This document shows positions 1 to 36,516 of a DNA stretch of 36,516 bases, in pieces. The stretch covers positions 1-36,516 of the forward strand of contig JAGHVJ010000032.1 of NCBI GenBank assembly GCA_018064365.1. The letters run 5' to 3'. The notes beneath the pieces were generated by a model. The model worked only from the letters and a program-made list of their open reading frames with translations. It was not told the origin of the DNA and did not search any database. A program made the translations under genes and the position numbers. Position 1 is the stretch's first letter. Every line of letters starts with the position of its first letter. The stretch is from Candidatus Enterousia onthequi (GTDB taxonomy: Bacteria; Pseudomonadota; Alphaproteobacteria; Rs-D84).

Positions 1-112
1 AAAAGTGTCGCAAAAAACCTAGGTTTTTTGACAAGTGTTTTTTTTAGTTTTTTTCAATTTTTTTAATTTTCGTTTTTTCTGTAAAAACAAAGGGTTATAA
101 AATCCGGTCTTC
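1..112 (+). repeat. Dispersed repeat, copy 1 (palindrome plus T-rich tract)
   Basis: This 112-bp stretch recurs at 36405-36516 with three mismatches, by direct comparison. It opens with a perfect 18-bp palindrome at 12-29 (AAAAAACCTAGGTTTTTT) flanked by TGTC on the left and GACA on the right. A very T-rich tract follows, and it ends in a TATAAAAT-containing segment near 96-103. The window begins inside the copy, so its left boundary is unknown. Its position upstream of a secreted-protein gene suggests a regulatory or recombination element, but that is inference. Confidence 0.85.
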
Positions 113-123
113 GCGCGGTGTGG

Positions 124-155
124 TGTCGCAAAAAAACCTAGGTTTTTGGTATACT
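124..155 (+). promoter_or_regulatory. Second palindrome overlapping an extended -10 promoter
   Basis: GTGTCGC followed by a near copy of the 12-29 palindrome (A7-CCTAGG-T5) lies at 124-147. It runs directly into TG-G-TATACT (147-155), a good extended -10 element. No convincing -35 is visible, so the palindrome occupies the -35 region. Transcription would begin near 162, leaving a leader of about 57 bases before the ATG at 219. The palindrome centres at 20.5 and 139.5 are 119 bp apart. The layout suits a dimeric regulator binding at two operators; the regulator is unknown. Confidence 0.45.
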
Positions 156-218
156 GTTTACAAAGGGAAAAAACTAAGGAATTCTAAGGAAAAATTACGC
201 GTACGAGAGAGTAAAAAA

Positions 219-1484
219 ATGCCTAAAAAAATGTCTTTTTTAAGAGTTTTTCAGAAAATCGCACTTTTTGCATGTGTTTTTTGTGTGTTTTCGGCATGGG
301 CAGAAACAACGACATGCGACATAAATTTTACACCGGTTACCGGAAATAGTATTCAAAACGGCACGCCAACCCCAGAGAATCCTGTTGAAGTTGTTAGTGT
401 TGGAAATAAAACAGATTTTGGTATTGTTGATGGCAGTTATTATGACCAAGATGGAAACGTTATTATAAACTCTGGCTTCTGGCGCAATACAGAGTATATA
501 CCAGTTAAGCCAAATACGACAATTATCATTAGTGGTTGCGGAGCATCAGGGGAATCAGCGACAGCGAAATTGGTAGTGTATAATTCAAAAAAAACAAGGA
601 TAGATTATTGGTCTGTTACTAATAGGAGTATCACACTTCAAGTAAGCAACACAGCATATATAAGATTATCTGCCGCAAATATTTATAAAAATACTATACA
701 AATAACAGATTCTAAAGGGAATATTATATTTACAAACAAATATCAAATGCCAATAGTAGGAACAAGGGCAAATGGTTCGCAAACCACCGCATCTATTTAT
801 ATAAATGAACCTTTACGCAAAGTCGGTGATTACGCAGATGAATTGCGACCAGATGGCACTGTTATCCGCCGCGTCGGTGTGAAAGTGTTGGATGGAACAG
901 AAGATTGGGAAAAGAGAGCTACTGTTTATCCGTATGTTCTTGATTTGTTGCCTACAAACTATGCTACTGGCACTTTACTTGTCAGCAATTATTATAGTGG
1001 TAACACGGCTAATAGTGGTTCTGCAGATTATGGCAATTACTCCTGTTGGGTGCAATCTACTTCTCAATATCCAAGACTTTATATCAGAGATGATAGATTT
1101 ACAACTTTAAGTGGCACTACTGGTATTAATGATTTCAAGGCGTATCTTGCACAGCAATATGCAAATGGCACACCGGTGACGATTTATTATCCTTTGGCGA
1201 CGGAGGTGGTGGAAAGTTGGTCTTGTGGACCAATTGCGGAAATCAAAATCGCAACGACGAAGATGGTGGATGAAGAATTTGCGGCGGCGGAGGCAAAGTT
1301 GGCAACCACAGTTCAAACAATTGAAAGTGTTGTATCACGCACAATAACCCAAACCGGACAAATTCAGGTATTACAAGACACAAAACAAACCCGCCCTGAT
1401 GAAAATTGTCCTGCAAATATGAAATGCCTGCTGGTTCAAGATGAAGACGGCACCCCACATTGGTACCCCATCATCGAACCATAA
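219..1484 (+). CDS. Secreted protein with phage-tail/receptor-binding-like domain
   Basis: The product is a 421-residue exported protein. A signal peptide is clear: MPKK, a hydrophobic run, then a cleavage site after AWA near residue 29. The body carries phrases typical of structural or receptor-binding proteins of Firmicutes phages: NGTPTPENPVEVVSVG near the start, then LRKVGDYADEL, RRVGVKVLDGTEDW, a DFKAYLAQQ segment and TIYYPLATEVVE. The C-terminal part has an Ala/Glu helical stretch and a short tail with two cysteines (ENCPANMKC). I chose ATG 219 because GAGAGA lies 8 bases upstream and it puts the signal peptide at the N-terminus; an upstream GTG at 120 would add 33 unlikely residues. 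The phage-like assignment rests on recognised phrase patterns. Surface adhesion or recognition is inferred, and no other phage gene is nearby. Confidence 0.75.
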   Translation: MPKKMSFLRVFQKIALFACVFCVFSAWAETTTCDINFTPVTGNSIQNGTPTPENPVEVVSVGNKTDFGIVDGSYYDQDGNVIINSGFWRNTEYIPVKPNTTIIISGCGASGESATAKLVVYNSKKTRIDYWSVTNRSITLQVSNTAYIRLSAANIYKNTIQITDSKGNIIFTNKYQMPIVGTRANGSQTTASIYINEPLRKVGDYADELRPDGTVIRRVGVKVLDGTEDWEKRATVYPYVLDLLPTNYATGTLLVSNYYSGNTANSGSADYGNYSCWVQSTSQYPRLYIRDDRFTTLSGTTGINDFKAYLAQQYANGTPVTIYYPLATEVVESWSCGPIAEIKIATTKMVDEEFAAAEAKLATTVQTIESVVSRTITQTGQIQVLQDTKQTRPDENCPANMKCLLVQDEDGTPHWYPIIEP

Positions 1485-1489
1485 CCCCC

Positions 1490-1514
1490 GGCGCATCTGC
1501 GCCAGTTTTCTTTT
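1490..1514 (+). terminator. Rho-independent terminator of the secreted-protein gene
   Basis: GGCGC-ATCT-GCGCC forms a tight hairpin six bases after the stop codon and is followed by AGTTTTCTTTT. Confidence 0.65.
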
Positions 1515-1540
1515 AATCTGTATAATAATGCCAAATAACA

Positions 1541-1567
1541 AAAAAAACCGCCAATCGGCGGTTTTTT
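1541..1567. terminator. Bidirectional terminator between convergent genes
   Basis: A7-CCGCC-AATC-GGCGG-T6 is symmetric and can stop transcription on both strands. It sits between the end of the secreted-protein gene (plus) and the end of tig (minus). Confidence 0.85.
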
Positions 1568-1568
1568 A

Positions 1569-2867
1569 TTATTTTACTTCGGCCTGGGTAAATAATTCCG
1601 TTGCCGGAACTTTTTTATCACGGGTCTTGACATGTTTCAACATTTCATCCAATGCACGACGTTCAAACAACATCCCACGCAACATCGCCAAAGCATTTTG
1701 ATTTTTGTTATAAAATTCAAAAATCTGCTTTGGATCTGGATAACGTGATGCCTCGGCCCAAATAGCCTGTTGCATATCGTCACGAGAAACCTGAACATTG
1801 TTTTTATTGCCCCACTCTGCCAAAATCAATCCCAATTTAACACGACGCGCCGCCTCTTTGCGTTCAGCCTTGTCGTCCCATTTATGGTCATGACCATGTT
1901 CTGCATTATGGTGTTCGTGTTCATTTTTAGCCATCGCCAATTCTTGCTCAACCAATGTATCTGGCAAATCCATTTTTACTTTGTCAGCCAAAACATCTAA
2001 CAATTCATTACGCATAGCACGTTGTGATGCGTCTGTATATTGACCGTTCAATATTTCACGAATATGCTCTGTCAACTTTTCAACAGTATCAAAACCAACT
2101 GTTTTCGCCAATTCGTCATTTAATTCTGGCAAAATATGTTTGCGAACCTCGTGCAAGACGATTGCAAAACGCGCATCTTTGCCAGCCAAATTATCTGCAT
2201 GATAATCAGATGGGAATTTAACATTGACATCAAATTTTTCACCAGCATGGTGTCCGATAACCTGGTCTTCAAAACCTGGGATAAACGAACCAGACCCCAA
2301 AACTAAATGATGTTTTGTCGCCGCCCCACCTGGGAAAGCCTCGTCACCGATAAAGCCAGTAAAATCAATCACGACCGTATCGCCATCTTGGGCCACATAT
2401 TTTTCATCTTGTTTTTCAGCAGTACTGCGTGAACGACGAATATTTTCCAAAGCCTTGGTCACTTCGGATTCATCCAAATCTGCAACCAACTTTGTAACAG
2501 TGATTTTTTCTAAATCAACTTCTGGCAATTCTGGTAAAACATCAAATTCTAATGTATATTCCGCATCATGCCCCATTTCCCATTTCGGCAAATCCGCACG
2601 TGGCGCCGCCGCCAAACGAATTTTCTTTTCTTGGGTATATGTATTCAAATCACGATTCATCAATTTATCAATCGCATCCGCCACAGCATTAGCATTGAAT
2701 TTCTGACGCAATACAGACAATGGAACATGCCCTGCACGAAATCCAGGCATTTTCGCAGTTTTGCCATATTCTGCCAAAATTTCGTCCGCTGCACTTTGAA
2801 TTTCATCGGCTGTAATAATACCATTGACAGAATAATGTAAATCTTTGATTTTTTCTTTTTTTATCAT
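1569..2867 (-). CDS. tig: Trigger factor, ribosome-associated chaperone
   Basis: This protein binds the ribosome exit tunnel and shelters nascent chains; the family also has peptidyl-prolyl isomerase activity. The 432-residue length is normal. The N-terminal ribosome-binding domain shows the signature PGFRAGHVP near residues 41-49. A central FKBP-type domain (about 155-240) has DGDTVVIDFTG and a GSFIPGFEDQ segment, and a helical C-terminal chaperone domain follows. The start has AAAGGA about 8 bases upstream. A His-rich patch (EHEHHNAEHGHDHK) lies in the C-terminal domain and may bind metal. The gene lies downstream of rplM-rpsI, separated by a hairpin. Confidence 0.97.
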   Translation of the reverse strand: MIKKEKIKDLHYSVNGIITADEIQSAADEILAEYGKTAKMPGFRAGHVPLSVLRQKFNANAVADAIDKLMNRDLNTYTQEKKIRLAAAPRADLPKWEMGHDAEYTLEFDVLPELPEVDLEKITVTKLVADLDESEVTKALENIRRSRSTAEKQDEKYVAQDGDTVVIDFTGFIGDEAFPGGAATKHHLVLGSGSFIPGFEDQVIGHHAGEKFDVNVKFPSDYHADNLAGKDARFAIVLHEVRKHILPELNDELAKTVGFDTVEKLTEHIREILNGQYTDASQRAMRNELLDVLADKVKMDLPDTLVEQELAMAKNEHEHHNAEHGHDHKWDDKAERKEAARRVKLGLILAEWGNKNNVQVSRDDMQQAIWAEASRYPDPKQIFEFYNKNQNALAMLRGMLFERRALDEMLKHVKTRDKKVPATELFTQAEVK

Positions 2868-2892
2868 ATGCGATTCCTTTCAAATCAGAAAA

Positions 2893-2918
2893 TTTCCCCG
2901 CCATGCCCAGCGGGGAAA
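2893..2918 (-). terminator. Terminator or attenuator after rpsI
   Basis: TTTCCCCGC and GCGGGGAAA form a 9-bp stem with an 8-base loop between rpsI and tig. The following T-run is short, so partial read-through into tig is possible. Confidence 0.6.
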
Positions 2919-2934
2919 TAAATATAAATTTAGA

Positions 2935-3465
2935 TTAACGTTTACTAAACTGTGTCGAACGACGCGCCTTGCGCACACCATAGTGTTTACGTTCAACGAC
3001 ACGGCTATCGCGGGTCAAGAACCCAGCAGACTTTAATGCCGCACGCAATTCAGGTTCGCGTTTTTCCAATGCTTTGGAAATACCGTGTTTAACCGCACCT
3101 GCCTGGCCAGATAAACCACCACCCATAACGTATGCAACAACGTCATATTCACCATCACGTTTTGCAACTTCGAATGGTTGTGCGATAATCATTTGCAACA
3201 CAGAACGACGGAAATATTCAGTCATCGCAATACCATTGACAGAAATATTACCATGTCCCGGAATCAAATATACACGCGCCACAGAATCTTTACGTTTGCC
3301 AGTTGCATATGTTGCACCAGTCAATTTTACATCTTTGGAAACCGCCGCAGTTTTCACCGCCGCCGCACGTGCAGTAGTTTTTGTTGCAGCCTTAGCAGCC
3401 GTTGCCTTTTTGGCCACAGTTTTAGTTGCTGCTGTCTTTGCAGTTGTCTTTTTTGCTTCTGTCAT
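2935..3465 (-). CDS. rpsI: 30S ribosomal protein uS9 with long basic N-terminal extension
   Basis: This is a component of the small-subunit head whose C-terminal tail reaches the P-site tRNA. The conserved core starts near residue 53 ([13 protein letters not shown]). It contains [15 protein letters not shown] and ends in the canonical [11 protein letters not shown]. The protein is 176 residues against about 130 in E. coli. The excess is an N-terminal tract of roughly 50 residues made almost only of Ala, Lys, Thr and Val, resembling histone H1 tails. The gene follows rplM with a 3-base gap, the classic rplM-rpsI operon. Its start codon overlaps no other gene. Confidence 0.97.
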
Positions 3466-3468
3466 AAC

Positions 3469-3939
3469 TTAGCCTCTTTTGTTCTTGGGATTCAGGCTGG
3501 CAAAATCAATTACAACTGGATTTTGCGCACTGTGTTTATGTTCTGAACCAGCATATACATGCAATTTTGTCAAACGTTTGTCAGCCAAAGCAACCGCCGT
3601 CCGACGCCCCATCATGCGTTTCACAGCATTTTTAACCAACAGAGTTGGTTTTTCTGCACGCATTTGTCCCAATGTGCGTTCTTTCAAACTGCCAGTCCAA
3701 TCAGAATGCCAATAAAATTTATCTTTATCAGCCTTGTGCCCAGATAAAGCAACCCGGTCAGCATTAATAATAATAACATGATCACCACAATCCAAATTTG
3801 GTGTCCATGTTGGTTTGTTTTTACCGCGCAGGATGTTTGCCGTAAACGCCGCCAAACGACCCAATGTGCAGTCAGTCGCGTCAATCAGATACCATTTAGC
3901 CTCTAATTCGCAACCTTTTAAAGATTTTGTTGCTACCAT
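3469..3939 (-). CDS. rplM: 50S ribosomal protein uL13
   Basis: An early-assembly large-subunit protein. The family signature WYLIDATDCTLGRLA is near the N-terminus, followed by GDHVIIINADRVALSG and the C-terminal LHVYAGSEHKHSAQNP. At 156 residues it is close to the usual 142-154. The start has AAGGG 8 bases upstream. It is the first gene of an rplM-rpsI transcript with a strong promoter at 3972-4000. Confidence 0.97.
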   Translation of the reverse strand: MVATKSLKGCELEAKWYLIDATDCTLGRLAAFTANILRGKNKPTWTPNLDCGDHVIIINADRVALSGHKADKDKFYWHSDWTGSLKERTLGQMRAEKPTLLVKNAVKRMMGRRTAVALADKRLTKLHVYAGSEHKHSAQNPVVIDFASLNPKNKRG

Positions 3940-3971
3940 ATTTTAACCCTTTGTTTAATATGAACGCGGAC

Positions 3972-4000
3972 ATTATGTCTCAAACCCGCACAAAAGTCAA
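3972..4000 (-). promoter_or_regulatory. Sigma70-like promoter of rplM-rpsI
   Basis: Reading the minus strand, TTGACT and CATAAT are separated by exactly 17 bases. The predicted transcript start is near 3965, giving a leader of about 25 bases. Confidence 0.75.
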
Positions 4001-4077
4001 GAAAAATCAACACGGTATTATTATACCACATACAAAAAAAACACACCAACAACCAATAATTTTATTCCAAACAAAAT

Positions 4078-4096
4078 ACCCCACCTATGATGGGGT
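4078..4096 (-). terminator. Terminator after tRNA-Ser
   Basis: ACCCCA and TGGGGT form a stem with a 7-base loop just past the tRNA 3' end. On the minus strand it is followed by ATTTTGTTT. Confidence 0.6.
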
Positions 4097-4103
4097 TAAA
4101 ATC

Positions 4104-4194
4104 TGGCGGAGATGGAGGGGTTCGAACCCCCGATACGGTTTCCCGTATACACGATTTCGAGTCGCGCGCATTCAACCAGCTCTGCCACATCTCC
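4104..4194 (-). tRNA. tRNA-Ser(CGA)
   Basis: A complete cloverleaf of 91 bases with encoded CCA. Acceptor arms GGAGATG and CATCTCC pair, with discriminator G. The anticodon stem CGCGA/TCGTG holds loop CTCGAAA, giving anticodon CGA for codon UCG. A long variable arm (TATACGG-GAAA-CCGTAT) and the TTCGAA T-loop are typical of class II serine tRNAs. Confidence 0.95.
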
Positions 4195-4210
4195 AAAACC
4201 GACGGCTTGA

Positions 4211-4238
4211 ATTATATTCATTTATTTTTTGTTTTCAA
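4211..4238 (-). promoter_or_regulatory. Promoter of tRNA-Ser
   Basis: On the minus strand TTGAAA is followed after 16 bases by TATAAT. The predicted transcript start is near 4204, ten bases before the mature 5' end. The element lies in the short gap after the amidase gene. Confidence 0.7.
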
Positions 4239-4241
4239 CAA

Positions 4242-5384
4242 CTAAACATCAAAATCATAATTTTTTACAGACTTTACAATTGCCCGAACCAATTTATTTT
4301 GATGAGATTCTGATTTTAACAATTTTTCTTCTGACGCATTAGACAAATGTCCCAATTCTATCAAAGCCCCCGGCACAGTCGAACGCAAAACCGCAAATGG
4401 CGCATGGCGAATACTGGGACCTGGCAACTTGTCAACCGACGCACTATCCATGGCCTTGGTACATTTTGATGCATATTCTTGGGACAATTCAGCCACCGCA
4501 CGCTGTTGTAACGCCGACAAAGCCACACGAATTTCTTTGGAAAAATTTTCAAATCCCGAAACACCAATTTTATCCACAGCATTTTCTGTATCAGCCAATT
4601 TTTGCGCTTCTTCGTCAGATGCCTTTTCAGACAATGTATAAACCGAATACCCACGCGTTGCACGACTGGGGTTTGCATTTGCATGCAAAGACAAGAATAA
4701 ATCAGCATGTCTTTTTTCCGCAATTTCTGCACGATCCGCCAATTTCAAAAATGTATCATCACTGCGTGTCAAATATGTTTTAAACCCAGCAGCATCCAAT
4801 TCTTTTTTTAATTTTTTTGCAACAGACAAAACGACCACTTTTTCCTTGGTTCCGCCCCGCCCTATACACCCAGGGTCTTTGCCACCATGGCCGGCATCAA
4901 TCACAATCACATACTTTTCACTTTGCGGTTTAACTGTATCTGACGATGTTGTTCCACCCGCGACTGCTGCCCCCGCTGCAAAATCAAAAACCAAACGATA
5001 TTCATTATCACCATTTGGTGACAACACCATAACACTTGATTTATCAATCGGTGCAATAGATTTCCGCAAATCTGCAACAACATTTAATCTATCACCATTT
5101 TGAACACCAGATATTTTTTTTACCAATGTCCCATCAGCCAATTTTGGATTAAAAGTCCCACCCGTATTTGTCAAAGATATTACCAACTGATTTTGTGGAT
5201 ACGAAATATCATATGATGGCCGTGTTGCAGTTTCAATAACCAAACGCGTCTTGCCATTTGGTTGAACCCCAGTACGCACAGATAATACAGAATTTTTTGC
5301 AGCAAACGCCACACGTGGCATCATCATAAATGTCGCAATTCCAACACCTGACATCTGTAAAAGAGTCCGTCTTGATACTTTCAT
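4242..5384 (-). CDS. N-acetylmuramoyl-L-alanine amidase, Tat-exported, AmiC type
   Basis: This enzyme cleaves the bond between MurNAc and the stem peptide during daughter-cell separation. The N-terminus has a twin-arginine signal (SRRTLLQM at residues 4-11, cleavage near AFA at 26-28). An AMIN domain (about 32-135) would target it to peptidoglycan. A zinc-dependent Amidase_3 domain follows (about 157-378). Zinc and catalytic residues are visible: H165 in DAGHGG, E181 in GTKEKV, H234 in SLHAN and E343 in IELGH. The insertion around residues 252-318 matches the regulatory helix region of EnvC-activated amidases. EnvC is encoded at 15746-16822, so regulation by that partner is plausible. The start lies only 9 bases after a TATAAT box and has no Shine-Dalgarno, suggesting a leaderless mRNA. 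Confidence 0.93.
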   Translation of the reverse strand: MKVSRRTLLQMSGVGIATFMMMPRVAFAAKNSVLSVRTGVQPNGKTRLVIETATRPSYDISYPQNQLVISLTNTGGTFNPKLADGTLVKKISGVQNGDRLNVVADLRKSIAPIDKSSVMVLSPNGDNEYRLVFDFAAGAAVAGGTTSSDTVKPQSEKYVIVIDAGHGGKDPGCIGRGGTKEKVVVLSVAKKLKKELDAAGFKTYLTRSDDTFLKLADRAEIAEKRHADLFLSLHANANPSRATRGYSVYTLSEKASDEEAQKLADTENAVDKIGVSGFENFSKEIRVALSALQQRAVAELSQEYASKCTKAMDSASVDKLPGPSIRHAPFAVLRSTVPGALIELGHLSNASEEKLLKSESHQNKLVRAIVKSVKNYDFDV

Positions 5385-5393
5385 TTCACGACT

Positions 5394-5422
5394 ATTATAC
5401 CAAAAAACACACCATAAAACAA
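5394..5422 (-). promoter_or_regulatory. Amidase promoter, probably leaderless
   Basis: TTGTTT, 17 bases, then TATAAT preceded by TGG (extended -10). The initiating ATG begins 10 bases downstream of the -10, so the transcript would carry about 0-4 bases before the start codon. Confidence 0.7.
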
Positions 5423-5433
5423 GTTATCAAAAC

Positions 5434-5465
5434 AAAAAAATACCGTGTGTAAAATCAACACACGG
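5434..5465 (-). terminator. Rho-independent terminator
   Basis: CCGTGTGT and ACACACGG form an 8-bp stem with a 7-base loop. On the minus strand it is followed by TATTTTTTT. It closes the secreted-protein gene at 5490-6749. Confidence 0.85.
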
Positions 5466-5489
5466 CAAGGCATAAAAAACACTAAATCT

Positions 5490-6749
5490 TTAATTCCGAC
5501 AATTTGAAAACTGTGATGCAATCAACGTAGATTCCGCATCAGTCAAAGTCTGCACAGGAACAATATAACAACGTGTCGCATCACGAATTATAAATACCTT
5601 GGCACCATTTTTATACGCCTCTTGCATTTGCGACATCTGTGAACTGGTTAAAAACGAATTTGCCGTCAACACAGAATTTGTCAGTCCAGCATTCACAACC
5701 TGGGTTGCCGTCATTTGGTCCATCAAATTACCGTTAGACAAAACCTCTAACCAGAAATTTGAATATGCCCCAGGGGTAACAGCATTTTTCACAACCGTCG
5801 CCGCATCCGGCAAATTTTTATCACCTGTCAACAAAGACGCCGCAACCAACAATCCCGCAGTCCCCGTTGTTGACACCGTTGCCGCACTGGGATTCATTTG
5901 CAAATTATCGCCACATGCCAAATTCATACGATTCACATAGCCTGCCAAAATATTATCCACAGCAGATTGCCAGTCAGCACCCTTGGCATTTATATCCAAA
6001 GCAATAATTTTCTCGGCCCAGCCCCAAACATTTGCGCCAACATTCCCAGCGTTTACGAAACGAGCAACCATTTCCGCCGAACCACCCGGCACCCCAGAGC
6101 CACAAAAATCAGTCAATTGCGCAGTTAACTTGCTGGTTGTATCATTTCCATATGCCAACGCCACAGAATGACAAGACATAGCAGCTTCTAACTCTTGCCG
6201 TCTTTTGATACACAAATCAGAACTGGACTTGGACAATTTATCTGCCATATTCGCCATAGACAAATATGTCATCAAATTTTCCTGAACATATGCAGGACAC
6301 AAACGCGCCGCAGTATTCATCGCCCCCGTACTGTATTTAGTATTCACATTATATTGTGGCAATAATTGAGAATTATCTTTTTGCAAACACAACAAAGCAT
6401 AATTATACAAATCATTTTGCGACACATACTGACATTTATTTTGCACAATTCCGCCCGTCACAGTCGTCCCATCACAATATTCGTTCAAGCATTTCATTAT
6501 GCGTTCACTACATGCAGTACCAACATCCAATTGATTTATCATATAATAATTTGCCAATTGGTTTTGTTTATACGCATTTGCAACACCCTGCATTCCACGC
6601 AAATTATTTCCAGATGTATTTGCATTACCAACCAAGGCACCACGACTGTTATTATTCACAGTTGTGACAGTCCCCGCAGACACAGCAAACGCGCCACTGG
6701 TTCCAACCAAAACAGACAATATTCCACATAATGCAACAATATTTTTCAT
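5490..6749 (-). CDS. Secreted Cys-containing protein of unknown function
   Basis: I do not recognise a named family. The 419-residue product has a signal peptide (MKNIVALCGILSVLVG, cleavage near AFA at 20-22). An Asn/Ser/Gly-rich segment follows, then a mostly helical body with scattered cysteines. Residues 80-92 (C-x6-C-x4-C within CSERIMKCLNEYC) resemble CKSVFFDCMDEFC in the 953-residue protein at 24968-27829, so the two are probably distant paralogues. A conserved-looking C-terminal block reads VFIIRDATRCYIVPVQT. ATG 6749 was preferred over a GTG at 6767 because GAGAGG lies just upstream and it starts the signal peptide. The gene has its own promoter at 6778-6806 and a terminator, so it is monocistronic. 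Confidence 0.8.
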   Translation of the reverse strand: MKNIVALCGILSVLVGTSGAFAVSAGTVTTVNNNSRGALVGNANTSGNNLRGMQGVANAYKQNQLANYYMINQLDVGTACSERIMKCLNEYCDGTTVTGGIVQNKCQYVSQNDLYNYALLCLQKDNSQLLPQYNVNTKYSTGAMNTAARLCPAYVQENLMTYLSMANMADKLSKSSSDLCIKRRQELEAAMSCHSVALAYGNDTTSKLTAQLTDFCGSGVPGGSAEMVARFVNAGNVGANVWGWAEKIIALDINAKGADWQSAVDNILAGYVNRMNLACGDNLQMNPSAATVSTTGTAGLLVAASLLTGDKNLPDAATVVKNAVTPGAYSNFWLEVLSNGNLMDQMTATQVVNAGLTNSVLTANSFLTSSQMSQMQEAYKNGAKVFIIRDATRCYIVPVQTLTDAESTLIASQFSNCRN

Positions 6750-6777
6750 ATACCAAGCCTCTCTCACTTATGTAAAT

Positions 6778-6806
6778 ATATTATCATATTTATATGTCCA
6801 ATGCAA
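6778..6806 (-). promoter_or_regulatory. Promoter of the secreted protein at 5490-6749
   Basis: TTGCAT, 17 bases, TAATAT on the minus strand. It is back-to-back with a promoter for prfB. Confidence 0.65.
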
Positions 6807-6813
6807 TTATTTA

Positions 6814-6841
6814 TTGATTTAACAAACAAAATCATTACTAT
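6814..6841 (+). promoter_or_regulatory. Probable prfB promoter, possibly leaderless
   Basis: TTGATT, 16 bases, TACTAT. The prfB ATG starts 8 bases after the -10, so the message would have almost no leader. A TATATA overlapping at 6839 is an alternative -10 but would place the start inside the ATG. Confidence 0.45.
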
Positions 6842-6848
6842 ATAAAAT

Positions 6849-7922
6849 ATGATAACACAAAACGAAATCTTGTCTACAATCCAAAACGATATTATATCGT
6901 TGGGTGAATTTTTGAATCCTGCAAAAATAAATTCTGAATTGTCCAAATTAAACACAATGGTTGCTGACGAAAGTTTGTGGGCTAATCCAGATACAGCGCG
7001 CACATTACTGCAAAAAAAATCAAACTTAGAAAAAACATTATCTGACTTTTTAACACTGGAATCCGATTACAAAAATTTGGTTGATTTATATCAAATGGCC
7101 CCCGACGACCCAGATGTATTAAATGCCATAGATAATTTAAGCGAACGAACAAAACGCGCAAAATTTGTCACACTATTCAGTGGTCCCAACGACAACAACA
7201 ACGCATTTATTTTTATCCAGGCTGGTGCCGGTGGGACCGAGGCTATGGATTGGGCGCAAATGCTGACCCGCATGTACACCCGTTGGGCAGAACGCCATAA
7301 CTTTTCTTGCGAAGTTGTGGATGAACACCCAGGAGACGTTGCCGGAATAAAAAGTACAACATTAAAAATTGACGGCATACGCGCATACGGTTGGTTGCGG
7401 TCTGAAATTGGTGTTCACCGCTTGGTTCGCATATCACCATTTAACGCAAACGGAAAACGCCAAACCAGTTTTGCATCAGTTGATGTTTGGCCGGATGTTG
7501 ACGACAGCATTGAAATAGAAATCAATGAAAAAGATTTACGCATCGACACATTTCGTTCTTCTGGTGCGGGCGGTCAACACGTCAACAAAACAGACAGTGC
7601 CGTTCGCATTACGCACATCCCAACAAATACGGTTGTCACATGCCAAAATGAACGCAGTCAATTTCAAAACAAAGATATGGCAATGAAAATTTTACGCAGC
7701 CGCCTATATGAACTGGAACTAAAAAAACGCGAAGAAGAAGATGCCGCTGCAAAATCTGCCCAGAAAAAAATCGAATGGGGCAGCCAGATTCGCAATTATG
7801 TTTTATACCCATATCAATTGGTCAAAGATATCCGAACAGATACGGAAAAAACTGATTCTGATGCAGTCTTGGACGGCGATTTAGACGATTTTATGTTGGC
7901 ATATTTACAACAAAACAAATAA
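6849..7922 (+). CDS. prfB: Peptide chain release factor 2
   Basis: RF2 recognises UAA and UGA and triggers peptide release. Visible signatures are SPF at residues 196-198 (the RF2 stop-codon recognition tripeptide) and GGQ at 241-243 within SSGAGGQHVNKTDSAV. Length 357 fits the family. The usual autoregulatory +1 frameshift near codon 25 is absent: the frame is open from the ATG. At the matching place the DNA reads GAA TTT TTG AAT, with a TGA in the +1 frame (6913-6915) that may be a relic. No Shine-Dalgarno is visible. The gene ends directly against the convergent helicase gene, with no intervening base. Confidence 0.96.
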   Translation: MITQNEILSTIQNDIISLGEFLNPAKINSELSKLNTMVADESLWANPDTARTLLQKKSNLEKTLSDFLTLESDYKNLVDLYQMAPDDPDVLNAIDNLSERTKRAKFVTLFSGPNDNNNAFIFIQAGAGGTEAMDWAQMLTRMYTRWAERHNFSCEVVDEHPGDVAGIKSTTLKIDGIRAYGWLRSEIGVHRLVRISPFNANGKRQTSFASVDVWPDVDDSIEIEINEKDLRIDTFRSSGAGGQHVNKTDSAVRITHIPTNTVVTCQNERSQFQNKDMAMKILRSRLYELELKKREEEDAAAKSAQKKIEWGSQIRNYVLYPYQLVKDIRTDTEKTDSDAVLDGDLDDFMLAYLQQNK

Positions 7923-9188
7923 TCATTCCATAAATTCTAGAACACGTTTGTCAAAAATCACATCTTTTGGTCTTAGTGCTGTGGCGACATGCATATCTGC
8001 GGCACTACGTGTTCGCGACAACGCAACATACGTCTGGCCATGCGCAAATGCCCCCCGAGAAATATCAACAACCACTGCATCCAGTGTTTTTCCCTGGGCC
8101 TTGTGAATTGTCATCGCATAACCCAAATTCAGCGGGAACTGTTTATAAGAGCCAATTTCGTGTTCTTGCAATCTGTCGTTTTCATCACGCACATATTCAA
8201 TCTTTTCCCATTTCTCAGGTTTAACATTTACAATTGTCCGCGCCGCATTTAATAATTCAACCTTTAACCCATTCCCCCCCATATCAACAATCCGTCCCAT
8301 TGAGCCATTGTGCCATTTATCACTATTTTTAACAAACACAACCAATGCACCAACCTTTAAATTTAACTTTATCGGTGCCGGTACATCTTTTTCAGAAAAA
8401 TTTCCCTCTAACACACCAACAAAAGAAATTTCCGGCGCATTTATTGCCCGTAACCGCGCTGCATTTATATTTTCAGCCTGTTGCCGATAAGGCGTGATTA
8501 AAACCGCATTTGCCCGTCGCGCATCATCAACAATTTTACATTGGTTAAAAAATTCCAATGACGTCAAATCACCGTCACGCAACCGCACCAAATTATCCAA
8601 TAAAGCACCATCATTTTGCCGATATACTTTATCAAAAGAAAAACGCACAAACCCCGACCGAGAATACACATGACTATCGAAAAAATAAGAATTTTCAAAT
8701 CCGTATTCTTGTTTGAAATAATCAACCGCCCCCGAAGTAATCACCGGTGGCAACTGAAACAAATCGCCAATTGCAACAATTTGAATTCCACCAAAAGGCG
8801 CATTATCCCGACGCGCCTGACGTGCCAATAAATCCATTGCATCCAACAAATCCGGCGCAACCATAGACACTTCATCTATAATCAAAACATCTGTCGCCTG
8901 TAAAATATTACGCGTTTTGGCCTTTAACTTTAAAAATTCAGGCATAATAAAATCACGCGGTTGGATTTGAAACAAACTGTGAATTGTTTGTCCACCAATA
9001 TTCAAAGCCGACACCGCCGTAGGACACGCACACACGATACGTTTTTTTGATGCGCTTTTTAAATAATTTATAAATGTAGATTTCCCTGTTCCGGCCTGAC
9101 CCATAATTAAAACATTTTGATGCGTGCGTTCAATCGTATCGAAAGCCACCTTTTGCGCATCACTTAAAATCTGAACTAATTCCGTCAT
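7923..9188 (-). CDS. PIF1-like superfamily 1B DNA helicase
   Basis: This is an ATP-dependent 5'-3' helicase related to PIF1/RecD2. The 421 residues contain GQAGTGKST (Walker A, 30-38), LIIDEVSM (Walker B, about 102-109), AIGDLFQLPPV (motif III), YRQ, and a C-terminal UvrD/RecD-like half with GYAMTIHKAQGKTLD and VALSRTR. ATG 9188 starts the recognisable fold; a longer frame reaching 9239 would add 17 hydrophobic residues encoded partly by a terminator and was rejected. No Shine-Dalgarno is visible. It stops with TGA. A run of seven G lies in the coding strand at 8274-8280. It is likely a single-gene unit. The role in replication-fork or G-quadruplex processing is inferred from the family. Confidence 0.88.
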   Translation of the reverse strand: MTELVQILSDAQKVAFDTIERTHQNVLIMGQAGTGKSTFINYLKSASKKRIVCACPTAVSALNIGGQTIHSLFQIQPRDFIMPEFLKLKAKTRNILQATDVLIIDEVSMVAPDLLDAMDLLARQARRDNAPFGGIQIVAIGDLFQLPPVITSGAVDYFKQEYGFENSYFFDSHVYSRSGFVRFSFDKVYRQNDGALLDNLVRLRDGDLTSLEFFNQCKIVDDARRANAVLITPYRQQAENINAARLRAINAPEISFVGVLEGNFSEKDVPAPIKLNLKVGALVVFVKNSDKWHNGSMGRIVDMGGNGLKVELLNAARTIVNVKPEKWEKIEYVRDENDRLQEHEIGSYKQFPLNLGYAMTIHKAQGKTLDAVVVDISRGAFAHGQTYVALSRTRSAADMHVATALRPKDVIFDKRVLEFME

Positions 9189-9219
9189 AGAACACACTGT
9201 ACACAAATATACAGAAAAT

Positions 9220-9247
9220 AGAAATAAAAAAACGCACAAAACGTGCG
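9220..9247. repeat. 28-bp direct repeat, left copy
   Basis: This is identical base for base to 11100-11127. It contains the terminator hairpin described for 9225-9248. The two copies bracket the adenine deaminase gene. Confidence 0.85.
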
Positions 9248-9248
9248 T
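9225..9248 (-). terminator. Terminator of adenine deaminase gene
   Basis: ACGCAC-5-base loop-GTGCGT, followed on the minus strand by T7 and ATTT. Confidence 0.8.
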
Positions 9249-9274
9249 AATTTTATATAAAACAGCAACTTATA

Positions 9275-10981
9275 CTACGGCTCTATACTTGTAAAACTAA
9301 AAGTTCCCACATCAAACAGCCCTTTGTCTGTAATTTTCAATTGTGGGATTACCGGCAAAGCCAAAAATCCCATAACCATAAACACATCTTCCAAGCCCGA
9401 ACCTAACTTTTTAACACCCGCAGCCAACCGTGAACACTCCTTTTTGACTTCATTTAAATTTTTATTAGAAATCAGTCCCGCCACAGGCAATTCCAATTTC
9501 GCCAACACTTTGCCATTTTTAACAACGACTTTTCCGCCTTGGGATTTAACCAGTTCTCGCACAGCAACCAACATATCTTTATCATTAGTTCCAATAACGA
9601 TAATGTTATGAGAATCGTGCGCCACAGTTGACGCCACCGCCCCAGATTTCAACCCCAAACCTTTGATAAAACCTTTACCGATATTCCCAGTCGCATGATG
9701 TCTTTCGATAACACATATTTTTAATGTGTCATTATCGACATTACTTTCAGCCAAACCATTTTTAACCTTTACATTTGACACCACAGATTTTGTCACCAAC
9801 TGGTGATTTATAATTTGAATCGTTTTCACACGTGATGATTGAACAGGAATTGCAAAATCACCCAACTTTAACGGAGCAATCTTGACCGATTTTGTGTTTA
9901 TATTTTGTTTTTGGGACGACAGATTTATCAAACATTTTCCGTTCTTGGCGACAATTTCACCATTTTTGATAACACATTTTGGTTTAAAAGAAACCAAATC
10001 ATCCAAAACCAACATATCCGCCCTGTATCCAACCGCCACAGCCCCCAAATCATGAAGGCCAAAATATTCTGCTGTATTCAAACTGGCACATTGAATTGCC
10101 TTGATTGGAGAAACACCGGCCCGAACCGCCCTTTGCACCATACCATTTATATGCCCAGACAAATCCATCGGATGTCTATCATCTGTAACAAACATACATT
10201 TTCTGGTATTGTGTTTTTTCAACACAGGCATCAAAGCATCCAAATCTTTGGCCGCCGAACCTTCTCTAATCATAATGTATTGTCCCAAACGCATTTTTTC
10301 TAACGCCTCGGCCACATTTGTACATTCATGGTCAGATTTAATACCACTCACCACATAAGCGCACAAATCTTTTCCAGTCAACATTGGGGCATGTCCGTCA
10401 ATTTGCTTTTTATATTTTTGTGTCATCTCTAATTTTTCATGCACAGATTTGTCATTATTGACAACACCAACATAATTCATCATTTCTGCCAAGCCATAAA
10501 CCCAATCTTGCCCCATCAATTTTTCTAAATCACGAGAACCTAATCCCGCCCCAGAATTTTCAAAAGGCGTTGCCGGCACACACGAAGGCAACATAAAATT
10601 CACATCCAAACCGATATTTCTGGAATGTTTATGCATAAACTCAATACCTTGGATTCCCATCACATTTGCAATTTCATGCGGGTCTGTAAAAACACTTGTT
10701 GTACCCGCAGGCAATACAGCCCTGGCAAATTCACGGGGCAACATCATTGAACTTTCTAAATGCACATGCCCATCAATAAACCCAGGGCAAACATACGCGC
10801 CCCGCACATTCAATTCTTGTTTTCCATGATAGCCATTTCCCAATCCGCAAATAATTTCCCCAGCAATCGCAATATCTGTTTCATATATTTCTTCGGACAA
10901 GACATTCACTAATTTTGCATTTTTAATAACCAAATCTGCATCTTGCAAACCTTTTGCGACATTGATATATCTAGATTTCAT
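9275..10981 (-). CDS. ade: Adenine deaminase
   Basis: It converts adenine to hypoxanthine and ammonia in purine salvage, in the cytoplasm, with a binuclear metal centre. The 568 residues match the family length. Metal-binding and signature segments are GFIDGHVHLESSM, DPHEIANVMG, the GHAPMLTGKDL segment, REGSAAKDL and FVTDDRHP. The C-terminal domain contains AHDSHNIIVIG. ATG 10981 is preceded by eight G then AAAAATAAA, a G-run that would act as Shine-Dalgarno; an upstream extension to 11047 was rejected as non-homologous. A TATAAC -10 lies at 11012-11017 with a poor -35. The gene stands alone between two terminator-bearing 28-bp repeats, next to a tRNA. Confidence 0.95.
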   Translation of the reverse strand: MKSRYINVAKGLQDADLVIKNAKLVNVLSEEIYETDIAIAGEIICGLGNGYHGKQELNVRGAYVCPGFIDGHVHLESSMMLPREFARAVLPAGTTSVFTDPHEIANVMGIQGIEFMHKHSRNIGLDVNFMLPSCVPATPFENSGAGLGSRDLEKLMGQDWVYGLAEMMNYVGVVNNDKSVHEKLEMTQKYKKQIDGHAPMLTGKDLCAYVVSGIKSDHECTNVAEALEKMRLGQYIMIREGSAAKDLDALMPVLKKHNTRKCMFVTDDRHPMDLSGHINGMVQRAVRAGVSPIKAIQCASLNTAEYFGLHDLGAVAVGYRADMLVLDDLVSFKPKCVIKNGEIVAKNGKCLINLSSQKQNINTKSVKIAPLKLGDFAIPVQSSRVKTIQIINHQLVTKSVVSNVKVKNGLAESNVDNDTLKICVIERHHATGNIGKGFIKGLGLKSGAVASTVAHDSHNIIVIGTNDKDMLVAVRELVKSQGGKVVVKNGKVLAKLELPVAGLISNKNLNEVKKECSRLAAGVKKLGSGLEDVFMVMGFLALPVIPQLKITDKGLFDVGTFSFTSIEP

Positions 10982-10990
10982 TTTATTTTT

Positions 10991-10998
10991 CCCCCCCC
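10991..10998 (-). promoter_or_regulatory. G8 tract acting as ribosome-binding site of ade
   Basis: Eight consecutive G on the minus strand, 9 bases before the ade ATG, replace a normal AGGAG. The tract would lie about 7 bases inside the predicted mRNA start. Such runs are prone to slippage. Confidence 0.5.
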
Positions 10999-11099
10999 AT
11001 AAAAAACAAATGTTATAAACACACAAATGATACATAAAAAACAACAAAAAAACAATGTAAAATTATTTCACTTTCAGAATAAAACACATATAAAAAAAC

Positions 11100-11127
11100 A
11101 GAAATAAAAAAACGCACAAAACGTGCG
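11100..11127. repeat. 28-bp direct repeat, right copy
   Basis: This is identical to 9220-9247. It lies 12 bases beyond the tRNA 3' end, upstream of adenine deaminase. Confidence 0.85.
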
Positions 11128-11128
11128 C
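11105..11128 (-). terminator. Terminator after the CAU tRNA
   Basis: CGCAC and GTGCG form a stem with T7 following on the minus strand. It is the same hairpin as at 9225-9248 with one changed flanking base. Confidence 0.7.
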
Positions 11129-11138
11129 AATTTTAGTG

Positions 11139-11215
11139 TGGTGGGTTATGTAGGACTCGAACCCACGACCAAAGCGTTATGAGCGCTCCGCTCTAACCAA
11201 CTGAGCTAATAACCC
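11139..11215 (-). tRNA. tRNA with CAU anticodon (elongator Met or Ile2)
   Basis: A 77-base cloverleaf with encoded CCA. Acceptor GGGTTAT pairs with ATAACCC, discriminator A. D-arm reads AGCTCAGTTGGTTAGAGC. The anticodon stem GAGCG/CGCTT holds loop CTCATAA. The first base pair is a normal G-C, so this is not initiator tRNA. The stem-loop and TTGGTC variable region are compatible with either elongator Met or the lysidine-modified Ile tRNA; I cannot separate them by eye. Confidence 0.93.
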
Positions 11216-11224
11216 ACGGCACAG

Positions 11225-11253
11225 ATTATTACACCTTTTTTTGGGCTGTGCAA
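11225..11253 (-). promoter_or_regulatory. Promoter of the CAU tRNA
   Basis: TTGCAC, 17 bases, AATAAT on the minus strand. The predicted start is about 3 bases before the mature tRNA. GCACAG at 11219-11224 and CTGTGC at 11246-11251 form an inverted repeat around it, possibly by chance. Confidence 0.55.
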
Positions 11254-11321
11254 GTTAAAAAAATTAAAAGTCTTTATTTTCTTGATATTTTGTGGCACCA
11301 TTAAAACAAAAGAATAAAACC

Positions 11322-12476
11322 ATGCAAGAATTTGATATAATCATCATTGGCGCAGGCGCATCTGGATTATTTATGGCATCACGCGCAACCGCGGCACATA
11401 AACGCACATGTGTTCTGGATATGGGTGCAACCCCCGGGCGCAAAGTTAGTGTTTCTGGGGGGGGCAAATGCAATTTTACAAACACCCACGCAGATGCATC
11501 ACATTATTTTGGTAAAAATCCCGATTTTGTGCGTTCTGCACTATCTCGCTTTACACCCACAGACGCGATTGATTGGGTAAAATCTCATGGAATCCCAGTT
11601 CACGAAAAAACACCCGGCCAATATTTTGCAGATTCTGCCCAAAACATAGTCAATGCATTACTATCAGACGCAAATGGCGCAACAATCATACAAAACACAC
11701 GTGTTATATCGGTCGAAAAAAACACAGACACATTTATTGTATCGTGCGAAAATAATAAAAAATTTATCGCACAAAAACTGGTTATCGCAACCGGCGGTTT
11801 GTCTTATGAAAACCTGCAAACATCAGATATCGGTTATAAAATTTCGAAACAATTTGGACATAAAATCATACCGCCCCGCCCTGGACTGTGTGGCATAAAA
11901 ACCCAGATTTTTGATCCATCACTGTCGGGAATTTCTATCCCTGTTGAAATCACAATCGGACGTGAAAAACTTACAGACGATATGCTGTTCACACATTGGG
12001 GATTGGGCGGTCCCGCAATTTACAGAACAACTGTGCGCGATTGCATGGACGGATTTACAATAAACTTATTGCCAAATTGCGATACATTTAATTGGTTGCG
12101 TTCCCAGAAAACAACAAACGGAAAAAAACAGTTAAAAACAATACTGGCAACAAAAATTCCGAACAAATTGGCTGAATTTTTATCCATAAACAACACAAAA
12201 AACATCGCCGACATCCGCGATTCTGATTTGCAAACTTTGGCGCAAAATATAAACAACATAAAATTAAACGCACAAAATTTTTCATTAAACGGATTCATTT
12301 CTGCCGAGGTCACCCGTGGTGGCATCGACACAGCACAAATATCATCAAAAACAATGGAATCAAAACTTTGTAAAAATTTATATTTTATTGGCGAGGTTCT
12401 AGATATCGCAGGCGACTTGGGCGGATATAATTTACAATGGGCATGGTCCACCGCCAACGCAGTAGAAATAGATTAG
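11322..12476 (+). CDS. HI0933/YhiN-type FAD-dependent oxidoreductase
   Basis: A flavoprotein family of uncertain substrate, broadly conserved. The FAD-binding Rossmann motif IIIIGAGASGL is at the N-terminus. The family signature VSVSGGGKCNFTN is near residue 48-60, and the C-terminal GEVLDIAGDLGGYNLQWAW segment is characteristic. Length is 384 residues. ATG 11322 was preferred to a GTG at 11292 because the Rossmann strand begins immediately after it. No strong Shine-Dalgarno is seen. An eight-G run within the coding sequence (11457-11464) encodes the SGGG turn; a slip there would disrupt the protein. Confidence 0.92.
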   Translation: MQEFDIIIIGAGASGLFMASRATAAHKRTCVLDMGATPGRKVSVSGGGKCNFTNTHADASHYFGKNPDFVRSALSRFTPTDAIDWVKSHGIPVHEKTPGQYFADSAQNIVNALLSDANGATIIQNTRVISVEKNTDTFIVSCENNKKFIAQKLVIATGGLSYENLQTSDIGYKISKQFGHKIIPPRPGLCGIKTQIFDPSLSGISIPVEITIGREKLTDDMLFTHWGLGGPAIYRTTVRDCMDGFTINLLPNCDTFNWLRSQKTTNGKKQLKTILATKIPNKLAEFLSINNTKNIADIRDSDLQTLAQNINNIKLNAQNFSLNGFISAEVTRGGIDTAQISSKTMESKLCKNLYFIGEVLDIAGDLGGYNLQWAWSTANAVEID

Positions 12477-12516
12477 CAATCCGTATAATTGTGATAAAAA
12501 GAAATACACTAAATCG

Positions 12517-12790
12517 TCATCCAACAGAAGTGCGGAATCCAGTTTTGCATTTCGCAAAACTTGCGTCATTTTGCATTATTACACAAACAAAAACGCAAAG
12601 CGTTTTGTCATCCTAAGCGAAGTGAGATTACTTTGGGGCATAGCCCCATAAGTAAGCGAACGCAGTCGAAAGGATCCAGTTTTATTAAAATACCAGCAGT
12701 ATGCTGGACTTTATTATTGACTAGATTGCCACGTTTCACTCGTTCGGCCTTGCGCCACCGCGCAAGTTGAACTCGTTCGCTCGCAATGAC
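12517..12790. repeat. Patchwork of small palindromic repeats (intergenic)
   Basis: The 350-base gap between the convergent genes at 12476 and 12827 holds no gene. It contains a chain of hairpins: GTTTTGC/GCAAAAC (12542-12560), AAAACGC/GCGTTTT (12590-12606), GGGGC/GCCCC (12635-12647), CCAGCA/TGCTGG (12693-12707) and CTTGCGC/GCGCAAG (12749-12766). Phrases such as CGTCATCC...GGAATCCAG, GTCATCC...AAGGATCCAG and ATTGCC...CGCAATGAC resemble short dispersed repeats known from many bacteria, including intracellular alphaproteobacteria. Several elements appear nested. They may also end transcription from both sides. Confidence 0.75.
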
Positions 12791-12826
12791 AAAAACGCAG
12801 AATCATAAACAAGGAGACGGGGGGCC

Positions 12827-13645
12827 TCATTCGTTGATGGAATCGAACAAGAGCCTGCGGAGATCTTCGTTAACCCTGACTTCGCCACCGCAGAGTTCCG
12901 CGCACTCCGAAGGACATTTCGAATCTTCCACGTTGTCGTAGCGGACCACCCAGCCTGACTCCGCTGGCAAGGAGCTAGTTCCCTCTGTTTTTTTCAATTG
13001 GGTCATTTGGCACCAACAATATAGACCTGTGTTGTCCTGGGGATTGCCGAGGTTAAACATTTCTCCACTGGTTTCGCTACATTTTGCAACACCTGTTATA
13101 ACGCCATATTCAAATACCGCCGCCCAATTCCCCGCCTTTGTGACATATTGGGGGTTATCGCTTTTACCACCCTCAAAATTCCAATATTCATCATCTGTTC
13201 CATTTACAGGCACTTGTGATAACAAAAATTCTTTAACTGTTTGCGGCTGTGGACCTGCTTCTTCTTGGTTTTGCTCGGCGCCTGAACCGTCTCCAGGCCC
13301 TGTGGCTGCAACTTTCTCTCTCTGTCTTTGGATTTCCGCTTGTTTTTCTGTTATACTTGCATCCAATGCAGAACTTTGCTTTTCCAGTTTATTTAATTTT
13401 ACCGCTTCACCTATATTTACACCAATCCCTACACCCGTCAGAGATAATGTCGTAATGCCAGAGATTTTAAATCCTTTGACCTTTTTCTCGCACTCTTGCA
13501 ATTCTTCCAAACCTGCTTGGTTTTGTGCCTGCAAACGTGCGATTTCCGCATCCAATTGTTGTATCGCCGCGGTATAATCCCCACCGGCATTTGCACACAT
13601 TGGTGCCAACATCATTATGGATACAGACAAATATTTTTTATACAT
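12827..13645 (-). CDS. Secreted coiled-coil protein with C-terminal WC/Cx3Cx3C module
   Basis: No named family is recognised. The 272 residues comprise: signal peptide (1-20, cleavage after ANA); a coiled coil (about 25-58); a glycine-rich hydrophobic stretch (61-80, ISGITTLSLTGVGIGVNIG) that could span or insert in a membrane; a second coiled coil (82-113); a Gly/Glu/Gln linker; and a C-terminal module (about 185-267). In the module S190-x-T-x-G194, G200-x-P202, G207-x-Y-x-W211-C212, C244-x3-C248-x3-C252 and L262-R-x-x-L266 match the protein at 20485-20952 at identical spacing. The terminal 160 bases are about 56% GC, above the surroundings. AGGGGA precedes the ATG. The gene follows 13665-14054 by 19 bases, so they are probably co-transcribed. 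Confidence 0.82.
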   Translation of the reverse strand: MYKKYLSVSIMMLAPMCANAGGDYTAAIQQLDAEIARLQAQNQAGLEELQECEKKVKGFKISGITTLSLTGVGIGVNIGEAVKLNKLEKQSSALDASITEKQAEIQRQREKVAATGPGDGSGAEQNQEEAGPQPQTVKEFLLSQVPVNGTDDEYWNFEGGKSDNPQYVTKAGNWAAVFEYGVITGVAKCSETSGEMFNLGNPQDNTGLYCWCQMTQLKKTEGTSSLPAESGWVVRYDNVEDSKCPSECAELCGGEVRVNEDLRRLLFDSINE

Positions 13646-13664
13646 TTTTATCCCCTGGGCTTAA

Positions 13665-14054
13665 TTATTGCAAATTGTTCAATGTATTTTGTTTTTCTGA
13701 TATTTCGTTTTTCTCGTCTTTTATCTTTTTTGCCTGGACCACAGCACCAATCGTTGTGCCAACCACACCCGCACCACCAATAATAGTTCCCGCCAACCAA
13801 CCTTTCTTGGCCTTGTCACACGCCAATTTATTTCTGGCAATTTCGTCAGCCTGCTGTTTTAATTGTTCGTAAAAAGCCTTTTTCTGTAAATATTCAGCCT
13901 CGTTATCTATAACCGCCGGTTGAGTATTTTCCGCAACCACAGCCGGCATTTGCGTCGGCACAGTCCCAGAAGATGTAACAGTAATTCCGGCATTCACAGG
14001 TGATATCACAACCAAAAAGCCCATCAGGCACACAGCAATATAGTATCTTTTCAT
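13665..14054 (-). CDS. Secreted glycine-zipper/coiled-coil protein
   Basis: A 129-residue protein of unknown function. It has a signal peptide (MKRYYIAVCLMGFLVVIS, cleavage near VNA), a short linker, a helical Gln/Lys/Glu-rich region with one Cys, then KGWLAGTIIGGAGVVGTTIG, a glycine-zipper-like hydrophobic segment. A charged helix follows (QAKKIKDEKNEISEKQ). The order helix, glycine zipper, coiled coil repeats that of the next gene, so the two look like paralogues, this one lacking the Cys module. ATG 14054 was selected because AGAGAG lies 7 bases upstream; two earlier Met codons are less well placed. Confidence 0.75.
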   Translation of the reverse strand: MKRYYIAVCLMGFLVVISPVNAGITVTSSGTVPTQMPAVVAENTQPAVIDNEAEYLQKKAFYEQLKQQADEIARNKLACDKAKKGWLAGTIIGGAGVVGTTIGAVVQAKKIKDEKNEISEKQNTLNNLQ

Positions 14055-14164
14055 AAGCATTCTCTCTTGTTTCTTACACTGCATTATATCATAAACCAGG
14101 ACTTCTGTCAAACATGGCGCAAAAAAAATACAATCTTTTGACCATGTTTTATTCTCCCGGTATT

Positions 14165-15625
14165 TTATTTTTTCACATCTGTTGCATCAGCACGCAATTT
14201 TTCTTTTGCCTTTTCTTTTTCTGCATTTTCTGCATCGACCACCGCACGACGTTCATCAACCGTCATTTGCATCTTGGTCATCGCAATAACCATACTGATT
14301 CCGCGTTGCAATTGATAATCCAATGCATCTTTTTCTTCTTCAGACAAATTATCATAATCTATATCTTCATCATCATCGTCATCTTTATTGCCAGATTTCG
14401 AATCGTTAGATTTTGTTTTCTTGGACTTTTTCGCATCTTCATTTTTCAAAGAATTTTTAAATGAAGCCTCGGAATAATCACTATCGCGTTTTTCCAAAAC
14501 TTTCACTTTGGATTGTAAAACCTGGACATCGGGTGTAATACCCTCGTTTTGAATAGAACGACCACTGGGGGTATAATACCGCGCAATTGTAATATGAATC
14601 GCCGTTCCATCACCCAAAGGTTTTTGTTGTTGCACACTGCCCTTGCCGAAACTCTGACTGCCCATAACCAATGCACGACCATTATCTTGCAATGCACCCG
14701 CCACAATTTCAGACGCCGATGCCGAACCATGATTTATCAAAACCACAATCGGTTTACCATTTGTCAAATCCCCAGGCTGTGCAAAATTGCGTTCGATATC
14801 TGTTTTTTCTTTCCCACGCGTAGAAACAATTTCACCATCATCCAAAAACGCATCAGACACACCAATTGCCGCTGTCAAATATCCGCCCGGATTATTACGC
14901 ACATCAACGATATAACCTGCGACCTTGTCTTTTTCTAATTTTTTAATTGCATCATTTAATTCTTTGACCGTTGTCGCACCAAATTCAGAAATACGAACAT
15001 AACCAATTTTCGGTGTATCTTCATCACCATCCGCCAATTGGACAACACGCGATTTCACAGATTTCACCTTGATAATATCACGTTTCAAAGTCAAAGTTTT
15101 TGTTTCATGATCTTCGTTCATAATGGTCAGTGTAACCTTGGTTCCAGGGCGTCCCTTCATTTTTTTCACCGCCTGGTTCAAAGTCATATCAAACACCTGT
15201 TCATCATCAATACGCATAATGTAATCACCTGCCTTGATTCCAGCACGCGCCGCAGGCGTATCATCAATCGGAGAAATCACACGAATCGCCCCACGGTCAG
15301 ATGTTATTTGAATTCCCAAACCACCAAATTCACCCTGGGTTTTATCATTAAAATCCTTGAAATCATCAAAATTCAAATAAGAAGAATGTGGATCTAATTC
15401 AGCCAACATACCGTTCATAGCGGCCTCTAACATTTTTTTCTCGTCGGCTTCTTCGACAAAATTATCGCGCGCCGTTTCAAACACCAACGCCAATTTTTGC
15501 AATTCGGTATAAATCTCTTCATCCGTTAAATGTTTTACAGGTTCTGTTTTATCAGATTTTTTACCTGCAAACCCGTTCACAGAAACCATCGCAACCATTA
15601 CAAAAACAAGGATTTTTTTCAACAT
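14165..15625 (-). CDS. ctpA: Carboxy-terminal processing protease (S41, PDZ)
   Basis: A periplasmic serine protease that trims C-termini and, in relatives, controls peptidoglycan hydrolases. Length is 486 residues. It has a signal peptide (1-20), an N-terminal helical region with AELDPHSSYL, a PDZ domain (about 98-185) containing GEFGGLGIQI and a GIKAGDYI segment, then the S41 catalytic domain. The catalytic dyad is S303 in GSASASEIVAGALQDNGRA and K328 in SFGKGSVQ, 25 residues apart as in the family. Unusual is a Lys/Ser then Asp-rich insert (about 405-430, with DDDDDEDIDYDN) before a C-terminal helix. It lies 120 bases downstream of envC in the same direction. Confidence 0.95.
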   Translation of the reverse strand: MLKKILVFVMVAMVSVNGFAGKKSDKTEPVKHLTDEEIYTELQKLALVFETARDNFVEEADEKKMLEAAMNGMLAELDPHSSYLNFDDFKDFNDKTQGEFGGLGIQITSDRGAIRVISPIDDTPAARAGIKAGDYIMRIDDEQVFDMTLNQAVKKMKGRPGTKVTLTIMNEDHETKTLTLKRDIIKVKSVKSRVVQLADGDEDTPKIGYVRISEFGATTVKELNDAIKKLEKDKVAGYIVDVRNNPGGYLTAAIGVSDAFLDDGEIVSTRGKEKTDIERNFAQPGDLTNGKPIVVLINHGSASASEIVAGALQDNGRALVMGSQSFGKGSVQQQKPLGDGTAIHITIARYYTPSGRSIQNEGITPDVQVLQSKVKVLEKRDSDYSEASFKNSLKNEDAKKSKKTKSNDSKSGNKDDDDDEDIDYDNLSEEEKDALDYQLQRGISMVIAMTKMQMTVDERRAVVDAENAEKEKAKEKLRADATDVKK

Positions 15626-15745
15626 AAAACCACCTTTCTCTTTCCTCTTAACTTATCACACACAAGCATATTATAAAAAAACAAATTCTGCAACACGAAA
15701 ATTTAAGTTTGCACAACACAAACGATACAATCGCAACAAATAAAT

Positions 15746-16822
15746 CTAGTTTTCTTCTTTGAATAATCGTGCCGGGTCAACCGCTTTGTTGCCACGGCGA
15801 ACCTCCATATACATTTCTTGTTTATCCGGACTGACACGACCGATTGGTTCACCCGCCAAAACTTCTTGATTTGGAACAACATCCAAACGTCCCATATTTG
15901 TAATCACAGTATTATAACCATTTTTATGAGACATAATAACCACACGTCCAAAACCACGGAAAGTATCTGCAAACTTTACCACACCATCCGCCGGCGCCGT
16001 CACCAAAGCGTCCCCATGTGTGCGAATTCGCCATCCATCAGACGTCAATCCTAATGCCGTTTTTTCACCAAACCGCACAACAATCCGTCCACGCACAGGC
16101 AAATTTAACTTGCGACGAGAAAACCGTGAATCCGCAGACATTTCAGAACTCCCCACCCCCGCAGACAATTCAGAAATATTTTTTGCACGTTCAGACAAAG
16201 CCTTTAATTTTTTTTGCAAAGCCAAATGTTCGCTTTTCAATTTTTCATTTTGCGCACTACGTGTCTTTAACAACTTGTCTAACTCATTTCGTTCGATAGT
16301 ATATTTTTTCGCAGTTCTATCTAATTTTTCCTTTTCAATACTGCGTTCATTGCGAATTTTTTCCAATTCTTCTAATTGCTTTGCTGCACGTTGAATTTCA
16401 TCATCGAATTGTCCAGACACCCCCGACAACACCGCAGACGCTAACACATAATCATGCATATTTTGAACATCAAAACTGGGGCGCATAGACATATATAAAA
16501 TCCCCGACACAGAATCATAAATATGTTCCTTGTTTGCCTCTAACTCTTTGGAAATTTTTTCGCGTTTCGCATCTAATTCATCTATTTTCGTCTGCATTTT
16601 TCCGCGTTGTTCTTCCAAAGAACTAACTCTATCGGCAGTCCGCACCAAATCTTTTTTCGTCTGAGCAACATTTTTTTCAGATTTTTTAACCTGTTCTTCT
16701 AACTTTTTGTTTTTTTGTTCAACTTGCTTTATCTCAGACTGAATACGCGACAACTCACTGGCGCAAAATCCAGGCACCGAAAAACAAAAACACCCAATTA
16801 AAATAATCAGTATTTTTTTCAT
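15746..16822 (-). CDS. envC: EnvC-like murein hydrolase activator, degenerate LytM domain
   Basis: A periplasmic activator of amidases at the division site. The 358 residues carry a signal peptide (1-20), a long coiled coil broken around residues 100-135 (about 22-215), and a C-terminal M23/LytM domain (about 235-355). The domain has LPVRGRIVVRFG, VTAPADGVVKFAD and the terminal EMYMEVRRGNKAVDP. The first zinc-ligand motif (H-x3-D) is missing, replaced by DGWRIRTHGDA, so it is expected to be non-catalytic like E. coli EnvC. Its likely partner is the amidase at 4242-5384. It starts 3 bases after the tyrS stop, implying coupled translation. Confidence 0.92.
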   Translation of the reverse strand: MKKILIILIGCFCFSVPGFCASELSRIQSEIKQVEQKNKKLEEQVKKSEKNVAQTKKDLVRTADRVSSLEEQRGKMQTKIDELDAKREKISKELEANKEHIYDSVSGILYMSMRPSFDVQNMHDYVLASAVLSGVSGQFDDEIQRAAKQLEELEKIRNERSIEKEKLDRTAKKYTIERNELDKLLKTRSAQNEKLKSEHLALQKKLKALSERAKNISELSAGVGSSEMSADSRFSRRKLNLPVRGRIVVRFGEKTALGLTSDGWRIRTHGDALVTAPADGVVKFADTFRGFGRVVIMSHKNGYNTVITNMGRLDVVPNQEVLAGEPIGRVSPDKQEMYMEVRRGNKAVDPARLFKEEN

Positions 16823-16825
16823 ATG

Positions 16826-18037
16826 CTATTTAACAATAACACGCAAAAATGTTTTCTTTCCTTTCTGGACCATATGTTCCCCAGGCAACACAACAAATTC
16901 TTTATCGATAATTTTTTCACCATCGATTTGAATACCGCCCTGCTCGACATTACGACGCGCATCAGATTTTGAATCAGATATTTTAATCGCAACCAAGAAA
17001 TCTAAAATCTTCATTGGCTCGGTCATTTCAAACTCAACACTGGGGACATTGGCACTGTTCGCGCCACCTGCAAACAAAGCCGCCGCCGCAGATTCTGCTG
17101 CCAATGCAGCATCCGTTCCATGTGCAATCTCGGTCGCCGCAAATGCCAAACGTTTTTTTGCCTCGTTCAATTCAGCCCCTTGCAACGCAGACAATTTTGC
17201 GATTTCATCCAATGGGATTTCTGTAAATATTTTCAAAAACTTTTCAACCAAATCATCCGGCACATTACGGAAATACTGATAATACTCATAAGGCGTAGTT
17301 TTATCTTCATTAACCCAGACCGCATTTCCCGCAGATTTTCCAATCTTGTTACCCGCAGAATCCGTAATCAACGCAGTTGATAAAACAAACGCTTCTTTGC
17401 CCAATTTTTTGCGTATCAATTCCACGCCCATAATTGCATTTCCCCATTGGTCAGCACCACACAACTGCAACACACAATTACGTTCTTGGAACAATGTTAA
17501 AAAGTCAACCGCCTGGAAAGTCATATAATTAAATTCCAAAAATGTCATACCATTATCCAAACGTTTTTTCACACTTTCCATAGACAACATACGCGGCACA
17601 GTAAAATCCATTCCGAATTTCGCCAAGAAATCCATATGAGAATATTTACTCATCCAATCATAGTTATCAACCATAACGGCATCATCCACACCATCACCAA
17701 ATTTCAAAAATTTAGAAAAAGATTTTTTCAACCCAGCCAAATTTTTCGCCAACACTTCATCTGTCAACACAGGACGTCCCTTGTCCCGTCCAGACGGGTC
17801 ACCAATGCGCCCCGTTGCACCACCCACCAAAGCAATTGGTTTATGTCCATATTTTTGCAACCAACGCATCATCATAACCGGCACCAAATGCCCCACATGC
17901 AAAGAATCACCCGTCGGGTCAGATCCCAAATAAGCAACCAAATTACCATTATCTAATAAATCTGCAACGGCATCCATATTCGAACATTGATTGATAAAAC
18001 CACGTTGTTCTAATTCATACATCAAATTGTTTTTCAT
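16826..18037 (-). CDS. tyrS: Tyrosyl-tRNA synthetase
   Basis: It charges tRNA-Tyr. Class I motifs are HVGH at 47-50 and KIGKS at 231-235. The Tyr-binding segment QLCGADQWGN is at 191-200. A C-terminal S4 RNA-binding domain includes SKSDARRNVEQGGIQIDG. Length 403 fits the TyrRS group common in proteobacteria. AAGAGG lies 8 bases before the ATG. It ends with TAG and runs into envC. Confidence 0.97.
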   Translation of the reverse strand: MKNNLMYELEQRGFINQCSNMDAVADLLDNGNLVAYLGSDPTGDSLHVGHLVPVMMMRWLQKYGHKPIALVGGATGRIGDPSGRDKGRPVLTDEVLAKNLAGLKKSFSKFLKFGDGVDDAVMVDNYDWMSKYSHMDFLAKFGMDFTVPRMLSMESVKKRLDNGMTFLEFNYMTFQAVDFLTLFQERNCVLQLCGADQWGNAIMGVELIRKKLGKEAFVLSTALITDSAGNKIGKSAGNAVWVNEDKTTPYEYYQYFRNVPDDLVEKFLKIFTEIPLDEIAKLSALQGAELNEAKKRLAFAATEIAHGTDAALAAESAAAALFAGGANSANVPSVEFEMTEPMKILDFLVAIKISDSKSDARRNVEQGGIQIDGEKIIDKEFVVLPGEHMVQKGKKTFLRVIVK

Positions 18038-18113
18038 TTTTCAAACCTCTTTTACACAAGATTTTTAGATATTTGCGGGTTAGTAATCTTTTTCTATATC
18101 AAACCAAAAATTT

Positions 18114-18380
18114 TTAGCGATGATACACAAGTTTCATACGTGATGCCAGCTGTTTAAGAACTTCATCGCGTGTTCCAGTATAAACATGTTCATATTTACA
18201 AACATCTAACTTGCCTGTTTTATAATTTTTCTGAACATGCAAAGTATTAAACGATACATAATACGTTCCATTAGAAAATCTGTAGCAACGCATCCCTTTT
18301 ACTCTATTATCTATTACATACTTCACTGCTGCAGAATTTTCTTTTGCCAACATAATTTTTTGCGCCTTATTTGATTTCAT
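18114..18380 (-). CDS. Small basic protein of unknown function
   Basis: The 88-residue product is rich in Lys, Arg and Tyr, with no signal peptide or membrane segment. A GAGGT Shine-Dalgarno sits 5 bases before the ATG, and a TTGGTT-17-TATGTA promoter lies upstream, which supports a real gene. The middle reads as alternating beta-strand pattern (MRCYRFSNGTYYVSF, YEHVYTGT) followed by a C-terminal helix (DEVLKQLASRM). I do not recognise a family; a nucleic-acid-binding role is only a guess from charge. Confidence 0.7.
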   Translation of the reverse strand: MKSNKAQKIMLAKENSAAVKYVIDNRVKGMRCYRFSNGTYYVSFNTLHVQKNYKTGKLDVCKYEHVYTGTRDEVLKQLASRMKLVYHR

Positions 18381-18411
18381 TTTTTACCTCTGTGTTTTAC
18401 AACTAATTTAT

Positions 18412-18440
18412 TACATAAAAACCAATATAATAATAACCAA
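18412..18440 (-). promoter_or_regulatory. Promoter of the 88-residue protein
   Basis: TTGGTT, 17 bases, TATGTA on the minus strand, with a predicted start near 18405. Confidence 0.45.
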
Positions 18441-18467
18441 ACTCAAAAAAATTTTCAACCATCTTTA

Positions 18468-18500
18468 TAAAAAAATCGCGCCACGATTGCGACGCGATTT
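18468..18500 (-). terminator. Terminator of rpsB-tsf
   Basis: AAATCGCG and CGCGATTT form an 8-bp stem with a 12-base loop. On the minus strand it is followed by a T-rich run, 20 bases past the tsf stop. Confidence 0.8.
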
Positions 18501-18519
18501 CATACAAATTTGCAAAATA

Positions 18520-19389
18520 TTATTGCAACATTTTTGCAACTTCATCAGCCAAGTTATCTTCGCGTTTTTGGATACCTTCGCCCAAAACATAATACGCAAA
18601 GCCCGCCAATTTACCACCTGCGGCCTCGACAACCTGTTTTACTGTCTGATTTGGATCCATAACAAATGGTTGTTCTTCCAAAACAGATTCTGCATAATAT
18701 TTGCTCAAACGACCTTGAACCATTTTTTCAACAATGTTTTCTGGTTTTCCATTTGTCGCCCCAGATTCAATAAACACACGCCGTTCACGTTCAACCGCGA
18801 CTGGGTCTACATCTGCAATCGTCATATATTCTGGTTTGTTTGCAGCAATGTGCATTGCAATTTTTGGTCCAATTTCATCAATTTTTGGATTGTCTCCATT
18901 GATTGCAACAGCAACACCAATTTGTCCCATACCTGGCACCAATGCATTGTGAATATAAGAATACACGTGATCACCAGAAACACGAGCCACACGACGCAAA
19001 CTCATATTTTCACCAATTGTAGAAATTGTTGCCGCAATATCATCGCTAACTGCTTTCAATGTAGCATCAAAGTCACCTTGCAATTCCAATGCTTTGTTTG
19101 CAACATTTGCGACCAATTGTTGGAATTTTTCATTTTTAGCCACGAAATCAGTTTCCGCGTTCAATTCAACAACACAACCCAAATTATCGCATTTAACCAC
19201 AGTCACCAATCCAGATGCCGCAACACGACCAGCCTTGGATGCTGCCTTGACAATACCTTTTTTACGCAACCAATCAGCCGCCGCATCAATATCACCATTA
19301 TTTTCAATCAATGCTTTTTTGCAATCCAACATACCTGCTGCGGTTTTTTCGCGCAATTCTTGAATCAATTTTGCTGTTACTTCTGCCAT
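18520..19389 (-). CDS. tsf: Elongation factor Ts
   Basis: Nucleotide exchange factor for EF-Tu. The N-terminal UBA-like signature LREKTAAGMLDCKKAL is at residues 12-27, followed by GDIDAAADWLRKKG. The core includes VELNAETDFVAKN and the C-terminal segment has VLEEQPFVMDPNQTV. Length 289 is normal. AAGGAA lies 8 bases before the ATG. It is the second gene of rpsB-tsf, with a hairpin in the gap. Confidence 0.97.
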   Translation of the reverse strand: MAEVTAKLIQELREKTAAGMLDCKKALIENNGDIDAAADWLRKKGIVKAASKAGRVAASGLVTVVKCDNLGCVVELNAETDFVAKNEKFQQLVANVANKALELQGDFDATLKAVSDDIAATISTIGENMSLRRVARVSGDHVYSYIHNALVPGMGQIGVAVAINGDNPKIDEIGPKIAMHIAANKPEYMTIADVDPVAVERERRVFIESGATNGKPENIVEKMVQGRLSKYYAESVLEEQPFVMDPNQTVKQVVEAAGGKLAGFAYYVLGEGIQKREDNLADEVAKMLQ

Positions 19390-19425
19390 TGTAATTTCCT
19401 TATCTTTTTATTGATATTGACTTAA

Positions 19426-19448
19426 ATTCGGGGCGAAACACCCCGAAT
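19426..19448 (-). terminator. Hairpin between rpsB and tsf (attenuator-like)
   Basis: ATTCGGGG and CCCCGAAT form a perfect 8-bp stem with a 7-base loop between the two genes. The T-run after it is weak, so it probably only attenuates. An intergenic hairpin at this place is also known in other bacteria and can balance S2 and EF-Ts levels. Confidence 0.6.
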
Positions 19449-19457
19449 CCACTATAA

Positions 19458-20300
19458 TTATTTGTCAGCCTTTTTTTCACGACGTTCTGCGCGTGCTTCG
19501 GACATTTTTGATTTTTGTTTTGCTTCTTTGTCCTTGGCTTCTGCCTCTATTTCATCAGCCACAGCATCAGTTGCATCAACATCTGCTTTTTTGGCCGCAG
19601 CACCGCCCAAACGTTTTTCAATACCAGACAAAATTGCATCTACGAACAAATCACAGTACAATTGTGTCGCACGTGCCGCATCATCATTACCCGGCACAGG
19701 ATAATCGACCATTTCTGGATTTGCATTAGTATCGCAAATAGCAATTGTTGGAATATCCAAATTCTTTGCTTCGCGCACAGCGTTCATTTCACGTGGCACA
19801 TCAATAACAATCATCGCCTGGGGTGTTCCATGCATTTCCAAAATACCGCCAAATACAGAACGCAATTTTTCAACTTCTTTGGTCATAACGCCAACTTCTT
19901 TCTTGGTCAATCCCAATTTGTCAGCATTTGCAATATCGTTTTCCATTTTTTTCAAACGACGAATACTCTGTGAAACAGTTATCCAGTTAGTCAACATACC
20001 ACCCAACCAACGATTGTTCACATAATATTGACCACAACGTTCCGCAGCATCTTTGACAATGTCTTTGGCCTGGTGCTTGGTTGCAACGAACAAAACCTTG
20101 CCCCCAGCCGCAGCCACCGCTTCTAATGCGACCAAAGCGCGATGCATCAAAGGTGCAGTTTTATTCAAATTGATAATGTGAATTTTGTCTTTGACACCGT
20201 AAACATATGGGGTCATCAACGGGTTCCAACGACGAGTGTGGTGTCCGAAATGAACGCCAGCCTCCATCAATTGTTTCATAGTAAATGTAGGCAATGCCAT
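19458..20300 (-). CDS. rpsB: 30S ribosomal protein uS2
   Basis: A late-assembling small-subunit protein that helps S1 bind. Signatures are MEAGVHFGHHTRRWNP at residues 12-27, NNRWLGGMLTNW, and IAICDTNANPEMVDYPVPGNDDA. Length is 280, with a charged C-terminal tail of about 45 residues rich in Ala, Lys and Glu, longer than in E. coli. AAGGA lies upstream of the ATG. The 184-base gap upstream (20301-20484) holds a leader of about 100 bases. It includes a small CGCG-TAAA-CGCG hairpin (near 20395-20406) and possible promoters such as TTGATT-17-CAAAAT; I see no recognised leader RNA. Confidence 0.97.
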   Translation of the reverse strand: MALPTFTMKQLMEAGVHFGHHTRRWNPLMTPYVYGVKDKIHIINLNKTAPLMHRALVALEAVAAAGGKVLFVATKHQAKDIVKDAAERCGQYYVNNRWLGGMLTNWITVSQSIRRLKKMENDIANADKLGLTKKEVGVMTKEVEKLRSVFGGILEMHGTPQAMIVIDVPREMNAVREAKNLDIPTIAICDTNANPEMVDYPVPGNDDAARATQLYCDLFVDAILSGIEKRLGGAAAKKADVDATDAVADEIEAEAKDKEAKQKSKMSEARAERREKKADK

Positions 20301-20484
20301 TTTTTATCCTTTTTTCTGTTAATTCCTCGTTCCCGTGGATTTAGCCAAAAACAATATGTTATGGACAGAATCAACCACGAAAACTGTGTTCTTCGCGTAA
20401 ACGCGTAGCCCAATTTTGGCATAAACATATTGAAAAATCAAGTGTTTTTACAAAAAAATCCAGGTTTCAACAACCCGGGAAATT

Positions 20485-20952
20485 CTATCTTGCACCATAA
20501 TCTTTACCAACCAAACCAGACATCACATTTGGCTTTGCCAGCAGAGCAGAACGCAAACTATCAAAAACACTGGCATCATGCGTACAGTGATATAAACATT
20601 TCGCAGCACAATCATTTACATCATAATCAGCCGCGCATTCAAATCTCCGATATTCGCCACAACAAACCCACGGCCCAAACGAACCGCCTGCATATTTAAA
20701 GCGACACCATGCATACCTACCATGCACTGGCACAGGACTTCCTATTTCCCAGCGTTTTCCCGCAGTCTTAGACGACATCACATCAACTTCTACAATTTGC
20801 GGACACAACTGTTGCAGTTTTGGGAAAAATAATGTCGTCACAAAAGAACTGCAATATATATTCTGTCCACGATAACGTTCTGTGCGTTGCCCACCAACCC
20901 AGATACCTTGTGCATTTACCGCAATATATTCTGTATTTGAAATACCAGACAT
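20485..20952 (-). CDS. Stand-alone WC/Cx3Cx3C-module protein, unknown function
   Basis: A 155-residue protein with nine cysteines and no signal peptide. It begins with beta-rich sequence (YIAVNAQGIWVGG, then YRGQNIY at 27-33). S61-x-T-x-G65, G71-x-P73, G78-x-Y-x-W82-C83, C115-x3-C119-x3-C123 and L133-R-x-x-L137 follow. These positions match the secreted protein at 12827-13645 with a constant offset of 129 residues and no gap. About 18 of 78 residues are identical in my hand alignment. VGG, YRGQ, G-x-P and HG-x3-W are shared with the upstream neighbour at 20968-21531, a tandem paralogue. The ATG lies 15 bases after that gene's stop; its Shine-Dalgarno is weak (AAGATAAGA). Function and location are unknown. 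Confidence 0.75.
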   Translation of the reverse strand: MSGISNTEYIAVNAQGIWVGGQRTERYRGQNIYCSSFVTTLFFPKLQQLCPQIVEVDVMSSKTAGKRWEIGSPVPVHGRYAWCRFKYAGGSFGPWVCCGEYRRFECAADYDVNDCAAKCLYHCTHDASVFDSLRSALLAKPNVMSGLVGKDYGAR

Positions 20953-20967
20953 TTCTTATCTTTTTAT

Positions 20968-21531
20968 TTATCGTCCCATCCCCTGTTTTTCAACAGTGAC
21001 GTTATAACCGTTCAACTTTATTTGTCCAACCAACTGCGCCCAATCTATTCCGGTCAATTTTTGAATTTCTCGTTGTCGAGCATTTTGTTTTTGTAATGTC
21101 GGTTCCGCCAATACCGCCGAATAAAAAGCCCCACCTGCATCAATAGAATTCACACAACCACTCAATCCTAATTTTGCAGCAACATCTTTATCATCGCTAT
21201 ACTTGTAATTAAATACAATATTTCCATATTTAGCATTATCAAATTCTACAAAAGCCCACACATTTGCACCATGCTCAAAAACCGGTCTACCAGATTTGGC
21301 ATGTTCACCACGCATTGTCGAAGTAAACACATGCAACGCCACAACATGTGGATTTTTCTGTTGCATACGTTCAAATTTAACTATGACATCACCAATATTG
21401 TTTATTTCTTGACCACGATAATGTGTTGCAGATTCGCCACCAACAAAAACACCAACTTTACCGTCTAATCCCTTTTTTACAACAACACATTTATCAAATT
21501 CAATCTTGTATTCCGATGTAATCTTATCCAT
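20968..21531 (-). CDS. Paralogue of the WC-module protein, cysteines lost
   Basis: A 187-residue protein of unknown function without a signal peptide. VGG (30-32), YRGQEI (38-43), S71...G75, G81-x-P83, HG88 and W92 align with the downstream neighbour without gaps. The Cys after Trp is Ala, and about seven residues covering the C-x3-C-x3-C motif are missing; both proteins resume with YSAVLAEP versus RSALLAKP. A C-terminal extension (about 145-187) has a helix and a final strand. AAGGGA lies 8 bases before the ATG. The pair forms a two-gene unit between an outer-membrane barrel gene and rpsB. Confidence 0.75.
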   Translation of the reverse strand: MDKITSEYKIEFDKCVVVKKGLDGKVGVFVGGESATHYRGQEINNIGDVIVKFERMQQKNPHVVALHVFTSTMRGEHAKSGRPVFEHGANVWAFVEFDNAKYGNIVFNYKYSDDKDVAAKLGLSGCVNSIDAGGAFYSAVLAEPTLQKQNARQREIQKLTGIDWAQLVGQIKLNGYNVTVEKQGMGR

Positions 21532-21617
21532 TTATCAAAGTCCCTTGTTATCGCACAGGGGGCAACAATAACACAACAAACAACATTGTCAATAAATTTA
21601 TACAAAACGAGCAAAAA

Positions 21618-22493
21618 CTAATTGCTTTCTTGCAATGATTCTGCACGTTTCAAATTAAATTTGTTGATATAGTTAAACGACAAACCAACTGTTGTATTTG
21701 AACCATAATGTTCAGCAGCACGCGCCAAAGCCCTGCGATAATTCACATACGGACCAAACGTGAAATTTCCCCACAAATTTGTATCCAGACGCGCATTCAC
21801 AGACAAATCGCGACGGAAATCTGTTGGCACATACTTTGAATAATTCAAATATTCACGATAATAACCGTCACTGGTAAATTTAACCCCATCCCGAATTTCG
21901 TATTCTGCACGCCATCCAGCCTCGACTGCCAACTTGCTGACCGGGTCATCCGTAATTGTAAAATCATTTTCATAAACCGCAGTTGTGTACAAAGTTTTGA
22001 AAATTTTATGATCAAACAAAGCAATACCAGCACTGGGGCGCACAATCTTGCGAATATGTGGATTTCCAACAAATTCAGATTCATATTCTGCACGAACAAT
22101 CGGACCCAATTTTAAATTATCCCAATCCCATACCGCATAAGACAAATCAGATGCAAATAAAAATTTATCTGCTTTTTCATCCGTTGTTTCTGGTTCATCA
22201 TACGGTTTTAATGTCGTTTTGCCATATGTCATAAACAAAGAATTATCCCAACGAAATCTGTCAAAACCGTATTCCAAAGCCGTATCAAAAACACCAACAA
22301 AAGAATCTTGAGAACTGGCCGTGAACGCGGACACCGGTGAATCAGAATATTCTGCGGCATGACCAACCTGGGTTTTGGTCCAATCAACACCAATTCTACG
22401 AATATTTAAATCAAATTTGGATTCATGTGGTGTATCCAAAGCAAAACCAACAGTTGGCACCACAGCCATCAAAATAATTGCAATTTTTTTCAT
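21618..22493 (-). CDS. Outer-membrane beta-barrel-like protein
   Basis: The 291-residue product has a signal peptide (MKKIAIILMAVVPTVG, cleavage after GFA). Alternating amphipathic strands follow, ending in charged or aromatic turns, as in monomeric outer-membrane barrels. Examples are GVFDTALEYGFDRFRWDNS, NLKLGPIVRAEYESEF, LAVEAGWRAEYEI and NFTFGPYVNYRR. I count roughly 10-12 candidate strands. The C-terminus carries a hydrophilic tail rather than a terminal aromatic residue, which is less usual for barrel assembly. AAGGAAGG precedes the ATG and a TTGAAT-16-TACATT promoter lies upstream. No specific substrate can be given. Confidence 0.7.
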   Translation of the reverse strand: MKKIAIILMAVVPTVGFALDTPHESKFDLNIRRIGVDWTKTQVGHAAEYSDSPVSAFTASSQDSFVGVFDTALEYGFDRFRWDNSLFMTYGKTTLKPYDEPETTDEKADKFLFASDLSYAVWDWDNLKLGPIVRAEYESEFVGNPHIRKIVRPSAGIALFDHKIFKTLYTTAVYENDFTITDDPVSKLAVEAGWRAEYEIRDGVKFTSDGYYREYLNYSKYVPTDFRRDLSVNARLDTNLWGNFTFGPYVNYRRALARAAEHYGSNTTVGLSFNYINKFNLKRAESLQESN

Positions 22494-22524
22494 TTTAACC
22501 TTCCTTTTATTATCCCTAGGAAAA

Positions 22525-22552
22525 AATGTAAAAGATAAATAAAAAAATTCAA
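22525..22552 (-). promoter_or_regulatory. Possible promoter of the 291-residue barrel protein
   Basis: TTGAAT, 16 bases, TACATT in the 64-base gap after the upstream gene. Confidence 0.4.
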
Positions 22553-22557
22553 CAAAA

Positions 22558-23184
22558 TTATCTAGAAATTTTTATACCGTCTGCATCACGAATAACACGC
22601 CAACCATTTGCACGCAATGCCCCCGATAATTTTGCAACACCGGAATCACTAACCACAAAAGAAACCCGCGAACCAATAATATTGTTTGTTGTAATATCTA
22701 ATTCCACAGAACGCATTACCGCATTTAACGCCGCCCAATCAGACAACGGATTATATAATGTAGCAACCGCAATCACAGAATTTTCTGGCACAATAACCGC
22801 CCCCGATGTTAACGATGGCAACCAATTTTGCACAGAATATTTTTCCATCCATGTCTTGGCGGCATCCCCATCTATCACAAACGAAATATTGGCCGTATAT
22901 GTTGTATCAGACACCCTTTCGCCATCCAAACTGGACGAAGAAATTATATTCATCAATTCATCATTAGAACTGCCCGCAAGCGCCGCATTTAATTGTTCTG
23001 GATTGGCATAATTACGCAACTCGCGTGCAATAACCTCGCGACGTGCAGAATTAAACGCCTTGTCCTTGGCAACCGCCGCGGTATCCGCAGTCACATTTAC
23101 CGGCACAGTTCCGGTAATTTCAACCGCCAACGCAGAACCTAATGCAAGCATACAACAACAAAAAGCACACACAATCTTATTCAT
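22558..23184 (-). CDS. Periplasmic protein, DUF2066-like N-terminal pattern
   Basis: A 208-residue protein with a signal peptide (cleavage near ALA at about 18-20). The start of the mature chain, VPVNVTADTAAVAKDKAF followed by ARREVIARELR, resembles alphaproteobacterial DUF2066 proteins. The family function is unknown. The rest has alternating strands (TTYTANISFVIDG, SVIAVATLYNPLSDW) and a C-terminal segment LSGALRANGWRVIRDADG. It lies 17 bases after the 508-residue barrel gene and is probably co-transcribed with it. The family link is by pattern only. Confidence 0.65.
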   Translation of the reverse strand: MNKIVCAFCCCMLALGSALAVEITGTVPVNVTADTAAVAKDKAFNSARREVIARELRNYANPEQLNAALAGSSNDELMNIISSSSLDGERVSDTTYTANISFVIDGDAAKTWMEKYSVQNWLPSLTSGAVIVPENSVIAVATLYNPLSDWAALNAVMRSVELDITTNNIIGSRVSFVVSDSGVAKLSGALRANGWRVIRDADGIKISR

Positions 23185-23201
23185 ACACTAAAATTCCACC
23201 A

Positions 23202-24728
23202 TTAAAATTTTGCCTGAATTCCCAAGCGAATCCCCAACGATTTATAAATAGATTCTATCTCGTCAGACATTTCTTGTTTCCAACCATTTGCACTCATTGA
23301 ATTTATCGTATCAATCGTTTCCAAATTCGTCACATATATACTTTTATCTCTATCCGCATTTTCACCAGCCCACGTTGTATAATCGCTGGTGCCATAATCA
23401 GCAGCCAAAGCATCATTGTCTGCAACAGCAGGATTCAAATACATTGTAGTATAATACCCAGAATTCAGATACGATGTTGCGTCTGCGCCCGACACATTAT
23501 AATAGTCAAACGTCACCCCCAATGTCAGCATCACAGAGTCCGTCAATGAATGCAACCAATTTGCACCAAAACCGAAATGATACGCATCACCAAAACCACC
23601 CTTGTCTTCTAAACTTTTTGGATGTTGCCAATCTGGACGATACGGTTGGTCACCTGTCGCTGTATATGTCGGCAACCCCAGTTCCATCCGCGCATTCACC
23701 GAATCATTCTGTGTAATATCGTACACCATATCCAATGCCAAGTACGGTCCAGACCATTCAACCTCGTACGAATGACTTACCCCCTCTTGATGATAATAAT
23801 AAGTCCCCTCGGTTTCAACATACGAAACACCTTCTGGAATTTGAATATAAAAAGTATCAGGATCAACCTCGCCTAACGCAGGATTATTATTCCCATCAAC
23901 AAAAACAAAGAACGGCAAACATTGGGTCTCCCCATCACGCGTCAAACAATAATTATCCGCACCACTAACTGTATCAAAAGACAACCCATTATTTTGTTTT
24001 GTTTCCAATTTATATTTCAAATAACGATACCCAACCGACGGTGTTATCCTGAAATCGCCAATTTTCCAAAAATCAACCAATCCAATCCCAGCAAACACCC
24101 CAGTCAAATCACCATCATTAGATGTTCCAACAGACAACGCACGTCCCTGTTGAATCCAAACTTGATCCGCGGTCGCATCACCATTCAAATCAACATTCCA
24201 TGCTTGAACCTCGTACCCCCCAGCAGTAATATCATCATCAACCATAGACGAATCACCAAATTGCATTCCGTATTGTCCACCTAATTGCAAGCGCACCAGA
24301 TTATTTCCCCAATTAAAATCATACTTTGCAACACCATCTAACACATTCCAATGCAAATTATCATAATGCAATTTAGAACCCGCAGTTGCCATATCAAATT
24401 TCCATTCTGCGAATTGATGCGACAACCCCAAATCTAATCCAAAGCCGCCATTTTGACGTGCACTGTTATAAGCAGGCGCACTTTTAGTAACTTTTTTAGT
24501 CTGCGAACGCGACACATTAGCATATCTGTCAGTCCCAGCATTTACCCCCTTGGCATATCCAGTCTTAACTGAATTCGTATTATTTTCCCCATAATTAAAA
24601 AACGGATTTGCAGAAGAAACGTAATTTCGTTGAACCGTTCCATTATAATTATAATAAGTTCCAGCCGCATTTGCCGTTCCACATAACAAAGCAAAAATCG
24701 AACAATGCAGCAACAAATTTCTAGTCAT
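23202..24728 (-). CDS. Large outer-membrane beta-barrel protein
   Basis: A 508-residue protein with a signal peptide (cleavage after ANA near residue 21). A Tyr/Asn/Ser-rich N-terminal region of about 70 residues follows, then a region of amphipathic strands. Examples are NLVRLQLGGQYGMQFG, FRITPSVGYRYLKYKLET, GPYLALDMVYDI and SVMLTLGVTFDYYNVSG. The last residues (RLGIQAKF) end in Phe, the usual barrel-assembly signal. Long loops include a pair of cysteines (NYCLTRDGETQC) that could form a loop disulfide. AGGGGA lies upstream of the ATG. Transport or adhesion roles are unassigned. Confidence 0.78.
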   Translation of the reverse strand: MTRNLLLHCSIFALLCGTANAAGTYYNYNGTVQRNYVSSANPFFNYGENNTNSVKTGYAKGVNAGTDRYANVSRSQTKKVTKSAPAYNSARQNGGFGLDLGLSHQFAEWKFDMATAGSKLHYDNLHWNVLDGVAKYDFNWGNNLVRLQLGGQYGMQFGDSSMVDDDITAGGYEVQAWNVDLNGDATADQVWIQQGRALSVGTSNDGDLTGVFAGIGLVDFWKIGDFRITPSVGYRYLKYKLETKQNNGLSFDTVSGADNYCLTRDGETQCLPFFVFVDGNNNPALGEVDPDTFYIQIPEGVSYVETEGTYYYHQEGVSHSYEVEWSGPYLALDMVYDITQNDSVNARMELGLPTYTATGDQPYRPDWQHPKSLEDKGGFGDAYHFGFGANWLHSLTDSVMLTLGVTFDYYNVSGADATSYLNSGYYTTMYLNPAVADNDALAADYGTSDYTTWAGENADRDKSIYVTNLETIDTINSMSANGWKQEMSDEIESIYKSLGIRLGIQAKF

Positions 24729-24757
24729 TTTCTTATTCCCCTAATATTATCGTCACC

Positions 24758-24786
24758 ATTATAACATAAAAAACTTGAAAAATAAA
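24758..24786 (-). promoter_or_regulatory. Promoter of the 508-residue barrel gene
   Basis: TTTATT, 17 bases, TATAAT preceded by TGT (extended -10). It lies back-to-back with the tRNA-Leu region. Confidence 0.6.
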
Positions 24787-24818
24787 CATCTTATTGCAAG
24801 AATATTAAAAACAGTTCT

Positions 24819-24903
24819 GCAGCCATGGCGGAATTGGTATACGCGCAGCACTAAGGATGCTGTGGAGAAATCCTTGGGGGTTCAAGTCCCCCTGGCTGCA
24901 CCA
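24819..24903 (+). tRNA. tRNA-Leu(AAG)
   Basis: An 85-base class II tRNA with encoded CCA. Acceptor GCAGCCA pairs with TGGCTGC, discriminator A. Anticodon stem CAGCA/TGCTG holds loop CTAAGGA, so bases 34-36 are AAG with G37. The variable arm is TGGAGAAATCC-like and the T-loop is TTCAAGT. Most bacteria read CUU/CUC with a GAG tRNA; A34 here would need deamination to inosine or would read CUU narrowly. Confidence 0.93.
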
Positions 24904-24920
24904 AAAAAATAAAAAAAATC

Positions 24921-24950
24921 TTGCCCACTTCTAAATAAATCTGCTATCAT
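24921..24950 (+). promoter_or_regulatory. Probable promoter of the 953-residue secreted protein
   Basis: TTGCCC, 18 bases, TATCAT, 18 bases before the ATG. The leader would be about 11 bases. Confidence 0.45.
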
Positions 24951-24967
24951 TTTTCATAGATAAGGAA

Positions 24968-27829
24968 ATGAAAGGTCTAAACCTGTTTTTAGCCATGTGT
25001 TTTGCTGTGCCAATGTCTGGTGGCGCAGTTGCTGCTGTTGCAAAAAATTCTGTTCGAACACAAAATTCTGCGACACGTCCGGCGCCTACAACAAATGTAC
25101 GCAATACTGCGACAATAAAATCACGCACCACAACCACACCAAATCCAACAATTTCTTCTCGGCCGGTTCCGCAAAACAAAAACGTCATATCACGAACAAC
25201 ACCAACTACAACAAGAACTGCATCCGGGGGCCGTACAACATCGGCACGCACAGCCGCAAAACAAAACACATCGGCGCGTTCCGCGACATCTGCACCACGT
25301 AATTTACGTTCTGGACTTTCACGCGCGGCAACCAACACAATCATCAGTCGCGACAGTGTTATGCAACGCGACTTTGGCAAATGCAAATCTGTATTTTTTG
25401 ATTGCATGGACGAATTTTGTGCGAATAAAGATTCTCAATTAAAACGATGTGCATGCTCGACACGCTCAAACGAATTTTCTGCGACACAAAAATCACTAGA
25501 TAATGTCGAAGATAAATTACTGGATTTCAGTCAAAGATTACTCCAAGTCAACATGGATCCGGCCGATGCCGCGGTTATAAACCGTGCATCCGAGGGTGAA
25601 TTGGCATATTATGCAACCGCAGATAAAACATCATCTAAAAAAGCATTGGATGAAATTGCAAAGAAATTAAACACCAATTTCGATTCGGCTGGCAACAATA
25701 TGTCGGCATTATCATGGTCATTGGATATCGATTCGGCATTTGATTCTGTTGATCCTTTGTCTGGAACGGCAACCACCGCAAAAAGTGGCGTGGCTCTGCG
25801 TAACGCGGCATTACCAATTTGTCGTGATATGGCGACCGAGGTTTGCTCTCCAGAAGATATAACATTGGTCGAAAACAGTTATAATATGGCAATCGAACAA
25901 GATTGTAATACTGTCAAAAAATCATTTGAAACACAAACTCAATCGGCACGCACAAAAATACTAGAATCCAGCGCACTATTGGATATGACGCGTTTAAATA
26001 ATTACCAGGAAAATAATTCTGATGACATTTTAACATGCAAATCAAAAATGTTAGACATGTTGACCGACACAAATGTGTGCGGCGAAAATCTAACAAAATG
26101 TCTTGATGTAACTGGCCGATACATAAACCCCACCACGGGCGAGGCTGTATTATCCCCGGAATTGATAAATTTATCCACATTGATTACCCGTCCGTCATCC
26201 ACAGACACATGGGCACACACCCCACAAAACGCATCATTTGTATCATATCTAAATAACAAGAAAAAATATATCGAGCCTGCAACAAAAAATTGTCAAACCA
26301 TTGCCGATGACGTTTGGACAAATTTTATCGAAGACGCATTGGCGCAAATCAAATTGGCACAAAACGCCAAACTAGAAGAAGTCCGCCAAAGTTGTACCAC
26401 TTTATTGGGACAATGTCTGGAAAATTCCAATACCAGTTTGGCAGAATTCGATTCGCGCGCATTATCAACATTTGGTGTTATCAGCGATAAAACCGCAAAC
26501 GCATTATGTGAAAACATTCGCATATCTTGCAACGCAATCACGCAATTTGTCCCCGATGACGCAACACCTGTGGCTGCGGCTGATACAACCGCATGGTCTG
26601 ACGGTGTTCGTGATATTGCTGCAAACGAAACATACAACAAAATATTAAACACATGTCGTGAAATTGGACGCGATTGCATAATAAATTCTTGCAAATCAAT
26701 CACCGGAAATTTTGGCCTGTGCGAAAGTATAAACGGTTCTGTGAATCGCCATTCTATATTGACCCGCGCTGCCTGTTGGAATGATGTATATAATTGCGTA
26801 TCCCAGGCCAGTGACGAAACAATCAACAATATTCACGCTTTATTACCCAGTTATAATACGATTCCCAACGATATATACCAAAATATGTATGGCACCCCAT
26901 CCGCATACGATATCTGCAGCGATCAATTAGCTGACAAACACCCTTGTTATAACAATGCTGATTCTGTTGAATGCTATCAATGTCGAATTGCTGAACAAAT
27001 TTGGGGTAATTGCGAACACAAACCAGATAACTCACAACAAAACCAAATTTTAATCCCAGAAAATTCTAACACAACAACATTATTATCATGGTTTGCAAAA
27101 AACACACATACTGACACAAACATTAATTCCTGTGCGACATCAATATGTGAACCCGGATATTTAGATTATACAATTGGCACATCCATCATGTGCGTTACCC
27201 CAAACGAAATTATTCAATGCCCAACAGGCAATATATTGTGCCAAAAAACAATCACAACACCAACAGGAACAACCAACTGTTGTGAAACAAATACATTTGA
27301 TCAATGGGGCAATTGCTGTATGAACGGTGGCGTCACAACAGCAATCACCGAGCACATAGACAATCTGTTTGACACAGATATAACATCCGCATCTATAACA
27401 TCCGCATCCCATATTTGCACACCAAACAACAACACAACACAAATGACATTGGTTGCAAAATATGACAATAATTACGTATTCTGCACTGGTTCCATTGTCG
27501 GTGGCACAGTTGGTGATAATGCTTCTATAAATTGTAATGGCGAATATGTAATTGTAGACAACATTAATGGTAAATATTATTACAATTCCGTCTCTGCAAA
27601 TACAGATTCCAGTTATAACAGTAATTACACAGTCAATTATCTTATAAATGTGAACGGCATAATCAACAGTTCACCCAACCCAGCATATTGTCCAAACAAC
27701 GAACCTGCACCTATCCAATGTACGTATTCCAGCAGAAATAACAACTGGAAACCAGATCTTGTCCCTGGCCAAGGTGTATCTTCATGCAACATAACAAACA
27801 CCAATGGACACTGGCTGGTCAAGTTCTAA
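24968..27829 (+). CDS. Large secreted Cys-rich protein of unknown function
   Basis: A 953-residue product with a signal peptide (cleavage near VAA at about 21-24). A Thr/Arg/Ser/Asn-rich low-complexity segment follows (about 25-130, likely disordered), then a helical region opened by CKSVFFDCMDEFC near residue 138 and CACSTRSNEF. The middle has evenly spaced Cys pairs (for example ICRDMATEVC, CTTLLGQCLENS, CREIGRDCIINSC). The C-terminal 280 residues are Asn/Thr/Cys-rich and beta-like, with C-x2-C and CC pairs (NCCETN, GNCCMNGG). The CxxxxFxxCMDEFC block resembles CSERIMKCLNEYC in the protein at 5490-6749. The AAGGA ribosome site is only one or two bases from the ATG, unusually close. Extracellular or surface structural function is likely but unproven. 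Confidence 0.78.
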   Translation: MKGLNLFLAMCFAVPMSGGAVAAVAKNSVRTQNSATRPAPTTNVRNTATIKSRTTTTPNPTISSRPVPQNKNVISRTTPTTTRTASGGRTTSARTAAKQNTSARSATSAPRNLRSGLSRAATNTIISRDSVMQRDFGKCKSVFFDCMDEFCANKDSQLKRCACSTRSNEFSATQKSLDNVEDKLLDFSQRLLQVNMDPADAAVINRASEGELAYYATADKTSSKKALDEIAKKLNTNFDSAGNNMSALSWSLDIDSAFDSVDPLSGTATTAKSGVALRNAALPICRDMATEVCSPEDITLVENSYNMAIEQDCNTVKKSFETQTQSARTKILESSALLDMTRLNNYQENNSDDILTCKSKMLDMLTDTNVCGENLTKCLDVTGRYINPTTGEAVLSPELINLSTLITRPSSTDTWAHTPQNASFVSYLNNKKKYIEPATKNCQTIADDVWTNFIEDALAQIKLAQNAKLEEVRQSCTTLLGQCLENSNTSLAEFDSRALSTFGVISDKTANALCENIRISCNAITQFVPDDATPVAAADTTAWSDGVRDIAANETYNKILNTCREIGRDCIINSCKSITGNFGLCESINGSVNRHSILTRAACWNDVYNCVSQASDETINNIHALLPSYNTIPNDIYQNMYGTPSAYDICSDQLADKHPCYNNADSVECYQCRIAEQIWGNCEHKPDNSQQNQILIPENSNTTTLLSWFAKNTHTDTNINSCATSICEPGYLDYTIGTSIMCVTPNEIIQCPTGNILCQKTITTPTGTTNCCETNTFDQWGNCCMNGGVTTAITEHIDNLFDTDITSASITSASHICTPNNNTTQMTLVAKYDNNYVFCTGSIVGGTVGDNASINCNGEYVIVDNINGKYYYNSVSANTDSSYNSNYTVNYLINVNGIINSSPNPAYCPNNEPAPIQCTYSSRNNNWKPDLVPGQGVSSCNITNTNGHWLVKF

Positions 27830-27873
27830 AAAACTTACAAATTTTTTAAAATCTATTTCCCAATACTTAATTA

Positions 27874-27902
27874 TTGACAAAACAAGAATTTTATGTCAAT
27901 AT
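27874..27902 (+). promoter_or_regulatory. Promoter of the putative lipoprotein
   Basis: TTGACA, 17 bases, CAATAT (or AATATC at 18). It precedes AAGGAG and ATG 27933. Confidence 0.55.
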
Positions 27903-27932
27903 CCATATATATATGAACCAAAGGAGTTCCTG

Positions 27933-28385
27933 ATGAAAAAAACATTTTCATACAACATTAAAAAAGTTTTAGCCGGTACAATATTGATGTCATTACCATT
28001 TTCATTTGGTGGCTGTGAAAAAACCTCATTAGAACCCGACAACCCAAATACAACCGAACCTAAAAAACATAATGTGGAATTGGTGTATGGTGACAAACCT
28101 TCTACAAACTGGCAAAATATTTCTTTTGATACTTTATACAAATATAATGCCGACCCTACCGTTGATTCTATTTTTATGATATTAGAAAAACAAAACCAAT
28201 TTAGCGCTCTTTCAACAAATTCTTTAAAACAATGTGCAACAAGATTACGTGATCGTCATAATGTAAATCCAAAGAAAATTTTCGGCAAAGGAAATTTTGA
28301 AGTCTCCACAGAAGCCGTTCAAAACAATAACGAAATAATCCGTCTTCTTGCCGACACATTAGGATACAATGTAATAACCAAATAA
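27933..28385 (+). CDS. Putative lipoprotein of unknown function
   Basis: The 150-residue product starts at ATG 27933 with a perfect AAGGAG six bases upstream; an in-frame ATG at 27804 lies inside the previous gene and was rejected. The N-terminus is a basic then hydrophobic signal ending FSFGGC, with Cys28 a candidate lipidation site, though the -3 Phe is not ideal. The mature part is polar, with NTTEPKKH, a Tyr/Asp region and a helical C-terminus (NNEIIRLLADTLG). No family is recognised. It has its own promoter and a strong terminator. Confidence 0.72.
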   Translation: MKKTFSYNIKKVLAGTILMSLPFSFGGCEKTSLEPDNPNTTEPKKHNVELVYGDKPSTNWQNISFDTLYKYNADPTVDSIFMILEKQNQFSALSTNSLKQCATRLRDRHNVNPKKIFGKGNFEVSTEAVQNNNEIIRLLADTLGYNVITK

Positions 28386-28416
28386 AAAAAGACGGTATAA
28401 AAACCGTCTTTTTTTA
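28384..28416 (+). terminator. Strong rho-independent terminator
   Basis: A7-GACGG, an 8-base loop, CCGTC-T8, starting in the stop codon of the lipoprotein gene. Confidence 0.9.
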
Positions 28417-28445
28417 TTGCATTCAAAATTATATTTTTTTATTAT
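28417..28445 (+). promoter_or_regulatory. Promoter of the Cys-rich repeat protein
   Basis: TTGCAT, 17 bases, TATTAT, immediately downstream of the preceding terminator. The predicted start is near 28452. Confidence 0.6.
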
Positions 28446-28463
28446 CTCTACCGAGAGAAAAAA

Positions 28464-29303
28464 TTGAAAAACATTATTGCTTCTTTTTTTATTACAATAA
28501 CATGCATACAATACTCGTTTGCAGACAATCAATGTTCTAATTACGGATACGATGAACAACAATGCAATAATATCGCAGGATGTTACTATGCTCAAGAATG
28601 GAGCAACTGTGAACAATGCACATACACACAATACAGTGCGCCAGGCGAGTCTACTTGTACAGAATGTGATGATTTTGCTTTTGAAGAAAATACACACAAA
28701 ATATACGATTCAACCGCCACAGGACAGGCGGGTCAATCTGAATGTCCGTGGAAATGCGATGTGAATTATTACAAATCTGGAGATAACTGCGAAATATGTC
28801 CAACTGGCGCAACCAGTTCTGCTGGTTCCAACAGTATCACAGATTGCCAATGTTCTAATGGGAAACACCTGATTCGAAATAACGATGGAACATATATTTG
28901 CGGTACATGTTCACAGAATTCAAAATACAACTCCACAACATATACATGCGATTGCGCAACTGGCGCTGATAACAACTGTCAATGCACCAACAATTCTGTT
29001 TACGACCAAACCAACAATAAATGTGTCTGCAATAACACTAATTTTCCGAACTCATATACCGATGAAAACGGTGTTGTATTTTGCTCTGCATGCCACCAAA
29101 ACGCAACATATGCGGGGGTGTGTAAATGTAACAAGGGATACTACGGCAACGGCAACACTTGCACCGCGTGTCCATATGGCACAACCAGTGCACTTGGTTC
29201 CACTGACGTATCAAATTGCCAAATGACCACCAACACACAATTTTGTGATGCCAACGGTGAAAATTGCATGAAATTACTATCCGGCGCAACAAACATTAAC
29301 TAA
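28464..29303 (+). CDS. Secreted Cys-rich EGF/TNFR-like repeat protein
   Basis: A 279-residue protein with about 32 cysteines. It starts with TTG, supported by GAGAGA 6 bases upstream and by the signal peptide it creates (MKNIIASFFITITCIQYSFA). The mature chain has small disulfide-like repeats: C-x2-C and C-x-C pairs, CPTGATSSAGS...DCQC and later CPYGTTSALGS...NCQ, which read like ephrin-receptor/GCC2-GCC3 Cys modules. It ends NTQFCDANGENCMKL. The two 'CP-x-G-T/A-T-S' units show internal duplication. Extracellular adhesion or a host-facing role is possible, not shown. Its last 8 bases overlap the convergent pth gene. Confidence 0.8.
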   Translation: MKNIIASFFITITCIQYSFADNQCSNYGYDEQQCNNIAGCYYAQEWSNCEQCTYTQYSAPGESTCTECDDFAFEENTHKIYDSTATGQAGQSECPWKCDVNYYKSGDNCEICPTGATSSAGSNSITDCQCSNGKHLIRNNDGTYICGTCSQNSKYNSTTYTCDCATGADNNCQCTNNSVYDQTNNKCVCNNTNFPNSYTDENGVVFCSACHQNATYAGVCKCNKGYYGNGNTCTACPYGTTSALGSTDVSNCQMTTNTQFCDANGENCMKLLSGATNIN

Positions 29304-29823
29304 TAATTGTTTTTATATCATCAATCGCTTTTTTTATTTCATCCAATTGTTCCACAGAAAATTTTCCCAAAACCCAATCAGCCGGATTCATAGGATTATC
29401 AAAATCACGCGGATGCCCAATACCAATTCTAATGCGCCAATATTCATTACCAACCGCCGCATCAATAGATTTTATTCCATTATGACCTGCACTGCTGCCA
29501 CCTATTTTCTGACGAATTTTTCCATTTGGCAAATCCATATCATCATGAATCACTATCAAATTTTCTAATGGCAATTTATAAAACGTCATCAAAGGCAAAA
29601 CTGCACGACCACTGTCGTTCATAAATGTTTGTGGTTTAACAAAAATTACCGATTTTCCGTCTATTTCACCACGTGTTGTCAACGCATTTTTTTCAGACTT
29701 CCACGATGCGCCATCGCCCGCCAATGCATCCACCGCCATAAAACCAACATTATGACGTGTTATCGCATATTCTGGGCCGGGATTACCCAATCCAACTATT
29801 AATACAGGTTTATTTTCTTGCAT
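29296..29823 (-). CDS. pth: Peptidyl-tRNA hydrolase
   Basis: It releases tRNA from peptidyl-tRNAs that drop off ribosomes. Signatures are IVGLGNPGPEYAITRHNVGF with catalytic H24, N69 in TFMNDSG, and D94 in HDDMDLP, plus GGSSAGHNGIKS. Length 175 is slightly short but complete. AAGGG lies about 10 bases upstream of the ATG. It is divergent from the small barrel gene, and the promoter of that gene overlaps the pth start codon. Confidence 0.96.
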   Translation of the reverse strand: MQENKPVLIVGLGNPGPEYAITRHNVGFMAVDALAGDGASWKSEKNALTTRGEIDGKSVIFVKPQTFMNDSGRAVLPLMTFYKLPLENLIVIHDDMDLPNGKIRQKIGGSSAGHNGIKSIDAAVGNEYWRIRIGIGHPRDFDNPMNPADWVLGKFSVEQLDEIKKAIDDIKTIIS

Positions 29824-29846
29824 ATTACCAACCCTTTTTCTAATAT
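29818..29846 (+). promoter_or_regulatory. Promoter of the small barrel gene and polA
   Basis: TTGCAT, 17 bases, TAATAT. The -35 overlaps the pth initiation codon, so the two divergent promoters could interfere. Confidence 0.55.
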
Positions 29847-29869
29847 GATAGCATATAAAGGAGAAAAAA

Positions 29870-30418
29870 ATGAAACAAATTTCAAAAATTTTTATGGGGA
29901 CAATTTTAACAACTGCAATTATCGGTTCTGTATCTGCAAATCCAATGATTGATGTGTATGTCGGCGGTATGGTTGGGGCCGGTGGTTCTACAATTTACAG
30001 CGACGGTCACCATAAAAATTATACAGGCCAATCTTTTGGTGGAATTTTGGGTATTGATATTCCACTTTTACGGATAGAGGCTGAATATAACCATTTAACA
30101 AACGATGAATTTTCGACTAATACTGCAATGTTAAACGCATATTTCAAAATGTTATCCACAATGATTCATCCCTATTTTGGTATTGGTGTTGGTTCTGTAT
30201 TCGGGGGTCACATATCTGACGATACGACCAAATACGATATTAAATCCAGTGTCGCATACCAAGGCATGTTGGGTTTAACATTTGATATTTTGGCATTGCC
30301 ATTAAAATTTGATATCGAAGGTCGCGCCCTGTACGCTCCGAACTTTATAGAGTTGGATACAGAAAAACCTGATTTCTTGCAATACGATGCACGTTTGAAA
30401 CTACGTTATGTATTCTAA
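29870..30418 (+). CDS. Small outer-membrane beta-barrel protein
   Basis: A 182-residue protein with a signal peptide (cleavage after VSA near residue 24). Repeated amphipathic strands follow with Gly/aromatic girdle residues (IDVYVGGMVGAGGS, FGGILGIDIPLLRIEAEYNHL, HPYFGIGVGSVFGG, YDARLKLRYVF). It ends in Phe, the barrel-assembly signal, and has the length of an 8-stranded OmpA/Opa-like barrel. AAGGAG precedes the ATG. polA begins 10 bases after its stop, so the two are probably co-transcribed. A P44/Msp4-type surface antigen is a possible relative. Confidence 0.78.
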   Translation: MKQISKIFMGTILTTAIIGSVSANPMIDVYVGGMVGAGGSTIYSDGHHKNYTGQSFGGILGIDIPLLRIEAEYNHLTNDEFSTNTAMLNAYFKMLSTMIHPYFGIGVGSVFGGHISDDTTKYDIKSSVAYQGMLGLTFDILALPLKFDIEGRALYAPNFIELDTEKPDFLQYDARLKLRYVF

Positions 30419-30427
30419 GGATAAAAT

Positions 30428-33208
30428 ATGCTAACTCTGATTGACGGAAACTCTTTATTATTTCGCGCATACTATGGTGTGCACGCACGTTTGACGCGGG
30501 GCGACGGAAAACCGACTGGTGCGGTCTATGGATTTTTGAATATAATTTTGCCAATTTTGGCAAACGCAAAATCTGACGATTGCTTTGTTTGTGTTTTCGA
30601 CGCATCGCGTCAAACTTTCCGTCAAGAAATATATCCCGAATACAAACAAAATCGCGATGAAACACCGGCCGATTTAATCGCACAGAGTTTTATGGTGCGC
30701 GATTGTATGACGGCAATTGGTATGCCGGTTTTATGCATTCCCGGGGTCGAGGCCGACGATGTCATCGCAACTTTGTGTCATAATTTTTGCGACATAAATC
30801 GCCCAACACGCATTATTTCCAGTGATAAAGATTTAATGCAATTGGTGTCCCCATGTGTCTTTTTATACGACACAATGAAAGAAAACGAAATCCACGAATC
30901 CGCCGTATTTGAAAAATTTGGTGTGCGACCAGACCAGGTTATCGACGCACAAAGTTTAATCGGCGACACATCTGATAATGTTCCCGGTGTCCACGGCATT
31001 GGCCCCAAAAAGGCGGCAGAACTGATTACTCAATTTGGCAATCTGGATGGCATTTATGCGCACTTGGACGAAATAAAAAACGAACGCATACGAAATCTGT
31101 TGATTGACGGACGCGACACGGCATATATGTCAAAAAAGTTAGTCACATTAAAAACAGATGTCGATTTATCTGGATTAAAAATCACCCCATTTGTTTTCAA
31201 TACCCCAAATGCACTAAAATACGCACAACAAGAAATCGAGAGTAAATCTTTAACCGAAAAAATACAAAAACTATTTCCAATTGAAAAATATGATTCATCA
31301 CGCCAAATCCCATTTGAATATGAAAAATCACAATGTCCAAACCAATGCGATGTTCAACAGACACTCGTGCAACACATTGACACATTGCAGGGTATGAGTT
31401 TTGAAACCATAGATTCTGTTGAAAAATTAGATGCGTTTCTTGCACACATAAAAAACATCGTCGCGTTGGACACAGAAACAACTGGTGTTGATACAATGAC
31501 TGCACAAATTGTCGGCATATCTATGGCGTACGACAAAATGCATGGCGCATATATTCCACTGAATCACATAACACGCACAAACGATTTATTTGAAACAGAC
31601 ACGCGCGCACCAAACCAATTAAACGCAACAACTGTTTTTGACAAATTAATGCCTATTTTATCAGACGAAAAAATTATCAAAATTGGCCACAATCTTAAAT
31701 ATGATTTACACATTTTTACAAATGCCGGCATTGACATCACAAAAATAAAAAATCTAGATGATACAATGTTGTTGTCATACATTTTACATGGCACTTTACA
31801 CAATCATGGATTGGACGAACTGGCATCCAGATACCTAAATCATGAAAACATAAAATTTGCATCACTGTTTCCAACAAATATCCCCGATGCAAACCGTAAT
31901 TTTGCAACAGTTGATATTACCCAGGCTACAAATTATGCTGGCGAAGACGCAACCGTTTGCATGGCTTTATACGAAAAATTTCGTCCTGAATTGGATGCCA
32001 ATGAAAAATTAAAAAATTTGTATGAAACATGCGACCGTCCATTGGTGCCTATTTTGACAGAAATGGAACGCAACGGGGTATTGGTAAATCGTAATGGACT
32101 GCAAAATTTATCGTCTGTGTTTCACGCACAACTTGAAAATTTACAAAGCGAAATTTGGCAATTTGCTGGCCACGAATTTAATATTGCCAGTCCGAAACAA
32201 CTGGGGACGGTATTATTTGACGAATTGGGATTACCAACAAATAAAAAACATTCTACTGACGCAGACGCGTTAAACGCACTGGCCGAAGAACACCCAATTA
32301 TTGAAAAAATTTTGGCGTGGCGATCTGTTGCGAAAATGGCTGGGACATACGCAGACGCATTACCCAAACAAATCGCCAGTGATGGCCGAATTCACACAAC
32401 ATATATGCAAACCAGTACAAATACAGGCCGTCTGTCCAGTCGCGACCCTAATTTACAAAATATCCCTGTGCGCACAGAACTGGGGACAGAAATTCGTCGT
32501 TGTTTTGTTGCACCCACGGGTCGCGTTTTAATTTCGGTTGATTATTCTCAAATCCAATTGCGTTTACTGGCAGATGTTGCAAATGTAAAAACGTTTCGCG
32601 ACACATTTAATGCAGGCACCGACATTCACGAACAAACTGCACGCAAAATATTTAATATTACACCTGATACACCGGTTTCTAAATCGCAACGGCGTGCGGC
32701 CAAAACCGTGAATTTTTCAATTATATATGGTGTTTCTTCATTTGGTCTGGCTTCTCAATTGGGCGTTTCACGCAGTGAGGCCCAAAACATCATCAACGCG
32801 TACATGGCAGGTTTACCAGAAATTCAAAAATATATTGACGACACCAAAGATTTTGCAACTAAAAACGCTTGTGTGTTTACCCCATGGGGCCGTCGCATAG
32901 AATTACCAGAAATCAAAAATTCACGCACCCGTCAATACGCAATCCGCGCCGCAATAAACGCCCCAATCCAAGGGTTTGAAGCCGACCTGATGCGACGTGC
33001 GATGATTGAAATTGCAAACGACATTGTGCATCCGAACGCCGATAAAATAAAAATGATTTTACAGGTTCACGACGAAATAATATTTGAATGTGATGAAAAA
33101 CACGCGAACGATTTTGCCAAACAAATCCGCGATAAAATGGAAAACATCGCCAAATTATCTGTGCCATTAATTGCCGAAATCACAATCGGCGACAAATGGG
33201 ATAAATAA
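30428..33208 (+). CDS. polA: DNA polymerase I with 5' nuclease and 3' exonuclease
   Basis: It fills gaps, removes primers and proofreads. The 926 residues hold a 5' nuclease (about 1-290, with IDGNSLLFRAYY and GDTSDNVPGVHGIGPKKA), a 3'-5' exonuclease (about 330-520) with D348 and E350 in DTETTG, plus GHNLKYDLH and YAGEDAT, and a polymerase domain. Motif A reads DYSQIQLR: residue 710 is Gln where E. coli Pol I has Glu710. Motif B reads QRRAAKTVNFSIIYG, with the Lys, Phe and Tyr of the O-helix kept. Motif C is LQVHDEIIFE. The codon for residue 710 is CAA at 32555-32557. AAGGA lies upstream of the ATG. Confidence 0.97.
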   Translation: MLTLIDGNSLLFRAYYGVHARLTRGDGKPTGAVYGFLNIILPILANAKSDDCFVCVFDASRQTFRQEIYPEYKQNRDETPADLIAQSFMVRDCMTAIGMPVLCIPGVEADDVIATLCHNFCDINRPTRIISSDKDLMQLVSPCVFLYDTMKENEIHESAVFEKFGVRPDQVIDAQSLIGDTSDNVPGVHGIGPKKAAELITQFGNLDGIYAHLDEIKNERIRNLLIDGRDTAYMSKKLVTLKTDVDLSGLKITPFVFNTPNALKYAQQEIESKSLTEKIQKLFPIEKYDSSRQIPFEYEKSQCPNQCDVQQTLVQHIDTLQGMSFETIDSVEKLDAFLAHIKNIVALDTETTGVDTMTAQIVGISMAYDKMHGAYIPLNHITRTNDLFETDTRAPNQLNATTVFDKLMPILSDEKIIKIGHNLKYDLHIFTNAGIDITKIKNLDDTMLLSYILHGTLHNHGLDELASRYLNHENIKFASLFPTNIPDANRNFATVDITQATNYAGEDATVCMALYEKFRPELDANEKLKNLYETCDRPLVPILTEMERNGVLVNRNGLQNLSSVFHAQLENLQSEIWQFAGHEFNIASPKQLGTVLFDELGLPTNKKHSTDADALNALAEEHPIIEKILAWRSVAKMAGTYADALPKQIASDGRIHTTYMQTSTNTGRLSSRDPNLQNIPVRTELGTEIRRCFVAPTGRVLISVDYSQIQLRLLADVANVKTFRDTFNAGTDIHEQTARKIFNITPDTPVSKSQRRAAKTVNFSIIYGVSSFGLASQLGVSRSEAQNIINAYMAGLPEIQKYIDDTKDFATKNACVFTPWGRRIELPEIKNSRTRQYAIRAAINAPIQGFEADLMRRAMIEIANDIVHPNADKIKMILQVHDEIIFECDEKHANDFAKQIRDKMENIAKLSVPLIAEITIGDKWDK

Positions 33209-33211
33209 AAG

Positions 33212-33239
33212 TTGATTTTTGCCCTACTCTTTTTATAAT
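33212..33239 (+). promoter_or_regulatory. Promoter of tRNA-Arg
   Basis: TTGATT, 16 bases, TATAAT just after polA. The predicted start is near 33246, a few bases before the mature tRNA. Confidence 0.75.
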
Positions 33240-33249
33240 GCACACATAT

Positions 33250-33326
33250 GCACCCGTGGCTCAACTGGATAAAGCACCACCCTCCGAAGGTGGGGATTGC
33301 GCGTTCGAATCGCGCCGGGTGCGCCA
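33250..33326 (+). tRNA. tRNA-Arg(CCG)
   Basis: A 77-base cloverleaf with encoded CCA. Acceptor GCACCCG pairs with CGGGTGC, discriminator G. Anticodon stem CCACC/GGTGG holds loop CTCCGAA, giving CCG for codon CGG. D-loop has ACTGGATAAAGC and T-loop TTCGAAT. Confidence 0.95.
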
Positions 33327-33348
33327 GACTTTTTTGGAATAATCACAT

Positions 33349-33810
33349 ATGTTGCGCATACTTGCTATTTTATCAGTAATATTTCTAACCGCTTGCAACA
33401 GTGTTTATGTCAAACCGAATTCATTGGACCCAAACAATAAAATTTTTGTTCCGCGCGGCGGCTACACAATGAAACGGTCTGTAAAAATTGCCTTGCAAAA
33501 CAGAAATTATAATATCCACGTTGGCCGATTGACTCGTGCATCAGACTCATCTGAAATGGATTTCGAAACATATATCGTGCCAACCGATGCCAAATATTCT
33601 GTCCGTGTCCAAGAACGCAGTGAAACATTTCGCCCAATTTGGTGCATATTTAACGGATTTTGGTGGTGGAATTTTAATGTATCCATCGTTGAACAAAAAA
33701 CCGGCACAGAAATATTGTCTTGGCGCGGTCGTGGTTGCCAAAACAGTTCCCTGCGCAAACTGGATTCATTGTTAGACACAATGGAAATAAAAAAATCTGA
33801 AAAGCATTAA
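33349..33810 (+). CDS. Lipoprotein of unknown function
   Basis: A 153-residue protein with a clear lipobox (LTAC, Cys16). The mature chain contains VPRGGYTMKRSVKIALQNRNY, strands with YSVRVQERSETF, an aromatic patch GFWWWNFN, then EILSWRGRGCQN and a basic C-terminal helix. The pattern of an N-terminal helix, RNY and paired strands suggests a small alpha/beta periplasmic domain, anchored to a membrane. No family is recognised. Only a weak GGA lies about 11 bases before the ATG. It may be expressed from the tRNA-Arg promoter. Confidence 0.75.
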   Translation: MLRILAILSVIFLTACNSVYVKPNSLDPNNKIFVPRGGYTMKRSVKIALQNRNYNIHVGRLTRASDSSEMDFETYIVPTDAKYSVRVQERSETFRPIWCIFNGFWWWNFNVSIVEQKTGTEILSWRGRGCQNSSLRKLDSLLDTMEIKKSEKH

Positions 33811-33815
33811 AATTT

Positions 33816-33843
33816 CTTGCATTTTTCAAAAACTTACTATAAA
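33816..33843 (+). promoter_or_regulatory. Promoter of rpsA
   Basis: CTTGCA/TTGCAT, 15-16 bases, TATAAA. It gives a leader of about 107 bases with no Shine-Dalgarno before the rpsA ATG. Confidence 0.55.
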
Positions 33844-33956
33844 ATACACCTGATTTTCGCGGGTGGGCGCGCAAATCATCCGACAAACCCCACAAGTCCT
33901 TTGCTTTTCATACAAAAAATACAGCAAATGGCAAACTTTGTTTAATTCTAAAAAAT

Positions 33957-35645
33957 ATGAAAGATTTATCCAAAGGTTTATTTAATCCAGTGGCAAACGA
34001 AGATTTCGTTGCTATGTTTGATCAAAATTACGGCACCCAGGAAACATTACAGGGTTTCGCAACCAAGGGAACTGTGAAAGATATTCGCGGTGATTTCGTT
34101 TTGGTTGATGTGGGTCTGAAATCCGAAGGTCGCGTTCCATTAAAAGAATTTGGCGCATCTGTTCCATCCGTTGGCGATATTATTGACGTTTTTGTTGAAC
34201 GTTATGAATCCCGCGAAGGAACCGCTGTATTATCTTATGCCAAGGCACGCGCTGAAAAGGCATGGAAAGATTTGGAAAAAATTGTTGCATCTGGCGAAGA
34301 TCCAACTGGAACAATTATCGATGTTGTCCGCGGTGGTTATACTGTTGACATCAATGGTGTATTTGCATTTATGCCATCCAGCCAAATCGACCACAAACCT
34401 GTCCGTGATGCAAAATCTATGATTGGTTTAACAGACAAATTCCGCATTTTGAAAATGGACGCATTGCGCACAAACGCAATTGTTTCCCGTCGTGCAATCC
34501 AGTCTGATACAATTGCGGCACAACAAAAAGAAGCGATGAAAAACATCTCGTTGGGTGCTGTCCTAGAAGGCACTGTCAAAAACATCACAGATTACGGTGT
34601 ATTTGTTGACTTGGGTGGCATTGATGGTTTGTTGCACGTCACAGATTTGTCTTGGAAACGCGTTAACCACCCACGTGAATTGGTGCATGTTGGCGATAAA
34701 ATCCAGGTCAAAGTTATCCAATTCGACCCAGAATCTCATCGTATCTCATTGGGTGCAAAACAATTAGAAGATGACCCATGGGAAACCGCCAGCCGTGCAT
34801 TCAACATTGGCGACACTGTTTCTGGCAAGGTTGCATCTTTAACAGATTACGGTGCATTTATTGACTTGGGCAATAATATCGAAGGTTTAGTCCACATGTC
34901 TGAATTGTCATGGACAAACAAAAACATCCACCCCAGCAAAGTTTTATCTGCGGGCCAAGATGTAAATGTTGTTGTTTTGGATATTGACCAAGAAAAACGT
35001 CGTATTTCGTTGGGCTATAAACAATTGCAACCAAATCCATGGAAACAATTTGCAGAAACCCACAATGTTGGCGATGTTATCACTGGCCCAATCAAGAACA
35101 CAACAGAATTCGGTTTGTTCATTGCATTGACCCCAGATTTAGACGGTATGGTTCACATTTCCGACTTGTCTTGGAACAAATTGGACGAAGAAGAATTGAA
35201 AAAATTCGTTCGTGGCCAAGAAGTGACCGCAAAAATTTTGGACATCAATCCAGAAAAAGAACGCGTCACATTGGGTATCAAACAATTGACAGAAAGTGCT
35301 GAAAACAACAACATTGCAATCAAAAAAGGCGCGGTTGTATCGGGAACTGTTTCCGAAATCACACCTGATGAATTGGTTGTGACATTGGCGGGCGATGCAC
35401 GTGGTGTTATCCGTCGCACAGACTTGTCTCGTGTAAAATCTGAACAAGACACCAGCAAATACAATGTTGGCGACACAGTCGAGGCATCTGTTGTATCTGT
35501 CGAAGACAACACTGTTAAATTGTCCATCCGTCACTTGCAAGTGACATTGGAAAAACAAGCCGTCAAAGAATTCTCGAACGAGGCCGATTCCGGCTCCGTC
35601 TTGGGCGACATCTTGGGTGCGGCAATCGAAAACAGCAAAAAATAA
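33957..35645 (+). CDS. rpsA: 30S ribosomal protein bS1
   Basis: An RNA-binding protein that unwinds and captures mRNA for the 30S subunit. The 562 residues match the six-S1-domain form. Repeats are visible as GTVKDIRGDFVLVDVG, a cryptic second domain, then GTVKNITDYGVFVDLGGIDGLLHV, GKVASLTDYGAFIDLGNNIEGLVHM, GPIKNTTEFGLFIALTPDLDGMVHI and a divergent sixth. No Shine-Dalgarno is present; the start is in an A/T-rich stretch, as is known for E. coli rpsA, where S1 represses its own translation. Codon use (many GTT, GGT, CGT) suggests high expression. A strong terminator follows. Confidence 0.97.
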   Translation: MKDLSKGLFNPVANEDFVAMFDQNYGTQETLQGFATKGTVKDIRGDFVLVDVGLKSEGRVPLKEFGASVPSVGDIIDVFVERYESREGTAVLSYAKARAEKAWKDLEKIVASGEDPTGTIIDVVRGGYTVDINGVFAFMPSSQIDHKPVRDAKSMIGLTDKFRILKMDALRTNAIVSRRAIQSDTIAAQQKEAMKNISLGAVLEGTVKNITDYGVFVDLGGIDGLLHVTDLSWKRVNHPRELVHVGDKIQVKVIQFDPESHRISLGAKQLEDDPWETASRAFNIGDTVSGKVASLTDYGAFIDLGNNIEGLVHMSELSWTNKNIHPSKVLSAGQDVNVVVLDIDQEKRRISLGYKQLQPNPWKQFAETHNVGDVITGPIKNTTEFGLFIALTPDLDGMVHISDLSWNKLDEEELKKFVRGQEVTAKILDINPEKERVTLGIKQLTESAENNNIAIKKGAVVSGTVSEITPDELVVTLAGDARGVIRRTDLSRVKSEQDTSKYNVGDTVEASVVSVEDNTVKLSIRHLQVTLEKQAVKEFSNEADSGSVLGDILGAAIENSKK

Positions 35646-35670
35646 TATTTTTACTGATTTTCAACAAAAT

Positions 35671-35697
35671 AAAAAAACGCCATTTGGCGTTTTTTTA
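35671..35697 (+). terminator. Terminator of rpsA
   Basis: A6-ACGCC-ATTT-GGCGT-T7, 26 bases past the stop. Confidence 0.9.
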
Positions 35698-35698
35698 T

Positions 35699-35727
35699 TT
35701 GAAAATTCGATAAAAACGAACTATAAC
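35699..35727 (+). promoter_or_regulatory. Promoter of the adenylate kinase-like gene
   Basis: TTGAAA, 17 bases, TATAAC, directly after the rpsA terminator. Confidence 0.65.
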
Positions 35728-35755
35728 ATATTCATACAACCGAAAAGGATACGGT

Positions 35756-36328
35756 ATGAAAAAATTAGTATTGATGCTGGGTGGCCAAGGTTCCGGCAAA
35801 GGTTCTTTATCTAAAAGATTATTGCAAGACTATAACAATTTTACATACATTGAAACCGGCGCAATGTTGCGCGCCCTGCCCGATGCCAACCCATTAAAAC
35901 AAATAATGGCACGCGGTGAAATGGTTCCCGATACAGATGTCTGCAAATTATTAGAATCTCAAATCACACCAAACAACGACATAATACTGGATGGATTTCC
36001 ACGCAAAATATCCCAAGCACAATGGATAATCGAAAAATTTGGGGATAAATTTGATATAATTGCAATCTATTTAAATATCCCAGAATCATTAATGTTAAAA
36101 AGAATCCAAATCCGCATAGCCCAAGGCGGCGGCCGTGCCGACGATGCAGATAATGCTGTTGTCCGACGCAGATTGGACACATTTCAACAAGAAACAATGC
36201 CTGCTATAAATTGGCTACGCACCACGAAAAATGTTCAATTTCTGGAAATTCCAATTGCAGATGCACCAATAGATGTAAATTATCCTGTGTTTCAACAAAC
36301 ACTAATTAAAAATAAAGTAATCGACTAA
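35756..36328 (+). CDS. Adenylate kinase-like nucleoside monophosphate kinase
   Basis: It would catalyse phosphate transfer between ATP and AMP (or another NMP). The 190 residues have a P-loop GGQGSGKGS at 9-17, an AMP-site arginine in ETGAMLR, DGFPR and the following Gln, and the short LID with GRADD then VVRRRLDTF. The family usually has S/T-G-D before the Met/Leu-Leu-Arg; here the Asp is Ala. The NMP-binding segment is also a few residues short. The long zinc-type LID is absent, common in alphaproteobacterial Adk. AAAGGA lies upstream of the ATG. Because of the deviations it may be a second, diverged NMP kinase rather than the main adk. Confidence 0.82.
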   Translation: MKKLVLMLGGQGSGKGSLSKRLLQDYNNFTYIETGAMLRALPDANPLKQIMARGEMVPDTDVCKLLESQITPNNDIILDGFPRKISQAQWIIEKFGDKFDIIAIYLNIPESLMLKRIQIRIAQGGGRADDADNAVVRRRLDTFQQETMPAINWLRTTKNVQFLEIPIADAPIDVNYPVFQQTLIKNKVID

Positions 36329-36356
36329 AAATCCGGCTATAACCCGGATTTTTTAT
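36327..36356 (+). terminator. Terminator after the NMP kinase gene
   Basis: ATCCGG, a 7-base loop, CCGGAT, then T-rich sequence, beginning at the stop codon. Confidence 0.85.
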
Positions 36357-36404
36357 ACCAAAAAATAATTCCAAAAACGCATTTATGCAACAAACAAGAT
36401 GCAA

Positions 36405-36516
36405 AAAAGTGTCGCAAAAAACCTAGGTTTTTTGACAAGTGTTTTTTTTAGTTTTTTTCAATTTTTTTAATTTTCGGTTTTTCTGTAAAAACAAAGGGTT
36501 ATAAAATCCGGCCTTT
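36405..36516 (+). repeat. Dispersed repeat, copy 2
   Basis: This matches 1-112 except for one base in the T-rich part (G for T) and two near the end. It carries the same palindrome (36416-36433) flanked by TGTC and GACA and the same TATAAAAT segment. The window ends inside it, so the gene it precedes is not visible. Orientation is the same as copy 1. Confidence 0.85.

Follow-up and report, generated by a model that had tools for sequence, protein, structure and literature searches.

A probable invertible split promoter at the head of exported-protein genes in Candidatus Enterousia onthequi

In Mycoplasma penetrans, the P35/mpl family comprises about 38 dispersed surface lipoprotein genes in a small genome (Horino et al. 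2003; PMC2268961), most of which, in the account given in PMC2268961, are thought to be switched independently, each by its own adjacent invertible promoter; the candidate recombinases named in that account resemble the tyrosine recombinases Xer1/HvsR. In Bacteroides fragilis, the master invertase Mpi inverts 13 regions (Coyne et al. 2003, as cited in PMC4747536), and surveys of gut-bacterial genomes have described invertons (PhaseFinder; Jiang et al. 2019, as cited in PMC11868660 and PMC10939037).

The DNA analysed here (the window) is a stretch of 36,516 nucleotides from Candidatus Enterousia onthequi. Bacteria of the Enterousia type, in the order Rs-D84, have genomes smaller than 1 Mb and are believed to be obligate symbionts or parasites (PMC12306168). 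The cassette at the start of the window is very probably a site-specifically invertible promoter that would give phase-variable expression of one exported protein. As in the mpl family, many elements (24 complete ones and further partial copies) are spread over about 36 genes that share a C-terminal tail, a few of them lacking a cassette, and the products are presumably located at the surface. Unlike mpl, the recombinase linked to the elements in related species is a serine invertase and not of the Xer1/HvsR class, the bacterium is a member of the Alphaproteobacteria, and neither proteins nor sites seem to be related to those of mpl; the system would work like mpl, yet we do not file it as a member. 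With B. fragilis it shares the use of one Mpi-family serine invertase, assigned here by model and from relatives, for many dispersed invertible promoters of surface structures. It differs in that each switch precedes a single member of a paralogous gene family and in that the segment is about 100-125 bp long, with the -10 outside it and a core of the form CC(TA/AA/TT)GG. The promoters of B. fragilis sit wholly inside the invertible segment. With the surveyed invertons the elements have in common a promoter-bearing segment between inverted repeats near surface genes. Limited searches of the open literature returned no description of a split promoter whose -35 and -10 are separated by the recombination core or of a division of core types between tiers of elements, and a search for promoter inversion in Enterousia or Rs-D84 returned no paper, which is weak evidence.

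The cassette and its copies in the source genome

The features of the window on which the analysis rests are the following.

11-30, no strand: left inverted-repeat site, the predicted upstream recombination site; a 20-bp palindrome with core CCTAGG at 18-23
24-136, no strand: predicted invertible segment of 113 bp, OFF here, from the alignment of complete spacers in the genome
29-34, minus strand: predicted -35 hexamer TTGTCA, 11 nt inside the core and directed away from the gene, from the TTG offset in 91 of 91 elements
131-147, no strand: right inverted-repeat site, the predicted gene-proximal recombination site, core CCTAGG at 137-142, from sequence and repeat family D4
147-155, plus strand: predicted extended -10 (TGG TATACT), outside the invertible segment, from sequence and promoter scan
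205-211, plus strand: conserved GAGAGAG in a family-wide leader, probably the ribosome-binding site
219-1484, plus strand: exported protein of 421 aa, from the family alignment, with the signal peptide called by inspection
36405-36516, plus strand: second copy, OFF and truncated where the contig ends, retaining the left site (36415-36434) and the greater part of the invertible segment, from repeat comparison

The original prediction of a perfect 18-bp palindrome holds for AAAAAACCTAGGTTTTTT at 12-29, which C at 11 and G at 30 extend to 20 bp, and the spacing that had been given, 119 bp, separates the first palindrome (core 18-23) from the second on its 3' side (core 137-142). The extended -10 said to abut the second palindrome is present, since TGGTATACT follows with TATACT at 150-155, but it has no good -35 in the assembled orientation; the -35 that matches it is found at the opposite end of the cassette, directed away from the gene. 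A rightward TTGACA at 28-33 was considered as a -35 and rejected, as there is no -10 at the right distance and the hexamer is not conserved in relatives. Matches to AAAAACCTAGGTTTTT with up to two mismatches number four in the window against 0.06 in shuffled sequences, and Rfam models found tRNAs alone in the window and three loci. Sequence comparison also verified the recurrence of a 112-bp repeat at 36405-36516 with three mismatches, and the window, which is the entire contig C33, begins and ends inside copies as had been proposed. Among the contig ends compared, the window-end copy has a single exact 101-base overlap, with the end of C4, and therefore heads the exported-protein gene C4:4185-5123(-).

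The species is represented by one assembly of 884,736 bases (0.88 Mb) in 37 contigs, in which contigs break at most copies; assemblies of such genomes break at the cassettes because these are multi-copy repeats. The sequence analysed from this genome comprised stretches around the copies and related genes. Positions 1-180 of the window, used as a query, matched about 40 places in this genome, and a paired-site pattern recovered 24 complete elements, in which the left site is also present and the cores lie 118-119 bp apart; the reversed control pattern recovered none. About ten more copies sit cut at contig ends, which gives an estimated 34 or so upstream flanks in all. Nearly every copy with an assembled downstream side precedes a signal-peptide protein, and neither a mere pair of copies nor a set of unrelated housekeeping genes was encountered, either of which would have spoken against the proposal of a family of surface-protein genes, each with the same regulatory or recombinogenic cassette in front. 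The copies and the tail-bearing family behind them support this proposal, with a surface location being the likely one for the products. A search with the element pattern for a second genome of the same species gave no match in a database that may omit this or very near genomes, and the viral contigs searched gave none. One divergent element (C17:99215-99304, L068) is cut by a contig end, so that its gene is unassembled; its -35 arm, TTGATT, resembles those of other species.

Two orientations and their conservation in relatives

When the 23 other complete spacers of the source genome are aligned with that of the window, 20 match it in the same orientation (87-98% identity). Those at C15:14549 and C36:7007 have to be flipped to align (88% and 94%), while their outer arms keep their place, and the third exception is a symmetric copy on C8 without a gene side, so that the 24 complete elements comprise 21 OFF, 2 ON and 1 symmetric. 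In the common orientation the gene-side arm reads TCGCAA-18-TATACT, and inversion turns it into TTGTCA-18-TATACT; a TG precedes the -10. In the ON copy on C15, a promoter scan paired TTGTCA with this same -10 at 18 bp. The window copy is assigned as OFF because TTGTCA-18-TATACT arises on inversion only and the scan found no promoter using its -10. The -35 and -10 were assigned from consensus, register and conservation, and a promoter match is a prediction; the extended -10 may leak in the OFF state.

In the mechanism that we propose, an Mpi-family serine invertase would bind the two inverted A/T-rich arms, cut at the CC-WW-GG core and flip the 113-bp segment, which would carry the -35 at one end past a -10 and leader that stay fixed beside the gene. 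The -35 would thereby lie 18 bp from the -10 in the ON state and be directed away in the OFF state, and with about 34 such switches over a mosaic family of exported proteins, most of them OFF, cells could vary the surface proteins that they display. The cassette, which had been put forward as regulatory or recombinogenic, is best explained as an invertible split promoter, with relatives pointing to the Mpi-family invertase as its partner. The assembly graph forks at elements, and both the end of C15 (ON) and the start of C14 (OFF) lead to C19 and one gene. We set this fork aside as proof of flipping, as shared leaders explain it as well as a mixed population does.

Among the 151 searched genomes of the genus, the pattern detected one or more paired sites in 24, eight of which contain 4 to 24, and the reversed control found none. 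The sole directly repeated pair among the searched genomes, in G085, looks like a chance occurrence in coding sequence. In every one of 91 elements from 10 genomes, a TTG lies exactly 11 nt inside the core at one end only, and inverted repeats enclose a segment that, by its orientation, turns the predicted promoter toward the gene or away from it; some relatives have a poor -35 hexamer (TTGCTT). Of these elements, 51 have the cores CCTAGG/CCTAGG and 40 the cores CCAAGG/CCTTGG, and all 40 of the latter, non-palindromic pairs are inverted and none direct. Serine recombinases require matching 2-bp overlaps for recombinants to form (PMC11607074, PMC4817059), and because the overlaps must match, a fixed inverted polarity is expected of a selected inversion system. 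Surface-gene elements number about 75 OFF and 8 ON in a hand-corrected count, the gene side having been called automatically and corrected by hand near contig ends or where -10-like sequences lie on both sides (G103 L255, G089 L268/L276 and the symmetric copies). The two cores are 107-111 bp apart in most relatives and 130 bp apart in G099, and the steps between these values and that of the source genome are near one DNA turn, perhaps reflecting a phasing need of the synaptic complex.

The flip itself is visible at an element that adjoins an invertase gene in many of these species. Between G041 and G107 the spacer at this locus is 97% identical when flipped and 58% when unflipped, the upstream (left) flank is 97% identical, and what separates the two genomes here is an inversion running precisely from core to core; when orthologous elements are compared across relatives, the crossover point falls in the core. 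The same flip sets G028 and G114 apart from five other species. Both orientations of the segment at a single locus are thus seen between close relatives. One could suppose instead that the palindromes are fixed operators of a family-wide transcription factor and that the flipped copies are old, frozen rearrangements, as the position of a palindrome within the promoter spacer and the single orientation of most copies might suggest. We regard this as very improbable, given an exactly flipped spacer beside a 97% identical flank, a core centre that varies (TA, AA, TT) while the pairing stays inverted, and a serine invertase gene adjoining an element in many species. Even less credible is the reading of the elements as miniature inverted-repeat transposable elements that landed upstream of genes by chance. 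They are short and numerous, have inverted ends and in some species carry TA at the core centre, but conservation runs past the repeats on both sides into the upstream arm, -10, leader and signal peptide, the spacing of the two cores hardly varies within a genome, and the elements flip in place, as between G041 and G107; no target duplication was seen, nor any pair of occupied and empty sites with a duplicated target.

The same sites or shared repeats also support larger rearrangements, because G028 has the upstream side of one G114 locus in front of a gene that belongs to a different G114 locus, 13 kb from the first, and the synteny of its element at C5:41848 with G114 ends at the core. It could be argued from this that the cassettes are mainly hot spots of exchange between loci, reshuffling flanks, switches and surface genes, with the small inversion a by-product. 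Symmetric elements that join two upstream flanks (C8:16961 in the source genome; C5:41848 in G028), the presence of one common flank on several contigs of the assembly graph, and spacers homogenised within genomes relative to between them (mean identity 83-97% against 61-90%) all fit such exchange. It would leave unexplained why a -35 is fixed at one end with the -10 outside, why non-palindromic cores are always paired inverted, and why single-copy elements are kept beside the invertase and adhesin genes of many genomes, and we consider it unlikely as the main function. Three elements, C8:16961-17085 of the source genome, G028 C5:41848 and G089 C25:90787, have upstream-type flanks at either end and lack a clear gene, the first two with no -10 on either side and the last with TATACC on both. 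These two-flank elements may be products of inter-locus exchange or spare elements.

Invertase genes and the invertase-linked locus

The source genome contains two small serine recombinase genes, at C29:5561-6160 and C22:4011-4607. The product of the former passes the NCBIfam Mpi equivalog model NF009949 (275.8 bits against a cut-off of 272), matches the resolvase catalytic domain PF00239 with 115.5 bits and has an intact GYIRVSS motif; its orthologue in G013, a genome that also has CCTAGG elements, is 82% identical. The second Mpi-like gene (C22:4011-4607, L099) scores 251.6 bits, below the curated cut-off. In its neighbourhood are apparent prophage or mobile genes and two tyrosine-recombinase matches. 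Neither gene adjoins an element in the source genome; a related Mpi gene does so in many species besides this one. C29:5561-6160 is most likely the invertase for the source-genome cassettes, an assignment that rests on relatives, and we infer that its product inverts these sites from the linkage in those species and the fixed polarity of the non-palindromic cores. Head-to-head with this gene is a degenerate Mpi paralogue without the RVS catalytic motif (C29:4754-5371(-), L098), which has a homologue in G013 (C6:28685, L130) and could regulate inversion.

On its other side, the invertase-linked element is bordered by a gene whose product has a C-terminal YadA membrane anchor in each of three tested cases and is for that reason assigned as a trimeric autotransporter adhesin; other adhesin neighbours were assigned by matching C-terminus only. 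The segment points toward the adhesin in G028, G114, G107 and G089, and toward the invertase in most others. In G103, G050 and G116 the core of this element is CCTAGG and that of the surface-gene elements CCAAGG, so the two tiers should be insulated from each other. A tentative and rather doubtful extension is a two-tier switchboard, in which a master element points at either the invertase or the trimeric adhesin and, in some species, has a core (TA) that should not recombine with that of the surface-gene switches (AA). Were this the case, it would, together with the strong OFF bias, approach the display of one or a few surface proteins at a time in a genome under 1 Mb.

The exported-protein family

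In complete standard copies with an assembled downstream side, the start codon lies a constant 38 nt after the 180-bp cassette, and the open reading frames behind standard copies begin M(H/S/P)KK..FL..F.K. The leader is of a second type at C7, C11 and C36, where the genes run off their contigs. The family alignment shows a conserved signal-peptide-like start (signal peptides were called by eye), a variable head that mainly takes one of two forms, LPxGYTELEYIESTGTQYIDTG or CDINYTPVTGNSIQNGTPTP, and a near-invariant coiled C-terminal tail. About 36 genes of the source genome encode this tail, several of them without a cassette. The description of the window protein as phage-like found slight backing in one PHROG match (E 5e-4). 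Pfam returned no family for the four source-genome proteins tested. AlphaFold models of two members had low confidence (mean pLDDT 45 and 50) and neither profile nor fold searches gave a significant PDB match, and for these reasons no fold is claimed for the family.

That so small a genome keeps some 34 promoter switches and some 36 genes for related exported proteins implies strong pressure to vary the surface, for which host immunity, phages and a partner cell are possible sources. The core dinucleotide and the register of the -35 amount to simple rules that predict the state of each switch from an assembly or from reads, and the biology of these uncultured bacteria is therefore testable from existing metagenomes.

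Three tail-bearing members lie in tandem at C22:58068-61127 (L277) and a single one at C17:87165 (L278), and the cassette search was empty at both loci. Two other cassette-less members, C11:8503-9435(-) and C14:10290-11135(+) (L069, L077), have a common leader of about 250 nt with GGTTGGAG/CTCCAACC repeats, which matched no Rfam family. Just upstream of the gene this leader contains a terminator-like hairpin, CTCCAACCGTC..GACGGTTTTTTG, a possible sign of RNA-based control.

Follow-up and report, generated by a model that had tools for sequence, protein, structure and literature searches.

A cysteine-rich module of Candidatus Enterousia as the probable variable domain of a chromosomal diversity-generating retroelement

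Introduction

The window, i.e. the entire 36,516-nucleotide stretch of the Candidatus Enterousia onthequi genome analysed here, encodes three proteins, P0001, P0002 and P0003, for which an initial annotation proposed a common cysteine (Cys) module, and the question arises what this module is. We conclude that it is very probably the variable-protein domain of a chromosomal diversity-generating retroelement (DGR) in Ca. Enterousia-type bacteria, of which P0001 to P0003 would be frozen former targets or side branches.

The Cys module of the window genes

The coordinates of the initial annotation agree with ours, all three genes lie on the minus strand (Table 1), and its motif positions are correct as well: C210-W211-C212 in P0001 and W82-C83 in P0002, with C-x3-C-x3-C beginning 32 residues further on in both proteins, at C244 and C115, respectively. 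Its gap-free pairing of P0001 with P0002, on the other hand, is by itself not significant and was rejected as evidence of kinship. The pairing comprises 18 identities in 78 positions, a count reached on some diagonal by 171 of 500 shuffles of P0002, and it arises because two indels coincide and cancel each other, namely extra residues of P0001 between CWC and W-V and, in P0002, extra ones separating W-V from the leading Cys of C-x3-C-x3-C. Once gaps are allowed the relationship is real, with a BLASTP E of 2e-6 for the single pair and an hhalign E of 1.9e-5 (probability 78%) for P0002 against the module family profile, in the building of which P0001 was included.

Table 1. Features of the window genes and their modules
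Feature	Position	Strand	Remarks
P0001, 272 aa	12827..13645	-	signal-like N-terminus (MYKKYLSVSIMMLAPMCANA), coiled coil, glycine-rich segment, C-terminal Cys module
P0001 six-Cys module, residues 174-272	12830..13126	-	C189, C210, C212, C244, C248, C252
P0001 segment homologous to DGR variable repeat, residues 232-272	12830..12952	-	no current match to the genome's template
P0002, 155 aa	20485..20952	-	without recognisable signal peptide; module version without the first two Cys
P0002 module core, residues 61-139	20536..20772	-	
P0003, 187 aa, tandem homologue of P0002	20968..21531	-	without the module's Cys set

P0003 has lost the Cys set of the module, as previously noted; it is homologous to P0002 (E 4.5e-10) and did not reach an E of 0.001 against the module profile. 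Further members are present elsewhere in the same genome, and the C-terminal part of P0001 matches a protein on C22 (E 2.5e-5) and one on C25 (E 0.0036). A phage origin of P0001 to P0003 was considered and dropped, the PHROGs matches being weak (best E 0.012).

Distribution and architecture of the module family

The shared Cys module is real but goes beyond an unnamed domain, being the mostly C-terminal module of a paralogous family, which belongs to Ca. Enterousia and relatives. A lineage-specific domain used in several architectures had been suggested, along with a profile search of related genomes. This search, run with a three-sequence profile against 114 genomes of the order, matched 76 of them in 7 of 18 genera, so that lineage specificity is largely borne out. 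In a sample of the class, 4 of 289 genomes matched: that of the window, two others from its genus, and one from a different order, the sole match among 33 genomes of that order. Varied architectures were likewise encountered, with the module on diverse proteins with and without signal peptide.

The six Cys are nearly invariant, all of them being retained in 179 of 209 aligned domains. In the eight aligned domains from proteins devoid of a signal peptide, the second Cys is absent throughout and no Cys aligns at the first position. Of 145 full-length domains, 133 end at most 10 aa before the end of the open reading frame (ORF) and 12 lie further away; these domain counts derive from fetched stretches rather than whole genomes, with duplicates removed by containment. 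By a crude home-made rule, a signal-like N-terminus occurs in 134 of 147 full-module ORFs compared with 165 of 517 other ORFs, and a laxer rule, applied with no control set, gives 144 of 147.

Of 54 stretches of viral contigs selected by pattern, a single one, L232, contains the module by profile; on visual reading it is the flank of a provirus, with a large gene for a bacterial surface protein next to phage-like genes, and it was rejected as a phage module. Fourteen of 76 pattern-found genome stretches are without a profile match, and the off-lineage matches L126, L137, L156, L162, L177 and L193 come from other organisms and were taken as chance. L129, L135, L141, L147, L158, L170, L183 and L184 are among the module matches and had been removed earlier as duplicates. 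Giant module proteins are not claimed, as the one very long open frame inspected ran through masked sequence.

Template, variable repeats and reverse transcriptase

The window's own genome harbours a single RVT_1 match (C17:89682-90233), and the order on C17 is target gene, template (TR), 108-aa ORF and reverse transcriptase (RT), the TR being distinct from the target gene and oriented like the RT. The target comprises 432 codons and looks exported; between the TR and the core of its cis variable repeat (VR), 16 of 26 adenines are changed, compared with 0 of 79 non-adenine positions. Judged by this pattern of exchanges, the second half of the module (WVF...C-x3-C-x3-C...FR) is the VR of a DGR. 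In DGR targets the VR usually lies near the 3' end of the gene. The C-terminal placement of the module and its odd conservation pattern are thus accounted for, because its C-terminal half is such a VR. A C5 gene lacking a signal peptide joins the template and the cis VR as a trans target; this gene and one C29 gene show 6 and 7 non-adenine mismatches of 79 against the TR, and on the same comparison of sequences these signal-peptide-less paralogues of P0002 are DGR targets too. The VR on C8 (16 of 79 non-adenine mismatches, apparently with one codon deleted) and a second VR on C29 (20 of 79) fall outside the 12% cut applied below. The template of this genome allows about 10^15 variants.

The adenine bias extends well beyond this locus. 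In 34 same-genome TR-VR pairs from 23 genomes, selected at no more than 12% non-adenine mismatch, template adenines are changed at 461 of 858 positions and other bases at 60 of 2712 (C 22/1046, G 21/964, T 17/702); pairs above this limit, cross-genome pairs and template-template pairs were left out. The locus-to-genome labels behind this count and the 30-locus counts below were assigned by hand from the locus table. One genome (G070) combines a single template with six VRs on five contigs, each with at most three mismatches outside template adenines, a reversed-pattern control yielding 0 VRs, and another (G079) has a template and three VRs, such that several dispersed genes can, by their near-identity to it, share one template. 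The template pattern reads C-A-N-N-C-A-N-N-C-A-N-N-V-R-N-N, and adenine mutation cannot create a stop codon in 25 of 26 templates.

All 30 strongest RT matches possess both a Y[CS]DD and a GN-x-x-SQ box, free of stop codons throughout; the SQ box marks DGR RTs. The best PDB match of the RT is 8ub7_A (E 1.5e-46), which we take to be the RT of the BPP-1 DGR. In the family libraries the enzyme matched no DGR-specific RT model and is called RT only, namely a general RT in PADLOC, reverse transcriptase in PHROGs and, below the cut-off of that model, a group II intron RT as the best NCBIfam match. In 21 of the 30 RT loci the RT strand carries an Asn-rich template copy, 20 of these copies preceding the RT by 217-1339 bp and one lying on its far side; in the stretch examined around each of the other nine RTs, no copy was found. 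A protein of about 108 aa is encoded in 29 of the 30 loci. The 108-aa ORF of the window's genome gave no NCBIfam match at E ≤0.1, the Avd model being part of that library; this model is weakly matched, below its cut-off, by a different ORF of locus L269 (E 0.022). The unnamed protein is possibly new.

Modules occur in 28 of 30 genomes with a strong RT match versus 48 of 84 others (Fisher p 2e-4), as counted by hand with the two 114-genome searches taken as the same draw; the 84 include four genomes with weaker matches (G010, G020, G023, G050). G050, a single-contig genome, has 10 module matches, but its RT is reduced to a fragment interrupted by an in-frame stop. Given the modules in 48 of the 84 genomes, either the domain can do without an active DGR, or the RT frequently goes missing, through loss or because it was left out of the bin.

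Predicted fold and role of the Cys residues

AlphaFold2 models were obtained for residues 155-272 of P0001 (pLDDT 81.8, pTM 0.76) and for P0002 (pLDDT 76.9, pTM 0.73), the latter after trimming of alignment rows, since module rows misplaced the N-terminal part. A single shared fold, as initially expected, is weakly supported: both models proceed from strands to two C-terminal helices, the modelling jobs having alignment rows in common. Foldseek retrieved no match at E ≤0.001 from the PDB with either model, nor from BFVD with the P0001 module. The best VIA matches were a Plk4 polo box for the P0001 module (Z 3.9, 67 aligned, rmsd 2.9) and a viral glycoprotein for P0002 (Z 4.4, 97 aligned, rmsd 4.0), Z values in a range which the tool terms common arrangements. 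Identity with Pfam META, the commonest family match, was rejected as too weak (9 of 65 members, best E 0.0095).

A C-type-lectin (C-Lec) fold would be the conventional expectation: in the available text of Roux et al. 2021 (PMC8144416), annotated VR regions are systematically tied to C-Lec folds and uncharacterised VR domains are expected to be new C-Lec variants, and the models reach only medium confidence. Nevertheless, we regard it as unlikely. No C-type-lectin family appears when 65 members are compared with Pfam and NCBIfam at E ≤1, a PDB sequence search gave no match at E up to 10, and the C-type-lectin label is absent among the best 50 Foldseek PDB rows. The VIA matches are other folds, the models end in two helices, and the Asn/Cys/Ala periodicity of the template fits an amphipathic helix. 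Even less probable is that the Cys bind metal (zinc or iron-sulfur). This would suit a reducing cytosol and the 7 of 8 signal-peptide-less domains that retain the last four Cys despite the absence of the first two; however, exported copies with signal-like N-termini display six near-invariant Cys, the disappearance of Cys 1 together with Cys 2 resembles the loss of one disulfide, and P0003 is devoid of the set. At the medium confidence of the predicted fold, the module is possibly a new six-Cys scaffold for which no relationship to C-type lectins was detected and whose hypermutable positions would occupy one helix face.

Status of the window genes

Against the TR, P0001 and P0002 show 39 and 44 of 79 non-adenine mismatches, and an ungapped scan of both strands of the window for the TR nowhere exceeded 55% identity at non-adenine positions. 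In the VR-like segment of P0001, C or T occupies the third position in 7 of 12 codons at variable sites, and these sites include Lys and Glu codons, which are unreachable from AAY by adenine change. As far as template comparison goes, P0001, P0002 and P0003 are not current targets of the genome's DGR. Being members of the module family yet mismatching the template, they are therefore most readily understood as former targets, now frozen, or as side branches.

They might instead never have been targets, the module being an ordinary exported Cys-rich binding domain independent of DGRs that a DGR recruited later. To this we assign somewhat less than an even chance. It is favoured by the modules of genomes with no strong RT match, by the distance of the proteins on C22 and C25 from the TR (41 and 43 of 79 non-adenine mismatches), which is similar to that of P0001, by clearly similar relatives of the C25-type proteins in several genomes and by distant module copies in G338. 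The co-occurrence of RT and module argues against it, as does the usual location at the extreme C-terminus, like that of DGR targets, and the signal-peptide-less relatives of P0002 on C5 and C29 are template copies. The same terminal location, together with varied N-termini and many copies per genome, could mean that the module is a signal for sorting or anchoring and not a domain for binding, which appears most improbable, given that hypermutation is not expected of such a signal, that copies without signal peptide also bear the module and that 12 of the 145 domains lie further inside.

Discussion

Under the preferred reading of the module as a DGR variable domain, the alignments show an RT-strand template nearly always upstream of the RT, target 3' ends copied from it with changes almost exclusively at template adenines, and several scattered targets for one template, some targets having a signal peptide and others none. 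By analogy with known DGRs we infer retrohoming, in which TR RNA would be reverse-transcribed with errors at adenines and the resulting cDNA would replace the 3' end of target genes. The template pattern and an AlphaFold2 model suggest a helix that would be fastened to a small sheet, probably through disulfides, with Cys and Ala lining its inner side and the Asn codons specifying an outer, hypermutable binding face. Exported copies would display the module at the end of varied stalks, probably binding partner cells or gut surfaces.

In common with Bordetella phage BPP-1 and canonical DGRs, the system features an RT with YxDD and SQ boxes, a TR, a C-terminal VR and adenine-restricted differences. 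Unlike these, it resides on bacterial chromosomes, its target domain is without detected C-type-lectin similarity, and the protein of about 108 aa before the RT does not match the Avd model. As described for the Treponema denticola DGR (TvpA and remote targets), with two to seven targets per isolate in the accessible text (PMC4891356), one TR serves dispersed surface-protein genes; the targets there are C-type lectins, in contrast to the six-Cys module with its six trans VRs at no more than three mismatches in one genome. Remote targets are also reported for cellular DGRs of cyanobacteria and Thiohalocapsa (PMC7517822, PMC10907252), as far as the excerpts go, with most cyanobacterial variable proteins predicted to be cytosolic (PMC7517822); those targets contain C-Lec domains, some fused to kinase or NTPase, as opposed to the small Cys-module proteins found here. 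Several targets per template are not new, because 271 of 948 non-redundant DGRs in genome surveys possess multiple VRs, in most cases served by one template (PMC6642488); in the available part of that survey we found no statement on this Cys-module domain, and the open-licence literature searched yielded no paper joining Enterousia and a retroelement.

We lean slightly towards a fuller picture, in which a DGR of host-dependent gut alphaproteobacteria would diversify one helix face of a disulfide-laddered non-C-type-lectin scaffold, supply both exported and cytosolic proteins from a single template and employ an accessory protein unrelated to Avd. DGR targets have been described as near-universally C-type lectins (PMC8144416, in part), and a non-lectin scaffold with a helix face tolerant of random mutation would demonstrate that DGRs are not bound to one fold, and would give protein engineering a small disulfide-bonded alternative. 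The order of Ca. Enterousia apparently consists of obligate symbionts or parasites with reduced genomes, according to the accessible text of PMC12306168. For Ca. Enterousia, the DGR module constitutes a concrete candidate for partner-cell recognition, testable in existing metagenome reads.

A diversity-generating retroelement and its targets

The six-cysteine domain ending proteins such as P0001 (Table) corresponds, in its second half, to the variable repeat (VR) of a diversity-generating retroelement (DGR). Judged from sequence, the constituents of such an element are present, namely a template repeat (TR), VRs, adenine-restricted differences, a reverse transcriptase (RT) and dispersed targets. 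Eleven profile matches covered the last half of the module only, with an Asn-rich consensus and in frames otherwise non-coding in appearance, which gives them the look of a DGR template. Searching the genome of the window for RVT_1 returned one match, and on its contig C17 a target is followed by the TR, a 108-aa ORF and the RT. Between this TR and the core of the cis VR, 16 of 26 adenines differ and none of the 79 other bases.

Further targets lie in trans. In genome G070, a single template near a contig end is accompanied by six further sites on five contigs, with at most three mismatches outside template adenines, and three sites match the template of genome G079. In the window's own genome, a C5 gene encoding a protein devoid of a signal peptide shows 3 mismatches to the template over a 96-base pattern; one of the genes on C29 differs from it at 7 of 79 non-adenine positions. 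Hence, signal-peptide-less proteins of the P0002 subfamily are present or recent targets. Other DGRs are likewise known to serve more than one target from a single template, to act on remote targets and to have cytosolic ones (PMC4891356, PMC6642488, PMC7517822, PMC10907252). Remote targets are missed by metagenome surveys, according to part of PMC8144416, and a search of open-licence literature found no paper covering both Enterousia and a retroelement.

Features of the retroelement and of the window
Feature	Location	Strand	Length	Remarks
C17 target	C17		432 codons	signal-like start, module at end
Template repeat	C17:88629-88757			
Conserved ~108-aa ORF	L258:5099-5422 (C17)			directly upstream of DGR RT
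RT	C17		343 aa	after 108-aa ORF
P0001	window 12827-13645	-	272 aa	C-terminal module
P0002	window 20485-20952	-	155 aa	no recognisable signal peptide
P0003	window 20968-21531	-	187 aa	tandem neighbour of P0002
Exported-looking protein	window 13665-14111	-	148 aa	coiled-coil/glycine-rich, adjoins P0001
PF17251 match	window 23202-24728	-		Protochlamydia outer membrane protein
Four-helix-bundle protein	L269:707-1084			within a DGR locus

Distribution of the element and the module

Of the order's 114 genomes surveyed, 34 contain an RT of this kind, with a strong match in 30, all of which retain both sequence boxes, Y[CS]DD and GN-x-x-SQ, and lack stops. In the stretches fetched around these RTs, an Asn-rich template copy was found on the RT strand at 21 of the 30 loci. 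Across 34 same-genome TR-VR pairs from 23 genomes, 53.7% of adenines mismatch versus 2.1-2.4% of C, G and T; since pairs were chosen for few non-adenine mismatches, the latter rate is at most 12% by construction, while that at adenines is unbounded by this choice.

A profile built from three modules matched 76 of 114 genomes and 7 of 18 genera of the order (up to 30 matches per genome). RT and module presence go together: modules occur in 28 of 30 genomes with a strong RT and in 48 of 84 others (Fisher p 2e-4, tallied by hand), although many genomes carry modules without an RT match. In G050, a single-contig genome of the window's genus, ten module matches accompany an RT fragment with an in-frame stop, probably a decayed DGR whose target family was kept. 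Upstream of the RT of locus L296, in a genome not among the profile matches, lies an Asn-rich stretch of another pattern, possibly the template for another target family.

In a sample of the class, 4 of 289 genomes matched. Three of these are the own genome and two congeners; the fourth, G338, belongs to another order, and the module was not found in the 32 other genomes of that order surveyed. G338 holds three distant copies (L251, L254, L257), one with a C-terminal hydrophobic stretch. As a single query, P0002 was found in 6 of 40 relatives including its own genome, all of one genus, and pattern search records comprised Candidatus Enterousia and MAGs labelled Rickettsiales, which we read from their isolate names as termite-gut MAGs.

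All six cysteines, nearly invariant, are kept in 179 of 209 aligned domains. Among 145 full-length cases, 133 have the end of the module no more than 10 residues from that of the ORF. In the eight aligned signal-peptide-less domains, Cys 2 is absent throughout, Cys 1 is unaligned in seven and replaced by Ser in the eighth, and the last four cysteines are retained in seven.

The ~108-aa candidate accessory protein

At 29 of the 30 RT loci (L267-L296), a protein of ~108 aa is encoded upstream of the RT; it is a candidate new DGR accessory protein. The own-genome copy has no match in Pfam or NCBIfam, one divergent copy has weak PHROG and NCBIfam matches only (E 0.019 and 0.092), and a PDB search gave nothing convincing (best E 0.23). 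Locus L269 additionally encodes a four-helix-bundle protein (TIGR02436, E 5e-32), which matches the Avd model below the cut-off (E 0.022).

The three window genes

The motif positions initially assigned in P0001 and P0002 are correct. Their proposed gap-free register conceals two insertions that cancel, and its 18 identities in 78 positions, matched in 171 of 500 shuffles, are not above chance alone; the kinship itself holds once gaps are allowed (E 2e-6), and the family profile detects P0002 (E 1.9e-5). P0003 is, as suggested, a P0002 relative without the module's Cys set. Relatives of P0002 reside on C7, C29 (two) and C5, and the C-terminal module of P0001 is common to exported-looking proteins on C22, C25, C17 and C8. 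C21 encodes a relative of the N-terminal part of P0001 (E 1.3e-12), so that the stalk is shared independently of the module. Elsewhere in the window, the PF17251 match (E 5.9e-10) exceeds Pfam's cut-off.

Neither window protein resembles a current target. Against the template, P0001 and P0002 mismatch at 39 and 44 of 79 non-adenine positions, respectively; variable sites of P0001 include Lys and Glu codons, unreachable from AAY by adenine change; and nowhere in the whole window does a TR scan exceed 55% identity at non-adenine positions. By these sequence comparisons, both appear to be frozen relatives, which may once have been targets or may represent side branches.

Scaffold and proposed mechanism

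AlphaFold2 predicts strands followed by two helices for the P0001 module (pLDDT 81.8, pTM 0.76) and for P0002 (pLDDT 76.9, pTM 0.73). The two models agree in element order, but both jobs use common alignment rows, so that the single shared fold expected by the initial annotation is weakly supported. PMC8144416 reports DGR targets as near-universally C-type lectins; that family was absent from the sequence matches of module members, and fold searches with the predicted models gave no clear match, a distant C-type lectin still being compatible.

The first helix of the P0001 model (model residues 87-104) bears C-x3-C-x3-C. When the template is drawn as a helical wheel, Cys and Ala occupy 0-180 degrees and the eight Asn span the arc that starts at 200 degrees, passes 360 and ends at 60, hence the hypermutable positions would mostly make one outer face. 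Adenine mutation cannot create a stop codon in 25 of 26 templates.

In the proposed mechanism, mutagenic reverse transcription of the template would yield a mutagenised copy that homes to the targets, where a helix may display the variable positions on a module putatively holding disulfides. According to PMC12306168, members of the order of Ca. Enterousia have reduced genomes and are apparently obligate symbionts or parasites, and the module proteins may serve in binding partner cells.
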